Shown here: one piece after another, positions 1 through 64,000 of the stretch | Layout: each line of letters opens with the position of its first letter | Numbering within the stretch: the stretch's first letter is position 1 | DNA from: Salipiger bermudensis HTCC2601 | Lineage (GTDB): Bacteria; Pseudomonadota; Alphaproteobacteria; Rhodobacterales; Rhodobacteraceae | DNA length: 64,000 nucleotides | Reading direction: 5' to 3' | Assembly: GCF_000153725.1 (NCBI RefSeq) | Contig: NZ_DS022276.1 | Span: forward strand, 2,029,495-2,093,494 | Notes under the pieces: model-generated | The model's input: the letters and a program-made list of their open reading frames with translations, nothing else | What the model was told of the DNA's origin: nothing | Databases searched by the model: none | Position numbers and translations under genes: made by a program

Positions 1-447
1 ACCTCCGAGGCACACCAGAAGGTGGCCGTGGTGCTGTCGCAGATGTGGAAGCAGAAACTTGGTGTCGAGGCGCAGCTTTCCAACATGGAGTGGAAGGTGT
101 TCCTCGAGGAGCGCGGCAACCAGAACTTCGAGCTGGCCCGCGGCGCATGGTGCGGCGACTACAACGAGGCGTCGACCTTCCTCGACCTGCTTCAGTCCGA
201 CTCGGGCTACAACGACGGCAAGTACTCGAACGCCGAGTACGACCAGCTGCTCGAGGACGCGCTGACCGCCGAGGACACCGCGCCGCTCTACACCCGGGCG
301 GAAGAAATCCTCGCCGCGGACATGCCGGTGATCCCGCTCTACCACTATGCGGGCGTCTACATGATCGACGATTCGCTGAAGAACTTCCCGGTGAACAACA
401 TCCAGTTCAACTGGTACTCCAAGGACCTCTACAAGGCCGCCGAGTAA
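1..447 (+). CDS. Peptide/nickel-type ABC transporter substrate-binding protein, C-terminal part
   Basis: The window opens inside this gene: the reading frame is open from base 1 and the last 148 residues are present. It resembles the C-terminal lobe of family 5 (OppA/DppA) periplasmic binding proteins, with the usual run ending in a VIPLYHYAG segment and an acidic, Trp/Tyr-rich end. Such proteins capture oligopeptides or related solutes in the periplasm and hand them to the permease pair. Two permeases and a double ATPase follow immediately on the same strand, which supports the assignment. The N-terminus and signal peptide lie outside the window, and the true substrate cannot be read from this part. 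Confidence 0.9.
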   Translation, partial: TSEAHQKVAVVLSQMWKQKLGVEAQLSNMEWKVFLEERGNQNFELARGAWCGDYNEASTFLDLLQSDSGYNDGKYSNAEYDQLLEDALTAEDTAPLYTRAEEILAADMPVIPLYHYAGVYMIDDSLKNFPVNNIQFNWYSKDLYKAAE

Positions 448-504
448 ACCGACCCGAGCGCCCCGCCATGCGGCAGGGGCGCTCCCCCACGGGGAACCCC
501 TGAC

Positions 505-1428
505 ATGCTGATCTATATCATCCGGCGGCTTCTGGTCGCCATTCCCACCATTGCGCTTCTGGTCATCGCCGCCTTCTGCATGATGCACCTCGCGCCGGGT
601 GGCCCGTTCACCTCCGAGCGGCCGCTGCCGCCGGACGTTCTGGCCAATATCGAGGCCCGCTACGGGCTCGACCAGCCGCTGTGGAAGCAGCTCTGGGACT
701 ATTTCGTCAACATCGTGCTGCATTTCGATTTCGGGCCGTCCTTCGTCTACAAGGACCGCGACGTGAACGACATCATCGCGACCGGCTTCCCGATCTCGCT
801 GACCTACGGCTCGCTGGCCTTTCTTGCGGCCACGCTGGTGGGTGTCGCGCTCGGCATCGCCGCCGCAATCCGCCACAACACCTGGATCGACTATTTCGCC
901 GTCAGCCTCGGCATCGCGGCGCAGGCCCTGCCCAACTTCATCATGGGCCCGATCCTGATCCTGACCTTCACGCTCTGGCTCGGCTGGCTGCCCGGCGGCG
1001 GCTGGAACGGTGGCCAGTGGCAGTATCTCATCATGCCGGTGATCGCGCTCTCGACCTCCTACATGGGCTCGATCGCGCGCATCACGCGCTCCTCGATGCT
1101 CGAGGTGATGAACGCCAACTTCATCCGCACCGCGCGGGCCAAGGGCCTGCCGCAGCGCTCGATCATCTGGCGCCACGCCATGAAGCCGACGCTGCTGCCG
1201 GTGGTCTCCTACCTTGGTCCGGTCTTCGTCTACGTGCTGACCGGCTCGGTCTTCGTCGACCTGTATTTCTCCACCGGCGGCCTCGGGCAGGCCTATGTGA
1301 ACTCCGCCCTGACCCGCGATTACGCGGTGCTGCTGGGCGTGACGATCCTCTATGGCGCCCTGACCGTCATCGTGAACCTTCTGACCGACCTCGCCTATGC
1401 GTGGTTCGATCCCAAGATCCGGTACTGA
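505..1428 (+). CDS. Peptide ABC transporter permease, OppB/DppB type
   Basis: A 307-residue inner-membrane permease of the binding-protein-dependent family. It begins with the family's typical MLIYIIRRLL hydrophobic start, continues as a multi-pass protein, and carries the cytoplasmic EAA loop (TARAKGLPQRSIIWRHAMKP) about 60-70% along, the site that docks onto the ATPase. The C-terminal end LAYAWFDPKIRY is characteristic of OppB-like subunits. It starts 57 bases after the binding protein and ends one base before the next permease, so it is translated in one operon. Length is normal for the family. Substrate is inferred only from the operon type. Confidence 0.94.
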   Translation: MLIYIIRRLLVAIPTIALLVIAAFCMMHLAPGGPFTSERPLPPDVLANIEARYGLDQPLWKQLWDYFVNIVLHFDFGPSFVYKDRDVNDIIATGFPISLTYGSLAFLAATLVGVALGIAAAIRHNTWIDYFAVSLGIAAQALPNFIMGPILILTFTLWLGWLPGGGWNGGQWQYLIMPVIALSTSYMGSIARITRSSMLEVMNANFIRTARAKGLPQRSIIWRHAMKPTLLPVVSYLGPVFVYVLTGSVFVDLYFSTGGLGQAYVNSALTRDYAVLLGVTILYGALTVIVNLLTDLAYAWFDPKIRY

Positions 1429-1429
1429 C

Positions 1430-2365
1430 ATGGCATTCTTCGGCACTTCCCCCAAAGCCGCGGAGCTGGCGGACGAGATCACCGATTTCACCGCTGTGCG
1501 GGGCCGGTCGCTGTTTCGCGACGCGCTCAACCGCTTCCTGCGCAACAAGGCCGCGATGGCGAGCCTCTTCATCCTCGTGCTGATCGCGGCCTTCGTGGTC
1601 CTCGGTCCGTTCTTCTCGCAATGGTCGAACGAAGAGATCGACTGGGTCGTGATGGGCGACGTGAAGGGCATGGGCGGCCCGTCGATCGAGACAGGGCACT
1701 ATTTCGGCGTCGACGACCTTGGCCGCGACCTCTTCGCCCGTACCATCCAGGCGACCCAGACCTCGCTGCTGGTGGGCCTGATCGGCGCCGCCATGGCGCT
1801 GCTCGTCGGCACCTTCTGGGGTGTCGTGGCAGGCTATTACGGCGGCAGGCTCGACAGCATCATGATGCGCTTCGTCGACATCCTGCTGGCGATCCCGCTG
1901 ACGCTGGTGCTGATCCTGATCCTCGTGGTGGCAGGGCGCAGCTTCACGGCGCTGTTCCTCGGGCTCGGCGCGGTGTCTTGGCTCACCATGAGCCGCATCG
2001 TGCGCGGCCAGACGCTGGCGCTCAAGAGCCGCGAGTTCATCGAGGCGGCGCGCGCCACCGGTGTGTCGGAAGGCACCATCATCTGGCGCCACATCCTGCC
2101 CAACCTCGCCGGCGTGGTGATCGTCTACGCCTCGCTGCTGGTGCCCGAGATGATCCTCGCGGAATCGTTCATCTCGTTCCTCGGCCTGGGCATCTCCGAG
2201 CCCAACACCTCGCTCGGCCGACTGATCGCCGAAGGGGCAGGGACCATGGCCTACGGCACGCTCTGGCAGCTGCTCTTCCCGCTCTTCTTCTACGTCGCGC
2301 TGATCATTGCGATGTTCTTCGTGGGCGACGGCCTGCGCGACGCGCTCGACCCGAAGGATCGCTGA
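1430..2365 (+). CDS. Peptide ABC transporter permease, OppC/DppC type
   Basis: A 311-residue permease that pairs with the OppB-like subunit. It has a longer N-terminal cytoplasmic stretch before the first membrane span, the [17 protein letters not shown] segment diagnostic of OppC/DppC proteins, and an EAA loop ([20 protein letters not shown]). The C-terminus [13 protein letters not shown] is also typical. I chose the ATG one base after the upstream stop; an in-frame codon 33 bases earlier lies inside oppB and is less likely. The next gene starts one base after its stop, indicating translational coupling through the transporter operon. Confidence 0.94.
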
Positions 2366-2366
2366 C

Positions 2367-4175
2367 ATGACCGTTCTTTCCGTATCCGATCTGAAAGTGT
2401 CCTTCGACACGCCCGACGGCACCGTCGAGGCGGTCAAGGGCGTGTCTTTCGACATCGCGCCGGGCGAATGCCTGGGCATCGTGGGCGAGAGTGGCTCGGG
2501 CAAGAGCCAGAGCTTCATGGCCGCGATGGGGCTGATGCCCTCCAACGGCCGCGCCAGCGGCTCGGTGACGCTGTCGGGCAACGAGATCCTCAACCTGCCG
2601 ATCGGCAAGCTCAATGCCATCCGGGGTGCCGATGTCGGCATGATCTTCCAGGATCCGCTCACGGCGCTGACGCCGCATCTCAAGATCGGCGTGCAGATGG
2701 CCGAGGTGCTGCGGGTCCACAAGGGGATGCGCGGCGCTGCGGCGCGGAAGCATTGCCTCGACTGGCTCAACCGCGTGCAGATCCCCGAAGCCGAGCGCCG
2801 GCTCGACCAGTATCCGCATGAGCTTTCGGGCGGGATGCGCCAGCGCGTGATGATCGCGCAGGCGATGCTCTGCGAGCCCAAGCTGCTGATCGCCGACGAG
2901 CCGACCACCGCGCTCGACGTGACGGTGCAGGCCGAGGTGCTCGACCTGATGGCGCGGCTGCAGCACGAACTGGGCACGGCGATCGCGCTGATCACCCATG
3001 ACATGGGCGTGGTGGCGCGGATGTGCGACCGGGTGAAGGTCATGCGCAAGGGCGCCTTCGTCGAGGAGGGGGCGGTGGAGCGTATCTTTGCCGCGCCCGA
3101 GCACGAGTACACCCGCAAGTTGCTCGAGGCGATGCCGCGCATCGACACCGGCGACGCGCCGGGGCAGGTGAGCGGCAAGACGATCCTCGATGTCGACGAC
3201 CTCAAGGTGCATTTCGACATCCACCAGAAGGGCGGGCTGTTCGGTCGCAAGGTGCCGCTGAAGGCGGTGAACGGCGTGAGCTTTTCGCTGCAGGAGGGCG
3301 AGACGCTGGGCATCGTGGGCGAGTCGGGCTGTGGCAAGTCCACGCTGGCCCGCGCCGTGCTGCAGCTGATCGAGCCCTCGGCGGGCGCGGTCTCTTGGCT
3401 GGGCAAGCCGTTGAACGAGATGGACCGCAAGGCGCTCACCCGCGAGCGCAAGGATCTGCAGATCGTTTTCCAGGATCCGCTGGCGAGCCTCGACCCGCGG
3501 CTGACGATCTCGGATTCCATCGCCGAACCGCTGAAGACCCATCGCCCCGAGATGACCGGTCGCGAGCGCCGCGAGGCGGTGGTGGCGATGATGCAGCGGG
3601 TCGGGCTCGATCCGATCATGTACAACCGCTACCCGCACGAGCTCTCGGGTGGGCAGAACCAGCGGGTGGGCATCGCGCGGGCAATGATCACCAGGCCGCG
3701 ACTGATCATCTGTGACGAGGCGGTGAGCGCGCTCGACGTCTCGATCCAGGCGCAGATCGTGCAGCTGCTGAAGGAGTTGCAGGCCGAGTTCGGCATGTCG
3801 ATGCTGTTCATCAGCCACGACCTGTCGGTGGTGCGGGCGATCTCGAACCGGATCATGGTGCTGTATCTCGGGCGCATCGTCGAGCTGGGCGATGCCGGCA
3901 CGGTCTGCGACGCGCCGCGCCATCCGTACACGCAGGCGCTGATCTCGGCGGTGCCGATCCCGGACCCCGAGGCAGAGCGCGCCCGGGCCCGGATCCGCAT
4001 CCCCGGCGAGCTGCCATCACCGCTCGACCCGCGCGCGTCGCTGCGCTTCCTGCCCTCGAAGCTGAGGGACGGCGAAGAGGCGGTCTACGTGCCGCGGCTG
4101 GATGACGTTGGCGGCGGGCATCTGGTGGCCGAGCACGACCCGCTGGAGCGGTTGCTCGGGCGGGCTACGGTCTGA
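2367..4175 (+). CDS. Peptide ABC transporter, fused double ATP-binding subunit (OppD-OppF type)
   Basis: A 602-residue protein with two complete ABC ATPase domains in tandem. Domain one (about residues 1-260) has Walker A GESGSGKS, signature LSGGMRQR and Walker [10 protein letters not shown]; domain two (about 275-540) has [17 protein letters not shown] and CDEAVSALD. Each is followed by the oligopeptide-transporter C-terminal extension. It energises the two upstream permeases. The final extension lacks the cysteines found in many OppD/F proteins (it reads SLRFLPSKL where a Cys cluster is common), so an iron-sulphur cluster is not expected there. An intrinsic terminator follows the stop, so the operon ends here. 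Confidence 0.95.
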
Positions 4176-4185
4176 CATTGGGGAG

Positions 4186-4212
4186 GCCCCCGTCGAGAGG
4201 CGGGGGCTTTTC
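4186..4212 (+). terminator. Intrinsic terminator of the peptide transporter operon
   Basis: A 7-bp stem GCCCCCG / CGGGGGC with an 8-base loop is followed directly by TTTT. It lies 11 bases after the double ATPase stop codon. Confidence 0.85.
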
Positions 4213-4469
4213 TTACAGACGGTCAAGCGGTGCCCTCGCGCGGAATCAAGGCGCGACCCGCGCCGCCGGGCATCATAGCATGCCGTCGGCATGACCCGCC
4301 CCCCCCCCGGACCGGCGATTTGGTAACGCAAGCGCCGAGCTTGGAGGTCCTTCGGACGTGGCCGGGATAAATCAAGGGATTCCTCGGTAGGCTCGCCAGT
4401 CCGCGGCCCAACGATGCGCGGCGGCGCTGGCTTTGCGGTTTGTCCCTATCGACCGCAGGGCAGGGCCTC
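4213..4469. other. Gap with a near-perfect palindrome and a run of ten C
   Basis: No convincing gene is visible between the transporter terminator and the convergent TetR gene. It contains the inverted repeat CATGCCG-T-CGGCATG (4279-4293), followed six bases later by an uninterrupted run of ten C (4299-4308). Short reading frames here have no ribosome site or family resemblance. The C run may also be a place where assembly length is uncertain. Confidence 0.6.
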
Positions 4470-5117
4470 TTACCGCGCCGCCTGCTCCCGCAGCTCTTCC
4501 TCCGGCACCGCCACCAGATCGGTCAGCGCCGCGACCTTGTGGAACATGGCGGCCTTCAGCGCGTCGAGGCTCATGTCCTCGGACAACGTGTAGATCGTGA
4601 AGAGCCCGTTCAGCGCGAGGAAGATCACCTCGCCAAGCGCCCGCGCATCCGCCGCTGCGTCGATCAGCCCCTCGCCCTGCAGCCGTTCCATCAGCGCCAC
4701 CACCTGCTCGGACAGCGCCGCGTCCAGCGCATGGTAGCGGCGCGAGAACTTGGTGTCGGCACTCTGGATCGAGAACGCCATCGCGGTGCGCCACATCTCC
4801 TTGGTCAGGTAGACCAGCGAGTGATCGTAATAGGTCGCGATCAGCGCGCAGATCGCGTCCTGTGCCGTGCCGGGCGGTGCTGCGACCACGCTCTCGCCCT
4901 GATGCAGAACCTCCTCGACCTCCATCGAGACGATGGCGAGCAGCAGGTCCGCCTTGTGGGCATAGTAGTTGTAGAGCGTCCCCACCGAGACCTCGGCGCT
5001 CTCGGCGATGGCCTCGATCCGGGCCGCCTCGTACCCATTCTGCTTAAAAAGCGTGCTCGCCGCTTCGAGAATGGCGCGATTGCGTTTCGCTTTCTGTCTT
5101 TCGCGAAGTCCGGCCAT
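4470..5117 (-). CDS. TetR/AcrR family transcriptional regulator
   Basis: A 215-residue regulator. The N-terminal 60 residues form a TetR helix-turn-helix domain: a basic start, RNRAILEAASTLFKQNGYEA, then IAESAEVSVGTLYNYYAHKADLL as the recognition unit. The rest is an all-helical ligand/dimer domain that I cannot tie to a known effector. It is divergent from the PotDBCA-like importer and shares a 111-base intergenic region with it, so it most likely controls that operon in response to the transported amine or a product. Base and codon use match the neighbours. Confidence 0.92.
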   Translation of the reverse strand: MAGLRERQKAKRNRAILEAASTLFKQNGYEAARIEAIAESAEVSVGTLYNYYAHKADLLLAIVSMEVEEVLHQGESVVAAPPGTAQDAICALIATYYDHSLVYLTKEMWRTAMAFSIQSADTKFSRRYHALDAALSEQVVALMERLQGEGLIDAAADARALGEVIFLALNGLFTIYTLSEDMSLDALKAAMFHKVAALTDLVAVPEEELREQAAR

Positions 5118-5228
5118 GGGGTCTCCTCTGGGTCTTCAAAATTAGTATTGACTGTAAAAATGAATGGCCTCAACTTTTTTTGTGTGACGCGGCCGCCAAG
5201 TGCCGCCAAAAACCACAGGAGAGGACAA
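5118..5228. promoter_or_regulatory. Shared control region between tetR and the PotD-like importer operon
   Basis: This 111-base divergent region is the only AT-rich stretch around (5138-5185), with TTGACT at 5148-5153 as a possible -35 element and a T7 run at 5174-5181. I could not find a clean palindrome for the regulator. The importer start is preceded by a good ribosome site (AGGAGAGG). Confidence 0.55.
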
Positions 5229-6278
5229 ATGCTCATCAAACTGACCTGCTCGGCGCTGGCCGTCACGGCCGGCCTCGCCTCCGCGGCGCAGGCCGAGGAC
5301 CTCAACGCGCTGATCTGGTGCGACCATGCCGACCCCGAGCTGCTTCAGCCGTTCGAAGAGGCGCATGACGTGCGCGTCAACGTGAAGGAATACGAGGGCA
5401 CCGCCGCGGGCCTGACCCTGCTCGAGCAATCGCGCCCCGGCGACTGGGACGTGATGGTGATCGACGCGGTCGATGTGGGCCGTGCGGTCGAGCGTGGCCT
5501 GCTGGCGCCGCTGCCGACCGAAGACCTCGCCACCGGCAGCTATTTCCCCGAAGCCGTGCTCGCCGATCACACCACCGTCGATGGCACCACCTACGCGGTG
5601 ACCGAAAAGTTCGGCTACAACACCATCGCCTACAACAAGGCCGCGGTGGATCCGGCGGATATGGAGAGCCTCGATGCGCTGTGGTCGGGCAAGTATGACG
5701 GCCGCATCGCAATCTATGACTATTACCTGCCGGTGCTGGGGCTCGTCGGCCTCGAGGCGGGTGTTGCCACCGCCGATCTCGATGCCGCAGCGCTCGAGAC
5801 CCTGCGCGAGCCGCTGATGAAGCTCGGCGCGGCGTCCAAGCAGGTCTCGGACGTGGTCGGCAGCCAGACCGCGCTCGCCACCGGCGAGGTGGACGTGCTG
5901 ATCGGCGGCGGCGAGTGGCTGACCGCGGTGCTGAACGCCGAGAACCCGGATCTCGACTGGACCATTCCCGAGGAGGGTGGCCTGCTCTGGGCGCAGTCGC
6001 TGGCCATCGTCGAAGGCACCGAAAAGCCCGAGCTGGCGCTCGAGTTCATCAAGTACGTGACATCGCCCGAGGGGCAGGCGCGGCTCGCGACCTCGTCCTG
6101 CTACTGGGGCATGCCCGCCAACAAGGCCGCCGGTGACGTGCTGAGCGACGAGCAGAAGGCGATCCTGCGCTGGGACGACCAGGCCGACTACCTCGCCCGC
6201 GCCCAGCTCTACCCGGTGCCCGACGCCGAGACCGATACGGCGATGCAGGACCTCTGGACCGACATGCTCCAGAACTAA
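5229..6278 (+). CDS. Spermidine/putrescine-type ABC transporter substrate-binding protein (PotD/PotF-like)
   Basis: A 349-residue periplasmic protein. Residues 1-22 form a signal peptide ending AQA, and the mature part has the PotD/PotF fold signature: an early IWCDHADPELLQPFEEAH segment, a WDVMVIDAVDVGRAVERGLLAP region and a late ALEFIKYVTSPEGQARLA segment that is standard in this family. I chose the ATG with an upstream AGGAGAGG rather than the earlier in-frame codons, which would add an unrelated leader. It is the first gene of a six-gene run ending in an agmatinase-type enzyme, which makes a guanidino or polyamine compound the likeliest ligand; this is inference. Confidence 0.9.
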   Translation: MLIKLTCSALAVTAGLASAAQAEDLNALIWCDHADPELLQPFEEAHDVRVNVKEYEGTAAGLTLLEQSRPGDWDVMVIDAVDVGRAVERGLLAPLPTEDLATGSYFPEAVLADHTTVDGTTYAVTEKFGYNTIAYNKAAVDPADMESLDALWSGKYDGRIAIYDYYLPVLGLVGLEAGVATADLDAAALETLREPLMKLGAASKQVSDVVGSQTALATGEVDVLIGGGEWLTAVLNAENPDLDWTIPEEGGLLWAQSLAIVEGTEKPELALEFIKYVTSPEGQARLATSSCYWGMPANKAAGDVLSDEQKAILRWDDQADYLARAQLYPVPDAETDTAMQDLWTDMLQN

Positions 6279-6284
6279 GGTCCG

Positions 6285-7142
6285 ATGATGAGCATCGAGA
6301 GACAGGAAAGACAGCAGGGAGCGGCCTTGGTCGCTCCCGCGCTGCTGTGGACGCTGGCGTTCTTCGTGGTGCCCTTTGCGGCGATGGTGATGATGAGCCT
6401 CGCCCACATGGAGGGGCGCGACATCGTGCAGGGGCATGACCTAGGCAACTACCTGAAGATCTTCACCGATCCGTCGCTGCGCCGGGGCATCTTCGTGTCG
6501 CTGGAAATCACCGTGGTGGTGACCCTGATCTCGGTGTTGCTGGCCTGGCCGCTGGCCTGGATCATCGCCACGCGGGTGCCACCGCGCTGGCGGCGCATGG
6601 CACTGCTGCTGGCGGTGCTGCCGTTCTGGACCTCCTACGTGGTGCGCTCATACTCCTGGGCGCTGGTGCTGGGCGAGAGGGGCGTGGTGATGAATGCGCT
6701 CGTGGGCCTCGGACTGCTGGCCGAGCCGGTGCAGATCATGGCGACCCGCGCTGCCACCGTGATCGGCTTCGTGCATTTCTTCGTCATGCTGCTGACGCTT
6801 ACGATCTATTCCAACCTGATCCAGCTCTCGCCGAACTACGCCCGCGCGGCGGAAGATCTCGGCGCCTCGCGCTGGCAGGTGATCCGGCTGGTGATCCTGC
6901 CGCTGACCCTGCCGGGGGTGATGACCGGCGCCTTCCTGACCTTCGTGCTCTGCATCGGCGATTACATCACGCCGCAGATCCTTGGCGGCAACAACGAGCT
7001 CAGCCTGCCGCAGCTGATCATGCTGCAGCTCGGGCGGCGCGGCGATTTCCCGATGGCCTCGGCGCTGTCGGTGGTGCTCATGGTGATCGTGACGCTGGCC
7101 TATGCGGGTTGCGCGCGCTGGCTCAAGATGGAGCGGCTGTGA
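6285..7142 (+). CDS. ABC transporter permease, PotB type
   Basis: A 285-residue multi-pass permease of the polyamine transporter group. The EAA loop (AAEDLGASRWQVIRLVILPL) sits about 70% along, and the following GDYITPQILGG segment is typical of PotB/PotH proteins. It begins six bases after the binding protein and its stop overlaps the start of the second permease by one base, so the two are coupled. It forms half of the membrane channel for the amine importer. Confidence 0.92.
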   Translation: MMSIERQERQQGAALVAPALLWTLAFFVVPFAAMVMMSLAHMEGRDIVQGHDLGNYLKIFTDPSLRRGIFVSLEITVVVTLISVLLAWPLAWIIATRVPPRWRRMALLLAVLPFWTSYVVRSYSWALVLGERGVVMNALVGLGLLAEPVQIMATRAATVIGFVHFFVMLLTLTIYSNLIQLSPNYARAAEDLGASRWQVIRLVILPLTLPGVMTGAFLTFVLCIGDYITPQILGGNNELSLPQLIMLQLGRRGDFPMASALSVVLMVIVTLAYAGCARWLKMERL

Positions 7143-7912
7143 TGCGCTATCTCTCCTGGGCCTACCTGCTGGCGCTCTTCGCCTTCATCCTGCTGCCGGT
7201 GGTGACGCTGGTGATCTTTTCCTTTCAGGATGGCCGCCTGCCGGTCCCGCCCTTCAAGGGCGCGACGCTCGACTGGTATCGCGAGATCCTCACCGACCGG
7301 GCGTTGATGGAGGCGCTGGCCAACTCGCTGATCGTGGCGCTGCTGTCGGCGCTGGTGGCGCTGACGCTGGGCTTTCTCGCGGCCTCCGGGCTCGCCCGCG
7401 TGGCGCTGCCGGGCTCGGTGGTGATGCGCGGCCTGCTGATCGCGCCGATGACGGTGAGTTACCTGATCATCGCGTTGGGGCTTCTGCAGATGTTCAACAA
7501 GGTGGGCATCCGGCCGTCGCTGCTGGCCACCGGCATCGGCCACGTGGTGATCAACCTGCCGCTCTGCTTCGCCATCCTCTACGCCGCCATCGGCGAGCAC
7601 CAGAAGAGCGCGCTCAAGGCGGCGCGCGATCTCGGTGCGAAGGAATGGCAGGTGCTTTGGTTCGTCGCCGCTCCGATGCTGACCCCGGCGCTGGCCGCCG
7701 CCTTCTTCCTCGCCTTCACCTTCAGCTGGGACGAGTTCATCATCGCCTTCCTGCTGACCCGCTTCGATGTCACCCTGCCGGTCGAGATCTGGTCGATGCT
7801 GCGCTCGGGCCTCTCGCCCGCCACCAACGCGGTGGGCTCGCTGGTCTTCCTCGTCTCGGTCATCGTGGTGGTGGCGCTCGAACTCACGCTTTTCCGGAAG
7901 GGATCGAAATGA
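7142..7912 (+). CDS. ABC transporter permease, PotC type
   Basis: A 256-residue permease and partner of the PotB-like subunit. It has the EAA loop AARDLGAKEWQVLWFVAAPM and a following FSWDEFIIAFLL segment that is a PotC/PotI hallmark. Its ATG overlaps the upstream stop by one base (TGATG arrangement), and its own TGA overlaps the ATG of the ATPase gene. An in-frame codon 33 bases upstream would lie in the previous gene and is rejected. Confidence 0.92.
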   Translation: MRYLSWAYLLALFAFILLPVVTLVIFSFQDGRLPVPPFKGATLDWYREILTDRALMEALANSLIVALLSALVALTLGFLAASGLARVALPGSVVMRGLLIAPMTVSYLIIALGLLQMFNKVGIRPSLLATGIGHVVINLPLCFAILYAAIGEHQKSALKAARDLGAKEWQVLWFVAAPMLTPALAAAFFLAFTFSWDEFIIAFLLTRFDVTLPVEIWSMLRSGLSPATNAVGSLVFLVSVIVVVALELTLFRKGSK

Positions 7913-8934
7913 CCGCGGATGTTCACATCAAGGCCGTCGAACACCGGTTCAAGGCCTTCACCGCGCTGCACCGGGTCGACCTGCAGATCGGCGCGGGGGA
8001 GTTCATCGTGCTGCTGGGGCCGTCGGGCTGCGGCAAGACCACGCTTCTGTCGATCATCGGCGGCTTCCTGACGCCCTCGGAAGGGCAGGTGCTGATCGGC
8101 GGGCGCGATATGACCCACGTGGCGCCGAAGGACCGGCCGACCACCACGATGTTCCAGGACTATGCGCTGTTCCCGCACATGTCGCTGCGCGACAACGTGG
8201 GCTTCGGCCTGCGGATGCGCGGGGTCGGGCGCGCCGCGCGCAACGCCAAGGCGCTGGAAATGCTCGAGATGGTGGGGCTGGCCGACAAGGCCGGGCGCCG
8301 TCCGCACGAGCTTTCGGGCGGGCAGAGGCAACGCGTGGCGCTGGCCCGCGCGCTCGCGGTCGAACCGGATGTGCTGTTGCTCGATGAGCCGCTGGGCGCG
8401 CTCGACCTGAAGCTGCGCCGGCAGATGCAGGAGGAGCTGAAGGCGATCCAGCGCCGCGTCGGCACCACATTCGTGCACGTGACCCACGATCAGGAAGAGG
8501 CCATGGCCATCGCCGACCGCATCGTGGTGATGAACCACGGACGCGTCGAGCATTGCGGCTCGCCCGAAGAGGTCTACCTGCGGCCCCGCACGATGTTCTC
8601 CGCGGATTTCATGGGCGAGACCAACCGCGTGCCGGTGACGCCGTCCGGCGGCGGCGTCAGCTCCCCGCTCGGGCCGCTGGCCATCGCGCCCGCCGAGGGG
8701 ATGCTCTGCCTACGTCCCGAGAATATCGGCCTTGCGGAGGGCTTCAGTCTTGGCCGCGCCACGCTGGTCGAGGCGGCGTTCTACGGCTCCTACCATCGCT
8801 GCCATTTCCGCCCGCTCGCCGCGCCCGACATGCTTCTCACCGCGCATCTGCCGCAGGGCGCCCACCCGGGCCTCGGCGACGAGGTCGAGCTCTTCGGCCG
8901 CAACCCCGCGGTGCTCGCTTCGGAGGCCGCATGA
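7909..8934 (+). CDS. ABC transporter ATP-binding protein, PotA type
   Basis: A 341-residue ATPase with Walker A GPSGCGKTT, signature LSGGQRQRVALARAL, Walker B LLLDEPLGALD and the switch histidine region VTHDQEEAM. Residues from about 245 form a TOBE-like C-terminal domain, as in PotA and other CUT1/PotA ATPases. It drives the PotDBC-like importer. Start and stop both overlap neighbouring genes by four bases (ATGA junctions), a sign of coupled translation from the binding protein to the MBL hydrolase. Confidence 0.94.
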   Translation: MTADVHIKAVEHRFKAFTALHRVDLQIGAGEFIVLLGPSGCGKTTLLSIIGGFLTPSEGQVLIGGRDMTHVAPKDRPTTTMFQDYALFPHMSLRDNVGFGLRMRGVGRAARNAKALEMLEMVGLADKAGRRPHELSGGQRQRVALARALAVEPDVLLLDEPLGALDLKLRRQMQEELKAIQRRVGTTFVHVTHDQEEAMAIADRIVVMNHGRVEHCGSPEEVYLRPRTMFSADFMGETNRVPVTPSGGGVSSPLGPLAIAPAEGMLCLRPENIGLAEGFSLGRATLVEAAFYGSYHRCHFRPLAAPDMLLTAHLPQGAHPGLGDEVELFGRNPAVLASEAA

Positions 8935-9659
8935 CCCGGATCCCGCCCAAGGACTGGTACCGCCAGCGCAAGCTCGACGATGGCATCACCTGGATCGACG
9001 AGCCCCATATCCAGGAATTCTACCGCTGCAACATCTGGCACGTGCGGGGCCGCGACCGCGACCTGATGGTCGACAGCGGCATGGGCGTCGTCTCCCTGCG
9101 TGAATGGGTGCCGCTGGTCTCCGAGCGCCCGCTCGACGCGGTGGCGAGCCACACCCATTTCGACCATGTCGGTTGCCACCACGAGTTTCCCTGCCGGCTC
9201 TGTCACTCCGCCGAGGCCGAGATCCTCGCCTCACCAACTCGCGCCAGCACGCTGGCCGACCCCTATGTCACCGACGACATCTTCGACGCGCTGCCCGATG
9301 TGCCCTACAGCTCGACGAGCTACGCAGTGAAGGGCGCGCCCGCGACGCGGCTGCTCGAGGATGGCGACGTGATCGACCTTGGCGACCGGCAGTTCGAGGT
9401 CATCCACACCCCCGGCCACAGCCCCGGCGGCATCGCGCTCTGGGAAGCTGCCTCGGGCGTTCTGATCTCGGGCGATATCGTCTATGACGGGCCGCTGATC
9501 GAGGATACCTATCACGCCGATGCCGAGGCCTATATCCGCTCGATGAAGCGCCTGGCCGACCTGCCGGCGCGGGTGGTGCATGGCGGCCATTTCCCGTCCT
9601 TCTCGGGCGAGCGACTGCGCGAGATCGTCACCGGCTGGCTGCGCGAGAAGGGCCTCTGA
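8931..9659 (+). CDS. MBL-fold metallohydrolase
   Basis: A 242-residue metallo-beta-lactamase-fold protein. The metal motif HTHFDH occupies residues 74-79, followed by the later ligands in TPGHSPGG, GDIVYDG and HGGHFPS, so all metal positions look intact. There is no signal peptide, so it should act in the cytoplasm. Its start overlaps the importer ATPase stop, and an agmatinase-type enzyme follows, which places it in the same catabolic unit. It may hydrolyse an amide, ester or lactam made from the imported compound; the family alone does not define the substrate. Confidence 0.88.
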   Translation: MTRIPPKDWYRQRKLDDGITWIDEPHIQEFYRCNIWHVRGRDRDLMVDSGMGVVSLREWVPLVSERPLDAVASHTHFDHVGCHHEFPCRLCHSAEAEILASPTRASTLADPYVTDDIFDALPDVPYSSTSYAVKGAPATRLLEDGDVIDLGDRQFEVIHTPGHSPGGIALWEAASGVLISGDIVYDGPLIEDTYHADAEAYIRSMKRLADLPARVVHGGHFPSFSGERLREIVTGWLREKGL

Positions 9660-9720
9660 GGGCGCCACAAGAACACCCATGGGCAGGCAAGGCGCCGGCC
9701 CCGGAAGCAAGGAGAACGCG

Positions 9721-10677
9721 TTGACCGAGCGCAGCCTGAACCAGCCCCTCGGGGGCAACCAGATGCCCCGCACCGGAGGCCCCGCCACGATGATGCGGCT
9801 GCCCGCCGCCGAGACCGCCGCGGGGCTCGACGCCTGCTTCGTCGGCATCCCGATGGATATCGGCACCTCGAACCGCCCCGGCACCCGGCTTGGCCCGCGC
9901 CAGATCCGCGACGAGAGCCGGATGATCCGGCCCTACAACATGGCCACCGGCGCCGCCCCCTTCGAGCACCTGCAGGTGGCCGATATCGGTGACGTGCCGA
10001 TCAACCTCTTCGACCTGAAGAAATCCGTCGACATCATCACCGAGCATTACCGCGGCATCCTCGCCCACGGCGCGATCCCGTTGACGCTTGGCGGCGATCA
10101 CACGCTGACCTGGCCGATCCTGCGCGCCATCAAGGAGCGCCACGGGCCGGTGGCGCTGATCCACGTGGACGCGCATTCCGACACCAACGAGGAGATGTTC
10201 GGCGAGACCGTCGCCCATGGCTGCCCGTTCCGCAGGGCCTGGGAGGATGGCTGCCTGATCAACGACAAGGTGTTCCAGATCGGGCTGCGGGGTACCGGCT
10301 ACGCCGCCGACGATTTCGACTGGGGGCGCAAGCAGGGCTGGACCTGCATTCAGGCCGAGGAGTGCTGGTACAAGTCGCTGGCGCCGCTGATGGCCGAGAT
10401 CCGCGCCAAGATCGGCGATGCGCCGGTCTACCTGACCTACGACATCGACAGTCTCGACCCGGCCTTCGCGCCCGGCACCGGCACCGTCGAGGTCGGCGGG
10501 CTGACCACCATGCAGGGGCTCGAGATCATCCGCGGCTGCGCGGGGCTGAACCTCGCGGGCTGCGATCTGGTCGAGGTCTCGCCGCCCTACGATCCGGCGG
10601 GCAACACCTCGGTGATCGCGGCGAATTACCTCTACGAGATGCTCTGCGCCCTGCCGGGCGTGCCGCAGCGCGGCTGA
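9721..10677 (+). CDS. Ureohydrolase, agmatinase/guanidinobutyrase type
   Basis: A 318-residue binuclear manganese hydrolase that removes urea from a guanidino group (agmatine to putrescine, or guanidinobutyrate to GABA). Metal ligands are all visible: GGDH (His127), DAHSD (150-154) and DIDSLDP (241-247), followed by APGTGTVEVGG. I favour the TTG start because AAGGAG lies six bases upstream; an in-frame ATG 42 bases earlier has no such site. It is the last gene of the amine importer operon, and its presence is the main clue to the operon's role. Agmatinase and guanidinobutyrase cannot be separated by eye. Confidence 0.88.
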   Translation: MTERSLNQPLGGNQMPRTGGPATMMRLPAAETAAGLDACFVGIPMDIGTSNRPGTRLGPRQIRDESRMIRPYNMATGAAPFEHLQVADIGDVPINLFDLKKSVDIITEHYRGILAHGAIPLTLGGDHTLTWPILRAIKERHGPVALIHVDAHSDTNEEMFGETVAHGCPFRRAWEDGCLINDKVFQIGLRGTGYAADDFDWGRKQGWTCIQAEECWYKSLAPLMAEIRAKIGDAPVYLTYDIDSLDPAFAPGTGTVEVGGLTTMQGLEIIRGCAGLNLAGCDLVEVSPPYDPAGNTSVIAANYLYEMLCALPGVPQRG

Positions 10678-10872
10678 GGGCTGGCGGCAACAGGGGCGGA
10701 GCGGGGCGCACCCTTGCTCTGCGCCGAAATGTAAGGTGGTGACAGCGCGCACCAGTGCCGGCTCTGTGGCGCGTTGCTTGTCACGAATATGAGGGGGCGG
10801 CGCGTGAGACGGCTGGCGAAAACCCGCTCGCTTTGCATGCAAAGCAAGGGGTTCAGAGCCATCATGAAGGGA
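10678..10872. other. Intergenic region before tRNA-Cys, no gene seen
   Basis: Apart from a perfect 14-base palindrome CTTTGCATGCAAAG at 10831-10844 I see no coding or RNA feature here. The palindrome lies downstream of the minus-strand tRNA gene and could be part of its 3' processing or termination region, but it lacks a T run. Confidence 0.5.
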
Positions 10873-10946
10873 TGGAGGCGAGTACCGGAATCGAACCGGT
10901 GTACACGGATTTGCAATCCGCTGCGTCACCACTCCGCCAACTCGCC
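10873..10946 (-). tRNA. tRNA-Cys (anticodon GCA)
   Basis: Read on the minus strand, this is a 74-base cloverleaf: acceptor arm GGCGAGT pairs with ACTCGCC, the anticodon loop is TTGCAAA between CGGA and TCCG, giving anticodon GCA, and the T arm carries GGTTCGATTCC. The 3' CCA is encoded in the DNA, at 10873-10875. It stands alone with no neighbouring tRNA. Confidence 0.97.
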
Positions 10947-11187
10947 AGAGTGATGCACTCTCTAGGGCCCCGCCGCGGGGGCGTCAAGCGGTTATGGGCC
11001 CGCTTGGAAGATTCCTCGTGCCGTGGATTGCCCCTTCACCTGCGCCCGGCTCTGCGGTTAGGATTCGATATCGAGTGGCGTACCCAGTGCAGATTTCCGA
11101 AGACCTGCCCATCGTATCCGGCGTGGCGTCGCGTCAGCCGGGATTGTGGCGGAAATAAGAGTGTGGAAACCGGCCCGGGGTTGTTCT

Positions 11188-11211
11188 AACCCTTGATCGA
11201 AAAGGTTTTTT
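11188..11211 (+). terminator. Weak hairpin with T run ahead of the Hpt operon
   Basis: AACCCTT and AAAGGTT form a 7-bp stem with one A-C mismatch and a six-base loop, followed by TTTT. It sits 25 bases before the first gene of the polysaccharide/phosphorelay operon. It could be an attenuator or the end of an unannotated transcript on this strand; the stem is weak. Confidence 0.35.
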
Positions 11212-11235
11212 GCCTGTGTTGAGGAGTGAGCAAAC

Positions 11236-11559
11236 GTGAGTGATGCATATTCGGCAACGTTGAAGCTGCTGCAGGGCAGATTCATCGACGGGCTTCCCGA
11301 GATGCTGCGCCCGGTCAAGGAGACGCTCGGGCGCGAGAATGTCGAGCTCGCCGAGATCCACGATCTGCATCGCATCCTGCACGAGGCGGCGGGCAACGCC
11401 GGGATGCTCGGGTTCACCGATCTGCACCGGCTTCTCAAGGACGCGCTCAGGATGCTCGAGACCGCCGAGGCCGAGAACCGCACCCTCACGGATCCCGAAC
11501 GCAACGCCCTGATCGTGGCGCTGGCGGGCATCATGCGGGCGCGGGAGGCGGCTCTTTGA
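11236..11559 (+). CDS. Hpt (histidine phosphotransfer) domain protein
   Basis: A 107-residue all-helical protein. The Hpt signature appears as HEAAGNAGMLG with the phospho-acceptor His49; the basic residue that usually lies three after the histidine is an alanine here, which is an odd feature. The start is GTG with GAGGAG nine bases upstream. It would carry a phosphoryl group between receiver domains. It opens an eight-gene run that also encodes a sensor kinase and two receivers, so a phosphorelay is likely. Its stop overlaps the next start by four bases. Confidence 0.82.
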   Translation: MSDAYSATLKLLQGRFIDGLPEMLRPVKETLGRENVELAEIHDLHRILHEAAGNAGMLGFTDLHRLLKDALRMLETAEAENRTLTDPERNALIVALAGIMRAREAAL

Positions 11560-13478
11560 AGCACGTTCCCGGCCTGTTCGCGGCGCTTCTCGCAGCACAG
11601 ATCGGCTGTGCCTTGCCTGCCTTGGCGCAAAGCACAGCAGATGCGCCCGCCATCCAGTCCCGCGCCACCGAAACGCTGCGCCGCACGGTGCGCTTCGACG
11701 AGATCGGCTTTGATGCCGGCATCGAGTTCCGCCAGCTGTCCGGCGAGGTCACGTTCTTCCTGCCGGCGGCGCGCGCCGAGGCCATCGAGGGCGCCATGCT
11801 GCGCATCGAGCTCGAGCATGGCGAGAGCATGCAGACCGAGCGCTTCCTGTCGGTCGCACTGGCCGACCGCGTGGTGAAGGTGGCATCGCTCGAAGGCAGT
11901 TCCGGTCGCATGACCGTCGAGGTGCCGGTGCCCGACGGCGCGATCTCGGGCGGTTTCCTCAAGGTCACGCTCGGCTACTCCGGGGCACATTCCGAGCAGC
12001 TCTGCATCGATGAGCGGGCCTCGGGTGATTTCGTCTTCATCCGTCCGGGCTCCGCGCTCGAGCTCTATGTCCGCGGCGGCGAGCTGGACAGCCCGCTCGA
12101 TGTGGCGCGGCTGATGCCGCGCGACAAGCGGCTGGTGCTGGACGGCGAGGGGCCGGAGATGCTGCCCTTCGCGATGATGGCCGGTGCCGCCTATGATGCC
12201 GAGTTCGGCGCGGTGCGGGTTGGCGGAAGCGATGCCGGTGGCCGGGAATGGACCAGCGGTGCGCTGGTGGCGGGGCGCGACGGGGCGCGCGGCGGCCGCG
12301 TCGAAGTCATGGCGCTCGACGGGCGCCCGGCACTTGGGTTCGGTGGCAGCGATCCGGCGCTTGGTCTGGCCCTGCTCGAAAGCGAGTGGCAGGCGCTGGC
12401 AGCGGTCGACGGCATTGCGCCGGTCTCGCTCGATGGCGGAGAGGAGGCCTCCTCGCGGATCACCTTCGCGGAGCTGGGGGCGCCGAAGCTGCGGCAGAAC
12501 GTGGTCGGCAGCTCGACCTTCACCTTCAACTTCGCCGCCGATGCGCTGCCGTCAGGCACGCTGCCCGAGCGGCTCGAGCTTCTGGTCGCGGCGGCCAACT
12601 CCGCCTCGGGGCGTGGCGTCGCGGTCAGCGTCTTCGTAAACGACTCGATGGTCGGGTCGCGGCCGCTCGACAGCGCCGAGCCGGAATGGATGGATTTTGC
12701 CCTGCCCGCCGGGCTCATCGGGCGCGACAACCAGGTCGACATCCTCGTGCAGCGGCAGGTCGAGGGGGGCGGCTGCCGCTTCGCGCCGCAGGGATACCCG
12801 GCCGAGATCCTGCCGCAGAGCCGCTTCGTGCTGGGTGACGGACCTGCGCCGGGCGACGACTTCTTCCTCATGCGGCAGGCCTTCCGCGACGGCGTCACCG
12901 TGGTGGCAGAGCCGGGCGCGGCCGAGAGCGCATGGCCGCTGTTGCTGCCGCTTGCGGGCGCTCTGATCCCCGATCGTGCGACGGTCACCGGCGCGGCGCA
13001 GCTGTCGCAGGCCGAGGGGCCGTTCATCTATGTCGGCGCCAACCCGCCGGCGGGCAGCGATCCGGCGCTGCGTTTCGATCAGGGCGCGGTCGAGATCCTC
13101 GACGGCGATGGCGGGGTGATGTTCGCGGGATCCGGGCTCGAGGCACTGAGCTTCGTGCAGGTGGTCGAAACCGAGCAGGGGGCGGGCATCTGGATCCGCC
13201 CCGGTGATGGCCCGGCGCCGCAGCCGACCCGTTCGATACCGCTGCAGCTCGACCGGGGACAGCTGGCGATCCTCGACGAGGACGGGCTGGTGCTGTCGGT
13301 GGCGCGCAGCCGCACCGACCTGCTGCAAATCAGCTATCCCGACCAGACCGACCTGCTGCAGCTGCTGGCGAAGTACCGCCCGTGGATCGTGGGCGCGGCA
13401 TGGCTGGCGCTGACGCTGTTGCTGATCCGCTTCCTTCAGGGTGTCTACCGGAAGCGCCGGGACAGCTCCGAGGGCTGA
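11556..13478 (+). CDS. BcsB-like periplasmic subunit of a polysaccharide synthase
   Basis: A 640-residue protein with a signal peptide (ending ALA near residue 24), a large periplasmic region and one C-terminal membrane span (about 608-630) before a basic tail. That architecture and the early RRTVRFDEIGFDAGIEFRQL segment, followed by FFLPAARAEAIEGAML, resemble BcsB, the periplasmic partner of cellulose synthase. Internal segments such as FNFAADALPSGTLPERLELL and FVNDSMVGSRPLDS also fit the repeated carbohydrate-binding folds of BcsB. Start is TTG, overlapping the Hpt stop, with GGGAGG seven bases upstream. It precedes a BcsA-like glycosyltransferase. The polymer is unknown. Confidence 0.75.
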   Translation: MKHVPGLFAALLAAQIGCALPALAQSTADAPAIQSRATETLRRTVRFDEIGFDAGIEFRQLSGEVTFFLPAARAEAIEGAMLRIELEHGESMQTERFLSVALADRVVKVASLEGSSGRMTVEVPVPDGAISGGFLKVTLGYSGAHSEQLCIDERASGDFVFIRPGSALELYVRGGELDSPLDVARLMPRDKRLVLDGEGPEMLPFAMMAGAAYDAEFGAVRVGGSDAGGREWTSGALVAGRDGARGGRVEVMALDGRPALGFGGSDPALGLALLESEWQALAAVDGIAPVSLDGGEEASSRITFAELGAPKLRQNVVGSSTFTFNFAADALPSGTLPERLELLVAAANSASGRGVAVSVFVNDSMVGSRPLDSAEPEWMDFALPAGLIGRDNQVDILVQRQVEGGGCRFAPQGYPAEILPQSRFVLGDGPAPGDDFFLMRQAFRDGVTVVAEPGAAESAWPLLLPLAGALIPDRATVTGAAQLSQAEGPFIYVGANPPAGSDPALRFDQGAVEILDGDGGVMFAGSGLEALSFVQVVETEQGAGIWIRPGDGPAPQPTRSIPLQLDRGQLAILDEDGLVLSVARSRTDLLQISYPDQTDLLQLLAKYRPWIVGAAWLALTLLLIRFLQGVYRKRRDSSEG

Positions 13479-13481
13479 TCG

Positions 13482-15368
13482 GTGGCGCTCGACGCGGAAA
13501 GCGAGGCCATCGGCAACCTGCTCTACGATCGGGGCATCCTGACCGACGAGCAGCTCGACGAGGCCGAGGACCTTGCCGAGGCCTGGAACCTGGGCCTCGT
13601 CGAGGTGCTGCTGGGCAAGCGCTGGCTGAAGGCCGCCACGATCTACCGCGAGCTTGCCTATTACTACGACGTGCCGCTGCTGGACCTGTCCGAGACGCTA
13701 GCCGACAGCGCGCTTCTGCGCCGCTACGACGTCACCGAGATGACCGAGGCGCAGGTGATCCCCGTCCGCGAGGAGAATGGCCGCCTGACCGTGGCGACCG
13801 CGCGGCCCGGGCCTGTCACGCTGGTCAGGATCATCGAAATCTTCGGCAGCGAGGTCGACATCGCCGTGGCGACGCGGCTTGACATCTCGCTGGCGCTGCA
13901 GAGTGCGTTCCGCGAGGAACAGTCGCACGAGGCGGTCTACGGGCTGGCCGAGACCGACCCCGTGATGTCGGCCTCGAACGTGATCCTGCCGGCGCAAGTG
14001 GTGGTGCTTTACGGTTGCATCAGCCTGTTCCTGCTGGGGCTGGCTTTTGCGCCTGTGCCGACGCTGATCGCGCTCAACGTCGTGATGACGGTGTTCTATC
14101 TCGGCAACTTCCTGTTCAAGGCGACGCTGGTCTGGGTCGGCAGCGAGGCGCAGGAGCGCATGTCGCAGTCGATCGCCGCCGAGGCGGCGATGCTGCACGA
14201 TGACGAGTTGCCGGTCTACACCGTGCTGGTGCCGATGTTCCGCGAGCCCGAGGTGCTGCCGATCCTCACCAACGCGCTGCGCAACCTCGACTATCCGCTG
14301 GCCAAGCTCGACATCAAGATCGTGCTGGAAGAGAGCGACCACGACACCATCGAGGCGGCGCGCTCGCTCGACCTCGAGGGGGTGTTCGAGATCGTGCTGG
14401 TGCCGGCGTCGCATCCGCAGACCAAGCCCAAGGCCTGCAACTACGCGCTGCAATACGCGCGGGGCGACTTCCTCGTGATCTTCGACGCCGAGGACAAGCC
14501 CGAGCCCGACCAGCTCAAGAAGGTGATTGCCACCTTCCGGCAGTCCTCGCCCAACACCGCCTGTGTGCAGTGCCGCCTGAACTACTACAACGCGCAGGAA
14601 AACTGGCTGACGCGGATGTTCACGCTCGACTACTCGCTGTGGTTCGACCTGATGCTGCCCGGCCTGCAGCGCCTCGGGGTGCCGATCCCGCTGGGCGGCA
14701 CCTCGAACCACTTCCGCATGGACGTGCTGCGCCAGCTCAAGGCGTGGGATCCGCATAACGTGACCGAGGATGCCGACCTCGGCATCCGCCTCACGCAAAA
14801 GGGCTATCGGGTGGGGGTGATCGACTCGACCACCTTCGAGGAGGCCAACGTCTCGATCCCCAACTGGATCCGCCAGCGCTCGCGCTGGATCAAGGGCTAC
14901 ATGCAGACCTTCCTCGTGCACACGCGCCGCCCCGTGCACCTGGCGCGCACCGTCGGGCTGCCGGGGCTGATCGGCTTCGTGTTCTTCATCGGCGGCACCT
15001 TCCTGTCGGGTCTGCTGAACCCGATCTTCTGGGGCATCTTCGTGCTTTGGATGATCTTCGGCGCGCAGCTCATCGAGCCGTATTTCCCGCCCGCCATCCT
15101 CTACATGTCGCTGATCAACCTGCTCGCGGGCAACGCGCTGCTGATCTACCTGACGATGGTGGCCCCGTTCCGCCGGCGCTGGACCTATCTCGCGCCGTGG
15201 GGCGTGACGGTGGTGGGCTACTGGGTGCTGATGACCATCGCCTCCTACAAGGCGCTGAAGCAGCTGGTGTCGAACCCGTTCTACTGGGAGAAGACCCAGC
15301 ACGGCCTGTCCAAGCACACCGCCGCCGAGCTCAAGGCGGCCGGTGACGAGGGCGAGGCGGCGACGTGA
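13482..15368 (+). CDS. Processive family 2 glycosyltransferase with N-terminal MshEN-like domain
   Basis: A 628-residue inner-membrane synthase. Residues 1-145 resemble the N-terminal domain of type II secretion ATPases (MshEN/GspE-N), with two LG-spaced repeats (IGNLLYDRGILTDEQL, then LGLVEVLLGKRWL). Two membrane spans follow (about 167-215), then a GT2 domain with VLVPMFREPE (near 245), DAED (335-338), TED (428-430) and QRSRW (465-469), the signature of processive synthases such as BcsA. More C-terminal spans follow. There is no PilZ domain. MshEN domains bind cyclic di-GMP in other proteins (E. coli NfrB is a GT2 with one), so control by that messenger is plausible. GTG start with GAGGG upstream. 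Confidence 0.85.
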   Translation: MALDAESEAIGNLLYDRGILTDEQLDEAEDLAEAWNLGLVEVLLGKRWLKAATIYRELAYYYDVPLLDLSETLADSALLRRYDVTEMTEAQVIPVREENGRLTVATARPGPVTLVRIIEIFGSEVDIAVATRLDISLALQSAFREEQSHEAVYGLAETDPVMSASNVILPAQVVVLYGCISLFLLGLAFAPVPTLIALNVVMTVFYLGNFLFKATLVWVGSEAQERMSQSIAAEAAMLHDDELPVYTVLVPMFREPEVLPILTNALRNLDYPLAKLDIKIVLEESDHDTIEAARSLDLEGVFEIVLVPASHPQTKPKACNYALQYARGDFLVIFDAEDKPEPDQLKKVIATFRQSSPNTACVQCRLNYYNAQENWLTRMFTLDYSLWFDLMLPGLQRLGVPIPLGGTSNHFRMDVLRQLKAWDPHNVTEDADLGIRLTQKGYRVGVIDSTTFEEANVSIPNWIRQRSRWIKGYMQTFLVHTRRPVHLARTVGLPGLIGFVFFIGGTFLSGLLNPIFWGIFVLWMIFGAQLIEPYFPPAILYMSLINLLAGNALLIYLTMVAPFRRRWTYLAPWGVTVVGYWVLMTIASYKALKQLVSNPFYWEKTQHGLSKHTAAELKAAGDEGEAAT

Positions 15369-16786
15369 GGGATCTGGTCTGGAAGATCGCCCTCTGGCTG
15401 CTGGTCAGCGCGGCGATGCTGCTGCCTATCGCCTGGGTCGAGGGGCATGGCTTCCTGTCTTCCGCCACCATCCAGATGTGGGCCAAGGCCATCGTGCTGA
15501 CCGACGGGCCCGCGGTGTTCCGCGCCACCGACGCCTTCTTCCCGCCGTTGCCCTTCGCCATCGCACTGGTGATGCAGGTGCTGAGCGGCGGGACCGACAT
15601 CCCGCTGCCGCATGTGCTGAGCGCGGCGGTTGGCGGGCTGCTGGCGGTTGCGTGGTACTACAACCTCATCAACCGGGCGGCCTATGACCGTCTGTCGGCG
15701 GTGCTGGTGGTGCTGCTTCTGGTGCTGAACCCGGTCTTTCTGCGCTCTCTGAGCGAGGGGCCGAGCATGATGTTCCTCATCCTCGGCGCGTGGCTCTTCT
15801 TCAGGGGGCTGGTGAACATCCGCCTGTTCGGCACCGCGCCCGACATGATGAAGGTGGCGCTGGGGCTCCTGGTCGCGACGATGTCGCACGAGCTGGGCGT
15901 GCTTTTCGCGCTGGCCACGCTTCCGGCGCTGGTGCTGGCGGCGCGTCCGAGCCTGCTTCTGGTTTCGCCTTCGGGCTATCTCGTGTCGATGTTCTTTCCG
16001 GTGGTCGCCGCGGTGCTGTCGCTGTTCTTCGTCAGCGCGGTTCTGAAGACTGATTTCTTCGCGGTGCAGCTGCTGTCGCCCGACAGTGCATGGGCCGGGG
16101 CCACCTTTCTCGCGATCTTCTGTCTTCTGCCGGTGCCGCTGATGGTGATCTTCCGGCTGTTCCTCCAGCCGCGATTCTCGATGCCGCTCGGTGGCATGCT
16201 GCTGACGCTGGTCGGCATGGCTCTGCTGAACCGGGTCTACCCGGTGGAGCCCGATCCGGTCCTTGTGGCCGCCCCTGCGCTTGGCGCGATCCCGGTCGCG
16301 GCGCGCTGGTGGACGCGCACCTCGCTGCGCTCGACGCCGCTGGCCGCGCTGATGGTGCTTTCCGCGATGCTGGGCGGCTGGGCGCTGGGCACTCTGGGAG
16401 CGCCGGAGAGCCGTGCCTGGCTGCAGGCGGCGAGCGGGCGGATGGTGACCAACCCTGTGGCGCAGGCAGCACATGTCGCGGCGTTCCTGCGCGACCGCGA
16501 CGAGGTTCTCGCAGATGTCGAACGCCATCCGGATCTTGTCGCGGCGCTGGGAAATGCGAGCAATTTCATCGCGGCAGGCGATCCGGCCTATGATCGCGTG
16601 CTGTTCGGCGGCCGCCCGGCTGGAAAGTTCGTTGTCATCGGGGTGGATGAAAATGATCCAGTTGTTCGGGATCGCCTGTTGCGAGCGCTACCGAGACTGA
16701 AGAATAACAACGATTCGAGATTCGATCTCGTATATGACACGGGCAGCTGGATGGTTTACCGTGTGAACAGAGCAGGAGACACCTAA
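15365..16786 (+). CDS. Polytopic membrane protein of the polysaccharide locus
   Basis: A 473-residue protein with roughly ten hydrophobic segments covering residues 8-350 and a soluble C-terminal part of about 100 residues. Length and layout resemble GT-C type membrane glycosyltransferases, but I do not see their acidic loop motif clearly, so no reaction is assigned. It begins with GTG overlapping the synthase stop (GTGA), so it is made together with it. It may modify the polymer, supply a lipid-linked donor or help export. I do not recognise the family. Confidence 0.7.
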   Translation: MRDLVWKIALWLLVSAAMLLPIAWVEGHGFLSSATIQMWAKAIVLTDGPAVFRATDAFFPPLPFAIALVMQVLSGGTDIPLPHVLSAAVGGLLAVAWYYNLINRAAYDRLSAVLVVLLLVLNPVFLRSLSEGPSMMFLILGAWLFFRGLVNIRLFGTAPDMMKVALGLLVATMSHELGVLFALATLPALVLAARPSLLLVSPSGYLVSMFFPVVAAVLSLFFVSAVLKTDFFAVQLLSPDSAWAGATFLAIFCLLPVPLMVIFRLFLQPRFSMPLGGMLLTLVGMALLNRVYPVEPDPVLVAAPALGAIPVAARWWTRTSLRSTPLAALMVLSAMLGGWALGTLGAPESRAWLQAASGRMVTNPVAQAAHVAAFLRDRDEVLADVERHPDLVAALGNASNFIAAGDPAYDRVLFGGRPAGKFVVIGVDENDPVVRDRLLRALPRLKNNNDSRFDLVYDTGSWMVYRVNRAGDT

Positions 16787-17731
16787 GTGCGGAAGTTTAT
16801 CGCGGTCGACGACTCCGAGATCGCGCGAGAACTCATCAAGGCGACATTGGCCGATTTCGGCTATCACGACGTCTCGTCCTTCGGGAATCCGAAAGAGGCG
16901 CTCGAAAGCATGTCGGCCTCCGAAGTCGCAGCCGATCTGGTGCTGCTGGATGTGATGATGCCGGAAATGGATGGGGTCGAGCTTTGTGCGCGGATCCGGG
17001 CACTCGACAAGTGGCGCGACGTGCCAATCGTGATGCTCACCAGCCGCGAGGACAAGAGCACGCTGTCGCGGGCGTTCATGGCGGGTGCCAACGACTACCT
17101 TACCAAGCCCTTCGATCGCATCGAGTTCCAGGCGCGCCTGAGGGCGCAGCTGCGCCTCAAGGCCGAGCTCGACCGGCGTAAGTCTTCTGGTCCGCGCAGC
17201 GCGCGCGCGTCGCGCCGGGCCCGCTCGCAATTCTCGCTGCCGGGTCTGCTGGCTGATCGCGACGCGCTGCAGGATGCGCTCGCTCAGGTAAGCGACGAGC
17301 GGCTCGACGGGCTTGGTGTCTTTGCCCTCTCGGTCGATGCCACGGCGCGCAACACCGTCGATTTCAGCACCCGCGAGCGGCAGGCGATCCTTGCCGCGGT
17401 GGCCGAGGTGTTGGCGCAGGTGCGGATGCCGGCGGGCAACATGCTGGCGCATTGGGAGGGCGACACCTTTTGCGGTGCGTCTCTGGTGCACGATGACGAC
17501 GCGCTGCTTGCGGATGTGCGCGACCTCGCGATGTCGGTCAAGCGGGCGCTGGAATCGATGCCGGGCAAGCTCAAGGGCGCGTTGCCGGGCGTGAGCGTCG
17601 GGGTCACGCTTCCGGGCACCGCCGGCACCGTGTCGGAGGCGCTTGGCAAGGCGTTCGGCGCGCTCGAGGAACAGGCGCAGAAAGGCGGCAACGGGATCAA
17701 GGTCGCGGGCGCCAGCCAGCGGAACCACTAG
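16787..17731 (+). CDS. Response regulator with degenerate GGDEF domain
   Basis: A 314-residue two-domain protein. Residues 1-125 are a receiver with the acidic pair Asp8-Asp9, phospho-acceptor Asp55 (LVLLDVMMPEMDG), a TSRE switch and the lysine in LTKPFD. After a basic linker, residues 155-305 have the GGDEF fold outline, but the active-site loop reads EGDTF at 224-228 instead of GGDEF, and the end SVGVTLPG...GGNGIKV matches the family's last strand and helix. The changed Gly and Glu make cyclase activity unlikely. GTG start with AGGAG eight bases upstream. Confidence 0.85.
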   Translation: MRKFIAVDDSEIARELIKATLADFGYHDVSSFGNPKEALESMSASEVAADLVLLDVMMPEMDGVELCARIRALDKWRDVPIVMLTSREDKSTLSRAFMAGANDYLTKPFDRIEFQARLRAQLRLKAELDRRKSSGPRSARASRRARSQFSLPGLLADRDALQDALAQVSDERLDGLGVFALSVDATARNTVDFSTRERQAILAAVAEVLAQVRMPAGNMLAHWEGDTFCGASLVHDDDALLADVRDLAMSVKRALESMPGKLKGALPGVSVGVTLPGTAGTVSEALGKAFGALEEQAQKGGNGIKVAGASQRNH

Positions 17732-17744
17732 GGAGCGACAGGTC

Positions 17745-19709
17745 ATGCCCAACCGACTGGCGCGCGGTTTCCGAAGCAGCTTCGTGGCGCTTGTGCTGAC
17801 AAGCGGGGCAATGCTGCTGTTCTTCCTGCACTACGACTACCAGCGCACCATGCGCGAGGGCGAGGTACGCCTGACCCATGTCGCCGACCTCTTCAACCAG
17901 CATTTCCTCAGTGCCCTCGAGCTCGCAACCGTACGCGCCGAAGCGATGACCGAACGGCTGGGGGCCTTCAATCTCTACCGGGTCCCTGCACTCGAGGCCG
18001 AGCTGGGCGGCGGGCTGCGCGAGTTTGTCGAAAATGTCGACCAGATCGCGGCGATGGTGGTCATCGACCACGAGGGGGCGGTGCGCTGGTCCTCGATCGA
18101 GGGCGTTCTCGGCCTCTACCTCAATGACCGGGACTACTTTCAGGGCACGCTCGACGGGGCCGGAAAAGGCTATGTGATCGGTGCGCCGCTGGATTCGACG
18201 ATCACCGGGATGCGCGTGACCCCGATTGCCTGGCCGATCATCTCCGAGACGGGGGAGGTCTCCGGTGTGATGGCGTCCTCGCTCGAGGCCAGCTATTTCC
18301 GCAGATTGCTGGAAGAGACCCGCTTCGACCCCGAGATGCTGGTCGATATCCGCTCGGTCGAGGGCACGGCCGCCTTCAGCTCGGAAGGGTTCTCGAAAGT
18401 GGGCGAGAACCGGCTCGTCACGGTCTCCTCGCCGATCGAAGGCACCGGGCTGAAGACCGTGATGGCGCTGCCGCGTTCGGTCGTGATCCGCAGCTTCCTG
18501 CTGCGTGCGGTGGCCTTTACCGCCGTCTATGCGCTGCTCTCGGGGCTCGCGCTCTACGCCGCGATCCTGGCGCATCGCCGGATGCTGGCGCTGCGCGCAA
18601 GCCTCGCGCAGACCGAGCGCGAGGCCTGGAATGCGAAGCAGGCGGCGAGCCAGTTCCAGGCAATCTTCCAGAACGTCGAGGATGGCATCATCGTCTTCGA
18701 CGCGCTCGGGGAGTTCCGGACCTCGAACCTTCGCGCGCAGGAGTTGTTCGGCGTCGACAATGCCGGTGCGGCGGTCGAGCGCTTCCGCGCCAGCGCCCCG
18801 GTCGAGCTCGAGCATCTCGTCGACAGCACGTCGTTCATCTTTGTCCCCGACGCGGGCAGCCATCACGGCGTCATCGGCCGCGAGATCCGCTGCAAGGTGA
18901 GCCGGGTCGAGGCGGTCGAAGGGCACACGCTCTACTGCGTGCTGACCGATGTGTCGGCCGAAGAGCGGCTGATCCGGGCGCGCACCGCCTTTGTCGAGAC
19001 CGTGAACCACGAACTGCGCACGCCGCTGACCTCGCTCAACGGCGCGATGCGGCTGCTGAGCTCGCGCTTTGGCAACGAGTTGCCGCCGAAGGCGCGTCAG
19101 CTGCTCGATCTGGCCGAGCGCAACGCCAGCCGTCTGATGATGCTGGTCAACGACATCCTGACCCTGCAGGCGATGGATCAGGGCCGGCTCAATGTCACGC
19201 TCGCGACCGTGCGCGCCAACGACATCCCGCGCGAGGCCGTGACCAACATGCAGGGCTATGCCGATGGCTTCGGCGTCGGCCTGCTGCTGGAGTTGCAGAA
19301 CACCGGCGCCTCGGTCCAGGTCGACCCGCAACGGATGCAGCAGGTGATGGACAACCTGATCTCCAACGCGGTGAAATACTCGCCACAGGGCGAAAGCGTG
19401 GAGATCTCGAGCGCGCTGACCGAGACCGAGGTCGTGATCCGGGTGCGCGATCACGGGCCCGGCATTCCCGCAGCGGCGCAGGGCGCGATTTTTGAGCGTT
19501 TCGCCAAGCCCGCGCACGGACCGGACACCCAGGCGAGCGGAACCGGGCTTGGACTGGCGATTTCTCGCGAACTGGTCGAGCGCATGGGTGGGACTTTGTC
19601 TCTCGAAAGCATACATCTGACGGAAACCGGTGGTGACCGGGCGCACGGATCGACCTTCATCGTGCGTCTCCCGCTGGCGCAGATGGACCAACGGAGTGCC
19701 GCGGAATGA
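17745..19709 (+). CDS. Membrane-bound sensor histidine kinase
   Basis: A 654-residue kinase. A first span (about 8-28) and a second (about 250-277) frame a 220-residue periplasmic Cache-like sensor domain. A PAS-like region (about 300-410) follows, then a HisKA domain with FVETVNHELRTPLTSL and phospho-acceptor His422, and a HATPase domain with N box DNLISNAVKYSP, G1 RVRDHGPGIP and G2 GTGLGLAIS. All catalytic boxes look intact. It lacks its own receiver, so the neighbouring Hpt and receiver proteins are natural partners. Its stop overlaps the following receiver gene by four bases. The ligand is unknown. Confidence 0.92.
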   Translation: MPNRLARGFRSSFVALVLTSGAMLLFFLHYDYQRTMREGEVRLTHVADLFNQHFLSALELATVRAEAMTERLGAFNLYRVPALEAELGGGLREFVENVDQIAAMVVIDHEGAVRWSSIEGVLGLYLNDRDYFQGTLDGAGKGYVIGAPLDSTITGMRVTPIAWPIISETGEVSGVMASSLEASYFRRLLEETRFDPEMLVDIRSVEGTAAFSSEGFSKVGENRLVTVSSPIEGTGLKTVMALPRSVVIRSFLLRAVAFTAVYALLSGLALYAAILAHRRMLALRASLAQTEREAWNAKQAASQFQAIFQNVEDGIIVFDALGEFRTSNLRAQELFGVDNAGAAVERFRASAPVELEHLVDSTSFIFVPDAGSHHGVIGREIRCKVSRVEAVEGHTLYCVLTDVSAEERLIRARTAFVETVNHELRTPLTSLNGAMRLLSSRFGNELPPKARQLLDLAERNASRLMMLVNDILTLQAMDQGRLNVTLATVRANDIPREAVTNMQGYADGFGVGLLLELQNTGASVQVDPQRMQQVMDNLISNAVKYSPQGESVEISSALTETEVVIRVRDHGPGIPAAAQGAIFERFAKPAHGPDTQASGTGLGLAISRELVERMGGTLSLESIHLTETGGDRAHGSTFIVRLPLAQMDQRSAAE

Positions 19710-20074
19710 AAGTTCTATTCGTCGACAACGAGACCGACATCGTCACGCTGGTCGAGCTCGCGCTCGACGGCGAGGACGATATCGAGCTGACCGCAGTGAC
19801 CTCCGGCGAGGCCGCCATGGGCGAGATCGCTTCCGGCGGCTACGACATGTTCGTCTTCGACCTGATGATGCCGCCGCCCGACGGGCGCCAGCTGTTGCGG
19901 GCGGTGCGCAGCGATCCCGCCAACGCCGGCAAGCCGGTGCTGATGTGCACGGCGAAATCCGATGCGGTGGCCAATGACGACCTGCGCGATGCCGGCGCCA
20001 CCGATGTCCTGCCCAAGCCATTCGATCCGCTGTCGCTGGCAGACGTCCTGCGCGAGATCCACGCGGATGGCTGA
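19706..20074 (+). CDS. Single-domain response regulator (CheY-like)
   Basis: A 122-residue stand-alone receiver. It has Asp7, phospho-acceptor Asp52 (MFVFDLMMPPPDG), a CTAKS switch segment and the lysine in LPKPFD. There is no output domain, so it either shuttles phosphoryl groups to the operon's Hpt protein or binds a target, such as the synthase. Its start overlaps the kinase stop and its end overlaps the next gene by eight bases. Confidence 0.92.
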   Translation: MKVLFVDNETDIVTLVELALDGEDDIELTAVTSGEAAMGEIASGGYDMFVFDLMMPPPDGRQLLRAVRSDPANAGKPVLMCTAKSDAVANDDLRDAGATDVLPKPFDPLSLADVLREIHADG

Positions 20075-20744
20075 GGCGCGGCGCGGCGTAGTGCCGGGAG
20101 CGCTAGCGGCGCTGCTGATCTCGGCGGTGCAGGCCGAGGCGGCTGCCTGGCCGCGGGCGGAGGGGCAATCCTTCCTGTCCTATTCCTACCAGTTCCAGAT
20201 CAACGAGACGACGGACCGCAACTACTCGTCGCTGTACTACGAATACGGAGTGACCGAACGGCTGACTTTCGGCATCGACGCCGGGCGCAGCGATGGATCG
20301 GGCGACCTCACGGGGCTCTTCTTCCTCCGCAGGCCGGTGCTGTCGACCGATGCCGGCACCTGGATCTCGGCCGAGCTGGCGGTTGGTGCCATCGAGATCG
20401 AGGACGAGATCTATGGCGTGGTGCGCCCCGGTCTGTCCTGGGGGCGCGGGTTCCAGTCCGGGCTGGGCAATGGCTGGGCCGGGGTCGAATCGTCCTATGC
20501 TTTCCGGGGCGATGGCTCCGAGGAGGGCAAGATCGACGCCACGATCGGGCTCAACCATGCCTCTGGCTCGCTGTCGCTGGTGCAGCTCCAGTATGCCGCC
20601 CCCACCGGCGGCGAGGACAGCGTCTCGATCGCGCCGTCGCATGTGATCAGCCTGACCCGCGGAGTCTTCCTCGAGCTTGGGGGCGCCTACAAGTTGACGA
20701 ATGACGCAACCTCGCTGAAAATCGGGCTCTGGAGCGAGTTCTGA
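20067..20744 (+). CDS. Predicted outer-membrane beta-barrel protein of the polysaccharide locus
   Basis: A 225-residue protein with an N-terminal signal peptide (about 26 residues, ending AEAAA). The rest alternates short amphipathic strands with turns, is rich in Gly, Ser and aromatic residues, and ends with phenylalanine (LWSEF), as outer-membrane barrels do. I do not recognise a named family. As the last gene of a synthase operon it could be the exit pore or an anchor for the polymer, which is inference. The ATG lies inside the end of the receiver gene; there is no separate ribosome site. Confidence 0.7.
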   Translation: MAEARRGVVPGALAALLISAVQAEAAAWPRAEGQSFLSYSYQFQINETTDRNYSSLYYEYGVTERLTFGIDAGRSDGSGDLTGLFFLRRPVLSTDAGTWISAELAVGAIEIEDEIYGVVRPGLSWGRGFQSGLGNGWAGVESSYAFRGDGSEEGKIDATIGLNHASGSLSLVQLQYAAPTGGEDSVSIAPSHVISLTRGVFLELGGAYKLTNDATSLKIGLWSEF

Positions 20745-20860
20745 GGCGGCTCCCGGCGCCGAGACCTGAAGCCCTTGCATTTGCCGCCATGTGTCGGAAC
20801 CTTTGACCGGGCCGCCTCGTTGACTTGTCAAAGGACACATCGATCAAGGGAGCCAGGATC

Positions 20861-21220
20861 ATGGCGAATACCACGGCAAACACCCCGACCAGCAGCACAG
20901 CCTCGACCAGCACGAGCAGCAAGGACCGCGATCTTGACGCGCTGAGCGATCAGATCGCGACCCTGCGTGGCGATCTGTCGGCCCTGACCGAGATGGTCGG
21001 CGATATCGGCAGCCGTCGTGGCCGCGAAGCCAAGGCGAAGGCCAAGGCCAAGGCCGACGACGTGCGCGGGCAGGGCGAAGAGATGCTGCGCGACGCCGGT
21101 CGCCGCGTGGCGGATTTCGAAGATCAGGCAATCGGCCAGATCCGCGCAACGCCGCTGCAGGCGGTCGGCATCGCGGCTGCCGCCGGCTTCCTGCTGGGCT
21201 ACCTCAACTCGCGGAGGTAA
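20861..21220 (+). CDS. DUF883/ElaB-YqjD-like membrane-anchored protein
   Basis: A 119-residue protein with a Ser/Thr-rich start, a charged helical middle with an AKAKAKAKADD run, and one C-terminal membrane span ending GYLNSRR. This is the layout of ElaB/YqjD proteins, which in E. coli sit in the inner membrane and bind ribosomes in stationary phase. I prefer the ATG preceded by AAGGGAG; a TTG 36 bases earlier would add 12 residues. It pairs with the holin-like gene downstream, as yqjD pairs with yqjE. Confidence 0.8.
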   Translation: MANTTANTPTSSTASTSTSSKDRDLDALSDQIATLRGDLSALTEMVGDIGSRRGREAKAKAKAKADDVRGQGEEMLRDAGRRVADFEDQAIGQIRATPLQAVGIAAAAGFLLGYLNSRR

Positions 21221-21229
21221 CACCCGCCC

Positions 21230-21565
21230 ATGTTCTACGCGCTCGAGCTTCGGCTGCGTCTCATCATCCGCCGCATCGTCTTTGGCGCGCTCGCGCTGAT
21301 CGCGCTGATCGTGTCGGCGGTTTACTTCACCCGAGCCGGGCTCGTTGCGCTGGCGGAGCTGTATGATCCGCAGACCGCTCTGCTGATCGTCGGCGGGATC
21401 TACCTTGCGCTGGCGCTGATCCTGCTTCTCATGGCGAACCGCCGCAAGGTGCCGGCGCCGCCGCCACCGCCGGCGACCAGCATCGCCAGCCTGCTCGAGG
21501 CCTTCCTCGCCGGGCGTGCGGCAGGCACCGCCGCGGGTCGACGCGGCGATGACGACGACGATTGA
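21230..21565 (+). CDS. Small membrane protein, YqjE/holin superfamily III-like
   Basis: A 111-residue protein with two strong membrane spans (about 18-35 and 48-68), a proline run and a tail ending in five aspartates. The two-span core and its place directly after a DUF883 gene match the YqjE-like (phage holin III superfamily) proteins. Its ribosome site GGAGG overlaps the end of the upstream gene, so the two are coupled. Role is likely in envelope stress; no biochemical function is known to me. Confidence 0.72.
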   Translation: MFYALELRLRLIIRRIVFGALALIALIVSAVYFTRAGLVALAELYDPQTALLIVGGIYLALALILLLMANRRKVPAPPPPPATSIASLLEAFLAGRAAGTAAGRRGDDDDD

Positions 21566-21573
21566 CGGATCAG

Positions 21574-21600
21574 CGGGCGCCCCAAGCGGGCGCCCGTTTC
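21574..21600 (+). terminator. Terminator after the DUF883/holin-like pair
   Basis: CGGGCGCC and GGCGCCCG form an 8-bp GC stem with a seven-base loop followed by TTTC, eight bases after the aspartate-rich tail ends. Confidence 0.7.
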
Positions 21601-21693
21601 CGTTGCGGCAAATGTGACCTCTTCCGACATTGCGGCGCCGTGGCAAGTGTGGCAGAACCATAAGGGACCATACTGAACGGAAGAGTTTAGCGG

Positions 21694-22344
21694 ATGACCG
21701 ATTTCGCCACGCGCCGCCGCATGATGGTGGATACGCAGGTCCGGCCTTCGGACGTCACCAAGTTCCCGATCATCGATGCCATGCTCCGCATCCCGCGCGA
21801 GGCCTTCGTGCCCGATTCCGAGAAGGAAGCCGCCTATGCCGGCCGCAACGTGCGTCTGGCCGAGAACCGGGTGGTGCTCGAGCCGCGGACGCTGGCCAAG
21901 ATGCTCGACGCGGTGAATATCGACAACGACGACCTCGTGCTCGATATCGGTGCCGGCTTCGGCTATTCCTCGGCGGTCATCGCCCGCATCGCGGAGGCGG
22001 TGGTCGCGGTCGAGGAGGACGAGGCGTTCACCTCCGAGGCGCAGAGCCTGCTGGTCGAGCATGGCGACAACGTGGTGTTCCACGAAGGCGCTCTGGCGCA
22101 GGGTGCCGCAGAGCATGGTCCTTATGATGCCATCGTGATCGAGGGCGGGGTGGCACAGCTTCCCGAGGAGATCACCGCGCAACTCAAGGATGGCGGCCGT
22201 ATCGTGTGCCTGTTCATGGAAGGTGCACTCGGCACGGTCCGGGTCGGATGGAAGATCGACGGTGCGATCACCTGGCGCTTCGCCTTCAACGCGAGTGCGC
22301 CGGTGCTGCCCGGTTTTGAAAAGCAGGACGCCTTCGCTCTCTGA
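21694..22344 (+). CDS. Protein-L-isoaspartate O-methyltransferase family protein
   Basis: A 216-residue SAM-dependent methyltransferase of the PCMT family. Motif I is visible as [14 protein letters not shown], with the acidic residue in AVEEDEAF after the second strand, and [16 protein letters not shown] as the family's motif II/post region. Typical PCMTs repair isoaspartyl residues, but this alphaproteobacterial subgroup, found beside tolC, has no proven role known to me. It lies 36 bases before the TolC-like gene, so the two may be co-transcribed. No signal peptide is present. Confidence 0.83.
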
Positions 22345-22380
22345 GGCGCCCGCGAGACGTGCTGCTGGAAGGGGAGGCCG

Positions 22381-23787
22381 ATGGCGCGCAAGTCCGTTCT
22401 TGGAATGCTGGCCGGTGTCTGCCTTGCGGCCGTGACATCGGCTCCGGTCGCGGCCGAGTCTCTCGCCAGCGCGCTCTCGAGCGCGTACATCACCAGTGGC
22501 CTTCTCGACCAGAACCGCGCCGTGCTGCGCGCCGCCGACGAAGACGTCGCGCAGGCGGTGGCGGCATTGCGCCCGGTCATCAACTGGACCGGCACCGTCA
22601 CCCGCAGTTTCGGCGCGCAGAACGCGGCATCGACCGGCGGCATGTGGGTCGACTACGCCACCACCACCGCCAGTGCCGACCTTGTGGCCACGCTCGTGCT
22701 CTATGCCGGCGGCGCGCGGACGCTGAGCCTCGATGCCGCTCGCGAGGCGGTGCTCGCCACCCGGGCCGGTCTGGTCGGGGTCGAGCAGCAGGTGCTCTAC
22801 AACGGCGTATCCGCCTTCATGGAGGTTCGCCGCGCCCTCGAGACCGTGCAGCTGCGCCGCAACAACGTCCGCGTCATCGGCGAGGAACTGCGGGCTGCGC
22901 AGGATCGCTTTCAGGTCGGCGAGGTGACCCGCACCGACGTGGCCGCCGCCGAGGCGCGGCTGGCGGGCGCCCGCAGTCTGCTGGCCGCTGCCGAGGGCAC
23001 GCTCGCGGTCAACCGCGAGGTCTACAACGCGGTGGTCGGTCGCTATCCCGAGAACCCGCAACCGCCCGTCGGGCTTCCGCGACTGCCGGCCGATCCCGCG
23101 ACGGCCAAGGCGCAGGCGCTGCGGGAGCATCCCGATATCGTGCAGCTTCGCCACGTGGTGGCAGGCAGCGACATCGCGATCGCCATCGCCAAGGCGCGGA
23201 TGAAGCCGACGGTCAACCTCGAGGGCCGCTTGGGCATGAGCGGCACCTTCGATTCGCCCTTTGCGTCCGAGAGAGGATCAGTGACGCTCGGCCTCAGCGG
23301 GCCGATCTACCAGGGGGGCGGGCTGTCGTCGGGTGTGCGTCAGGCCATGGCGAACCGCGATGCCTCGCGGGCGCAGCTCTACACCGCCGGCCAGCAGGTC
23401 GAGCAATCCGTCGGCAGCGCCTTCGCGCAGCTGCGCATCGCACAGGCCTCGATCGTCTCCACGCGCGAGCAGGTGCGGGCCGCCCGGGTCGCGTTCGAGG
23501 GCATCCGCGAGGAGGCCTCGCTTGGCGCCCGGACGACGCTTGACGTGCTCGATGCCGAGCAGGAGCTTCTCGATGCGCGGGCGGCGCAGATCTCGGCCGA
23601 GGTCGACCAGACCATCGCGGCCTACGCCGTGCTGGCCTCGATCGGTCAGCTGACCGCCGAGCAGCTCGGGCTCGACGTGCCGCGCTACGATCCGGCCGCG
23701 TATTACGACCTCGTAAAGACTGCTCCGGTGACCTCGAGACAGGGCGAGGAACTCGACCGTGTCCTTCGTGCCCTCGGAAAAAACTAG
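22381..23787 (+). CDS. TolC family outer-membrane channel protein
   Basis: A 468-residue protein with a signal peptide (about 25 residues, ending VAAE). It shows the TolC duplication: two long coiled helical halves with the repeated QAVAALRPVINW and MKPTVNLEGR strands entering the barrel, a YNGVSAFMEVRR helix and an EQVRAARVAFEG... ARTTLDVLDAEQEL segment typical of outer-membrane efflux proteins. It forms the exit duct for tripartite efflux pumps or type I secretion. No pump genes sit next to it here, so it probably serves several systems, as TolC does elsewhere. Confidence 0.93.
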   Translation: MARKSVLGMLAGVCLAAVTSAPVAAESLASALSSAYITSGLLDQNRAVLRAADEDVAQAVAALRPVINWTGTVTRSFGAQNAASTGGMWVDYATTTASADLVATLVLYAGGARTLSLDAAREAVLATRAGLVGVEQQVLYNGVSAFMEVRRALETVQLRRNNVRVIGEELRAAQDRFQVGEVTRTDVAAAEARLAGARSLLAAAEGTLAVNREVYNAVVGRYPENPQPPVGLPRLPADPATAKAQALREHPDIVQLRHVVAGSDIAIAIAKARMKPTVNLEGRLGMSGTFDSPFASERGSVTLGLSGPIYQGGGLSSGVRQAMANRDASRAQLYTAGQQVEQSVGSAFAQLRIAQASIVSTREQVRAARVAFEGIREEASLGARTTLDVLDAEQELLDARAAQISAEVDQTIAAYAVLASIGQLTAEQLGLDVPRYDPAAYYDLVKTAPVTSRQGEELDRVLRALGKN

Positions 23788-23855
23788 GCATTGCACATCG
23801 GTTGTCTGGAATCATCCGTCGCGGTAGAGTTTCGCGAGGCAAGAGTGGAAGATGA

Positions 23856-25193
23856 ATGTCCGACCCCGTGACGAATGTGGAAATCGAGGATGTGCTGTCC
23901 TCCATCCGGCGACTCGTCGCCGACGATGCCCGTGAGCAATCCGCCCAGCAAAGCGCGAAGGGGAAGCCTGAACGGTTGGTCCTGACCCCGGCGCAGCGTG
24001 TGCCGGACGATGCGCCCAAGCCCGCGACGGGCCGGGGAGACGGATCTTCGACAAAGCGTCCGGCCTCGGAAAATCGCCTGCCGGCAGAGCCCGCGCGCGC
24101 GCCAGCCCCGGCATCTGTTGAGCGCGAGAACGTGGCGGTTCCGTTCCGTCTGAACCGCGATCCGAAGGCCGAGTCGCCGTCGCGCGAGCGGCCTGAAGCA
24201 GCAGAGCGCCCCGAGAGCGACAAGGCCGGCCCTGCCGCCGCCGCGCGTCGCCTGACCCTTGGGCTCACCGCCTCGGACGAAGAATTCGAAGAGATCTACG
24301 AAGACGGCGGAGACGAGCCGTCTTTCGATGCCTCGACCCTGCTCGGCAAGCTCGTCGAGGAAGAGCTGGCGCGGGCGTTGGCCTCGCCGGAGAGCGATGC
24401 GCGCCCCAAGTTTGCGCGCTCGAGACCCGCGCAGGCGACAGCGCCGGAGCCCGCCGTCGAGGCGCAGGACGCGGACGAGACAGCGCAACTGCTCGACCGG
24501 ATCGCGGAGGTCACCGGGGGCGATGCTGCGGACGCCGCCGATGATGGCATCCCGACCGCCGAGGTCCCGCTGCCGGAACCCGAACTGCCCGAAATGTCAC
24601 CGCGCATCCCCGAGCCGGAGCTCGAAGACGAGCCGGCAGGCGATGTCGGCCTGGCCCAGAAGATCGCCGCGCTCGAGGCGATGATTGCCCGTCACAAGGG
24701 CGACGAGCCGGCGGCGCAGGTTGAGCCCGCGACGGTGCAGGAGCCGGAGCAGGGGGCCGAAATCGAGGCCGCGCCCGAGCCCGAGCCCGTGGCCGAGAGC
24801 CATGAGCCGCAGGGCGCGGAGGCCGCTTGCGCGGCCTTTGTCCACCGGCCGCAGAAGCCGTTGGAATGGCAGGACCACAAGCCCGATGAGGTCGTCGCCG
24901 AGGACCCCCGGCGAGCCGAAGCGCTGGTGCTTGAGGGGCCGACCTGGAAGGGCGCGGATCGGGGCGATGTGCTGGCGGACACGCAGCACTTGCCCGACGT
25001 GGCGGCGTCCGAACATGGCGATGCGTTGCCCGCCCCGGTGGACCTGTTCGATGAAGAGATGCTGCGTGACCTCGTGACCGAGATCATCCGTCAGGAGCTG
25101 CAAGGCGCGCTCGGTGAGCGCATCACCCGGAACGTACGCAAGATGGTGCGTCGCGAGATCCATCGCATGGTGACCAGCGAGCATTTCGACTGA
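23856..25193 (+). CDS. PopZ-like (DUF2497-type) acidic, disordered protein
   Basis: A 445-residue protein with a short conserved N-terminal helix (VEIEDVLSSIRRLVADDA), a long proline- and glutamate-rich disordered middle of about 330 residues, and a conserved helical C-terminus (EMLRDLVTEIIRQELQGALG). This three-part layout matches the polar organising protein PopZ, whose N-helix recruits partners and whose C-helices self-assemble. It is longer than Caulobacter PopZ (177 residues), mainly in the middle. The role in pole or chromosome organisation is inferred from layout. An alternative is a related DUF2497 protein of different function. Confidence 0.6.
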   Translation: MSDPVTNVEIEDVLSSIRRLVADDAREQSAQQSAKGKPERLVLTPAQRVPDDAPKPATGRGDGSSTKRPASENRLPAEPARAPAPASVERENVAVPFRLNRDPKAESPSRERPEAAERPESDKAGPAAAARRLTLGLTASDEEFEEIYEDGGDEPSFDASTLLGKLVEEELARALASPESDARPKFARSRPAQATAPEPAVEAQDADETAQLLDRIAEVTGGDAADAADDGIPTAEVPLPEPELPEMSPRIPEPELEDEPAGDVGLAQKIAALEAMIARHKGDEPAAQVEPATVQEPEQGAEIEAAPEPEPVAESHEPQGAEAACAAFVHRPQKPLEWQDHKPDEVVAEDPRRAEALVLEGPTWKGADRGDVLADTQHLPDVAASEHGDALPAPVDLFDEEMLRDLVTEIIRQELQGALGERITRNVRKMVRREIHRMVTSEHFD

Positions 25194-25245
25194 GGTCGGC
25201 CTGCGTGGCCGCTCCGGTCTGTCGCGACGATCACCGCCAATAAAC

Positions 25246-25279
25246 CGAAAGGCGCTCCCCTTGCAGGGAGCGCCTTTCG
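25246..25279. terminator. Bidirectional terminator between the PopZ-like and DUF6280 genes
   Basis: CGAAAGGCGCTCCC pairs perfectly with GGGAGCGCCTTTCG (14 bp) around a six-base loop. The stem ends in A and T runs on each side, so it can stop transcription from both convergent genes. Confidence 0.88.
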
Positions 25280-25307
25280 TTCAACGTGCCGAACGTCTTG
25301 GGTAGTA

Positions 25308-25637
25308 TCAGGCTGCTTCGGCGCGATCCGCCGCGGCTGCGGCGTTGCGGCGTTCGCTCTCTTCGCGCGACAGCGCGACAGAGGTGCGGATGCCCTTACC
25401 GACAAATTCCATCAGGCCCTGAACGACACGTTCGTTCGGGTCGATGCCGGCACAGCTCAGAACTTCACGGCCGTCGCGCGACCGTGCCCAGCGGGCGATC
25501 TGCTCAGGGCCATTGCCGTATTTCTTGTCGTCGGCGATCGCGTCGTCGAGCGCAGCCAGAACCACGGCCGCAAAGAGCTTGCGTGCGCGGTTGCCCTGTT
25601 CGGCATTGAAGGCTGTGCTATCCACGAAATCTTTCAT
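25308..25637 (-). CDS. DUF6280 family protein
   Basis: A 109-residue soluble helical protein that starts MKDFVDSTAFN and contains ARKLFAAVVLAALDDAIADD and a GIDPNERVVQGLMEFV segment. I know this pattern as DUF6280, a conserved small protein of Rhodobacterales with no assigned function. I chose the ATG with AAAGG nine bases upstream over an in-frame codon 81 bases earlier in the AT-rich region. It is divergent from efp. Confidence 0.83.
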   Translation of the reverse strand: MKDFVDSTAFNAEQGNRARKLFAAVVLAALDDAIADDKKYGNGPEQIARWARSRDGREVLSCAGIDPNERVVQGLMEFVGKGIRTSVALSREESERRNAAAAADRAEAA

Positions 25638-25854
25638 ATTTCGACCTTTGATTATTGCTCTTGTCTTTTCCGGCGTGTGTGGCGTTATGAACCATTCCGT
25701 TCGATTCGGATACACCACAAACGCATGGCTGACATGCGCTCACAACATTGCTTATTTCTTACGCACACGATATTCGCTGTCTTGCATGGGCAGGACTGGC
25801 CAGATATAGGACCGGCCAGACAATCATCAACCTTTTGCCGAGGTTTCGCCCCTT
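25638..25854. promoter_or_regulatory. Divergent promoter region between DUF6280 gene and efp
   Basis: This 217-base stretch is visibly richer in A and T than its surroundings and holds no gene. It must contain the promoters of both flanking genes, but I do not see a strict consensus. The efp start has no strong ribosome site; the best is the weak purine stretch GAGG about 16 bases upstream. Confidence 0.5.
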
Positions 25855-26418
25855 ATGCCCAAGATCAACGGTAACGAAATCCGCCCCGGCAACGTGCTCG
25901 AACACAATGACGGCCTGTGGGCCGCGGTGAAGGTCGATCACGTGAAGCCCGGCAAGGGCGGTGCCTTCGCCCAGGTCGAGATGAAGAACCTGCGCAACGG
26001 CTCCAAGCTGAACGAACGCTTCCGCTCCGCCGACAAGGTCGAGCGCGTGCGCCTCGAGCAGCGCGACATGCAGTTCCTCTACGAGGATGACGGCATGCTC
26101 ATCTTCATGGACACCGAGACCTACGACCAGGTCCAGCTGCCGGCCGACATCCTCGGCGAGCGCCGCCCGTTCCTGCAGGACGGCATGACCATCGTGGTCG
26201 AGTTCTACGACTCCGAAGCGCTCAACGCCACGCTGCCGCAGAAGGTGGTCTGCAAGATCGCCGAGACCGAGCCGGTGGTGAAGGGCCAGACGGCCGCAAA
26301 CAGCTTCAAGCCCGCGGTGCTCGACAACGGCGTGCGCATCTCGGTCCCGCCCTTCGTCGGTCAGGACGAGGACATCGTCGTGAACACCGAAACCATGGAG
26401 TATTCGGAACGCGCATAA
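25855..26418 (+). CDS. efp: Translation elongation factor P
   Basis: A 187-residue EF-P, which helps the ribosome make bonds at consecutive prolines. The KOW-like N-terminal domain carries the modification loop [10 protein letters not shown] with Lys34 at the tip; the C-terminal OB domain ends with [19 protein letters not shown], the normal family end. Length is standard. The lysine suggests beta-lysylation by EpmA-type enzymes, which are not in this window. A terminator follows 60 bases after the stop. Confidence 0.98.
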
Positions 26419-26477
26419 CCCGCGCGCCGACGACTCTTGTCCCCGTGCGATCCGGGGGCAGACATGACGAGATGACC

Positions 26478-26512
26478 AAAGGCCTCCGGCGCAAAGCCCA
26501 GGAGGCCTTTTT
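26478..26512 (+). terminator. efp terminator that contains the ribosome site of the next gene
   Basis: AAAGGCCTCC and GGAGGCCTTT form a perfect 10-bp stem with a 13-base loop, followed by TT and then an ATG. The right arm includes AGGAGG (26500-26505), which is the only ribosome site for the GNAT gene starting at 26514. In transcripts that read through, the site would be locked in the stem. Confidence 0.78.
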
Positions 26513-26513
26513 C

Positions 26514-26981
26514 ATGATCGACCATCTTCTACAATCGGATCTGCCGCAGGTGGCCAGCCTGCTGCGCGGGCTGAACGCCCTGCATGTGCAGCGCGTGCCG
26601 CAGCGCTTCCACGCCGAGGCGGACGATGCCGCGCTGGTGGGTATGCTGGCGCAGGAACTCGACACCGGCGCCGAGGCGCTTGTCTACCGGGCCGAGGGCG
26701 TGGCGCGCGGCTACCTGCTCTGGCGGCTGCGCGAGGTGCCCCGGAGCGCTGTGGAGCGCCCTCGCAGCCTTGCGGTGCTCGACCACATCGCGGTGGCGCC
26801 ATCCTGGCGGCGGCGCGGCATCGCGCGGCGGCTGGTGGCGGGCTTCGAGGCCGAGATCGCCGCACGCGGCTGCGAGAGCTGGGTGGCCCATGTCCACAGC
26901 TTCAACGGGCCGTCGCGCGGGCTGATGCAGCGCACGGGCGCGGCGCGGGCGGTGGAGGTCTACGAAAAGCGGCTCGGCTGA
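26514..26981 (+). CDS. GNAT family N-acetyltransferase
   Basis: A 155-residue acetyltransferase of the GCN5 superfamily. The acetyl-CoA binding motif A appears as LDHIAVAPSWRRRGIARRLV (Q/RxxGxG/A pattern), followed by the motif B helix ending FNGPSRGLMQRTGA and a C-terminal strand with EVYEKRL. The substrate is unknown. I chose the ATG nine bases after AGGAGG; a start 42 bases earlier is possible but lies inside the efp terminator. It converges on a fructosamine kinase gene 12 bases away. Confidence 0.86.
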   Translation: MIDHLLQSDLPQVASLLRGLNALHVQRVPQRFHAEADDAALVGMLAQELDTGAEALVYRAEGVARGYLLWRLREVPRSAVERPRSLAVLDHIAVAPSWRRRGIARRLVAGFEAEIAARGCESWVAHVHSFNGPSRGLMQRTGAARAVEVYEKRLG

Positions 26982-26993
26982 ACGCTGCCCGGC

Positions 26994-27791
26994 TCAGGCG
27001 CCGGAGGCGTCGAGCAGGCCGCTGACCATGCCGCGGTAATTCGCCCCGAAGAGCCGCAGATGCATCAGCGCCGGGAAGAGCTGATAGATCGGGCGGCGCT
27101 CCGCTCGGCCCGGCTCGGTGCCGCCGTATCCGGACCAGAAGGCCTCGGGCGGGGCGCCGAACAGCTCGAGCATGGCGAGGTCGACCTCGCCGTCGCCGTG
27201 GTAACAGGCCGGGTCGATCATCCACGCGGTGTCGTGCCCAAAGAGCGCGTTGCCGGTCCAGAGATCGCCATGCAGCAGGGCAGGCGGCGGAGCCACGGGC
27301 AGACGCTCGGGCAGGGCGGCGGCCAGCGCCTCGACCCTGTGGGCCAGATCCGAGGGCAGGTGCGGCAGGAAGGGCAGCAGGCGGCGCTCGGCCCAGAACG
27401 CGGGCCAGCTCTGCGCTGCGCTGTTCTCGATCGGGAGCGGCCCGAAGGCGTAATCCTCGGGCCAGCCGTAGCCGGTGCCGCAATGTTCGTGCAGCGCCAC
27501 CAGCCCGGCGCCGAGCGCTTCCCAGCTCTGGGGAGCGGGCCGCGCCTCCTCGAGCCAGTCGAGGCAGAGCAGGTCTTCGGCCTGATGCAGAACGCCGGGC
27601 ACCGGTGCGCCGGCGGTGGCCATGGCGGCGAGCATCCGGGCCTCGGTATCGACCCGTGCGCCGCGCTTCACCGCCATCACCCGGCCGTCGCTCAGCGTGA
27701 CCTTCAGTACCTCCGAGAGGTCGCCGCCATGCAGCGGCTGCGCCAAGGTGATCTCGGCGCCGAAGACCGGCTCGAGCGCCGAGAGGCTCAT
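26994..27791 (-). CDS. Fructosamine kinase family protein
   Basis: A 265-residue kinase of the fructosamine/ketosamine-3-kinase family. It has an N-terminal lobe with MAVKRG as the ATP lysine, the catalytic loop LLHGDLWTGN and the metal-binding MIDPACYHGDGEVDLAM, all intact. These enzymes phosphorylate sugar adducts on amines so they fall off (protein deglycation). It is the last gene of a minus-strand group and overlaps the YgfZ stop by four bases. Confidence 0.9.
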   Translation of the reverse strand: MSLSALEPVFGAEITLAQPLHGGDLSEVLKVTLSDGRVMAVKRGARVDTEARMLAAMATAGAPVPGVLHQAEDLLCLDWLEEARPAPQSWEALGAGLVALHEHCGTGYGWPEDYAFGPLPIENSAAQSWPAFWAERRLLPFLPHLPSDLAHRVEALAAALPERLPVAPPPALLHGDLWTGNALFGHDTAWMIDPACYHGDGEVDLAMLELFGAPPEAFWSGYGGTEPGRAERRPIYQLFPALMHLRLFGANYRGMVSGLLDASGA

Positions 27792-28522
27792 GGCGTGTAG
27801 CGCACCGTCGCGCCGTCGGCCGTCATGTCGCCCTTGGCGCGATCGAAGCGCAGGTAGGCGATGCCGTGGCCCTCGGCCTGCGTGTAGAGTGTGCCGGCTG
27901 TCTTCTCGCCGGCGAGGATGTCGCTGCCGACCGGAGCGCTGCCGCTCACGTCGACCTGCGCGAGCCCCTTGCGCAGCTCGGTCTTGTGCTTCATCCGCGC
28001 GGTGACTTCCTGCCCGACATAGCAGCCCTTGCGGAAATCGACGCCGTTGAGACGCTCGAACCCGGCTTCGAGGATGAAGGTGTCCGGCGTCAGCTCGACG
28101 CCGCTCTCGGGGACGCAGGCGGCGACGCGCAGCGCGTCCCAGTCGGCCTCCTCCCCTGTCTGGCCGTCATAACCGCGCCAGCCCATGCGCGGGTCGCGCG
28201 GATCGATGAAGGCGCCCTCCGGCTCTGGGCCAGTGCCACGGGTCACCGCGATGTCGGTCTCAACGATCTCGACCTTGGAGCGCAGCTTGTACATCGTCAG
28301 CATGCGCTGCAGGTCCGGCGCCAGCGCCGCATCCACATCGATCAGGATGTCCTCGCCCTTGGGCACAAGGAAGAAATCGGCGCGGTACTTGCCCTGCGGC
28401 GTCAGCATGGCCGCGTAGACCAGCCCGTCCTTCAGGCCTGCCACGTCATTGGTCACCAGTCCCTGCAGGAACTGCTCCGCCTCCGGGCCGCTCACCCGAA
28501 GCACCTTGCGTTCGCTCGTCAT
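27788..28522 (-). CDS. ygfZ: Folate-binding protein YgfZ/GcvT-like
   Basis: A 244-residue protein of the YgfZ family, related to the glycine cleavage T protein, that supports iron-sulphur enzymes using tetrahydrofolate. The diagnostic motif FRKGCYVGQEVTARM is present with its cysteine, as is the early FLQGLVTNDV segment. I chose the ATG at MTSERK; the open frame continues 48 codons upstream without a family match. It lies between an exporter gene and fructosamine kinase. Confidence 0.9.
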   Translation of the reverse strand: MTSERKVLRVSGPEAEQFLQGLVTNDVAGLKDGLVYAAMLTPQGKYRADFFLVPKGEDILIDVDAALAPDLQRMLTMYKLRSKVEIVETDIAVTRGTGPEPEGAFIDPRDPRMGWRGYDGQTGEEADWDALRVAACVPESGVELTPDTFILEAGFERLNGVDFRKGCYVGQEVTARMKHKTELRKGLAQVDVSGSAPVGSDILAGEKTAGTLYTQAEGHGIAYLRFDRAKGDMTADGATVRYTP

Positions 28523-28598
28523 CGCGCTCTCCCGATCTGTCCGTCGCGTCGTCTGCCCGCAATCTAGGATGCTTGGGCGGCGGGTGCGAGGGGGTGGC

Positions 28599-30347
28599 TC
28601 AGGTTTCCGAGAACTGCAATGCGTGCAGCCGCGCAAAGGTGCCGCCGCGGGCCAGCAGCTCGTCATGGGTGCCTTCCTCGACCACCTGGCCCTGATCCAT
28701 TACCACGATCTTGTCGGCATGGCGGACGGTCGAGAGCCGGTGCGCGATGACCAGCGTGGTGCGGCCCTTGGCGAGGGCGTCGAGCGCCTTCTGCACGACT
28801 GCCTCGGACTGCACGTCGAGGGCCGAGGTGGCCTCGTCGAGCAGCAGGATAGGCGTGTCGCGCAGGATGGCGCGGGCGATCGCCACGCGCTGGCGCTGGC
28901 CGCCCGAGAGCGACGATCCGCGCGGACCGACTTGCGCGTCGAGCCCGCCCTCGAGGCGGGGCAGGAAATCGGCCACGTGGGCGGCCTCGAGCACCTCCTG
29001 AAGACGCGCCTCGGAGATGTCGCCCCGGCCGAGCAGAATGTTCTCGCGCAGAGATTCGTCGAACAGCAGGGCTTCCTGGCTGACCACCGAGAACAGGCCC
29101 CGCAGCTCGGCGAGCTTCATGTCGGAAACCTCGGTGCCGCCAATCTCGACCCGTCCGCTGGCCGGATCGACGAGCCGGGTCAGCACGTTGAAGATGGTCG
29201 ACTTGCCGGCGCCCGAGGCCCCGACCAGCGCGGTGGTCTTGCCGGCCTCGGCAGTGAAGCTGGTGCCGCGCAGGACGGGCGCGTCGCCGTAGGAGAGCTG
29301 CACGTCATCGAGCACGATGCCCGGCACACCCTGCGGCGCAGGCTTGGGATCGGCGGGATCGCGCAGCGCCGGAACCATGTCCATCAGTTCCTTCAGACGC
29401 TCGATCGAGGCGGCGGCGATCTGCCAGGTGCCGCTCACCGCGCCCAGCCGGCGCAGCGGTTCGAAGGCCAGAGCGATGGCGGTGAAAAAGGCCATGAAGT
29501 CGCCGACGGTCTTCTCGCCGGCAATGATCTCGCGGCCGCCGTAGAACAGCACCCCGATGAAGCCGATGCCGGCCATGATATCGATCAGCGCCGGGATCGA
29601 GGCGCTGCCGAGAGAGGACCTGACCTCGGTGCGGATGCGCTTCCGGGTGAGCTTTGCGTAGCGCCCGGCCTGGTACTCTTCGAGACGGTTGAGCTTGACC
29701 GGCACGATGCCGTGGAAGATCTCGTTCAGGCGGGTCGACAGACCGGCCGAGATGTCGCGCGCCTTGCGAGCGTGCCTGCGCACGTAGCGCTGCGCGAACA
29801 TCGACGGAAGCAGCATCAGGGGCGCCCCGATCAGGGCGACAAGGGTCCAGCGCCAGTCGATCGCAAGCGCCACGCCGAACAGCGAGAACAGGGCGATCAC
29901 GTCACGACCTGCCCCGGTGATGATGATCTTCCAGACCTTCGCGATGCTGCCCACGTCGCCCTCGACGCGCTGCATCAGGTAGCCGGGCCCATAGGCTTGG
30001 TGGAAGGTGCCGTCGAGACTTATGAGGTGGCTGACAAGGTCGTTGCGGATATCGCCGACGGTGATCTGCGCGATCTGCGACATCAGCACCTTCTGGATCA
30101 CGCTCGCCACCGCGCGCGCCAGGAAGCTGCCGAAGATCACCAGCCCGACCCACCAGATCGCATCCGAATTGCCGCCGACGAAGACGTTGTCGAACATCGG
30201 CTTCATCATGTAGCTGAGCAGGCCGAACATGGCGCCCTCGATGCTCATGAAGGCAAGCGCGACGAGCAGCAGCCAGCGGTGCTTCCAGAGGTAGTTCCGC
30301 CACAGCCAGCTGAACAGATGGCCGGAGTTTTCCGTGCGCCCGCTCAC
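28599..30347 (-). CDS. ABC exporter, MsbA-type fused permease and ATPase
   Basis: A 582-residue half-transporter. Six membrane spans (residues about 20-310) lead into an ATPase domain with Walker A GASGAGKST, signature LSGGQRQRVAIARAI, Walker B LLLDEATSALD and the H loop AHRLSTV. Homodimers of this type flip lipid A, phospholipid or drug substrates; the start LFSWLWRNYLWKHRW fits the alphaproteobacterial MsbA-like group. The start is GTG at the overlap with the upstream phosphatase gene (GTGA); an ATG 75 bases earlier lies deep inside that gene. Confidence 0.92.
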   Translation of the reverse strand: MSGRTENSGHLFSWLWRNYLWKHRWLLLVALAFMSIEGAMFGLLSYMMKPMFDNVFVGGNSDAIWWVGLVIFGSFLARAVASVIQKVLMSQIAQITVGDIRNDLVSHLISLDGTFHQAYGPGYLMQRVEGDVGSIAKVWKIIITGAGRDVIALFSLFGVALAIDWRWTLVALIGAPLMLLPSMFAQRYVRRHARKARDISAGLSTRLNEIFHGIVPVKLNRLEEYQAGRYAKLTRKRIRTEVRSSLGSASIPALIDIMAGIGFIGVLFYGGREIIAGEKTVGDFMAFFTAIALAFEPLRRLGAVSGTWQIAAASIERLKELMDMVPALRDPADPKPAPQGVPGIVLDDVQLSYGDAPVLRGTSFTAEAGKTTALVGASGAGKSTIFNVLTRLVDPASGRVEIGGTEVSDMKLAELRGLFSVVSQEALLFDESLRENILLGRGDISEARLQEVLEAAHVADFLPRLEGGLDAQVGPRGSSLSGGQRQRVAIARAILRDTPILLLDEATSALDVQSEAVVQKALDALAKGRTTLVIAHRLSTVRHADKIVVMDQGQVVEEGTHDELLARGGTFARLHALQFSET

Positions 30348-31039
30348 GCCAGATCTTCCGGAGGACGCTTGGCGTCGAACCCGGCCTGAATGGCCTTGCC
30401 GTCGTATTCGGTCCGGACCCACTCCTCGAACGGGATCGGAGCGCGGCGGTTGCGGGCGGCGTAGACATCAAGAATGTAGCCCTGAACGCCGGTGCGGGTG
30501 AACTCGAGGTGGATGTATTTCAGCCCAAGCTGCTTGCGCGCGACCTCGACCGGGACGCCTTCGAACACCATCAGGTACACCGCCGAGGCAAAGCCGGCGC
30601 GGTCGGCACCTGACTTGCAGTGGAACATCATCGGGCGTTCGGCCTCGCGCAGAGTGTCGATGAGGGTGAGGATGCGCTCGCGCTTGGGGGCGGAGCGGGC
30701 CCAGAGCTTGGCGTGTTTCAGGGTCAGCCCGAGCTTCTCGCAGCTCTCCTTTTCAAAGAGGTAATGCGAGAACTTCTCTTCGCCGCGCAGCGTGATCACC
30801 GTCTTGATGCCCATCTTCGCGTATTTCTCGAAGCGCCGGTGGGTCGGGTGGTTCGAGCGCCAGACGCCCGGCGCGATCTGCCAGAAATTGGTCCAGACCG
30901 TGCGCAGCCAGGCGTGGTCGAAGAGGTTGTAATGGAACTGCGATAGTGCCCGCGCCGCGGGGGTCGAGATATCCTTGCCGAACGACCGGCGCAGGCGCCG
31001 CTCGCGGTGTTCGATCTTTCCCCAGAGCTTTGAGAGCAT
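30344..31039 (-). CDS. Dual-specificity/tyrosine protein phosphatase family protein
   Basis: A 231-residue protein of the cysteine phosphatase superfamily. The P loop is complete: FHCKSGADRAG, with catalytic Cys and Arg in the CX5R pattern, and GIKTVITLRGE earlier is the usual strand before the general-acid loop. A basic N-terminus and a helical tail surround it. I prefer the ATG with GGGGA seven bases upstream; an ATG 15 bases earlier is also possible. It overlaps the MsbA-like gene by four bases and is therefore made with it. Substrate unknown: phosphoprotein or phospho-lipid. Confidence 0.83.
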   Translation of the reverse strand: MLSKLWGKIEHRERRLRRSFGKDISTPAARALSQFHYNLFDHAWLRTVWTNFWQIAPGVWRSNHPTHRRFEKYAKMGIKTVITLRGEEKFSHYLFEKESCEKLGLTLKHAKLWARSAPKRERILTLIDTLREAERPMMFHCKSGADRAGFASAVYLMVFEGVPVEVARKQLGLKYIHLEFTRTGVQGYILDVYAARNRRAPIPFEEWVRTEYDGKAIQAGFDAKRPPEDLA

Positions 31040-31181
31040 GTGTGACGTCCCCATGGCCTTGCGGCGGTTTAGTGGCCTTGGGCGCGCGTGGCAAGCGGCG
31101 GGGCGGATTGACGCCGCCGCGCCCATGCTTAGGTTGACGCCGACCCCGGATTTTCAAGGGGGACTTTCACGGAGAAAACCC

Positions 31182-32381
31182 ATGTCACTTGCCCACGGTC
31201 GCCCGTACCTGGCCATTCCCGGTCCGTCGGTCATGCCCGATGCGGTGCTGCGCGCGATGCACCGCGCCTCACCGAACATCTACGAAGGCGAGCTTGTCGA
31301 CATGGCGGCGGCGATGATCCCCGACCTGCGCCACGTGGCACAGACCGAGGGGCACGTGGCGATCTACATCTCCAATGGTCACGGCGCGTGGGAGGCCGCA
31401 CTGTCGAACGTGCTGGCCGAGGGCGACAAGGTGCTTGTGCCCGCGACCGGGCGTTTCGGCCACGGCTGGGCCGACATGGCGGCGGGGCTGGGCATCGAGC
31501 CGCAGATCATCGACTTCGGCCGCAAGACGCCGCTCGATCCGGTCCGCGTGGCCGAGGCGCTGGAGGCCGACACTGGCCACGAGCTGAAGGCTGTGCTGGT
31601 CACCCATGTCGACACCGCGAGCTCGGTGCGCAACGACGTGGCGGCGGTGCGACGGGCGCTCGATGATCTCGGCCACCCTGCGCTTCTGATGGTCGACTGC
31701 ATCGCCTCGCTGGCCTGCGACGAATTCCGGATGGACGCGTGGGGCGCGGACGTGATGGTGGCAGGCTCGCAGAAGGGGCTGATGGTGCCGCCGGGGCTGA
31801 GCTTCGTGTTCTTCAACGATCGGGCCGCAGAGCGCCGCGCCGCGATGAAACGGGTGAGCCGCTACTGGGACTGGACGCCGCGCGCCAATCCCGAGTTCTT
31901 CTACCAGTATTTCGGCGGCACGGCGCCTGCACATCACCTCTATGGCCTGCGCGCCGCGCTCGACATCATCCGCGCCGAGGGCATGGAGGCGATCTGGAAG
32001 CGCCATGCCACGCTCGCCCGCGCGATCTGGGCGGCGGCGGATGTCTGGGGCTCGGACGGCCCGCTGTCGATGAATGTCGAGGACCCATCGCTGCGCAGCC
32101 ACGCGGTCACCGCGCTGCGCGTGGGCGCGCCCTACGGCGCCGAGCTGCGCAAGTGGACCGACACCGCGGCGGGTCTCACGCTGGGGATCGGGTTGGGCAT
32201 GTCCGAGCCGGACGATCCGATGGGCACCGGCTTCTTCCGGATCGGCCACATGGGGCATGTCAACGCCCACATGGTGCTGGGCGCGCTCGGGGTGATCGAG
32301 GCCGGTCTGCACGCGGTCGGCATCCCGCATGGGCGCGGCGGTGTCGCGGCAGCGGCCGAGGTGATCGGGTCCGCCGTCTGA
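31182..32381 (+). CDS. Serine-glyoxylate aminotransferase-like class V aminotransferase
   Basis: A 399-residue PLP enzyme of class V. The Schiff-base lysine is Lys198 in AGSQKGL; the segment LAIPGPSVMPDAVLRAM at the start and MVDCIASLACDEFRMDAWG match alanine/serine-glyoxylate transaminases. In methylotrophs and roseobacters such enzymes pass the amino group of serine to glyoxylate for the serine cycle. Other serine-cycle genes are not visible here. ATG with GGAGAAA seven bases upstream. It faces a small membrane protein gene convergently, with a terminator hairpin between. Confidence 0.87.
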   Translation: MSLAHGRPYLAIPGPSVMPDAVLRAMHRASPNIYEGELVDMAAAMIPDLRHVAQTEGHVAIYISNGHGAWEAALSNVLAEGDKVLVPATGRFGHGWADMAAGLGIEPQIIDFGRKTPLDPVRVAEALEADTGHELKAVLVTHVDTASSVRNDVAAVRRALDDLGHPALLMVDCIASLACDEFRMDAWGADVMVAGSQKGLMVPPGLSFVFFNDRAAERRAAMKRVSRYWDWTPRANPEFFYQYFGGTAPAHHLYGLRAALDIIRAEGMEAIWKRHATLARAIWAAADVWGSDGPLSMNVEDPSLRSHAVTALRVGAPYGAELRKWTDTAAGLTLGIGLGMSEPDDPMGTGFFRIGHMGHVNAHMVLGALGVIEAGLHAVGIPHGRGGVAAAAEVIGSAV

Positions 32382-32388
32382 TCGCGCG

Positions 32389-32410
32389 CGGCGCGGCTCA
32401 GGCCGCGCCG
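32389..32410. terminator. Hairpin between convergent aminotransferase and small membrane protein genes
   Basis: CGGCGCGGC and GCCGCGCCG pair perfectly (9 bp) around the loop TCAG, which is the stop codon of the minus-strand gene plus one base. Followed by TTC on the plus strand. Confidence 0.6.
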
Positions 32411-32586
32411 TTCAGCCGCCGGTCGAGCAGGGTGATGAGGTGGTTCACCGCCACCCCGGCCAGCGCCACCGCGCCGAGCCCCCAGCTCACCCAGATCACG
32501 CCGAAGATCCACAGCATGTTGATGAACAGGAAGAACAGCGCGGACGAGGTGTAGTCCGGGGCTGGTTGGCGCGTGCGGTTGTCCAT
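32398..32586 (-). CDS. Small two-span membrane protein
   Basis: A 62-residue protein with two predicted membrane segments (about 16-34 and 36-52) and short polar ends (MDNRTRQPAPDYTSS, LLDRRLNGAA). The pattern resembles 2TM-domain small proteins found across bacteria. It starts 118 bases after the end of the HisC-like gene on the same strand. I do not recognise a function. That it is a real gene rests on clean membrane topology and position; there is no strong ribosome site. Confidence 0.6.
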   Translation of the reverse strand: MDNRTRQPAPDYTSSALFFLFINMLWIFGVIWVSWGLGAVALAGVAVNHLITLLDRRLNGAA

Positions 32587-32704
32587 GGGCAGATCCTCAG
32601 AGCTCGGCGCGGGTCACCAGCATAGCACAGGTGACACCGCGACTTTGGGATCGAACCCTTTACGTAAGGTAATGGTTCCGTGATCGTGCCGCCGCGAGGC
32701 CGCG

Positions 32705-33823
32705 TCAGGCCACGGTTTCGCGGGCCTCCGCCAGCGCCTTGGGCAGTTCCTCGGCCAAGATGTCGAGATCGGCCTCGGTGCCGGCGCTGATCCGAATGCA
32801 GCGATTCTGCGGTGCCACGAAGGGCATCCGCACGAAGACGCCATGCCGCGCCAGCCCCTCGAGAACCGCCCGCGCATGGGGGCCGTCGCCGCCGCAATCG
32901 ACCGCCACGAAGTTGGTGGCCGAGGGCAGGGTGGTGAGGCCGTTGGCCTCGGCAATGGCAGCGATGCGCTCGCGCGCCGAGTTCACGCGCCCGCGCACCT
33001 CGGCCAGCCATGCGTCATCGAGCAGCGCCGCCAGCGCGGCTTGCTGCGCCGAGCGATTCATCGAGAAGTGGTTGCGGATCTTGTCGAAGGCCTTGATCAG
33101 CGGCTCGGCGCCGAAGGCATAGCCCACCCGCGCGCCCGCCATGCCATAGGCCTTGGAGAAGGTGCGGAAGCGGATCACCCGGGGATCCTCGGGATCGATC
33201 TTCGGCGCCGTGCCCTCGGGGGCGAACTCGATATAGGCCTCGTCGAGCGCCAGCACCGTGCCCTCGGGCAGGTCGTCGAGCGCTGCCTCGATGGTGGCGC
33301 CGTCGATCCAGCTGCCCATCGGGTTGTCGGGATTGGCGAGGTAGACGATCTTGGCATCGACCTCGGCCGCCTTGGCGAAGAGCGCTGCAATGTCCTCGGC
33401 GTCGTCACGATAGGGCACCTTGTGCAACACGCCGCCATAGGCGTTCACGTGGTAGCTGAAGGTCGGGTAGGCGCCGTCCGAGGTCACCACCGCGTCGCCG
33501 GGCTCGACCAGCAGGCGCACGAGGTAGCCGAGGCAGCCGTCGATGCCCTCTCCGAAGACGATGTTTCCATGTCCGCAGCCCAGCCGCTTCGACAGCTCCG
33601 TCTTCAGCTCGAAATGGCTCGGGTCGGCGTATTTCCAGATCTCCTGATCGGCGGCCTGCAGCGCGGCGATCGCCTTGGGAGAGGGGCCGAAGACGCTCTC
33701 GTTGGCGCCGAGGCGGGCGCGTAACACGTGGCCGCTGGCGCGCTCCTGCTCTTCCGGGCCCACGAAGGGCACGGTGGCGGGAAGGCGGGCGATGAGGTCG
33801 GGAAATCTGGGTCCGTGGGTCAT
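32705..33823 (-). CDS. Histidinol-phosphate aminotransferase-like class I/II aminotransferase
   Basis: A 372-residue PLP-dependent transaminase. It carries the HisC-type features: LGANESVFGPSPKAI near the start, PDNPMGSWID, LALDEAYIEFAPE for the PLP-ring aspartate, and RTFSKAYGMAGARVGYA with the Schiff-base lysine. HisC transfers an amino group from glutamate to imidazole-acetol phosphate in histidine synthesis, but members in roseobacters also act on aromatic amino acids, and no other his gene is near. The family is firm and the substrate less so. Confidence 0.83.
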   Translation of the reverse strand: MTHGPRFPDLIARLPATVPFVGPEEQERASGHVLRARLGANESVFGPSPKAIAALQAADQEIWKYADPSHFELKTELSKRLGCGHGNIVFGEGIDGCLGYLVRLLVEPGDAVVTSDGAYPTFSYHVNAYGGVLHKVPYRDDAEDIAALFAKAAEVDAKIVYLANPDNPMGSWIDGATIEAALDDLPEGTVLALDEAYIEFAPEGTAPKIDPEDPRVIRFRTFSKAYGMAGARVGYAFGAEPLIKAFDKIRNHFSMNRSAQQAALAALLDDAWLAEVRGRVNSARERIAAIAEANGLTTLPSATNFVAVDCGGDGPHARAVLEGLARHGVFVRMPFVAPQNRCIRISAGTEADLDILAEELPKALAEARETVA

Positions 33824-33951
33824 GGCGGGGATTTACGGCCTGCCGTGGTTCGCGGTCAAGCGGATGCGTCCGAGCGCCGGAACTTGCGCCGCGCGGCCCG
33901 GACAATCTCATCGCGCACACGGAGATCTGCAAAGCGGCCCATGTGTGGGCG

Positions 33952-34584
33952 CTATCGCACCAGCACCGGCGCCTTGCCGATCAACGCATCGTCGCCCGCG
34001 GCGCGGACCACGAAATCGGCCACCGCACGGCGGCTGACCAGCCCCATGCGCCATTCTTCGGGCTCGACCAGCACCTTGTAATGCCCGACGCCGCCATTGG
34101 TGAGGATGGTCGGGCGCACCAGCGTCCAGTCTAAGCCGGACGCGCGGATCATCTCTTCCTGAATGTCCTTGTCGGCATAGGCGCGGCCCAGCAGCGCCTG
34201 ATGAGTCATCCGCTCGGTCCAGGACAGCGCCGAGCGCGAATCCCCGGTGCCGATGCCCGTGACAGCGATCAGGCGGCGCACGCCGGTCTTTTCCATGGCA
34301 GGGAGGAGCGCCGCGGTGGCATCCGAGAACAGCTTGGTCCGCGTCCAGATCACCGAGCCGTTGCGCGGCAGGCCCAGCGTCATGGCGACGGCGTCGACCC
34401 CCTCGACAGCCTCTGCAAGGCACGCCGGGTCGGTGGCGTCACCGGGCAACGGCTCGAGCCCGGCCTGCAGCTCCATCTCGCCGGCGCTGCGGGCCAGCGC
34501 CCGAACCGAATGGCCCTGCGCTAGCGCGGTTTCGACCGTCGCGGCGCCTATGCCGCGGCTGGCTCCGATCACGAGAAGTTTCAT
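33952..34584 (-). CDS. NAD(P)-binding Rossmann-fold protein (atypical SDR)
   Basis: A 210-residue atypical short-chain dehydrogenase-like protein. The nucleotide-binding start MKLLVIGASRGIGAATVETA has the Gly-rich loop; RLIAVTGIGTGDS and LDWTLVRPTILTNG match the NAD(P)H-binding (NmrA/YtfG-like) group, which often lacks the catalytic Tyr-Lys pair, as this one appears to. It may act as a redox-sensing or epimerase-like protein. It is divergent from the LolC/E gene with a 122-base gap. Confidence 0.82.
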   Translation of the reverse strand: MKLLVIGASRGIGAATVETALAQGHSVRALARSAGEMELQAGLEPLPGDATDPACLAEAVEGVDAVAMTLGLPRNGSVIWTRTKLFSDATAALLPAMEKTGVRRLIAVTGIGTGDSRSALSWTERMTHQALLGRAYADKDIQEEMIRASGLDWTLVRPTILTNGGVGHYKVLVEPEEWRMGLVSRRAVADFVVRAAGDDALIGKAPVLVR

Positions 34585-34706
34585 GCGCCGTGCTCCCTCC
34601 TGTTTCGAGGCCAACGCAGGCGCGCTTGACCCCGTTCCGGCAAAAGGCCACTTTCCGCGCCGAGCAGACCTGCGCAGATCAGGCCCCTTCGGCACAGAAA
34701 GAGATT

Positions 34707-35993
34707 ATGGCAAGCACCCCAGCCCCCTTCGCCCCGTTCGAATGGATGATCGCGTGGCGCTATTTGCGCGCCCGCCGCGCCGAAGGCGGGGTCAGCGTGA
34801 TGACCTGGATCAGCCTCGTCGGCATCACGCTCGCGGTCTTCGCGCTGATCGCCACGCTGGCCGTGCGCTCGGGCTTCCGGGCCGAGTTCGTGGATACGAT
34901 CCTTGGCGCCAATGCCCACGTGACGGTCTATGCCAGCCAGCGGCTCGACGAGTACGACCGCCCGGTGCGCACCTTCGACGATTATGCCGAGCGCGCGGCG
35001 CGCGTGGCCGAGGTGCCAGGCGTGATCCGCGTTGCGCCGCTGGTGAAGGGGCAGGTCATGGGCACCGCCGCTGGTCGCAATGCCGGGGTCGAGGTGTTCG
35101 GCATCGCCGAGGACGATCTCAAGGGCATTCCGCGCATCGCCGATCCCGAGACCGGGCAGGGCGACATCGACAATTTCGAGCAGGGTATCGCCATCGGCTC
35201 CGGCGTTGCGCGTGAGCTGGGGCTTAGCGTCGGCGACCAGCTCAAGCTGATCTCGCCCGATGGCGTTCGCACCGCCTTCGGCGTCAGTCCGAGGGTCAAG
35301 CTCTACGATGTGGTCTACATCTTCACCGCCGGGCGCTACGATATCGACCGCACGCGGGTCTACATGCCCTTCGAGGAGGCGCAACTCTATTTCAATCGCG
35401 AAGGCGTGGCCGACGAGCTCGAGGTGATGATCGACGATCCCGAGCGCGTCGAGCGGCTGGCACTGCCGGTGCTGCAGGCGGCGGGCGAGGGCGCGCTGAT
35501 CTGGACCTGGCAGGACGCGTCGGGCGCCTTCCTGCGCGCGCTCGAGGTCGAGGATAACGTGATGTTCGTGATCCTCTCGGTGCTGGTGCTGATCGCCACC
35601 ATGAACATCGTCTCGGGGCTGATCATGCTGGTCAAGAACAAGGGCCGCGATATCGGCATCCTGCGCACCATGGGGCTCACCGAGGGCGCGGTGCTGCGGG
35701 TGTTCTTCATCTGTGGCGCCTTCACCGGGGTGATCGGAACGCTCATGGGGGTGGTGCTGGGCTGCCTCTTCGCGATCTATATCGACCCGATCTTCTCCTT
35801 CGTGAACTACGTCGCCGGCGGCGGAGTCTGGGACCCGGCGGTGCGCGGCATCTACGCGCTGCCCGCCAAGCTGCAGATGGGCGACGTGCTCAGCGCCATG
35901 GCGCTGTCGCTCGGCCTGTCCTTCGTCGTCACGATCTTTCCCGCCCGCAGGGCGGCTCGCATGAACCCGGTGGAGGCCCTGCGCTATGAGTGA
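34707..35993 (+). CDS. lolC: Lipoprotein-releasing ABC transporter permease LolC/LolE family
   Basis: A 428-residue inner-membrane protein with four spans: one near residue 30, then a large periplasmic MacB-like domain (about 50-270), then three spans (about 280-410). The starting [19 protein letters not shown] and the closing [18 protein letters not shown] are typical of LolC/E. With LolD it lifts outer-membrane lipoproteins from the inner membrane. Only one permease is present, so it should work as a homodimer, as in alphaproteobacteria with a single LolF-like protein. Its end overlaps lolD by eight bases. Confidence 0.93.
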
Positions 35994-36669
35994 TCCGGTC
36001 CTTCACCTTCAGGGCATCGAGAAACGCTACAACGCCGGCCAGCCGAACGAGATCGCGGTGCTGCGCGGCGCGGACCTGTCCGTCGCGCGCGGCGAGGTGG
36101 TGGCGCTGGTGGCGCCGTCGGGTGCCGGCAAGTCGACGCTGCTTCACATCGCGGGCCTGCTCGACACCGCAGATCGCGGCGACGTGGCCATTGCCGGCGA
36201 GACGGTGACCGGCGCCTCGGACCGGCGGCGCACCATCCTGCGCCGGCAGGAGGTGGGGTTCGTCTACCAGTTCCATCACCTGCTGCCCGAGTTCACCGCT
36301 CGCGAGAACATCGTGCTGCCGCAGCTCGCCAACGGCGTCGCCAAGGCCGAGGCCGAGGCGCGGGCGCAGGAGCTTCTGGAAAGCGTCGGCATCGGCGAGC
36401 GCGCCGGGCACCGCCCCGCCGCCATGTCGGGCGGCGAGCAGCAGCGGGTGGCGTTCTGCCGGGCGATGGCCAACGGGCCCAAGCTGCTGCTGGCGGACGA
36501 GCCGACCGGCAACCTCGATCCCACCACCTCGGACACGGTGTTCGGTGCTCTGGTGCGGCTGGTGCGCGAGACCGGACTTTCGGCGCTGATCGCGACGCAC
36601 AACCTCGAGCTCGCGGCGCGCATGGACCGTCGGGTACGACTCGAGGAGGGGCGGCTGGTCGAGGGCTGA
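35986..36669 (+). CDS. lolD: Lipoprotein-releasing ABC transporter ATPase LolD
   Basis: A 227-residue ATPase with Walker [10 protein letters not shown], signature [15 protein letters not shown], Walker [13 protein letters not shown] and an ATHN H loop. The DEPTGNLD form is typical of the LolD/MacB/FtsE group. It powers the preceding LolC-like permease. Its stop codon lies in a hairpin shared with the convergent YdcZ gene. Confidence 0.95.
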
Positions 36670-36690
36670 GCCCCGATCCGGCGGCTCAGC
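36665..36690. terminator. Hairpin across two convergent stop codons
   Basis: GCTGAGCC pairs perfectly with GGCTCAGC around a ten-base loop. The left arm holds the lolD stop TGA and the right arm the minus-strand YdcZ gene's stop. There is no T run on either side, so it is a weak terminator at best. Confidence 0.45.
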
Positions 36691-37120
36691 CGCGCTGGGC
36701 CAGCCAGACACCGGCGCCCATCAGCACCAGACCGCCGACGCGGGAGAGCGAGACCGGCACGGCGCGCGCGCCGAACAGGCCGAAATGGTCGATCACCGCG
36801 GCGCTGATCAGCTGGCCGACCAGCACGAAGAAGATCGCCCGCCCGACGCCGAACTGCGGTGCCACGTAAGTGACGCTCAGCACATAGAACGCGACGAAGA
36901 AGCCGCCGAGAAACAGGTGCTTTGGGGCGTCGACGGCGCGCACGATCGGGCGCGGGTCGGTGGCGAACATCACCACCGTGGCAGCGGTGAGCGCGACGCA
37001 GAACAGGATGAAGGCCGCCGCCGCAGGCGAGCCGATATGCGCTCCCAGCCGGGCATTGAGCGCCGCAAGGACGGGAACGCCGATGCCGGCGGCAAGCATG
37101 GTGAGCGCGTGGATGGGCAT
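36686..37120 (-). CDS. DMT superfamily transporter, YdcZ/DUF606 type
   Basis: A 144-residue membrane protein with about five spans, the half-size form of the drug/metabolite transporter superfamily. The opening LTMLAAGIGVPVLAALNARLG and the final VGGLVLMGAGVWLAQ match YdcZ-type proteins, which act in pairs. The start is chosen for AGGAGA four bases upstream on the minus strand. Substrate unknown. Confidence 0.82.
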   Translation of the reverse strand: MPIHALTMLAAGIGVPVLAALNARLGAHIGSPAAAAFILFCVALTAATVVMFATDPRPIVRAVDAPKHLFLGGFFVAFYVLSVTYVAPQFGVGRAIFFVLVGQLISAAVIDHFGLFGARAVPVSLSRVGGLVLMGAGVWLAQRG

Positions 37121-37293
37121 TTGGTCTCCTTGGGGCATTCTCGGGGAGCGTTCCGCGGTCTTCCGGGGCCGTCTGGCCGGCACAATGCGGCGGTGCAGCG
37201 TGAGTGTCACCCCAAAAGGTCAAAGGCTTTGGCTTGATCTGGGACACGCGACGGGCGAGACAGGAGAAAACACCACGAGGGAGGGCATCGAGC

Positions 37294-37710
37294 ATGAAAC
37301 GGGTGCTGATCGGAACATGGCTGGCGGCGGGGCTGGCAATCGCGGCCTGTACGCCCGACGAGATGCCGCAGGCGGCGGACGGGCGCGGCCTCTACATGGA
37401 ATATTGCGCCGTCTGTCACGGCGCCGATGGCAAGGGCGATGGCGAGATGGCCCGCTCGATGACCGTACCGCCCAAGGATCTCACGCTGATCGCGCTGCGC
37501 CACGGCGACGAGTTCCCGCGCGCAAAGGTGCTGTCGATGATCGACGGCTACGCCCGCTCGGATCTCGATGGCCCGTCGATGCCGGAATTCGGCGAACTGC
37601 TGAAGGGCGATCTTGTGCCGCTCGACACCGGCGACGGGGTGCTCACCCCGACACCGCGCAAGATGGTGGCGCTGCTGGAGTACCTCGAATCGATTCAGGC
37701 AACGCGCTGA
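37294..37710 (+). CDS. Lipoprotein c-type cytochrome
   Basis: A 138-residue monohaem cytochrome c. The N-terminus is a lipoprotein signal (LAAGLAIAAC, lipid on Cys19), and the haem motif YCAVCHG lies near residue 39, with a likely methionine ligand in GPSMPEFGELL. It should be anchored on the periplasmic side of a membrane and carry electrons. No partner oxidase or dehydrogenase lies beside it. Convergent with a TetR gene. Confidence 0.9.
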   Translation: MKRVLIGTWLAAGLAIAACTPDEMPQAADGRGLYMEYCAVCHGADGKGDGEMARSMTVPPKDLTLIALRHGDEFPRAKVLSMIDGYARSDLDGPSMPEFGELLKGDLVPLDTGDGVLTPTPRKMVALLEYLESIQATR

Positions 37711-37738
37711 CGCTGCACGGGGCCGGGACCACCCGGCC

Positions 37739-38329
37739 TCAGTCCGCCGAGACCGACTTGCGCACCATGTCCCAGTAGATGTCGGCGACCTCTTCGATGG
37801 AGAGCCGCCCGCCGGCGCGATACCACGTGTTCACGCCGGTCAGCATGGCGATGAGCGCGTAGGAGGCCAGCCGCGTGTCGGGCACCGAGAAGACGCCCTC
37901 CGACTGGCCGTCGCGCAGGATCGCTTCCAGCGCGCCCTCGTAGACCTTCCGCTGGGCCTCGATCACCGCAAAGTTCTCGGGCGCGAGATTGCGCAGCTCC
38001 ATGTAGGAGATGAAGATCGCCTGGGGCCGGTCGAGGTTGAAGCGGATGTGAAAGCGCACGAAGGCCTCGAGCCGGTCGCGCGGGCCGTCCGGGCGCGGCT
38101 CGGCCTCCCAGGTCGAGAGAAGCTCGTCCATATGGCCCTTGAGCAGCGAGAACAGCAGCGCCTGCTTGTCGGGCGTGTAGTTGTAGAGTGCGCCCACCTG
38201 CACGCCGACCTCGCGGGCGATCTGGCGCATCGACACGGCGGCATAGCCGTGCTGGGCGAACAGCCGCAGCGCGGTGTCGCGGACCTTGGGTCCGGTGATG
38301 TCGGAATGGGAACCTTGCGTGCGTGCCAT
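37739..38329 (-). CDS. TetR/AcrR family regulator
   Basis: A 196-residue repressor-type regulator. Helix-turn-helix region: VRDTALRLFAQHGYAA, then IAREVGVQVGALYNYTPDKQAL. The effector domain (about 70-196) is all-helical and resembles regulators of fatty acid or acyl-CoA metabolism (TetR_C-like), but I cannot name the ligand. A perfect palindromic site lies 15 bases upstream of its start, so it probably represses itself and perhaps the divergent lipoprotein/hydrolase pair. Confidence 0.92.
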   Translation of the reverse strand: MARTQGSHSDITGPKVRDTALRLFAQHGYAAVSMRQIAREVGVQVGALYNYTPDKQALLFSLLKGHMDELLSTWEAEPRPDGPRDRLEAFVRFHIRFNLDRPQAIFISYMELRNLAPENFAVIEAQRKVYEGALEAILRDGQSEGVFSVPDTRLASYALIAMLTGVNTWYRAGGRLSIEEVADIYWDMVRKSVSAD

Positions 38330-38343
38330 GGCGACCAGATTAA

Positions 38344-38359
38344 CTGAACGGATGTTCAG
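38344..38359. promoter_or_regulatory. Palindromic operator upstream of tetR
   Basis: CTGAAC-GGAT-GTTCAG is a perfect 6+4+6 inverted repeat in the 99-base region shared with the divergent lipoprotein gene. Spacing and half-site shape are usual for TetR-family operators. Confidence 0.7.
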
Positions 38360-38428
38360 AACAAGGTCTCGTGCTTGCCCCGCGCGCGCTGGTGCGGCAA
38401 GAGGGTGACAGACCAGACGGATCCGCCC

Positions 38429-38716
38429 ATGCGCCTCTCGCCTCTTCTGCTGCTGCCCTTCGCCCTGCTGGGCTGCGCCACCTTTCCCGAGCTCGATGCC
38501 GCCCGGACCCCGGGCGTGGCGTCGCAGCCGTTCCCGGCGCTGTTGCCGATCGAAGATCTGATCGGCGCGCCGGTGCCGCGCGCCACGCCAGAGCTGCGCG
38601 CGGGGATCGAGGACCGGGTCGCGGGCCTGCGATCGCGCGCGGCGCGGCTTCAGGGGCCGGTGGTCTCGGACAGCGACAAGGTTCGGATGGATGGCGGCGT
38701 CGATACGTCAGAGTAG
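38429..38716 (+). CDS. Small predicted lipoprotein
   Basis: A 95-residue protein with a lipobox signal: a basic start, LLLLPFALLGC, then the modified Cys near residue 16. The mature part is polar with a helix (ELRAGIEDRVAGLRSRAARLQ) and resembles small alphaproteobacterial lipoproteins of no known role. It ends nine bases before the serine hydrolase start, so the two form an operon divergent from tetR. Confidence 0.72.
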   Translation: MRLSPLLLLPFALLGCATFPELDAARTPGVASQPFPALLPIEDLIGAPVPRATPELRAGIEDRVAGLRSRAARLQGPVVSDSDKVRMDGGVDTSE

Positions 38717-38725
38717 GCCGCGCAG

Positions 38726-39619
38726 GTGACGCGCCAGCCGCCCCTTCACGCCTGCCGGCTTTTCGATGACGGCGGCTGTGAGACCTTCGGCGATCCCGAC
38801 CTGATGTTCCCGTGGTGGAGCGTCACCAAGACCGCCATTGCGATCTGCGCCCTCAGGCTGGCAGAGCAGGGGCGGCTGGACCTCGATGCGCACATGCCGG
38901 ATCAGCCCTTCACCCTGCATCAACTCCTGACTCACCGCGCCGGGCTGCCGGATTACGGCAGTCTGCCGGCCTATCACGCGGCGGTGCGCGCGGATGAGGA
39001 GCCCTGGCCGCGCGACGCGCTTGTCGAGGCGGCCATGGCGCAGGGGCGTCTCTTCGCGCCGGGGCAGGGCTGGCGCTACTCCAATGTTGGCTACCTGCTG
39101 GCGCGGGAGTGGATCGAGGCGGTCGCCGGGCAGGGCCTCGGGGATCTGGTGCGCGCGCAGATCGCGGGGCCGCTTGGGCTCGACAGCGTGGTGCTGGCGC
39201 AGACGCGGGGGCAGTTTGCGCGGACCGCGTGGCCCGAGGCGCGGCGCTATCACCCCGGCTGGGTCTATCATGGCTGCCTGATCGGCACGGCGCGCGACGC
39301 GGCGCGGATGATGCAGGGGCTGTTCGCGGGGCAGTTGCTGCGGGCCGAGAGCCTCTCCCGGATGCGCGAGACACTCCGTCTGGGTGATGCATTGCCCGGT
39401 CGGCCCTGGACCGCGCATGGCTACGCGACGGGGCTGATGAGCGGCAGGGTCGGGGCGGCGGGGCGCGCCATCGGGCATTCCGGCGCGGGGCCGTTCAGCG
39501 TCAACGCCGTCTATCACTTCCCCGACCTTCCGCGCCAGGTGACCGTGGCCAGCTTCACCGATGGACATGACGAGGGTGTGGCCGAGCGCGAGGCGGTGCG
39601 GCTGGCGGTCTCGGGCTGA
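38726..39619 (+). CDS. Serine hydrolase, class C beta-lactamase fold
   Basis: A 297-residue hydrolase of the beta-lactamase/D-Ala-D-Ala carboxypeptidase superfamily. The catalytic SVTK motif is near residue 32, YSN near 116 and HSGAG near 251 stands in for the usual KTG/HTG. The first domain is short, and there is no signal peptide from the GTG start, so it would be cytoplasmic unless translation begins elsewhere. An esterase or peptidase role is as likely as a beta-lactamase role. No ribosome site is obvious; coupling to the upstream lipoprotein gene is likely. Confidence 0.83.
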   Translation: MTRQPPLHACRLFDDGGCETFGDPDLMFPWWSVTKTAIAICALRLAEQGRLDLDAHMPDQPFTLHQLLTHRAGLPDYGSLPAYHAAVRADEEPWPRDALVEAAMAQGRLFAPGQGWRYSNVGYLLAREWIEAVAGQGLGDLVRAQIAGPLGLDSVVLAQTRGQFARTAWPEARRYHPGWVYHGCLIGTARDAARMMQGLFAGQLLRAESLSRMRETLRLGDALPGRPWTAHGYATGLMSGRVGAAGRAIGHSGAGPFSVNAVYHFPDLPRQVTVASFTDGHDEGVAEREAVRLAVSG

Positions 39620-39754
39620 GCCAGTGTCCGGTGGCGCAGCGCTTTCGCCGCAGCACTGCCGAATCCCGTAAGCGCGCCGTTGCACCGGCGCGGGCTTGGG
39701 GATAATGCGGGCCGGACATCTGCGAAAGCGACAACAGCAAGAAGGAGCACTCCC

Positions 39755-41041
39755 ATGTCTGACCCCCTCCGTCTCGGAATCGCGGGCCTGGGCACCGTGG
39801 GTGCCGGCGTGGTCAAGATCGTCCGCCAGAAATCCCTCCTGCTGGAAGCGCGCACCGGGCGCGGCATCGCGATCTCGGCGGTCTCGGCCCGCAATCGCGA
39901 GAAGGATCGCGGCGTGCCGCTGACCGATTACGGCTGGGAAGACGATCCGGTGACGCTCGCCACGCGGGACGACGTCGATGTTTTCGTCGAACTGGTCGGC
40001 GGATCGGACGGGCCTGCCAAGGCGGCGGTCGAGGCGGCGCTGAAGGCCGGCAAGGACGTGGTCACCGCCAACAAGGCGCTGCTGGCTCATCACGGCCAGG
40101 CGCTGGCCGAACTCGCCGAAGAGAACGGCTGCGTGCTGCGCTTCGAGGCGGCCGTCGCGGGCGGCATCCCGGTGATCAAGGCGCTGACCGAGGGGCTTGC
40201 CGCCAATGACATTACCCGCGTCATGGGCGTGATGAACGGCACATGCAACTATATCCTCACGCGCATGGAGAGCGGCGGGCTGAGCTATGCCGAGGCCTTC
40301 GCAGAGGCCGATGGGCTGGGCTTCCTCGAGGCCGATCCCGAGCTCGACGTGGGCGGCATCGACGCCGGCCACAAGCTGTCTCTGCTCTCGGCCATCGCCT
40401 ATGGCACGCAGGTCTCCTTCGATGCGGTGGAGCTCGAGGGCATCGGTCGGGTCAGCATCGACGACATCCGCCAGGCATCGGACATGGGCTACAAGATCAA
40501 GCTGCTCGGCGTGTGCCGGATGACCGGCCGCGGGCTCGAGCAGTCGATGTCGCCCTGCCTCGTGCCGGCATCTTCGCCGCTGGGGCAGCTCGAGGGCGGC
40601 ACCAACATGGTGGTGATCGAGGGCGACCAGGTCGGGCAGATCGTGATGCGCGGCGCCGGCGCGGGCGAGGGCCCGACGGCAAGCGCGGTGATGGGCGACG
40701 TGGTCGACATCGCGCGCGGCACGCGGGTGACGACCTTCGGTGCGCCCGCCAGCAAGCTCGTCAAGGCGACGCCGGCCAAGGCCGCGACGCCGGCGCCGTA
40801 CTACCTGCGCATGAACCTTGCCGACAAGCCGGGCGCACTGGCCAAGGTGGCCTCGGCGCTGGGCGAGGCCGGGGTCTCGATCCACCGCATGCGCCAGTAC
40901 GACCATGTCGACAATGCCGCGCCGGTGCTGATCGTCACCCACAAGACCACCCGCGCGGCGCTGGATGCGGCGCTGGACGCGATCCCGGCCACCGGCGTGG
41001 TGCAGGGCGAGCCGGTGGCGCTGCGCATCGAGCAGGTCTGA
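39755..41041 (+). CDS. hom: Homoserine dehydrogenase
   Basis: A 428-residue enzyme that reduces aspartate semialdehyde to homoserine, the branch point to threonine and methionine. Rossmann start RLGIAGLGTVGAGVVKIV, catalytic region NGTCNYILTRM and EADPELDVGGIDAGHKLSLL (with the conserved catalytic Lys and Asp) are intact, and residues from about 350 form an ACT domain (KPGALAKVASALGEAGVSI), which gives feedback control by threonine in homologues. ATG has AAGGAG seven bases upstream. Length is normal for the ACT form. Confidence 0.97.
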   Translation: MSDPLRLGIAGLGTVGAGVVKIVRQKSLLLEARTGRGIAISAVSARNREKDRGVPLTDYGWEDDPVTLATRDDVDVFVELVGGSDGPAKAAVEAALKAGKDVVTANKALLAHHGQALAELAEENGCVLRFEAAVAGGIPVIKALTEGLAANDITRVMGVMNGTCNYILTRMESGGLSYAEAFAEADGLGFLEADPELDVGGIDAGHKLSLLSAIAYGTQVSFDAVELEGIGRVSIDDIRQASDMGYKIKLLGVCRMTGRGLEQSMSPCLVPASSPLGQLEGGTNMVVIEGDQVGQIVMRGAGAGEGPTASAVMGDVVDIARGTRVTTFGAPASKLVKATPAKAATPAPYYLRMNLADKPGALAKVASALGEAGVSIHRMRQYDHVDNAAPVLIVTHKTTRAALDAALDAIPATGVVQGEPVALRIEQV

Positions 41042-41365
41042 GACAATCGCGCGGTGCGCCCCTGACGGGGCGCGCAGGTCTTGCATGAGCCCGCCTCGGC
41101 GGGCCCATGCGGTGAGGGGGGCGGGCCCCTGTCGCACCAAAGGTGCGCCTTGAGAAGAAAGGAGGGGGCGCTGCCCCCTGTCGCACCAAAGGTGCGCGTT
41201 AGGAAGAAAGGAGGGGGCGCTGCCCCCTGTCGCACCAAAGGTGCGCGTTAGGAAGAAAGGAGGGGGCGCTGCCCCCTCTTGGCCTTCGGCCAATTCACCC
41301 CCGAGGTATTTTTGAACCAGAGAAGGGGCGGGCGCTTTCGGAGACGGCGCGGGCGCGTTCAGGTC
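41042..41365. repeat. Tandem array of three 49-bp units with a conserved tail
   Basis: Three head-to-tail copies of a 49-base unit (starting 41129, 41178 and 41227) lie between hom and the thiolase gene. Copies two and three are nearly identical, while copy one differs slightly around CCTTGAGAAG. Each unit holds two hairpins: GCACC-AAA-GGTGC and GGGGGC-GCT-GCCCCC. The array runs into TTGGCC-TTC-GGCCAA and CACCCCCGAGGTATTTTTG, a tail I recall from many gaps between genes in Rhodobacterales. No gene is visible. It could serve as a terminator cluster for both neighbours. Confidence 0.85.
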
Positions 41366-42538
41366 TCAGGGGCGCTCGATGGCGATGGCGGTGCCTTCGC
41401 CGCCGCCGATGCAGATCGCGGCGACGCCGCGCTTGAGGCCACGGCGTTCGAGCGCGTTGAGCAGCGTGACGATGATGCGCGCGCCGCTGGCGCCGATCGG
41501 GTGGCCGAGCGCGCAGGCGCCGCCATGCACGTTCACGATGTCGCGCGGCAGGCCCATCTCCTTCATGAAGGCCATCGGCACCACCGCGAAGGCTTCGTTG
41601 ACCTCCCAGAGATCGACATCGGACTTTCTCCAGCCAATGCGGTCGAGGAGTTTCTGCGCTGCCGGGATCGGCGCGGTGGGGAAGAGATTCGGGGCCTGCG
41701 CGTGGCTGGCATGGCCTAGAATGCGGGCGCGGGGTGTGGCGCCGGCGGCCTCGGCACCGGCGGAGGATGTCAGCACGAGGGCCGCGGCACCGTCCGAAAT
41801 CGACGAGGAATTAGCCGCGGTCACCGTGCCGTCCTTGCGGAAGGCTGGTTTCAGGTGGGGGATCTTCTCGGGGCGGGCGCGGCCTGGCTGCTCGTCGCGG
41901 GTGATGATCTCCTCGCCGGTGCGGGCATGCACGCTCACCGCGGTGATCTCGGCCTCGAAGGCGCCGGAGCGCTCGGCGTCGAGCGCGTTGTCGAGCGAGG
42001 CAATGGCGTATTGGTCCTGGGCGTCGCGGGTGAACTGGAAGGCCTCCGCGCAGTCCTCGGCGAAGGTGCCCATCAGGCGGCCCCGGTCATAGGCATCCTC
42101 GAGCCCGTCGAGGAACATGTGGTCGATCACCTGGCCATGGCCGATGCGGGCGCCACCGCGCATCTTGGGCAGAAGGTAGGGCGCATTGGTCATGCTTTCC
42201 ATGCCGCCGGCGATCATCGTCGTGGCATGGCCGAGGGCGATCTGGTCGAAGGCCATCATTGCCGCCTTCATGCCGGAGCCGCACATCTTGTTGAGCGTGG
42301 TGGCGGGCACGCCCTCTCCGAGCCCGGCGCGGAAGCCGGCCTGCCGCGCCGGGGCCTGGCCCTGTCCGGCGGGCAGGACGCAGCCCATCAGCAGCTCGTC
42401 GATCTCGGGGGTGCCGGCCTCGGAGCGCGCCGCACGGATCGCCGCGCCGCCGAGATCGGCCGCGGCAAGATCCGAGAACATGCCCTGAAAGCCCCCCATC
42501 GCGCTGCGCGCCGCGCCGGTGATCACCACGTCCGTCAT
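41366..42538 (-). CDS. Acetyl-CoA C-acetyltransferase (thiolase)
   Basis: A 390-residue thiolase that condenses or cleaves acyl-CoA with CoA. The nucleophilic Cys86 lies in NKMCGSGMKA, the histidine in GGACALGHPIGASG and the second cysteine in CIGGGEGTA; length is normal. Biosynthetic (PhaA/AtoB) and degradative thiolases cannot be fully separated here, but size and single-gene layout favour the acetoacetyl-CoA type. No phaB lies next to it. Divergent from the STAS gene with a 90-base gap. Confidence 0.93.
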   Translation of the reverse strand: MTDVVITGAARSAMGGFQGMFSDLAAADLGGAAIRAARSEAGTPEIDELLMGCVLPAGQGQAPARQAGFRAGLGEGVPATTLNKMCGSGMKAAMMAFDQIALGHATTMIAGGMESMTNAPYLLPKMRGGARIGHGQVIDHMFLDGLEDAYDRGRLMGTFAEDCAEAFQFTRDAQDQYAIASLDNALDAERSGAFEAEITAVSVHARTGEEIITRDEQPGRARPEKIPHLKPAFRKDGTVTAANSSSISDGAAALVLTSSAGAEAAGATPRARILGHASHAQAPNLFPTAPIPAAQKLLDRIGWRKSDVDLWEVNEAFAVVPMAFMKEMGLPRDIVNVHGGACALGHPIGASGARIIVTLLNALERRGLKRGVAAICIGGGEGTAIAIERP

Positions 42539-42628
42539 GAGTATTCCTCCCTCTCTCCTGCATATCCTTACCGAATGCTAAGGATTGCCGTCTAGCCATG
42601 GCGGCGGAAACCGTTGCAAGGGCGGAAG

Positions 42629-43096
42629 ATGCAGCTGACCGTTGTTCAGAACGAAGTGATCCCGCCACACTGTGGCGCGGCGACGGATCGCGCCGGCCCC
42701 GATGCCGGTTCCGACCATGTCAGCCGCGATGCGGCGCGCGACAGAGGCGTTGCCGGGCAGGGGGCGCCCGCGACCGCGCCGGAACGGGTGCAGGTGATCC
42801 GCGTCGACGAAGACCGCATCGATTCGCTGGTGGCGATCCAGTTCAAGGACGCGGTGCGCGCCCTGGTCGATCCCGAAGCAAGCCGGGTGATCCTCGATCT
42901 CGAGCGCGTGGCCTTCATCGATTCCAGCGGCCTCGGCGCGGTGATCGCCGCCATGAAGGGGCTTGGCGCGGGGCAGAGGCTGGAACTCGCCGCCCTCAGC
43001 CCGGTGGTCGACAAGGTGTTCCGCATGACCCGGATGGACAGCGTCTTTACCATTCACGAGGTGGTTCCGCCGCTTGGCGAAGCCGGGCCGGCCTGA
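42629..43096 (+). CDS. STAS-domain anti-sigma factor antagonist
   Basis: A 155-residue protein with a polar N-terminal extension of about 55 residues and a STAS domain like SpoIIAA/RsbV. The phospho-site motif is FIDSSGLGAVI (Ser99/Ser100) after the strand ILDLERVA. In the unphosphorylated state such proteins bind the anti-sigma kinase. It precedes such a kinase by 24 bases, so the two form a partner-switch pair. The extension, rich in Arg and Asp, is unusual for RsbV. I chose the ATG with GGCGGAAG immediately upstream over a TTG 15 bases earlier. Confidence 0.85.
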   Translation: MQLTVVQNEVIPPHCGAATDRAGPDAGSDHVSRDAARDRGVAGQGAPATAPERVQVIRVDEDRIDSLVAIQFKDAVRALVDPEASRVILDLERVAFIDSSGLGAVIAAMKGLGAGQRLELAALSPVVDKVFRMTRMDSVFTIHEVVPPLGEAGPA

Positions 43097-43120
43097 ACGG
43101 GCCGCCGGGAGCGAGGGCCC

Positions 43121-43603
43121 ATGGTGGAGGCGCATGACCCTGACCCGCCGCTCATTCTCGATCTCTGGATAGGCGCGACCTCCGTCGAGGTGCGCCGCAG
43201 CCTGGGGCAGGCCAAGCAGGCGCTCTGCGCGGTCGGCTTCGACCGGGACCGCGGCGATGAGGCCGAGCTTGTTCTTGCCGAGGCGCTCAACAACGTGGTC
43301 GAGCACGCCTATGCGGAGCAGGCGAACGGGCGGCTCCATCTGCAGATCCTTGCGAATGGCGAAACAGCGGTGCTGCGACTGTGCGATCACGGCGCCGAGA
43401 TGCCATGCGGAGAGCCGCCGGCGGGGCTGATCCGCCCGAGCGCAAGGCCGGACGACCTGCCAGAGGGAGGGTATGGCTGGCACCTGATTCACCGGCTGGC
43501 GGACGCTGTCTGCTATGATCGCACCGATGGCTGGAACAGGCTCGAGTTGCGCCTCGGCCATACGCAGTTGCGGGACGGTGCAGATCAGCGAGGATCTTCA
43601 TGA
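43121..43603 (+). CDS. ATP-binding anti-sigma factor kinase (RsbW/SpoIIAB-like)
   Basis: A 160-residue GHKL-type ATPase. The N box is LAEALNNVVEHAY with Asn57/Asn58, and the glycine-rich lid appears as LPEGGYGWHLIHRLAD. It would phosphorylate the STAS protein upstream and, in the classic scheme, bind a sigma factor. No sigma factor or serine phosphatase is in view, so the third member is unknown. The pair may act on another target, such as a signalling kinase, as in some alphaproteobacteria. Confidence 0.85.
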   Translation: MVEAHDPDPPLILDLWIGATSVEVRRSLGQAKQALCAVGFDRDRGDEAELVLAEALNNVVEHAYAEQANGRLHLQILANGETAVLRLCDHGAEMPCGEPPAGLIRPSARPDDLPEGGYGWHLIHRLADAVCYDRTDGWNRLELRLGHTQLRDGADQRGSS

Positions 43604-44141
43604 AAGCGCCCAGATCCGATCTCATTGGTGCCTGAAATGCCGGCGATACAGAGAGGGTAGCTGCTTAAGGCTTCCCTCGGCGCCGCGCCGTTTCAGCCCC
43701 CACCCAGTGCGTGGCGTCGAGGTCTTTCAATCTCAGCAACGTCTTCCCTAAACCCCTGTCCGATCTCGCCGCCGGAGCCCATGCCCGTGCGGCCGTCTGC
43801 GCGTGGCGCAGCGTCTTCGGGACTGGCGGCAGCGCAATGTGGCCCGGCCACCTCAATTCCTTCAAGCGATCATATTTCCGCCCGAATGAGCCGCGATACA
43901 GGGAGTGTAGCTGCTAAAGGCTTCCCTCGGCGTCACGTCGTTTCAGCCCCCACCCAGTGCGTGGCGCCGAGGCACTTCCTCCTCCCGGAAAATCCATCGC
44001 TTGCAGCCTGCGCCAGCCCCCGAACGGGTTGGTGTATACCGCACACGCATAGCGCGAAAAAACTCCCGATCTTGCCACATTTCGGCCTCCGATGAAGGCG
44101 AAGCTCCGGGAATGTGCGTTTTCCGCTATGGAGCCAATGGC
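43604..44141. repeat. 538-base gap with a duplicated 82-bp sequence
   Basis: No gene is supported here. Two direct copies (43641-43722 and 43891-43972, exactly 250 bases apart) share about 85% of bases by eye. Copy B folds with perfect 8-bp ends CCTCGGCG / CGCCGAGG; copy A has one mismatch in the same arms. The 168 bases between are unique. Short reading frames in both strands lack ribosome sites. The arrangement may be an old duplication, remnants of a mobile element or two copies of a structured RNA. Confidence 0.7.
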
Positions 44142-44705
44142 ATGGTCGGACCGATCTCCGCTCTCGAATCCTATGTTTTCAATGCTTTTCGTCTGAACGG
44201 GCGTGCGACGCGCTCGGAATACGTTTGGCCCGCGCTTGCCTATACGCTGCTGTTGATCCTTGCCGGGGTCGCGGATGCGATGACGCTTGTCGCGGCCACG
44301 CAGGATGGCGGCATGCCGCCGCTGAGCCCGCTGGCTTACTGGAGCGTCCCGCTCTTCCTGCTTTGCATGATCCCGAATTTCACCGTGGCGATCCGCCGCC
44401 TGCATGACAGTGGCAAGTCCGGCGCCTGGATGCTCGTCATGTTCGTGCCGATGGTGGGCGGGATTGTCTTCCTGATCCTGATGCTGCTGCCCTCTCAGGA
44501 CCGCGAGAATGCCTGGGGCCAGCCGCGTGGCCCATCAAGCGACAGCGGCGCGCCGCGCGCCCGCGACCACAAGGCCAGCGCGCTCGATTCCTACGCGCTG
44601 CTGCTGCAGTCCGAGGCCGAGCCGTCGCCGGAAGAGGTCGCCCGCCGCAAGCAAGAGGTGCACGAGTACTTCCTGCGCAACGTCTCGCGCCGCACTGCGT
44701 CCTAG
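44142..44705 (+). CDS. DUF805 membrane protein
   Basis: A 187-residue inner-membrane protein. The DUF805 core is clear: AFRLNGRATRSEYVWPAL, then three to four spans (about 27-115) with FTVAIRRLHDSGKSGAW as the family motif between. A 60-residue hydrophilic, charged C-terminal tail is added. Function unknown; some members affect cell shape or salt tolerance. I chose the ATG eight bases after GGAG, over an ATG 30 bases earlier that lacks a site. Confidence 0.85.
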   Translation: MVGPISALESYVFNAFRLNGRATRSEYVWPALAYTLLLILAGVADAMTLVAATQDGGMPPLSPLAYWSVPLFLLCMIPNFTVAIRRLHDSGKSGAWMLVMFVPMVGGIVFLILMLLPSQDRENAWGQPRGPSSDSGAPRARDHKASALDSYALLLQSEAEPSPEEVARRKQEVHEYFLRNVSRRTAS

Positions 44706-44723
44706 GGCGGGTGTGCCGCAAAA

Positions 44724-44749
44724 AAGGGCGGCCCCGCGGGACCGCCCTT
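44724..44749 (-). terminator. Terminator of gshA
   Basis: AAGGGCGG and CCGCCCTT form an 8-bp stem. On the minus strand it is followed by six T, 22 bases after the gshA stop, so it mainly ends gshA; it may also stop the convergent DUF805 gene. Confidence 0.8.
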
Positions 44750-44770
44750 CGCAAGACCGTGTTGCGATGA

Positions 44771-46141
44771 TCAGTAGCTGAACTGCGAATAGATCCGGCC
44801 CAGATCGCCCTTCCAGTCGCCGTTGTAATGCTCGAGAAGCTCGTCTGCCGGCACCTTGCCGGTCTCGACGCTCTCCTTCAGCGCGTTCAGGAAATGGGTC
44901 TCGTCGGGCAGCATGCCGCCAGCGCCGGTGCAGGCGCGCGCCTTGAGCCCGGCCTCGGCGATCTCGAGCGTGCGCGCCGCGAGATCGTGCATCCGGATAC
45001 CGCCAACCTCGGCGTCGAGCGCATGATCGGCGGCGGCGACGCGCAGCGCCTGCCGGGTCGGGGCATCCCAGCCCTTCACCAGGTCCCAGGCCGCGTCGAG
45101 CGCGCCGGCATCGTAGGTCAGACCGACCCAGAAGGCGGGCAGCGCGCAGAGCCTGCGCCAGGGGCCGCCATCGGCGCCACGCATCTCGATGAATTTCTTC
45201 AGACGCGCTTCGGGGAAGATCGTTGTCAGGTGGTCGGCCCAGTCCGACAGCGTCGGCACCTCGCCGGGCAGCGCTGGGAGCTTGCCTTGCATGAAGTCGC
45301 GGAACGACATGCCGAGCGCGTCGATGTACTTGCCGTCGCGGTAGACGAAGTACATCGGCACATCGAGCGCGTAATCGACATAGCGTTCAAACCCGAACCC
45401 GTCCTCGAACACAAAGGGCAGCATGCCGGTGCGGTCCTCGTCGAGGTTGCGCCAGACCCAGGAGCGGTAGCTCTTCATGCCGTTGGGCTTGCCCTCGAAG
45501 AACGGCGAGTTGGCGAACAGCGCAGTGGCGACCGGCTGCAGCGCCAGCGCCACGCGCATCTTCTTGATCATGTCGGCCTCGGAGCCGAAATCGAGGTTCA
45601 CCTGCACGGTGCAGGTCCGCCGCATCATGGTGGTGCCGCTGATGCCGACCCGGTCCATGTAGGCGTCCATCAGCTTGTAGCGCCCCTTGGGCATGAGCGG
45701 CATCTCGTCATGCATCCATTCCGGCGCCGCACCGAGGCCGATGAAGCCCACGCCGATCTCGTCGGCGATGCTCTTCACCTCGCGCAGATGCTCGTTCACC
45801 TCGTCGCAGGTCTGGTGGATGGTCTCGAGCGGGGCGCCCGAGAGTTCCAGCGCGCCGCCCGGCTCGAGCGAGACATTGGCGCCGTCCTTGGTCAGCCCGA
45901 TGAGCTTGCCGCCCTCCTCGACCGGGTCCCAGCCATAGCGGTCGCGCAGGCCTTCCAGCACCGCGCGGATCGAGCGTTTGCCGTCGTAGGGCAGGGGCTC
46001 GTGGGTGTCGGTGAGGTAGCCGAATTTCTCGTGCTCGGTGCCGATACGCCAGTCCTCGACGGGCTTGCAGCCGGCCTCGAGATATTCCGCGAGCTGTGCG
46101 TGGCTCTCGATCGGGCCGCCGCCGGATTGGGGAATGGACAT
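44771..46141 (-). CDS. gshA: Glutamate-cysteine ligase, plant/alphaproteobacterial type
   Basis: A 456-residue ligase that makes gamma-glutamylcysteine, the first step to glutathione. It belongs to the plant-like class: IGTEHEKFGY near the start, SLEPGGALELSGAPLETIHQ, RTCTVQVNLDFGSEADM and SYRSWVWRNLDEDRTG are its signatures. It should be a cytosolic ATP-dependent enzyme. A terminator follows. Alone in its transcript; gshB is not nearby. Confidence 0.95.
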   Translation of the reverse strand: MSIPQSGGGPIESHAQLAEYLEAGCKPVEDWRIGTEHEKFGYLTDTHEPLPYDGKRSIRAVLEGLRDRYGWDPVEEGGKLIGLTKDGANVSLEPGGALELSGAPLETIHQTCDEVNEHLREVKSIADEIGVGFIGLGAAPEWMHDEMPLMPKGRYKLMDAYMDRVGISGTTMMRRTCTVQVNLDFGSEADMIKKMRVALALQPVATALFANSPFFEGKPNGMKSYRSWVWRNLDEDRTGMLPFVFEDGFGFERYVDYALDVPMYFVYRDGKYIDALGMSFRDFMQGKLPALPGEVPTLSDWADHLTTIFPEARLKKFIEMRGADGGPWRRLCALPAFWVGLTYDAGALDAAWDLVKGWDAPTRQALRVAAADHALDAEVGGIRMHDLAARTLEIAEAGLKARACTGAGGMLPDETHFLNALKESVETGKVPADELLEHYNGDWKGDLGRIYSQFSY

Positions 46142-46208
46142 GAGGGCGCTCCGAATTGTCTGGCCGTATCGCTTTGAAGGTCAGGCATGGGCGCTGCGCC
46201 CTGGCTTG

Positions 46209-46733
46209 TCAATGCAGACGGAGGTGTGTGGATTTGCACGAAGCCTTGCGCCAGATCTCCACCGGACGGGTGCCGTCGCGGCGCATCTCGGCCAGCATCC
46301 GCTCGGTCTGCAGGCCGGGCAGGGTGGCGAAGGCGTCGAACAGCGCGTCGGCGCCTTCGGCGTTGAGCGGGATGGCGAGCGGCTCCTGTCCGGGCTGGTG
46401 CAGCATCCAGTGCGGCGGCTTGCCGGTCGGGTCGAGGCTCAGCGCGCTCAGCGCATCAAGGTCCGCGACGCCGCCGGACAAGGGGCCGAAATAGGTGATG
46501 CGCCCCTCAAGCACTTGCACGATGCCGGGGCCGCCGCTGCCAATGCGGAAGCGGCCGCGCTGGATCCCCGCGACGATCAGCAGCACCCCGGCCAGCGCCA
46601 CCGCGTAGCCGATCCAGTGCAGCAGCCCGCCACCGGTGAAGAATCCCCAGTAGACTCCCAATGCCAGCACGCCGAGCCCCACCAGCGCCTCGCGCCATTG
46701 TGACAGCGCCGCCTTCGCCTCGGGCCGGATCAT
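46209..46733 (-). CDS. Membrane protein of unknown function downstream of rsmE
   Basis: A 174-residue protein with two membrane spans near the N-terminus (about 25-40 and 45-62) and a soluble cytoplasmic domain of about 110 residues with GRITYFGPLSGGVADLDALSAL. I do not recognise a family, although similar genes follow rsmE in related bacteria as far as I recall. The chosen ATG overlaps the rsmE stop by four bases, which indicates coupling; an in-frame ATG 27 bases earlier lies in rsmE. Confidence 0.75.
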   Translation of the reverse strand: MIRPEAKAALSQWREALVGLGVLALGVYWGFFTGGGLLHWIGYAVALAGVLLIVAGIQRGRFRIGSGGPGIVQVLEGRITYFGPLSGGVADLDALSALSLDPTGKPPHWMLHQPGQEPLAIPLNAEGADALFDAFATLPGLQTERMLAEMRRDGTRPVEIWRKASCKSTHLRLH

Positions 46734-47452
46734 GCCCAGTCCCCGCTCTGCGACTGCCACAGCGTCAGCGCCGCCACCGCCGCCGTGTCGGCGCGCAGGA
46801 TGCGCGGACCAAGGGCGATGACGCGGGTCTGTTCCATGCGACCAAGACGCGTGCGCTCTGCATCCGAGAACCCGCCCTCCGGTCCGATCAGGACCGCAGA
46901 AGGGGCAGGGGCGCTCGCAAGGGCTCCGGCGCGGCTGCCCGCCTCCGCCTCGTCGCAGAACAGCAACCCGCGCTCGTCAGGCCAGTCCGCGAGCAGCCGG
47001 TCGAGCCGCACCAGTTCCGCCACCTCCGGCACGAAAAGCGCGCCGCATTGCTCCGCCGCCTCGAGCGCATGCGCCTGCAGCCGGTCCTGTCGGATGCGCT
47101 CGGAATTGGTGAACTGGGTTTGCACCGGCAGGATACGCCGCACCCCGAGCTCCACCGCCTTCTCGACGATGAAATCGGTCCGCGCCTTCTTGATCGGCGC
47201 GAAGAGCAGCCACAGGTCCGGCGGCATTGCCTGCGCCCGCGTCTGCGTGTCGCAGACCGCGGTCCCGGCCTTCTTGCCGGCCTCGGTGATCTCGGCCCGC
47301 CATTCGCCATCGTGGCCATTGAACAGAAGAATCTCTCCGCCCGTGGCCATGCGCATCACGGAAAAAAGATAGTGAGCCTGCTCCCGTGTCAGCGGGACAG
47401 GTTGTCCCGCGCCCAGCGGGTGCTCTACAAACAGGCGAACCTTCGCAGTCAT
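46730..47452 (-). CDS. rsmE: 16S rRNA (uracil-1498-N3)-methyltransferase RsmE
   Basis: A 240-residue SPOUT-class methyltransferase acting on U1498 of 16S rRNA. The N-terminal PUA-like part starts KVRLFVEHPLG, and the C-terminal knot carries LIGPEGGFSDAE and ALGPRILRADTAAVAAL, both diagnostic. Start choice: ATG at MTAK; another ATG four codons upstream would make the 5' end touch the ubiA start on the other strand. Neither has a strong ribosome site. Confidence 0.93.
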   Translation of the reverse strand: MTAKVRLFVEHPLGAGQPVPLTREQAHYLFSVMRMATGGEILLFNGHDGEWRAEITEAGKKAGTAVCDTQTRAQAMPPDLWLLFAPIKKARTDFIVEKAVELGVRRILPVQTQFTNSERIRQDRLQAHALEAAEQCGALFVPEVAELVRLDRLLADWPDERGLLFCDEAEAGSRAGALASAPAPSAVLIGPEGGFSDAERTRLGRMEQTRVIALGPRILRADTAAVAALTLWQSQSGDWA

Positions 47453-47464
47453 GAGGCGCACCAT

Positions 47465-48433
47465 ATGAGCCAACCGGAACCAACGCCAGAGGCAGACGGA
47501 CAGGTCTCCGACGCCGTGCGCGGCAACTGGGTGGATCACTACGCCCCGGCCTGGAGCCGGCCCTACCTGCGGCTGTCGCGCGCCGACCGTCCCATCGGCA
47601 CCTGGCTGCTGCTGCTGCCCTGCTGGTGGGGGCTCTTGCTGTCGATGGTCCATGACGGGCGGGCCTCGCTGTTCGACCTGTGGATCTTTGCCGGCTGCGG
47701 CATCGGCGCCTTCCTGATGCGTGGCGCCGGCTGCACCTGGAACGACATCACCGACCGCAAGATCGACGGCTCGGTGGCGCGCACCGCGTCGCGGCCGATT
47801 CCCTCCGGGCAGGTCAGCACCAAGCAGGCGCTGGCCTGGGCGGTGATCCAGTCGCTGGTCTCCTTCGGCATTCTCGTGACCTTCCCGCCCATGGCCATCG
47901 CGCTTGGCGTTCTGTCGCTGGCACCGGTGGCGATCTACCCCTTCGCCAAGCGCTTCACGTGGTGGCCGCAGATCTTCCTCGGCATCGCCTTCAACTGGGG
48001 CGCGCTGCTGGCCTGGACGGCACATTCCGGGAGTCTTGGCTGGCCGGCGGTGCTGCTCTACTTGGCCGGCATGGCCTGGACGCTGTTCTACGACACCATC
48101 TACGCCCACCAGGACAAGGAAGACGACGCGCTGATCGGGGTGAAATCCACCGCCCGCCTGTTCGGCGACGCCGCCACTCCGAAATGGCTGGCGGGCTTTC
48201 TGGTGGTCAGCGTCTCGCTGATGGGGCTCGCCATCGTCGCGGCGGTGCCGCGCGGCGAGATCCTGCAGCTGGTGATCCTGATCGGCGGGCCGTGGGCGAT
48301 GGGCTGGCACATGCTCTGGCAGATGCGCCGGCTCGAGGTGAACGACCATGACCGGCTGCTGATGCTGTTCCGTTCGAACCGCGATGCAGGCCTTCTGCCT
48401 GTGCTGTTTTTCGCCGTTGCCCTGCTGGCTTGA
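47465..48433 (+). CDS. ubiA: 4-hydroxybenzoate polyprenyltransferase
   Basis: A 322-residue, eight- to nine-span membrane enzyme that prenylates 4-hydroxybenzoate in ubiquinone synthesis. The two aspartate motifs are NDITDRKID (first) and YDTIYAHQDKEDD (second), both complete, and the early RADRPIGTWLLLLPCWWG is typical of UbiA. It is head to head with rsmE, with start codons only 12 bases apart, so their promoters must lie inside each other's genes or transcripts are leaderless. Confidence 0.96.
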   Translation: MSQPEPTPEADGQVSDAVRGNWVDHYAPAWSRPYLRLSRADRPIGTWLLLLPCWWGLLLSMVHDGRASLFDLWIFAGCGIGAFLMRGAGCTWNDITDRKIDGSVARTASRPIPSGQVSTKQALAWAVIQSLVSFGILVTFPPMAIALGVLSLAPVAIYPFAKRFTWWPQIFLGIAFNWGALLAWTAHSGSLGWPAVLLYLAGMAWTLFYDTIYAHQDKEDDALIGVKSTARLFGDAATPKWLAGFLVVSVSLMGLAIVAAVPRGEILQLVILIGGPWAMGWHMLWQMRRLEVNDHDRLLMLFRSNRDAGLLPVLFFAVALLA

Positions 48434-48507
48434 TTGCGTGAGCAGGGGGCGGGGCGTATCACCTCCGCCAGACCGACAAGAAGACCAATAAAAAGGAAGG
48501 AAGGCCG

Positions 48508-50421
48508 ATGCGCCTCTCCAGAATCGCCATCCCAGCCGCCGCTCTGCTGATCGCTGCGGCGCTCTGCGTCATCACCGCGTTCTTTTCCGTCAGGCTGGTC
48601 GAGGACAGCTCGATCTCCGGTGTCGAGGAGGCGCTCGACATCGCCGAGCTCGACTGGGCCGATGTCGATGTGAACGGTCTGCAGGTCTTCTTGATCGGCG
48701 AGGCCCCGGACGAGGCGGCGCGCTTCCAGGCGGTGACGGTGGCCGGAACGGTGGTCGATTCGGCCCGGGTCATCGACCAGATGCTGGTGGCCGAGGCCGC
48801 CGATATCCGCCCGCCGGCCTTCTCGGTCGAGATCCTGCGCAACGATGACGGCATCTCGGTGATCGGCCTGATCCCGGCCAGCACCGACCGCGAGGACATG
48901 CTGTCGCGTTTCGAGGACATCGCCGGCCGCGACGGCGAGGTGGCGGACCTGCTCGAGGTTGCCGACTTCCCCGCCCCGGACGGCTGGGAGCCGGCGCTGT
49001 CCTTCGCGCTGCGGTCGCTCTCGGATCTGCCGCGGTCCAAGCTCTCGATCTCGGCCGAGGCGGTGGCGATCAAGGCGATGACCGAAAGCGAGGCGGACCG
49101 CCGCAAGCTGCTTTCCAACCTCGAGCGCCGTGCGCCGGAGGGGCTCGAACTGGCGCTGGATCTGTCGGCGCCCCGCCCTGTGATCACGCCCTTCACCCTG
49201 CGCTTCCTGATCGACGAGACCGGCCGCGCGCATTTCGATGCCTGCTCCGCCGATACCGAGGCCAGCCGGGATGCCATCCTTGCCGCCGCCCAAGCTGCCG
49301 GTGCCACCGAGGACGAAACCTGCCGCCTCGGCCTCGGCGTACCGAGCCGGCGTTGGGCCGACGCGGCGGTGCAGGCGATTTCGGCAGTCAGCGAACTCGG
49401 TGGCGGCTCGGTCACCTTCTCCAATGCCGACATCGCGCTGCTGGCGCTCGAAGGCACCGATCAGGGTCTGTTCGACCGCGTCGTGGGCGAGCTCGAGACC
49501 GGCCTGCCGGAGGTCTTCGCGCTGAAGGCCGTGCTGCCCGAGACGCCGGACGCCAAGGACGAGGGCCCGCGCGAGTTCACCGCGACGCTGAGCCCCGAGG
49601 GCTCGGTGCAACTGCGCGGCCGGGTGCGCTCGGAGATCGCCCGCCAGACCGCCGACAGCCTCGCCCGCGCGCTCTTTACTTCGGCCTCGGTCTACACCGC
49701 CGCGCGCGTCGACGAGACCCTCCCGGCGAACTGGTCGCCGCGGGTGCTGGCCGGGCTCGAGGCGCTGGGGGGCCTGTCAAATGGCGTGGTGCGCGTGACC
49801 CCGGATCTGGTCAGCCTCTCGGGCAACACCGGCAACCCCGATGCCGAGGACGAGATCTCGGGCCTGCTGGCGGACAAGCTTGGCGAGGCCGGCGAGTTCG
49901 AGATCAGCGTCACCTACCAGGAGAAGCTGGACCCGACGCTGGGCATCCCGACGCCGGAGGAATGCGAGGCGCAGATCGTCGAGATCATCGGCGACCGAAA
50001 GATCAACTTCGAGCCGGGCTCGGCCAATCTCGACGCTTCCGCCAAGGACGTGATGGACGACATCGCCGAGCTGCTGAAGCTCTGCGGCGACATCCCGCTC
50101 GAGATCCAGGGCCACACCGACAGCCAAGGCCGCGAATCGATGAACGAGCAGCTCAGCCAGGACCGCGCGCAGGCGGTGCTCGACGCGCTGCGCAACCGCC
50201 GGGTGCTGACCGCCTCCTACCGGGTGAAGGGCTATGGCGAGATGCAGCCCATCGCCGACAACGGCACCGAGGAAGGCCGCGAGGCCAACCGCCGCATCGC
50301 TTTCCGCCTGATCCGGCCGGAACCGGTGGAAGAGGAAAAGACCGCGCTGGAAGAGCTTGAAGAAGCGGCCGCGGAAGGCGATACGGAAGTCCCAGAGGCG
50401 GAACAAGGGACGGGTGAATGA
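48508..50421 (+). CDS. OmpA-domain protein with BON-like repeats
   Basis: A 637-residue envelope protein. A signal or anchor segment (about 5-28) is followed by 450 residues of repeated small domains resembling BON or SMP-type units, then an OmpA-like peptidoglycan-binding domain (about 498-610) with INFEPGSANLD, LEIQGHTDSQGRESMN and GYGEMQPIADNGTEEGREANRRI. The C-terminus is acidic. It likely sits in the periplasm, tied to peptidoglycan. Ribosome site AAGGAAGGAAGG precedes the ATG. It overlaps the coiled-coil gene by four bases. Confidence 0.87.
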   Translation: MRLSRIAIPAAALLIAAALCVITAFFSVRLVEDSSISGVEEALDIAELDWADVDVNGLQVFLIGEAPDEAARFQAVTVAGTVVDSARVIDQMLVAEAADIRPPAFSVEILRNDDGISVIGLIPASTDREDMLSRFEDIAGRDGEVADLLEVADFPAPDGWEPALSFALRSLSDLPRSKLSISAEAVAIKAMTESEADRRKLLSNLERRAPEGLELALDLSAPRPVITPFTLRFLIDETGRAHFDACSADTEASRDAILAAAQAAGATEDETCRLGLGVPSRRWADAAVQAISAVSELGGGSVTFSNADIALLALEGTDQGLFDRVVGELETGLPEVFALKAVLPETPDAKDEGPREFTATLSPEGSVQLRGRVRSEIARQTADSLARALFTSASVYTAARVDETLPANWSPRVLAGLEALGGLSNGVVRVTPDLVSLSGNTGNPDAEDEISGLLADKLGEAGEFEISVTYQEKLDPTLGIPTPEECEAQIVEIIGDRKINFEPGSANLDASAKDVMDDIAELLKLCGDIPLEIQGHTDSQGRESMNEQLSQDRAQAVLDALRNRRVLTASYRVKGYGEMQPIADNGTEEGREANRRIAFRLIRPEPVEEEKTALEELEEAAAEGDTEVPEAEQGTGE

Positions 50422-50750
50422 ACAGGGCCGAATTCGTGATCGCCACGGCGATCATCCTCTTCGTGGCCTTCTGCATGGGCTGGTTCGCCAACTGGCTCGT
50501 GCATCGGTTCAAGCGGGTGAGCCAGTCGGATGTCGACCAGCTCGAGCGCATGAGCCAGGAGCTGCACGAGGCCGAGGAGACGCGCGACCAGGCCATCACC
50601 TACCTGCAGCAGCGCGAGGCGGAGCTGACCAACCAGCTGGCGCAGACCGAGGCGGAGCTCTCGGCGGCCATGGAAGGCCTGCGCGAGGCGCGTCACGAGG
50701 CCGAGGAAATGCGCGGCTGGATCGAGCGCAACAAGGGTGGCGCCGCCTGA
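50418..50750 (+). CDS. Membrane-anchored coiled-coil protein
   Basis: A 110-residue protein with one N-terminal span (about 8-28) and a long charged helix from about 36 to 105 with heptad spacing (DQLERMSQELHEAEETRDQA). It is made with the OmpA-domain protein upstream through an ATGA overlap. It could form a rod in the cytoplasm or periplasm under that protein. I do not recognise a named family. Confidence 0.78.
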   Translation: MNRAEFVIATAIILFVAFCMGWFANWLVHRFKRVSQSDVDQLERMSQELHEAEETRDQAITYLQQREAELTNQLAQTEAELSAAMEGLREARHEAEEMRGWIERNKGGAA

Positions 50751-51018
50751 CACCGTACCACGTGCCGGTCGCTGAATGAGCCGCTAACGCGGCACAGGTC
50801 GAGCCCCGCCCCGCCTGCGGCGGAACGGGGCGGCGGGAGCCTTTGGTGCCGTCTTCCCGCCTGCCGGGGCATGCGATCCGTGGCATATGGCCTTTCCTGA
50901 GTATTTGGGATGTAGAGAAGCAGGGGGCTGGTGCCATCGTGCTCGCGTTGTGCGTTGGGCGGGCGGGTTTCCATTCCCGGCGGGGGGCCGTAAGAGGTGC
51001 TGGAAAGGAAGGTGACCG
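50751..51018. other. 268-base gap with a GC-rich hairpin
   Basis: I see no gene. A GC-rich inverted repeat with a bulge (about 50802-50838, CCCGCCCC opposite GGGGCGGCGGG) lies 50 bases after the coiled-coil gene and could end its transcript, though it has no T run. The last 30 bases hold a weak ribosome site (GGAAGG) for the phosphatase gene. Confidence 0.45.
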
Positions 51019-51672
51019 ATGTCCCATGTCACGCTTGTGCGCCACGGCCAGGCCAACACCGCCGCGCGCGACGAGCGCTCCTATGATCGGCTCAGCGATC
51101 TCGGGCGGCAGCAGGCGCGTTGGCTCGGAGAGCATATGCGCGGCACCGGTGAGCGCTTTGCCCGCGCCTATCGCGGGACGCTGACCCGGCATCGGGAGAC
51201 CGCCGAGGAGATGGCGCTGGGGCTCGAGGTGGTGGCCGATGCCCGGCTCAACGAGCTTGAGTATTTCACCATGGCGCAGCTCTGCGCCGAGCAGCACGGC
51301 GTGGCGATGCCCGAGAGCCGGGAGGCCTTTATCCTGCACCTGCCGCGGCTCTTCACCATCTGGCGCGAGGGCGGGCTCGAGGGCGCGCCGGAGAGCTTCG
51401 AGAGCTTCGAGAGCCGGGTCGGGGAGGCGCTACACGAGATCGCGTGCGGCGAGGGGCGCGCGGTGGTGGTGACCTCCGGCGGCCTCATCGGCATGGCGAT
51501 GCGGGTCACCATGGGGCTGGGCATGGGCGCACTGGCGCATGCCTGCCTCGCCATCGAGAACAGCTCGGTGCACCGCTTCCAGCCGCTGGCCACCGGGCTG
51601 GCGCTGACCCAGTTCAACGCCGTGCCGCATCTCGAGGCGCCGGGCCGGGCCTACGCGCGCACCCATCTCTGA
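51019..51672 (+). CDS. Histidine phosphatase family protein (phosphoglycerate mutase-like)
   Basis: A 217-residue protein of the histidine phosphatase superfamily. The catalytic motif VRHGQAN is at the start, the second arginine lies in GTLTRHRETAEEM, and a late histidine-containing strand VVTSGGLIGMAMRV replaces the usual VSHG, so the acid/base step may be altered. It has no signal peptide. The substrate is unknown: sugar phosphate or phosphoprotein. Confidence 0.83.
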   Translation: MSHVTLVRHGQANTAARDERSYDRLSDLGRQQARWLGEHMRGTGERFARAYRGTLTRHRETAEEMALGLEVVADARLNELEYFTMAQLCAEQHGVAMPESREAFILHLPRLFTIWREGGLEGAPESFESFESRVGEALHEIACGEGRAVVVTSGGLIGMAMRVTMGLGMGALAHACLAIENSSVHRFQPLATGLALTQFNAVPHLEAPGRAYARTHL

Positions 51673-51734
51673 GCCCCGGCTTTCGCTCAAGGGCCGGCTG
51701 GGATAGCTTGCGCGCAAACGGACGGAGCAGACAC

Positions 51735-52790
51735 ATGACACATCTTTGGGTGCGCGCGGAACAGCGCCCGAACGAGGAGCGGGTCGGGATCACCCCCGAC
51801 GGCGCAGCCGCGCTGATCGCGCAGGGCATGCGCGTCACGGTCGAGGACAGCGCCACGCGGATCATTCCCACCCAAGCCTATCGTGAGGCCGGGGCCGAGA
51901 TCGCATCCGAAGGCAGCTGGCCTGAGGCGCCCGACGACGCCCTGGTCTTCGGTCTCAAGGAACTGCCGGAGGATGGCACGCCGCTGAAGCACCGCCACAT
52001 CATGTTCGGCCACGCCTACAAGGGGCAGCCGGCGGGCCAGGTGCTGCTGCAACGCTTCGCGGCGGGCGGCGGCACGCTCTACGACCTGGAATATCTCGTC
52101 GACCCCGACGGGCGCCGCGTGGCCGCCTTCGGCTACTGGGCCGGCTATGCCGGCGCTGCCGTCTCGCTCTATGCCTGGGCGGCGCAGCAGGGCGGGGCGG
52201 TCTGTGCGCCGGTTTCGACCTGGGGCGATGCCGAGGCGATGGAGGCCGAGCTGTCGGCGGCGCTCGCCGAGGCCGGTGCGGCGCGACCGCGCGCCATCGT
52301 CATCGGTGCGCTGGGGCGCGTCGGCACCGGGGCGAGCGATCTCTGCGAGAAGATGGGTGTCGCCGTCACCCGCTGGGACATGGCCGAGACCGCCCATGGC
52401 GGGCCATTCCCGGAGGTGCTCGACCACGCGCTGTTCCTCAACTGTATCCTCGCGCGCCCGGGCACGCCGGTCTTCGTGCCGGCCTCGGCGCCCACGGATC
52501 CGCGCAAGCTCGCGGTGATCGGCGATATCGCCTGCGATCCCGACAGCGATTTCTCGCCCGTGAAGGTCTATGACCGGGCGACCAGCTGGGAGGCGCCGGT
52601 GCTGCGCGTGCACGACACGCCGGCGCTTGACGTCATGGCGATCGACAACCTTCCGTCGCTGCTGCCGCTTGAAAGCAGCCACGACTTCGCCGGGCAACTC
52701 CTGCCCTGGCTGAAGCAGCTGGGCGCCCTCGATGCGGGCGTCTGGGGGCGGGCGGAAGACACTTTCAACACTTACAAACCGGAGGCATGA
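51735..52790 (+). CDS. Saccharopine dehydrogenase, lysine-forming type (LYS1-like)
   Basis: A 351-residue enzyme of the LYS1/alanine dehydrogenase-like family, interconverting lysine plus 2-oxoglutarate with saccharopine. The early RAEQRPNEERVGITPDGA and later FGYWAGYAGAAVSLYAWA segments match it, and IVIGALGRVGTGASDLCEK is the NAD-binding motif. A TGA of four-base overlap leads to the second saccharopine enzyme, so the pair converts lysine to 2-aminoadipate semialdehyde or works in reverse. In marine Rhodobacteraceae the pathway is known for lysine breakdown. Confidence 0.9.
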   Translation: MTHLWVRAEQRPNEERVGITPDGAAALIAQGMRVTVEDSATRIIPTQAYREAGAEIASEGSWPEAPDDALVFGLKELPEDGTPLKHRHIMFGHAYKGQPAGQVLLQRFAAGGGTLYDLEYLVDPDGRRVAAFGYWAGYAGAAVSLYAWAAQQGGAVCAPVSTWGDAEAMEAELSAALAEAGAARPRAIVIGALGRVGTGASDLCEKMGVAVTRWDMAETAHGGPFPEVLDHALFLNCILARPGTPVFVPASAPTDPRKLAVIGDIACDPDSDFSPVKVYDRATSWEAPVLRVHDTPALDVMAIDNLPSLLPLESSHDFAGQLLPWLKQLGALDAGVWGRAEDTFNTYKPEA

Positions 52791-53917
52791 GCATGATTCA
52801 CTGGTGTGGAACGGGGCTCTCGGCGGTGCCGGGGCTACGGCGCCTGATCGAGAACGGCCACGATGTCATGGTGTGGAACCGCACCGAGACCAAGGCGCGC
52901 GAGGCGGTGGGCGACCTGACCAACCGCATCCTTGCCTTCGCCCCCGAGGCAGTGGAAGCGGCGGTGCAGCCGGGCGACGTGGTGGTGTCGATGCTGCCTG
53001 CGGACTGGCACGTGCCGCTGGCCAAGATCGCCATCGCGAAGGGCGCGCATTTCGTCTCGTCGAGCTACATCTCGCCGGAGATGCGGGCGCTCGAGGACGC
53101 GGCCAAGGCCGCCGGCGTGGCGCTGGTCAACGAGGTCGGGCTTGATCCCGGCATCGACCACCTGATGGCGCATGACCTTGTGCGGGCCTACCGCGAGTCC
53201 GATGCCTTCGATCCCGAGAATGCGCTCAGCTTCCTGAGCTATTGCGGCGGTGTGCCGAAGATTGCCAACGCCTTCCGCTACAAGTTCTCCTGGGCGCCGG
53301 TGGGCGTGCTGAAGGCGCTGCGCTCGCCGTCGCGCTCGATCAAGCAGTTTTCCGAGCTGAACGTGTCGCGGCCCTGGGACGCGCTCGGGCGCTACGACGC
53401 GCCGCTCGATCCGCCCGAGACCTTCGAGGTCTACCCCAACCGCGACTCGATCCCCTTCATGGAAGAGTACGGTTTCGAGGACGGCTGGAAGGTGAAGGAC
53501 TTCGTGCGCGGCACGCTGCGCCTGAACGGCTGGGCCGAGGCGTGGAAGGACATCTTCGCCACGGTTGAGACGGCGGACGACGCGGCGCTGTCGAAGCTTG
53601 CCGACGACCTGCTGGCGGAGAACGCCTATGACGAGGGCGAGCCTGATCGCGTGGTGCTCTGCGTCTCTCTGAAGGCCGAGAAGGATGGAGAGGCGGTCTG
53701 GCACAAGACCTGGGTGATGGACGCCTGGGGCGACGAGCGCGGACTGGCCATGGGCCGTCTGGTCTCGGTGCCCGTCTCGCTGGCCATCGAGGCGGTGCTG
53801 AACCGCGAAATTGCGCCGGGTGTCTCGGCGGCGCCGTCCGATCCGAAGCTGGTGACCCGCTGGCTCGACGAGGTCCAGGTGCTGGCGCAGCGGCTGATGC
53901 GGGTCGATCTGGCCTGA
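52787..53917 (+). CDS. Saccharopine dehydrogenase, glutamate-forming type (LYS9-like)
   Basis: A 376-residue dehydrogenase that splits saccharopine to glutamate and 2-aminoadipate semialdehyde. The N-terminal Rossmann part is short (IHWCGTGLSAVPGLRRLIE), then GLDPGIDHLMAHDL, with the family's substrate-binding segment, and SYCGGVPKIANAFRYKFSW. Coupled to the LYS1-like gene. This arrangement of two separate enzymes differs from the fused LKR/SDH protein known from Silicibacter pomeroyi and from plants and animals. Confidence 0.9.
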   Translation: MSMIHWCGTGLSAVPGLRRLIENGHDVMVWNRTETKAREAVGDLTNRILAFAPEAVEAAVQPGDVVVSMLPADWHVPLAKIAIAKGAHFVSSSYISPEMRALEDAAKAAGVALVNEVGLDPGIDHLMAHDLVRAYRESDAFDPENALSFLSYCGGVPKIANAFRYKFSWAPVGVLKALRSPSRSIKQFSELNVSRPWDALGRYDAPLDPPETFEVYPNRDSIPFMEEYGFEDGWKVKDFVRGTLRLNGWAEAWKDIFATVETADDAALSKLADDLLAENAYDEGEPDRVVLCVSLKAEKDGEAVWHKTWVMDAWGDERGLAMGRLVSVPVSLAIEAVLNREIAPGVSAAPSDPKLVTRWLDEVQVLAQRLMRVDLA

Positions 53918-53940
53918 TCGGCCGACCTTGGAACCGGGAG

Positions 53941-53975
53941 AGGCCGGGGCGCTGCGAGGCGCTCCGGCCTTTTTC
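53941..53975 (+). terminator. Terminator of the saccharopine operon
   Basis: AGGCCGG...CCGGCCT arms with an inner GCGC pairing (one bulge) are followed by five T, 24 bases after the stop. Confidence 0.82.
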
Positions 53976-54012
53976 GTGTCTCGGGGCAGGGGAGAGCGCG
54001 TTGCGCAAAAGA

Positions 54013-54036
54013 AAAGCGGGCCCGAAGGCCCGCTTT
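54013..54036 (-). terminator. Terminator of the cytochrome oxidase operon
   Basis: AAAGCGGGCC and GGCCCGCTTT form a perfect 10-bp stem with a CGAA tetraloop. On the minus strand, TTTCTTTT follows; it lies 29 bases after ctaE. Confidence 0.85.
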
Positions 54037-54064
54037 CCGAAACGTATCGCGTGAGAGCTGTTGC

Positions 54065-54865
54065 TCAGCCGCCCCAGACGTAGACGGCGCAGAACAGGAA
54101 CAGCCAGACCACGTCGACGAAGTGCCAGTACCATGCAGCGGCCTCGAAACCGATATGCTTGGTCGGGGTGAAGTCACCCTTCATCAGGCGCAGCAGGCAG
54201 ACGAACAGAAAGATCGTGCCGATGATCACGTGCGCGCCGTGGAAGCCGGTCGCCATGAAGAAGTTGGCGCCGTAGATGTTGCCCGAGAAGCCGAAGGCCG
54301 CGTGGCTGTATTCGTAGGCCTGAAAGATCGAGAAGATCACGCCCAGAACGATGGCGATGATCAGGCCCCACTTCATGTCCTGACGGTTGTTCTCGTGCAC
54401 GAGGGCGTGGTGCGCCCAGGTCGCGGCGCAGCCCGAGCAGAGCAGGATCATGGTGTTGATCAGCGGCAGGTGCCACGGGTCGAAGGTCTCGATGCCGGCG
54501 GGCGGCCAGACGCCGTCGACCGCGGGCGAGTTCGGGCCCATCGGGTACATGGCGTGCTTGAAGAACGACCAGAACCAGGCGAAGAAGAACATCACCTCGG
54601 ACATGATGAACAGGATGAAGCCGTATTTCAGGCCGATCTGCACCACCGGGGTGTGGTCGCCCACGCGGCTTTCCGCGATCACGTCGGACCACCAGCCGAA
54701 CATGACGTAGAGCACGCCGACGAAGCCCGCGAGGAAGATCCAGGGGCCGCTGCCGTGCATCCAGAGCACCGCTCCGAACAGCATGACGAAGGCCGCCACG
54801 GAGGCCACGAAGGGCCAGACGGAGGGGTTCAGAATGTGGTAGTCGTGGTTCTTAGCGTGCGCCAT
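54065..54865 (-). CDS. ctaE: Cytochrome c oxidase subunit III
   Basis: A 266-residue, seven-span subunit of the aa3-type oxidase. The start [15 protein letters not shown], the [13 protein letters not shown] segment and the late [15 protein letters not shown] and [14 protein letters not shown] segments are typical. Glutamates in the membrane that bind lipids are present. It stabilises subunit I. It ends the operon; ctaD (subunit I) is not in this window, as usual for the family. Confidence 0.96.
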
Positions 54866-54890
54866 CTCGTTTCCCTCGTTGGATAGGCGT

Positions 54891-55475
54891 TCAGTTCACG
54901 GACTTTTCGTCCGCGTTGTTGGTATCGAGCGCGGCCTGCACGCCTTCGGGCAGGTCGATCTCGTAGAAAGTGTAGCTGAGCGTGATGTGATTGATGTGCT
55001 TGGCGTCCGGATCATCGACGATCTCGGGGTCGACGAAGAAGTTCACCGGCATCTGCACCCGCTCGCCGGGCATCAGCACCTGCTCGGTGAAGCAGAAGCA
55101 CTCGATCTTGTTGAAATACCCGCCCGCCTCGTAGGGGTAGACGTTGTAGCTCGCCTGACCGGCAATCGGCTTGTCGGTGGGGTTGTAGGCCTCGTAGAAG
55201 GCCAGCCCGTCCTCGCCGATCTTCATCGTCATCTCGGTCTGCGCGGGCTTGAACTCCCACGGGAAGCCGCGCGCCTTGGAGCCGTCGAAGCGGATCTTGA
55301 TCTCGCGGTCGAGAACGGTGCCGGTCGTGGCAGAGGCCACGTTGGTGGTGCCGCCAAAGCCGGTGACCCGGCAGAACCAGTTGTAGAACGGCACCGAGGC
55401 CCAGGCCATTGCGCCCATGAAGACCACCACGCCGACAAGCTGCAGCAGGGTCTTGTTCTTGTTGTCAGCCGCCAT
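54891..55475 (-). CDS. ctaG: Cytochrome c oxidase assembly protein CtaG/Cox11
   Basis: A 194-residue copper chaperone for the CuB site. It has one N-terminal span (about 12-32) and a periplasmic immunoglobulin-like domain with the copper motif ECFCFTEQ and VNFFVDPEI. The start at MAADNK is preceded by GGGGGGAGCAGG, and an ATG 30 bases earlier lies in the upstream small gene. It overlaps that gene (coxF) by 11 bases. Confidence 0.94.
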
Positions 55476-55641
55476 CCTGCTCCCCCCTGTCGCCTTGCAG
55501 CGCACCTGAGATGTCGCCGCCGGTCACCTTGACCATGGTCATGCCGAAGACGATCACGATGAACGACACCAGCAGCAGGCCGACGCCGACATTGCGGCCA
55601 AAGCGGCGCTTGTGCAGGTCGTGTTGCTTGGAAATGCTCAT
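55465..55641 (-). CDS. CoxF-type small membrane protein of the oxidase cluster
   Basis: A 58-residue protein with a basic N-terminus ([17 protein letters not shown]) and one membrane span (about 18-38). Such small proteins sit between ctaB and ctaG in many alphaproteobacteria and are called CoxF or similar; the role is unproven. It overlaps ctaB by four bases and ctaG by eleven, so all three are translated in series. Confidence 0.85.
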
Positions 55642-56588
55642 GCCCAACCTCCCAGGCCGAACCGCGCGAGGCCGGCCTCGAGCAGGATGGCACCGAAATG
55701 CGCGAAGAGATAGAGCAGGGAAAGCTTGAAGAAGGCTTTCTCGGTCTTGAAGTTGTCCGCCTCGGAGGCGTCCTCGTCGCGGCGGAAGATCTCCCACGCG
55801 CCCTTCAGGAACAGCCCGTTCAGCACCACCGCCACGGCGAGGTAGACCGGCCCGCCGATCGAGGTGAAGCCGGTGCCGATGGCCAGCGCGGCGAGCAGCA
55901 CGGTGTAGACGAGGATGTGCACGCGGGTCGAGCGGCGGCCGTGGGTCACGGTCAGCATCGGCACGCCGGCATCGTCGTAATCCGAGCGCATGAACAGCGC
56001 CAGCGCCCAGAAGTGCGGCGGGGTCCACATGAAGGTCAGGCAGAACATCAGCACGGCCTCGATGCCGACCGATCCGGTCGCGGCGGCCCAGCCGATCATC
56101 GGGGGGAAGGCCCCGGCGGCGCCACCGATGACGATGTTCTGCGGCGTCGAGCGCTTCAGCCACATGGTGTAGATCACCACGTAGAAGAAGATCGTGAAGG
56201 CCAGCAGGCCGCCGGCGAGCCAGTTGGTGGCGAGCCCGAGGAAGACGCAGGAAAAGGCCGAAAGCGCGAGGCCCAGCCCCAGCGCCTCGCCCGGCTCGAC
56301 CCGGCCGGCGGGGATCGGGCGCTTGGCGGTGCGCTTCATCACCTGGTCGATATCGGCATCCCACCACATGTTCAGCGCGCCAGAGGCGCCGCCGCCAACG
56401 GCGATGAACAGGATGGCGCAGAAGCCGATGAACGGATGCACCGGGACCGGCGCCGCCAGCAGACCGACCAGCGCGGTAAAGACGACAAGCGTCATCACCC
56501 GGGGCTTCAGCAGGGCGAAATAGTCGCCGAACTGCGCCTCGCCGGGCTGCGTGGTCTCGAGAGTGCTGTTGGTGCTGAGATCGGTCAT
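55638..56588 (-). CDS. ctaB: Protohaem IX farnesyltransferase
   Basis: A 316-residue prenyltransferase that makes haem O from haem B, needed for haem A. The aspartate motif is [15 protein letters not shown], the second is [21 protein letters not shown], and [19 protein letters not shown] is the usual first span. Nine spans are expected. It follows ctaC after a 67-base gap with a hairpin that may lower read-through. Confidence 0.95.
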
Positions 56589-56620
56589 CTGGGTCTTTGC
56601 TGGGTCAGTCAGTCAGGAAA

Positions 56621-56646
56621 CCGGCGCCCCGCCTCCGGGGCGCCGG
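56621..56646 (-). terminator. Hairpin between ctaC and ctaB
   Basis: CCGGCGCCCC pairs with GGGGCGCCGG (10 bp, perfect) around GCCTCC. On the minus strand it is followed by TTTCC. It probably reduces ctaB expression relative to ctaC or stabilises the ctaC message. Confidence 0.6.
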
Positions 56647-56655
56647 CCAATGGGA

Positions 56656-57534
56656 TCAAGAGTTGGCCAGGAACTGGCGCACGTCGACATAGCCGCCGTC
56701 TTCCTGCGACGCCGCGAACCAGGCGTCATAGGCTTCCTGGCTGACCACCTTCACAGTGATCGGCATGTAGGCGTGGCTGATGCCGCAGAGCTCGGAGCAC
56801 TGGCCGAAATACACGCCCTCGCGCTCGGCGTTGAACCACAGCTCGGCGATGCGGCCCGGCACGGCATCCTGCTTCACGCCGAAGGCGGGGATGGTCCAGG
56901 AGTGGATCACGTCGGCGCCGGTCACCTGCATCACCACGGTGGCGCCCACGGGCACGACCACGGAGGTGTCGGTTGCGAGCAGCCAGTCCTCGCGGCTGTA
57001 GCCGGCCTCGACCAGTTGCGCCTCGACCTCGTCGTTGAGACGGTTGTCGCCGCCGGTGGCGGGGGCGCCGATCATGTAGCCGTCATAGGCCAGATCGGTG
57101 CCGACATACTCATAGCCCCAGTACCACTGGTAGCCGGTCACCTTGATGACCACGTCGCCCTCGGGGATTTCCTGCTGCTTGAACAGCACCGGCAGCGAGA
57201 ACGCGCCGATCACAACGAGGATCAGGATCGGGCCGATGGTCCATGCCACCTCGATCGGGGTGTGGTGGGTGAAGCTTGCCGGGTTCGGGTTGGCGCGGCG
57301 GTTGAAGCGGATGAAGGCGTAAACCAGAAGACCCGCGACGAACAGAGAGATCGCCGTGATGATGACGAGAAGCATCCCGTCGAGCCATTGCAGATCGCGC
57401 GCCAGCTCGGTGGCGGCTGGCTGGAAACCGACGCCCCCCTGCTGCGGACGGCCGACCACTTCCAGGTCCTGGGCGATGGCGGGCGCGGCCAGAAGGCTGG
57501 ACATGAGTCCCGTCAGCATCGAAATCTTACGCAT
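56656..57534 (-). CDS. ctaC: Cytochrome c oxidase subunit II
   Basis: A 292-residue subunit with a signal peptide (ending AIA near 21), two spans (about 55-75 and 97-115) and a periplasmic cupredoxin domain carrying the binuclear CuA site: the histidine in VIHSWTIP and [12 protein letters not shown] with both cysteines and the late histidine and methionine. It takes electrons from cytochrome c. It opens the ctaC-ctaB-coxF-ctaG-ctaE operon. Its control region holds an FnrL-type site. Confidence 0.97.
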
Positions 57535-57691
57535 GTGTCACCTGATCCGGTTGTCGTTCTTGTTCGTTCGCAGGAGGATGCAATCCGGGCGTCGCGCCCT
57601 GGAACAATCCTCCTCCCTCTTGTTCCGCTCTTTAAAAAGCACAGATCGTGCATCAAATAAACCAGGTCGCTTGCGGCAAAAAGGCGCTTTT

Positions 57692-57705
57692 TTGATCTGG
57701 ATCAA
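57692..57705. promoter_or_regulatory. FNR/FnrL-type binding site
   Basis: TTGATCTGGATCAA is a perfect match to TTGAT-N4-ATCAA, the site for FNR/FnrL oxygen regulators. It lies 16 bases before the tldD start and about 160 bases upstream of ctaC. It would let oxygen state control one or both genes. Confidence 0.82.
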
Positions 57706-57721
57706 ATAATACGAGGAAAAC

Positions 57722-59143
57722 ATGACCGAACTGCCCTTCCGCCCCTTTGAAACAGCGCTTGACCTCGACCGGTCCCTGGTGCAACTGCGCGCCGCGCTGG
57801 AAGGGGCCGAGGACGGAGAGCTGTTTCTCGAGCGTCGCCGCGCCGAAGCGCTGGTGCTGGATGACGGGCGAATCAAGACTGCGAGCTACGATGCTTCGGA
57901 GGGATTCGGCCTGCGCGCGGTGAACGGCGAGGTCACCGGATACGCCCATTCCACCGAGCTTTCCGAAGCGGCCATCCAGCGCGCGGCCGAGACCGCCCGG
58001 TTGGCGGTGGGCGATGGCGGCGGCGTTCTCGCCCCGGCGCCCTCGGGCACCAATCGCACGCTCTATACCGATGCCGATCCGATCGCCGGCCAGTCCTTCC
58101 CGGTCAAGGTCGACACGCTGCGCGAGATCGACGCCTATGCCCGCGGCCTCGATGCGCGCGTGGTGCAGGTCACCGCCACCATTGCCGCGAGCTGTCAGGA
58201 AGTCGCGATCCTGCGCCCCGACGGCTCGCTGGTGACCGACACCCGCCCGATGACCCGCGTCACCGTGAGCGTCATCGTCGAGGAGAACGGCCGCCGCGAG
58301 CAAGGCAGCGCCTCGGGTGGTGGCCGCTTCCTGCTCGACGGGCTGATGACGCCGGACTCGTGGCAGGGCAAGGCGCGCGAGGCGCTGCGCATCGCGCTGG
58401 TCAATCTCGAGGCCGAGGCGGCGCCTGCAGGCGTCATGGACATTGTGTTGGGGCCGGGCTGGCCGGGCATCCTGCTGCACGAGGCGGTGGGCCACGGGCT
58501 CGAAGGGGATTTCAACCGCAAGGGATCGTCGGCCTTCGCGGGGCTCATGGGCCAGCGCGTTGCGGTGCCCGGGGTCACGGTGCTGGATGACGGCACCATC
58601 CCGGACCGGCGCGGCTCGATCACCGTCGATGACGAGGGCACGCCTGGGGCCAAGAACGTTCTGATCGAGGACGGCGTGCTGGTGGGCTACATGCAGGACC
58701 GGCAGAACGCCCGGCTGATGGGGGTGGCACCCACCGGCAACGGCCGCCGCGAGAGCTATGCCCACGCGCCGATGCCGCGTATGACAAACACCTACATGCT
58801 GGGCGGCGAGGCCGATCCGGCCGACATCGTCGCCGACCTGCAGGACGGTATCTGGGCGGTGGGATTCGGCGGCGGTCAGGTCGACATCACCAACGGCAAG
58901 TTCGTGTTCTCCTGCACCGAGGCCTACCGGGTGAAGAACGGCAAGGTCGGCGCGCCGGTGAAGGGCGCCACGCTGATCGGCGACGGCGCCACCGCGCTGC
59001 AGCACATCCGGGCACTCGGCAACGACATGGCGCTCGATCCCGGCATGGGCAATTGCGGCAAGCAGGGCCAGTGGGTGCCCGTCGGCGTGGGCCAGCCCAC
59101 GGTGATGATCGGCGGGCTCACGGTGGGCGGTTCGGGCAGCTGA
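57722..59143 (+). CDS. tldD: Metalloprotease TldD
   Basis: A 473-residue TldD/PmbA family protease subunit that works with TldE in peptide maturation. The zinc motif HEAVGH (253-258) with the later EGDFNRKGSS segment and GNCGKQGQWVPVG at the end are diagnostic. Length is normal. tldE is not nearby, as is common. The upstream FnrL-type site sits so close to the ATG that binding there could block its transcription. Confidence 0.95.
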   Translation: MTELPFRPFETALDLDRSLVQLRAALEGAEDGELFLERRRAEALVLDDGRIKTASYDASEGFGLRAVNGEVTGYAHSTELSEAAIQRAAETARLAVGDGGGVLAPAPSGTNRTLYTDADPIAGQSFPVKVDTLREIDAYARGLDARVVQVTATIAASCQEVAILRPDGSLVTDTRPMTRVTVSVIVEENGRREQGSASGGGRFLLDGLMTPDSWQGKAREALRIALVNLEAEAAPAGVMDIVLGPGWPGILLHEAVGHGLEGDFNRKGSSAFAGLMGQRVAVPGVTVLDDGTIPDRRGSITVDDEGTPGAKNVLIEDGVLVGYMQDRQNARLMGVAPTGNGRRESYAHAPMPRMTNTYMLGGEADPADIVADLQDGIWAVGFGGGQVDITNGKFVFSCTEAYRVKNGKVGAPVKGATLIGDGATALQHIRALGNDMALDPGMGNCGKQGQWVPVGVGQPTVMIGGLTVGGSGS

Positions 59144-59245
59144 TCGACGCGGTTAGGTGCGTGGCGGGGAAAATCGGTTTTCGGTTTACCGCTGATTAAG
59201 GATGAGTGCGCTACACCCTGTCCCAGCAAGCAGACGGGGCACGAG

Positions 59246-59333
59246 ATGACCGAGGACAGCAACAGCTTATCTTCCACTCCACCCCCCACTCCCACCCACC
59301 ACGGAAGAGGATCGGTTCGACCGGCTCCGTCTC
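59246..59333 (+). other. 5' segment of dprA that is out of frame
   Basis: An ATG here opens a frame (MTEDSNSLSSTPPPTP) that resembles the start of DprA proteins of this group, but the next expected residues (TTEEDRFDRLRLLRSRR) are encoded one frame away. A single base in the C-rich run around 59276-59300 separates the frames; the DprA frame has its own stop at 59247. Confidence 0.6.
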
Positions 59334-60461
59334 TTGCGCTCCCGCCGCGTGGGCGTTGCGACCTACTGGCGCCTGTTGGCCGAGCATGGCTCGGCCGCCG
59401 CGGCGCTCGAGGCTCTGCCGGCAGTGGCCGCCGCTGCGGGCGTGGAGAATTACAGCATCTGCCCCGAAGGCGTGGTGCAGGCCGAGATCGCCGCCGCGCG
59501 GCGACATGGCGCCCGGCTGGTCTGCCTGGGCGAGGCGGGCTACCCGCCGCTTCTTGCAGAGATCGATGATCCGCCGCCGTTTCTCTGGGTGGCCGGCGAT
59601 ACGGCACCGCTGATGCGTCCGGCGGTGGCGCTGGTGGGCGCGCGCAACGCCTCGTCGCTCGGCACGCGCATGGCCCGCGCTCTGGCGCAGGGGCTGGGCG
59701 CCGAGGGGAGGGTGGTGATCTCGGGGCTGGCCCGCGGCGTCGATGCGGCGGCGCACGAGGCTGCGCTCGACACCGGCACAGTCGCGGTGATGGCGGGTGG
59801 GGTCGATATCCTCTACCCGTCCGAGAACACCCGCCTCGGCGAAGAGATCCGCGCCCGCGGTGGCGCGCTGGTCTCCGAACATGCGATGGGGCTGCAGCCG
59901 CAGGCGCGGCACTTTCCGGCGCGCAACCGCATCGTCTCGGGCATTTCAGCAGCCATCGTGGTGGTCGAGGCGGCGGCCAAGTCCGGCTCGCTGATCACCG
60001 CGCGCTGCGCCCTCGATCAGGGGCGCGAGGTGCTGGCCGTGCCCGGCCATCCGCTCGACGCGCGCGCTGCCGGCTGCAACATGCTGATCCGCGACGGCGC
60101 GCGGCTGGTCCGCCATGCCGAGGACGTGGCCGAGGCGCTGGGGCCGCTGCCGCAACCCGAGACGCGCCAGCAGAGCCTGCCGCTGGAGCAGCCGACGGCT
60201 TCGACCTCGCAGCAGGCGGCGAGGCGACGCACGGACCGCGCGCCCGTGATCCCCGCGCCCCCGCCCGAGAGCCGCTCGCTGGCGGAAACCGCACAGCTGC
60301 ACCGGCAGATCCTCGACCGGCTCGGCCCCGCGCCACTGGCCGAGGATCAGCTGATCCGCGATCTCGCCGCGCCCTCCGATGCGGTCGCCCCGGCGCTCAC
60401 CGATCTCGAGATCGATGGCCGCATCCGGCGCCAGCCCGGAGGGTTGCTCTCGCTCGTCTGA
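59334..60461 (+). CDS. dprA: DNA-processing protein DprA (DNA uptake/recombination mediator)
   Basis: A 375-residue protein, from the TTG at the in-frame start. DprA loads RecA onto incoming single strands in natural transformation. The Rossmann-like core is intact: VALVGARNASSLGTR, VISGLARGVDAAAHEAAL, GGVDILYPSENTRL, FPARNRIVSG and SGSLITARCALDQGREVLAVPG. The C-terminal winged helix-like part (about 310-375) ends GRIRRQPGGLLSLV. The first 25-30 residues of the normal N-terminus appear frameshifted, so the level of working protein is uncertain. No ribosome site precedes the TTG. Confidence 0.85.
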   Translation: MRSRRVGVATYWRLLAEHGSAAAALEALPAVAAAAGVENYSICPEGVVQAEIAAARRHGARLVCLGEAGYPPLLAEIDDPPPFLWVAGDTAPLMRPAVALVGARNASSLGTRMARALAQGLGAEGRVVISGLARGVDAAAHEAALDTGTVAVMAGGVDILYPSENTRLGEEIRARGGALVSEHAMGLQPQARHFPARNRIVSGISAAIVVVEAAAKSGSLITARCALDQGREVLAVPGHPLDARAAGCNMLIRDGARLVRHAEDVAEALGPLPQPETRQQSLPLEQPTASTSQQAARRRTDRAPVIPAPPPESRSLAETAQLHRQILDRLGPAPLAEDQLIRDLAAPSDAVAPALTDLEIDGRIRRQPGGLLSLV

Positions 60462-60608
60462 GTGGCACATCGGGCTGAAAGACCGGCACCTCAAGCCCGC
60501 GTCATCTGGCCCCGCATTGACATTTCCCCCTTGCACCCCACATCTTCCGCCGCCATACGCCCTCCGCGCTCAGCCTGTGGACGTATTTCCAGGAAAGGTG
60601 GTCATTTC

Positions 60609-63329
60609 ATGCCCGTTGTCGTCGTAGAATCCCCGGCCAAGGCCAAGACAATCAACAAGTATCTGGGGTCCGACTACACCGTTCTCGCCTCCTATGGCCA
60701 CGTGCGCGACCTGCCTCCGAAGGACGGATCCGTCGACCCGGAGGAAGACTTCTCGATGAAGTGGGAGATCGGAAACGACTCCCGCAAACACGTCGCCGCG
60801 ATCGCCGAGGCGCTGAAATCCGACAACGCCCTGATCCTCGCAACCGACCCTGATCGCGAGGGCGAGGCGATCTCGTGGCACCTGAAGGAGGCGCTCACCA
60901 AGCGCCGCTCGATCAAGAAGGACACCGATGTCCGCCGGGTGACCTTCAACGCCATCACCAAGGCCGCCGTCACCGAGGCGATGCAGAACCCGCGCGAGAT
61001 CGACGCGCCGCTGGTCGAGGCCTATCTGGCCCGCCGCGCGCTCGACTACCTCGTGGGCTTCAACCTCTCGCCGGTGCTCTGGCGCAAGCTGCCGGGCGCG
61101 CGCTCGGCCGGGCGCGTGCAATCGGTCTGCCTGCGCCTCATCGTCGAGCGCGAGATGGAGATCGAGGCCTTCAAGCCGCGCGAATACTGGCAGGTCAAGG
61201 CGCTGCTCAGCACGCCGCGGGGGCAGGATTACGAGGCGCGCCTCACCATGCTGGCGGGCAAGAAGCTCGACCGGTTCGATATCGAGAACGCCACCCAGGC
61301 CGAGATGGCGGTGCAGGCGGTGGCCTCGCGCAAGCTCGAGATCGCCAGCGTCGAGGCCAAGCCCAGTTCGCGCAACCCCTCGGCCCCGTTCATGACCTCG
61401 ACCCTGCAGCAGGAAGCCAGCCGCAAGTTCGGCATGGGCGCACGGGCCTGCATGAGCGCGGCGCAGCGCCTCTACGAGGCCGGCCACATCACCTACATGC
61501 GGACCGACGGCATCGACATGGCGCCCGAGGCGACGGCGGCCTGCCGCGATGCCATCGCCGACCGCTTCGGCAAGGATTACGTGCCGGGCAGCCCGCGGAT
61601 CTACAAGAACAAGGCCAAGAACGCGCAGGAAGCGCACGAGTGCATCCGCCCCACCGACATGACCAAGGATGCCGCCAGCCTCAAGCTGCGCGAAGACGAC
61701 CAGCGCAAGCTCTACGACCTGATCTGGAAGCGCACGCTGGCCTGCCAGATGGAGGCCGCCCGGCTCGAGCGTACCACCGTCGAGATCGCCAGCCCCGACG
61801 GCCAGGTCGGGCTGCGCGCCACAGGCCAGGTGGTGCTGTTCGACGGCTTCCTGCGGGTCTACGAAGAGGGCCGCGACGACGTCGCCGACGATGATGACAA
61901 GCGCCTGCCGCAGATCATGCAGGGCGAGGCCGCGAACTTTGCCAAGGCCGGTCTGCGCGACCAGTATGCCAAGGCCTCTGAGAAGGCCGACCCGGCGGCG
62001 GGTCCCGCGGCGATGATCTCGGGCAATGACGCGGTGCTCGGCACCCAGAGCTTCACCCAGCCGCCGCCGCGCTACACCGAGGCAACGCTGGTCAAGAAGA
62101 TGGAAGAGCTTGGCATCGGCCGGCCCTCGACCTATGCCAGCGTCATCGGCACGATCCAGGACCGCGAATATGTCCGCAAGGAGCAGAACCGCCTGATCCC
62201 TGAGGACAAGGGCAGGATCGTCACCATCTTCCTGCTGAACTTCTTCCGCACCTATGTCGGCTACGAGTTCACCGCCGAGCTCGAGAACGAGCTCGACGAG
62301 GTCTCGGCCGGCGAGATGGATTACAAGGCGCTGCTGGGCAAGTTCTGGCGCGATTTCTCGGCTGCGATCTCGGAAACCTCCGAGCTGCGCATTTCCGAGG
62401 TGCTCGACGTGCTCGACGAAGCGCTGGCGCCGCAGCTCTACCCGCCGCGCGAGGATGGCTCCGATCCGCGCATCTGCCCGAAATGCGGGCAGGGGCGTCT
62501 GCACCTGAAGACCTCGCGCACCGGCGGCTTCGTCGGCTGCGGCAACTATCCCGAATGCACCTACACGCGCCCGATTGCGGGCGAGGGCGCCGAGGGTGAG
62601 GAGAAGATGTTGGGCCTCGACGGCGAGGACGAGATCTGGCTCAAGGCCGGTCGGTTCGGGCCCTATGTCCAGCGCGGCGAGCCGACGCCCGAGAACAAGA
62701 AGCCGCCGCGGGCCTCGCTGCCCAAGGCGCGCGGCAATTTCCTGCCCGGCTGGGCGCCCGATGACATGACGCTGGAAAAGGCGCTGACGCTGCTGACGCT
62801 CCCGCGCGAGATCGGGATGCATCCCGATGGCGGGGTGATCAAGTCGAACTTGGGCCGCTTTGGCCCCTACATCATGCACCAGGCCCCGGACGAGGAGAAG
62901 CCGGTCTATGTCAACCTCAAGGAATTCCAGGAGGTTTTCGAGATCGGCATGAACCACGCGGTGGAGCTTCTGGCCGAGAAGCGGGCCAACCCGGGCCGTG
63001 GCCGGGGCGGGGCTGCCAAGGTTCTCAAGGATCTGGGCGAGCATCCGGACGGCGGCAAGATCGCGGTCTACGAGGGGCGCTACGGGCCCTATGTGAAGTG
63101 GGAGAAGATCAACGCCACGCTGCCGAAAGAGACCGAGCCGGGCGATGCCACGCTCGAGCAGGCGCTGGAACTGATCGCCGAGAAGGCCGCCAAGAAGGGT
63201 GGCAAGAAGAAGGCCGCTCCCAAGAAGACCGCGGCGAAAAAGACCACTGCCAAGAAGACCACTGCCAAGAAGACCACGGCCAAGAAACCGGCGGCCAAGA
63301 AGGCTGCCGCCAAGAAGGCCGAGGACTGA
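60609..63329 (+). CDS. topA: DNA topoisomerase I
   Basis: A 906-residue type IA topoisomerase that relaxes negative supercoils. The Toprim domain has VVVVESPAKAKT at the start and LATDPDREGEAISWHL; the active-site tyrosine is Tyr296 in ITYMRTDGID. Zinc-ribbon-like repeats follow, one with cysteines near 623 (CPKCGQGRL), then several topoisomerase C-terminal repeats without cysteines and a Lys/Ala tail of about 45 residues. ATG preceded by AGGAAAGG. Confidence 0.97.
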   Translation: MPVVVVESPAKAKTINKYLGSDYTVLASYGHVRDLPPKDGSVDPEEDFSMKWEIGNDSRKHVAAIAEALKSDNALILATDPDREGEAISWHLKEALTKRRSIKKDTDVRRVTFNAITKAAVTEAMQNPREIDAPLVEAYLARRALDYLVGFNLSPVLWRKLPGARSAGRVQSVCLRLIVEREMEIEAFKPREYWQVKALLSTPRGQDYEARLTMLAGKKLDRFDIENATQAEMAVQAVASRKLEIASVEAKPSSRNPSAPFMTSTLQQEASRKFGMGARACMSAAQRLYEAGHITYMRTDGIDMAPEATAACRDAIADRFGKDYVPGSPRIYKNKAKNAQEAHECIRPTDMTKDAASLKLREDDQRKLYDLIWKRTLACQMEAARLERTTVEIASPDGQVGLRATGQVVLFDGFLRVYEEGRDDVADDDDKRLPQIMQGEAANFAKAGLRDQYAKASEKADPAAGPAAMISGNDAVLGTQSFTQPPPRYTEATLVKKMEELGIGRPSTYASVIGTIQDREYVRKEQNRLIPEDKGRIVTIFLLNFFRTYVGYEFTAELENELDEVSAGEMDYKALLGKFWRDFSAAISETSELRISEVLDVLDEALAPQLYPPREDGSDPRICPKCGQGRLHLKTSRTGGFVGCGNYPECTYTRPIAGEGAEGEEKMLGLDGEDEIWLKAGRFGPYVQRGEPTPENKKPPRASLPKARGNFLPGWAPDDMTLEKALTLLTLPREIGMHPDGGVIKSNLGRFGPYIMHQAPDEEKPVYVNLKEFQEVFEIGMNHAVELLAEKRANPGRGRGGAAKVLKDLGEHPDGGKIAVYEGRYGPYVKWEKINATLPKETEPGDATLEQALELIAEKAAKKGGKKKAAPKKTAAKKTTAKKTTAKKTTAKKPAAKKAAAKKAED
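63221..63318 (+). repeat. topA: 15-base tandem repeat encoding the topA lysine-alanine tail
   Basis: A unit close to AAGAAGACCACTGCC recurs about six times in frame and gives (K-K-T-T-A)n then (K-K-A/P-A-A)n. The first copies are almost identical; later ones diverge. The tail is likely a non-specific DNA-binding extension, and the repeats can change in number. Confidence 0.8.
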
Positions 63330-63481
63330 TCCCGAGCGAAGGCGCGTGATGGGCGGAAACCGGCCTGTTGCGCGCGGCCGCGCGGTTCCATGCCGCGCCC
63401 GCAAGTATATGTGATTGGAAATGTGTCTGCCTGTGACCCAGAGTCCGGGGCAGTTCCGTCACATCTAGCGAGAGCCATGTC

Positions 63482-64000
63482 ATGACCGACACGACCTTCA
63501 CCCGCCGTGCGCTGCTCGGCGCCGCCGGTGCCACACTGGCGCTGCCGCTGGTGCCGGCCCAAGCCCGCGCTCAGGCGGTCATCCGCAACAACATCTCCAG
63601 CTTTGTCATGCAGGACTGGCGCGACCATTTCGAGACGCTGGGCGTCTCGAGCATCGTGGCCGACACGACCTCGCGCGCGCTGCACTACTGGAACGCCGAC
63701 GGCAGCGATTACCGCGTCTACCCGACCTCGGTGCCCAAGACCGACGAGCTGACCAAGCGCGGCTATACCGAGATCGTGCGCAAGAAGGTGGGCCCGAGCT
63801 GGACCCCCACCGCCTCGCAGCTCGAGCGCTTCCCCGACTGGGAACCGATTGGCCCGGGGCCGGACAACCCTTTGGGAACCCACGCGATGTACTTGAGCTG
63901 GCCGGCCTATATCATCCACGGCACCCACGACACCCGCAAGATCGGGCGGCGCTCCTCGGATGGCTGTATCGGGCTCTACAACGAGAAGATCGCCGAGCTG
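63482..64000 (+). CDS. L,D-transpeptidase (YkuD family), N-terminal part
   Basis: The window ends inside this gene: 173 codons are visible. A twin-arginine-like leader (TRRALLGAAGATLALPL) marks an exported protein. The YkuD core begins near residue 95 and reaches NPLGTHAMYLSWPAYIIHGT and SSDGCIGLYN, with the catalytic His and Cys. These enzymes cross-link peptidoglycan or attach lipoproteins, using a cysteine and a tetrapeptide donor. It is preceded by a 152-base gap after topA. Confidence 0.92.
   Translation, partial: MTDTTFTRRALLGAAGATLALPLVPAQARAQAVIRNNISSFVMQDWRDHFETLGVSSIVADTTSRALHYWNADGSDYRVYPTSVPKTDELTKRGYTEIVRKKVGPSWTPTASQLERFPDWEPIGPGPDNPLGTHAMYLSWPAYIIHGTHDTRKIGRRSSDGCIGLYNEKIAEL

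Follow-up and report, generated by a model that had tools for sequence, protein, structure and literature searches.

Candidate phosphorelay genes encoded with an xag-like/sfz-type polymer synthase in Salipiger bermudensis

Which signal controls a polysaccharide synthase whose operon also encodes the parts of a phosphorelay? The locus that raises this question lies in a 64,000-nucleotide stretch of Salipiger bermudensis HTCC2601 DNA, the whole of which we call the window. One run on the + strand (11236-20744) holds all eight open reading frames, joined by overlaps of 4, 4, 4 and 8 bases and gaps of 3, 0 and 13. A sequence-only reading had described eight genes in one direction with short overlaps and gaps, and relay genes placed with the synthase. 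Both points were borne out: overlaps are 4-8 bases, gaps at most 13, and kinase, receiver, Hpt and receiver-GGDEF genes travel with the synthase. The features are as follows.

11236-11559, +: Hpt phosphotransfer protein, 107 aa; start GTG; putative phospho-His in HEAAGNAGMLG
11556-13478, +: BcsB-like periplasmic subunit, 640 aa; start TTG; C-terminal membrane anchor by reading
13482-15368, +: MshEN-GT2 processive glycosyltransferase, 628 aa; start GTG; FDAED, TEDAD and QRSRW present
13509-13658, +: MshEN c-di-GMP motif region, degenerate (GT2 residues 10-59)
15365-16786, +: polytopic membrane protein, predicted GT-C fold, in the Sfz3/XagC position; start GTG
16787-17731, +: receiver with inactive GGDEF-fold domain, 314 aa; start GTG
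17745-19709, +: membrane sensor histidine kinase with dCache-like and PAS regions, HisKA and HATPase_c; start ATG
19706-20074, +: single-domain receiver, 122 aa; start ATG
20067-20744, +: small protein of 225 aa, barrel-like and probably in the outer membrane; start ATG

Pfam matches in the operon are BcsB, GT2, Response_reg (twice), HisKA and HATPase_c, and the operon looks built for making and exporting a surface sugar polymer. Related loci were compared as the 80 best-matching named loci. From Hpt through to the single receiver, seven genes keep their order in two other genera (L041, L042; 27-78% identity) and in 12/12 named loci belonging to the GT2 subclade of the window, eight of which additionally carry the barrel-like gene. 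All eight genes are also present as a divergent copy (L168; GT2 75%) on another contig in a genome of the same genus. This recurrence places the gene order beyond chance, and the eight-gene set is probably movable. An MshEN-GT2 as such is widespread in Rhodobacteraceae, matching at 1e-40 in 135 of 149 sampled genomes of the family; a copy of at least 73% identity is found in four, all of which have the operon. Around nine lower-identity copies no second operon gene was detected at E 1e-3, and the widespread GT2 was rejected as the same system.

The polymer-making core consists of recognizable families. The BcsB-like protein belongs to the BcsB family (PF03170, 39.8 bits against a cut-off of 21), and its gene lies upstream of the GT2 in 73/80 named loci, with contig ends explaining five of the seven misses. 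The GT2 matches PF13632, PF13641 and PF05157, and its FDAED, TEDAD and QRSRW motifs are nearly invariant in an alignment of 84 rows. Its closest solved structures by sequence are BcsA (residues 238-552) and PilB (residues 7-160). BcsAB cellulose synthase shares a GT2 and a BcsB-type subunit, but the window GT2 has MshEN instead of a PilZ match. Cellulose synthase itself was rejected as an identity, with 53.9 bits to the NCBIfam model (cut-off 699.1) and no PilZ match. Neither the polytopic membrane protein nor the barrel-like protein matched a Pfam family. The AF2 model of the former (pLDDT 92.1, pTM 0.93) matched DPY19, AftA, ArnT and OST in Foldseek at E 2e-5 to 9e-4, with 12 matches at E <= 0.001 and TM-scores by query of 0.43-0.59; a GT-C membrane fold is therefore predicted at the level of fold class only. 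Homologues of this protein occur in 80/80 named loci. The last gene probably encodes an outer-membrane barrel, as read by eye, and profile-profile comparison (probability 98.5, E 2e-15) groups the 225 aa product with the ~270 aa protein of other clusters, a family found in 50 loci. In such a machine, the GT2 polymerase with its N-terminal MshEN domain would work with the BcsB-like periplasmic partner in polysaccharide secretion, the GT-C-fold enzyme may act in chain modification or initiation, and the small barrel-like protein would be the outer-membrane part.

The sequence-only reading knew of no named system with this gene set. For the polymer core this fails: by its genes, the core is of the known xag-like/sfz exopolysaccharide type (PMC4643136, PMC8250860, as far as the available parts of these papers describe it), and it is the signalling genes that are unusual. 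In the available parts of PMC4643136, PMC8250860 and PMC3609779, xag-like/sfz/sfb clusters comprise Xanthomonas xagABCD and stalk genes of Zeta- and Betaproteobacteria, with the order BcsB-like protein, EpsE-N(MshEN)-GT2, ~500 aa protein and hydrolase, and CotH in Zeta; xag is the topic of Tao et al. 2010, as cited in the first two. The window has the first three of these genes in order, and Ferriphaselus R-1 locus L122, matched by genes and not by locus tags, has the same families in the same order. Unlike the window, the cluster genes described in those parts do not include Hpt, receiver-GGDEF, kinase or receiver genes. The literature that we searched, with few subscription journals, yielded no description of Hpt or receiver-GGDEF genes with an xag-like/sfz-type cluster.

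Phospho-sites for a four-protein His-Asp-His-Asp relay are all present, those of the kinase and single receiver as read by eye. Pfam suggests the Hpt identity (19 bits, under the 24.6 cut-off), and the Hpt histidine is kept in 33/33 rows of the alignment, the window and three rows outside the named loci among them. The kinase scores 35 bits for dCache_1, under the cut-off of 45, and carries by eye what we take to be the H-box and ATP-binding motifs. The single receiver matches PF00072 at 66.4 bits. In 12/12 named loci from the subclade of the window, the operon holds a kinase and a counterpart of the single receiver. Some other alphaproteobacteria have a kinase and receiver near the same synthase in other arrangements, and three loci with Hyphomicrobiales or Xanthobacteraceae names (L091, L097, L080) have receiver-Hpt fusions, which a four-step relay predicts; the Hpt-like part is above the Pfam cut-off in two and just below it in one. 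With the window's subclade left out, kinase/receiver linkage under strict criteria was 1/10 versus 0/35 (p 0.22). Widened to receiver-Hpt fusions it was 4/10 versus 0/35 (p 0.0014), a descriptive count only, defined after the strict result, with numbers entered by hand and three of the four loci close kin. Kinase-regulator pairs near L092 and L093 were left out because their regulators have LuxR- and OmpR-type DNA-binding domains. The HmrABCX relay of Caulobacter is similar in that a hybrid kinase and two Hpt proteins control surface attachment, but its cluster has no synthase and it is said to act on c-di-GMP synthesis (PMC11481889, available parts).

The presumed end of the relay is the receiver with a GGDEF-like tail. 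Its receiver matches PF00072 at 99.7 bits; the tail of the window protein has no Pfam match of its own, and PF00990 is found at E <= 0.1 in 32/45 aligned members. The model (pLDDT 90.0; pTM 0.57, so that the mutual placement of the two domains is not confident) matches WspR, DgcR and PleD, and by alignment and model the tail is assigned a GGDEF fold. Domain order and fold are like those of WspR, PleD and DgcR, but the GG(D/E)EF catalytic motif is lost in 54/54 rows of the family, and RxxD in 44/54 including the window clade (intact in 10/54). This motif loss rules out the window protein as an active diguanylate cyclase or a c-di-GMP-sensing protein. Asp55, the receiver phosphorylation site, is kept in 54/54 rows. 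With the phosphorylation site kept and the catalytic site lost, control after transcription by protein contact is the natural reading, as had been proposed for a receiver touching the synthase; that proposal missed the MshEN domain, where contact is likely.

MshEN domains are, as a rule, c-di-GMP receptors. The MshEN-type domain of the window GT2 (residues 10-148) keeps 7/14 key positions; both Arg, both Gln positions and two of four conserved Gly are lost, and the first Arg and last Gln are often missing in canonical rows too. The intact two-part motif of NfrB-like c-di-GMP control is absent, and NF053729 scores 21.6 bits on the whole protein and 25.9 on the N-part alone (cut-off 38). We called domains with at least 10/14 positions canonical, a cut chosen after a gap between 8 and 10 became visible; 21 rows have 10-14, among them Gamma-, Desulfo-, Acido- and Ferriphaselus-type loci. 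In the 72 rows scored for MshEN and Hpt, 30/30 Hpt-bearing rows were degenerate, and Hpt occurred in 0/20 canonical rows. The NCBI c-di-GMP motif model (cut-off 38) gave 43.7-63.8 for 11/11 Hpt-less GT2s, with L122 at 63.8, and 19.7-35.7 for 8/9 Hpt-bearing ones including the window, the ninth (L123) reaching 38.7 and L112, at 35.7, lying close to the cut-off; these were 20 chosen rows, and the 11 Hpt-less rows had already scored canonical beforehand.

Degenerate MshEN is also found in 22/42 Hpt-less rows, at least ten of which also have no receiver-GGDEF where it would be expected (L067, two Croceicoccus rows and a group of Acetobacteraceae type), showing that MshEN decay occurs in the absence of the relay. 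By N-domain:GT identity ratios (0.67 degenerate, 0.65 canonical), degenerate domains appear constrained about as much as canonical ones; the ratio of 0.68 in the relay-free Acetobacteraceae-type group indicates that this constraint does not single out the relay. In a paired comparison of three pairs on well-supported branches, MshEN state went with Hpt in 0.7, against it in 0 and was the same in 2.3, which is not significant; with so few independent changes, a link between relay and MshEN decay is not supportable statistically. An Azospirillum-type clade has the receiver-pseudo-GGDEF protein together with a near-canonical MshEN (11-12/14) and RxxD kept, indicating that the adaptor came before MshEN decay.

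Gene content, homology, conserved phosphotransfer residues and lost c-di-GMP residues are observed, and on this basis we give roughly even chances to a c-di-GMP-gated synthase having been rewired to a dedicated phosphorelay that ends in a receiver-pseudo-GGDEF protein on a worn MshEN domain. The ancestral synthase would probably have been gated by c-di-GMP on MshEN, a site that decayed in the window's lineage. Phosphate would pass from the periplasmic sensor kinase to the single receiver, to Hpt and to the receiver with inactive GGDEF, and the phosphorylated terminal receiver would contact MshEN via its pseudo-GGDEF, opening or closing the synthase with no need of c-di-GMP; the direction of phosphate, the contact, its sign and the independence of c-di-GMP are what we infer. 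Somewhat against the odds, but a serious candidate, is the fuller version, in which the allosteric input switched from c-di-GMP to a private phosphorelay, the dead cyclase became a phosphorylation-driven clamp on the former receptor, and canonical, intermediate (Azospirillum-type) and rewired states survive, with catalytic GGDEF, RxxD and MshEN sites decayed and phosphotransfer residues fixed.

A rather unlikely alternative is that c-di-GMP still gates the synthase through the divergent MshEN or another site, the relay being a second input or acting on messenger supply. GGDEF matches fall at five loci of the genome, three being strong, and L112 and L123 lie close to the motif cut-off. E. coli NfrB/NfrA shares with the window a GT2 with MshEN, an exopolysaccharide, an outer-membrane partner and a GGDEF protein; NfrB needs c-di-GMP and binds it through its MshEN, more than one site change seeming necessary for complete loss of binding (PMC8669469, available parts). 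In the same parts, its MshEN is C-terminal, the reverse of the window's domain order, DgcJ is an active cyclase whereas the window GGDEF is inactive, the outer-membrane protein carries TPR, and periplasmic YbcH stands where the window has BcsB. The loss of both Arg, both Gln positions and two conserved Gly from the window MshEN, and of RxxD and the catalytic site from the partner protein, argues against continued gating.

Unlikely, too, is that the relay genes are merely co-expressed and act elsewhere, for example on gene expression, on localization to the pole or on different receivers, with the pseudo-GGDEF a scaffold that does not touch the synthase. One Hpt protein can serve several receivers, and L172 keeps Hpt, receiver-GGDEF and barrel-like genes with no kinase-receiver pair between them (a partial kinase match, 34%, lies ~1 kb past the barrel gene). 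In 66 relatives with enough flank, Hpt and receiver-GGDEF occur together in 27, receiver-GGDEF alone in 17 and neither in 22, so that signalling genes beside the synthase, as the sequence-only reading expected of homologues, hold for many alphaproteobacterial clusters but not for a third of the set. Receiver-GGDEF without detected Hpt favours separate action; against it, Hpt was never found without receiver-GGDEF (0/66), the receiver-GGDEF gene follows the GT-C gene in 51/80 loci, and Pfam recognized no DNA-binding domain in either operon receiver. Pairing of the pseudo-GGDEF with an active cyclase from elsewhere, to steer that cyclase's c-di-GMP locally, is highly improbable: GGDEF domains act as dimers, and the genome has putative cyclase-type genes from GGDEF matches, but local c-di-GMP makes little sense with a degenerate receptor site, even given the direct contact of DgcJ with NfrB in E. 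coli (PMC8669469, available parts).

If the rewiring to a phosphorelay is true, a second-messenger enzyme has come under two-component control with a dead cyclase reused as adaptor, and the intermediate states of this change are open to experiment. The xag-like/sfz polymer family gains a broad alphaproteobacterial branch, and its ~500 aa membrane protein a predicted GT-C fold. Some members also gain a hint of their polymer. A GH113-type gene, assigned by BLAST clustering with a Pfam check of four members, is present in 32/80 named loci, while 4/80 have a mannose-1-phosphate guanylyltransferase-like gene and 1/80 a phosphomannose-isomerase-type cupin, the latter two named from our sequence reading; these genes hint at mannose in the polymer of the relatives that have them. 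The window lacks the glycoside hydrolase (Sfz4) of the xag-like/sfz cluster, its genome has no GH113 match and 0/12 loci of its subclade have the gene nearby, so mannose in its own polymer is a guess. The xag-like/sfz polymers are a candidate for iron-stalk fibres and are part of Xanthomonas biofilms.

The eight forward-strand genes proposed in the sequence-only reading (11236-20744) lie in the same place, run in a single direction and are closely packed, with overlaps of 4, 4, 4 and 8 bases and gaps of 3, 0 and 13. In order, they encode an Hpt protein, a BcsB-like subunit, a GT2 glycosyltransferase, a membrane protein, a receiver-GGDEF protein, a kinase, a single receiver and a barrel-like protein. 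Domain searches bore out BcsB, GT2, both receivers and the histidine kinase. The Hpt assignment is weak, at 19 Pfam bits against a cut-off of 24.6, and the same search returned no match for the membrane protein or for the last gene, which reads as a putative outer-membrane barrel. Among the matches listed, the closest named relatives of the GT2 were from Salipiger bermudensis strains (96-97%); the host genome is 5.48 Mb.

A public-genome search with the GT2 retained at least 80 loci, and core genes were counted in 80 loci among the matches listed. A homologue of the membrane protein adjoins the GT2 in all 80, BcsB lies upstream in 73 (five of the seven misses are at contig ends), a barrel-like gene is present in 58, in two sequence groups united by a profile match, and a GH113-type gene in 32. 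The xag-like/sfz exopolysaccharide gene set matches the operon core, indicating that the polymer-making part is of a known kind. In the available texts, bcsB-xagB-xagC-xagD of Ferriphaselus sp. R-1, presumed to be our locus L122, are candidates for stalk formation (PMC4643136; sfb/sfz in PMC8250860). The claim that no named system has this set therefore fails for the polymer machine, which is of a published type. The regulatory variant was not found in the literature searched, and its steps are traceable in living relatives. In Xanthomonas oryzae pv. oryzicola, deletion of xagA and xagB reduced the elevated biofilm formed by an rpfG mutant and left wild-type biofilm unchanged, according to the text available for PMC3609779. 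PMC8250860 describes an EpsE-like N-domain of Sfz2, nowhere uses the word MshEN and gives Sfz3 no function. The window's counterpart of Sfz3, the membrane protein, is predicted with high confidence to adopt a GT-C glycosyltransferase fold (pLDDT 92.1), with Foldseek matches to DPY19, AftA, ArnT and OST (E values 2e-5 to 9e-4; query TM-scores 0.43-0.59).

Together with GH113, mannose-nucleotide-type genes beside the clusters hint that the polymer of some relatives contains mannose: genes read as mannose-1-phosphate guanylyltransferase-like lie beside four clusters (L093, L094, L107 and L114), and a gene read as a cupin of the phosphomannose-isomerase type adjoins that of L067. No GH113 match was found in the window's genome, nor nearby in any of the 12 named loci listed from the window's GT2 subclade. 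In the gammaproteobacterial loci L117 and L120, GH113 and the barrel-like gene stand in line with CotH (confirmed by Pfam in L117) and a gene read as ATP/ADP-antiporter-like, comparable to the published sfz neighbourhood.

The N-terminus of the window GT2 is an MshEN-type domain, which the sequence-only reading had overlooked (PF05157, residues 62-148, 50.1 bits). As described in the available texts, MshEN acts as a receptor for c-di-GMP and contains two 24-residue motifs (PMC5013675), and the E. coli glycosyltransferase NfrB needs c-di-GMP bound at its MshEN (PMC8669469). In the window, 7 of 14 key motif positions are retained, and the c-di-GMP motif model NF053729 scored 21.6 bits on residues 10-59, under its cut-off of 38. 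Twenty-one tree rows retain 10-14 positions and were called canonical, a cut placed after the gap between 8 and 10 had been seen; the first Arg and last Gln are often missing in canonical rows too. On 20 chosen rows, NF053729 exceeded its cut-off in all 11 Hpt-less rows, each of which had already scored canonical, and fell under it in eight of nine Hpt-bearing rows, Amorphus L123 being just over. Relative to the GT domain, the degenerate N-domain is conserved about as much as the canonical one (ratio 0.67 versus 0.65), suggesting that it is probably still in use. As the ratio is 0.68 in a relay-free Acetobacteraceae-type group, this conservation does not single out a relay. Of 149 sampled family genomes, 135 have MshEN-GT2 matches at 1e-40, most of these with lower identity, like that of L039, the second MshEN-GT2 of the window's own genome and a paralogue without the other operon genes.

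In a 54-row receiver-GGDEF alignment that includes the window and loci L040-L042, the GGDEF catalytic motif is missing from every row and receiver Asp55 is retained in every row. RxxD survives in ten rows, of which six are Azospirillum-type loci whose MshEN is near-canonical, and is lost in the window clade. PF00990 matched 32 of 45 members, the window protein being without a match. The structure model of the receiver-GGDEF protein (pLDDT 90.0) matches full-length WspR (E 6e-22), DgcR and PleD; at a pTM of 0.57, the placement of its two domains is not confident. The Hpt His is retained in 33 of 33 rows.

The arrangement proposed from the sequence recurs in part of the relatives. Of the 66 listed loci whose flanks exceed 2.6 kb upstream and 3.3 kb downstream, 27 have Hpt before BcsB plus receiver-GGDEF after the membrane protein, and 17 have receiver-GGDEF without Hpt. 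Hpt alone occurs in none, and 22 have neither. All 12 named loci listed from the window's GT2 subclade carry the order from Hpt to single receiver, eight also with the barrel-like gene (the L066 contig stops soon past the receiver). Outside this subclade, L067 (Paracoccaceae) and L076 (Solirhodobacter) lack the in-operon kinase-receiver pair. In a further member of the family, L172, Hpt, receiver-GGDEF and the barrel-like gene are present with no pair between them, and a partial kinase match lies ∼1 kb past the barrel-like gene. Other alphaproteobacteria place the pair near this synthase in different ways: ahead of Hpt on the same strand in Amorphus (L123), downstream and convergent in L077, L098 and L103, and upstream on the opposite strand in L090. 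L080, L091 and L097 encode receiver fusions whose Hpt-like domain (24.2, 31.2 and 32.3 bits against a cut-off of 24.6) is akin to the operon Hpt; they are possibly a compact form of its relay. These fusions adjoin kinases (a hybrid in L091) on the convergent strand, ∼6-7 kb after the GT2 start. Among listed loci with full flanks, a strict pair was present in 11 of 21 Hpt-bearing versus 0 of 35 Hpt-less loci, a count in which L062 was missed owing to an ORF start. Without the window's subclade this became 1 of 10 versus 0 of 35 (p 0.22); counting the fusions, a criterion widened after the strict result, gave 4 of 10 (p 0.0014).

On a GT-domain tree, built by a quick method with MshEN columns excluded, canonical relay-free clusters were placed outside, and an Azospirillum/Niveispirillum-type clade combines receiver-GGDEF with near-canonical MshEN. 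Every Hpt-bearing row falls inside a clade of 50, in which all scored rows but one are degenerate, and the in-operon pair marks the window's subclade. In a simple table, 30 of 30 rows with Hpt were degenerate, compared with 22 degenerate and 20 canonical without; as the tree holds only three well-supported independent pairs, we attach no significance to this association. The Acetobacteraceae-type group, in which MshEN is degenerate, the membrane protein shorter and a relay absent, argues against a strict link between relay and MshEN decay. Such a link is supported by a single row, Paraburkholderia L114, which on this tree lies inside the Hpt clade; its MshEN is canonical, and it lacks both Hpt and receiver-GGDEF. 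Ten Acetobacteraceae-type loci (L124, L125, L127, L129, L131-L133, L135, L137 and L138) have a membrane protein of 367-397 aa and degenerate MshEN; neither Hpt nor receiver-GGDEF was found in them, and they perhaps took a different route away from c-di-GMP.

Phosphate would most likely pass from the kinase to the single receiver, Hpt and receiver-pseudo-GGDEF, which would then act on the synthase via the MshEN domain. The receiver-Hpt fusions and analogy with standard four-step relays suggest this order; gene position, the surviving residues and a GGDEF protein that touches NfrB in E. coli (PMC8669469, available text) point to contact with the synthase.

Two features flank the operon in the S. 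bermudensis lineage:

10873-10946, tRNA-Cys, upstream of the operon
20825-21220, the operon's downstream gene

The region behind the downstream gene was taken from ten genomes of the genus Salipiger that gave no BcsB match. The tRNA-Cys lies ∼100-200 bases from the downstream gene in four of these and ∼2 kb away in one; it was not found in the fetched stretch of the other five, one of them cut by a contig end. Because the two lie this close together in four of ten operon-free genomes, the operon probably inserted next to the tRNA gene; an exact 16-base repeat of tRNA-Cys was found nowhere else within the 64-kb window. Within the genus, BcsB was found in 4 of 20 genomes, and in a family sample in at least 6 of 394 (up to three candidates per genome scored); the fourth BcsB-bearing genome of the genus carries a divergent eight-gene copy on a different contig. 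Given this patchy occurrence, the tRNA-side placement and the divergent copy, the eight genes seem to travel as one functional set.
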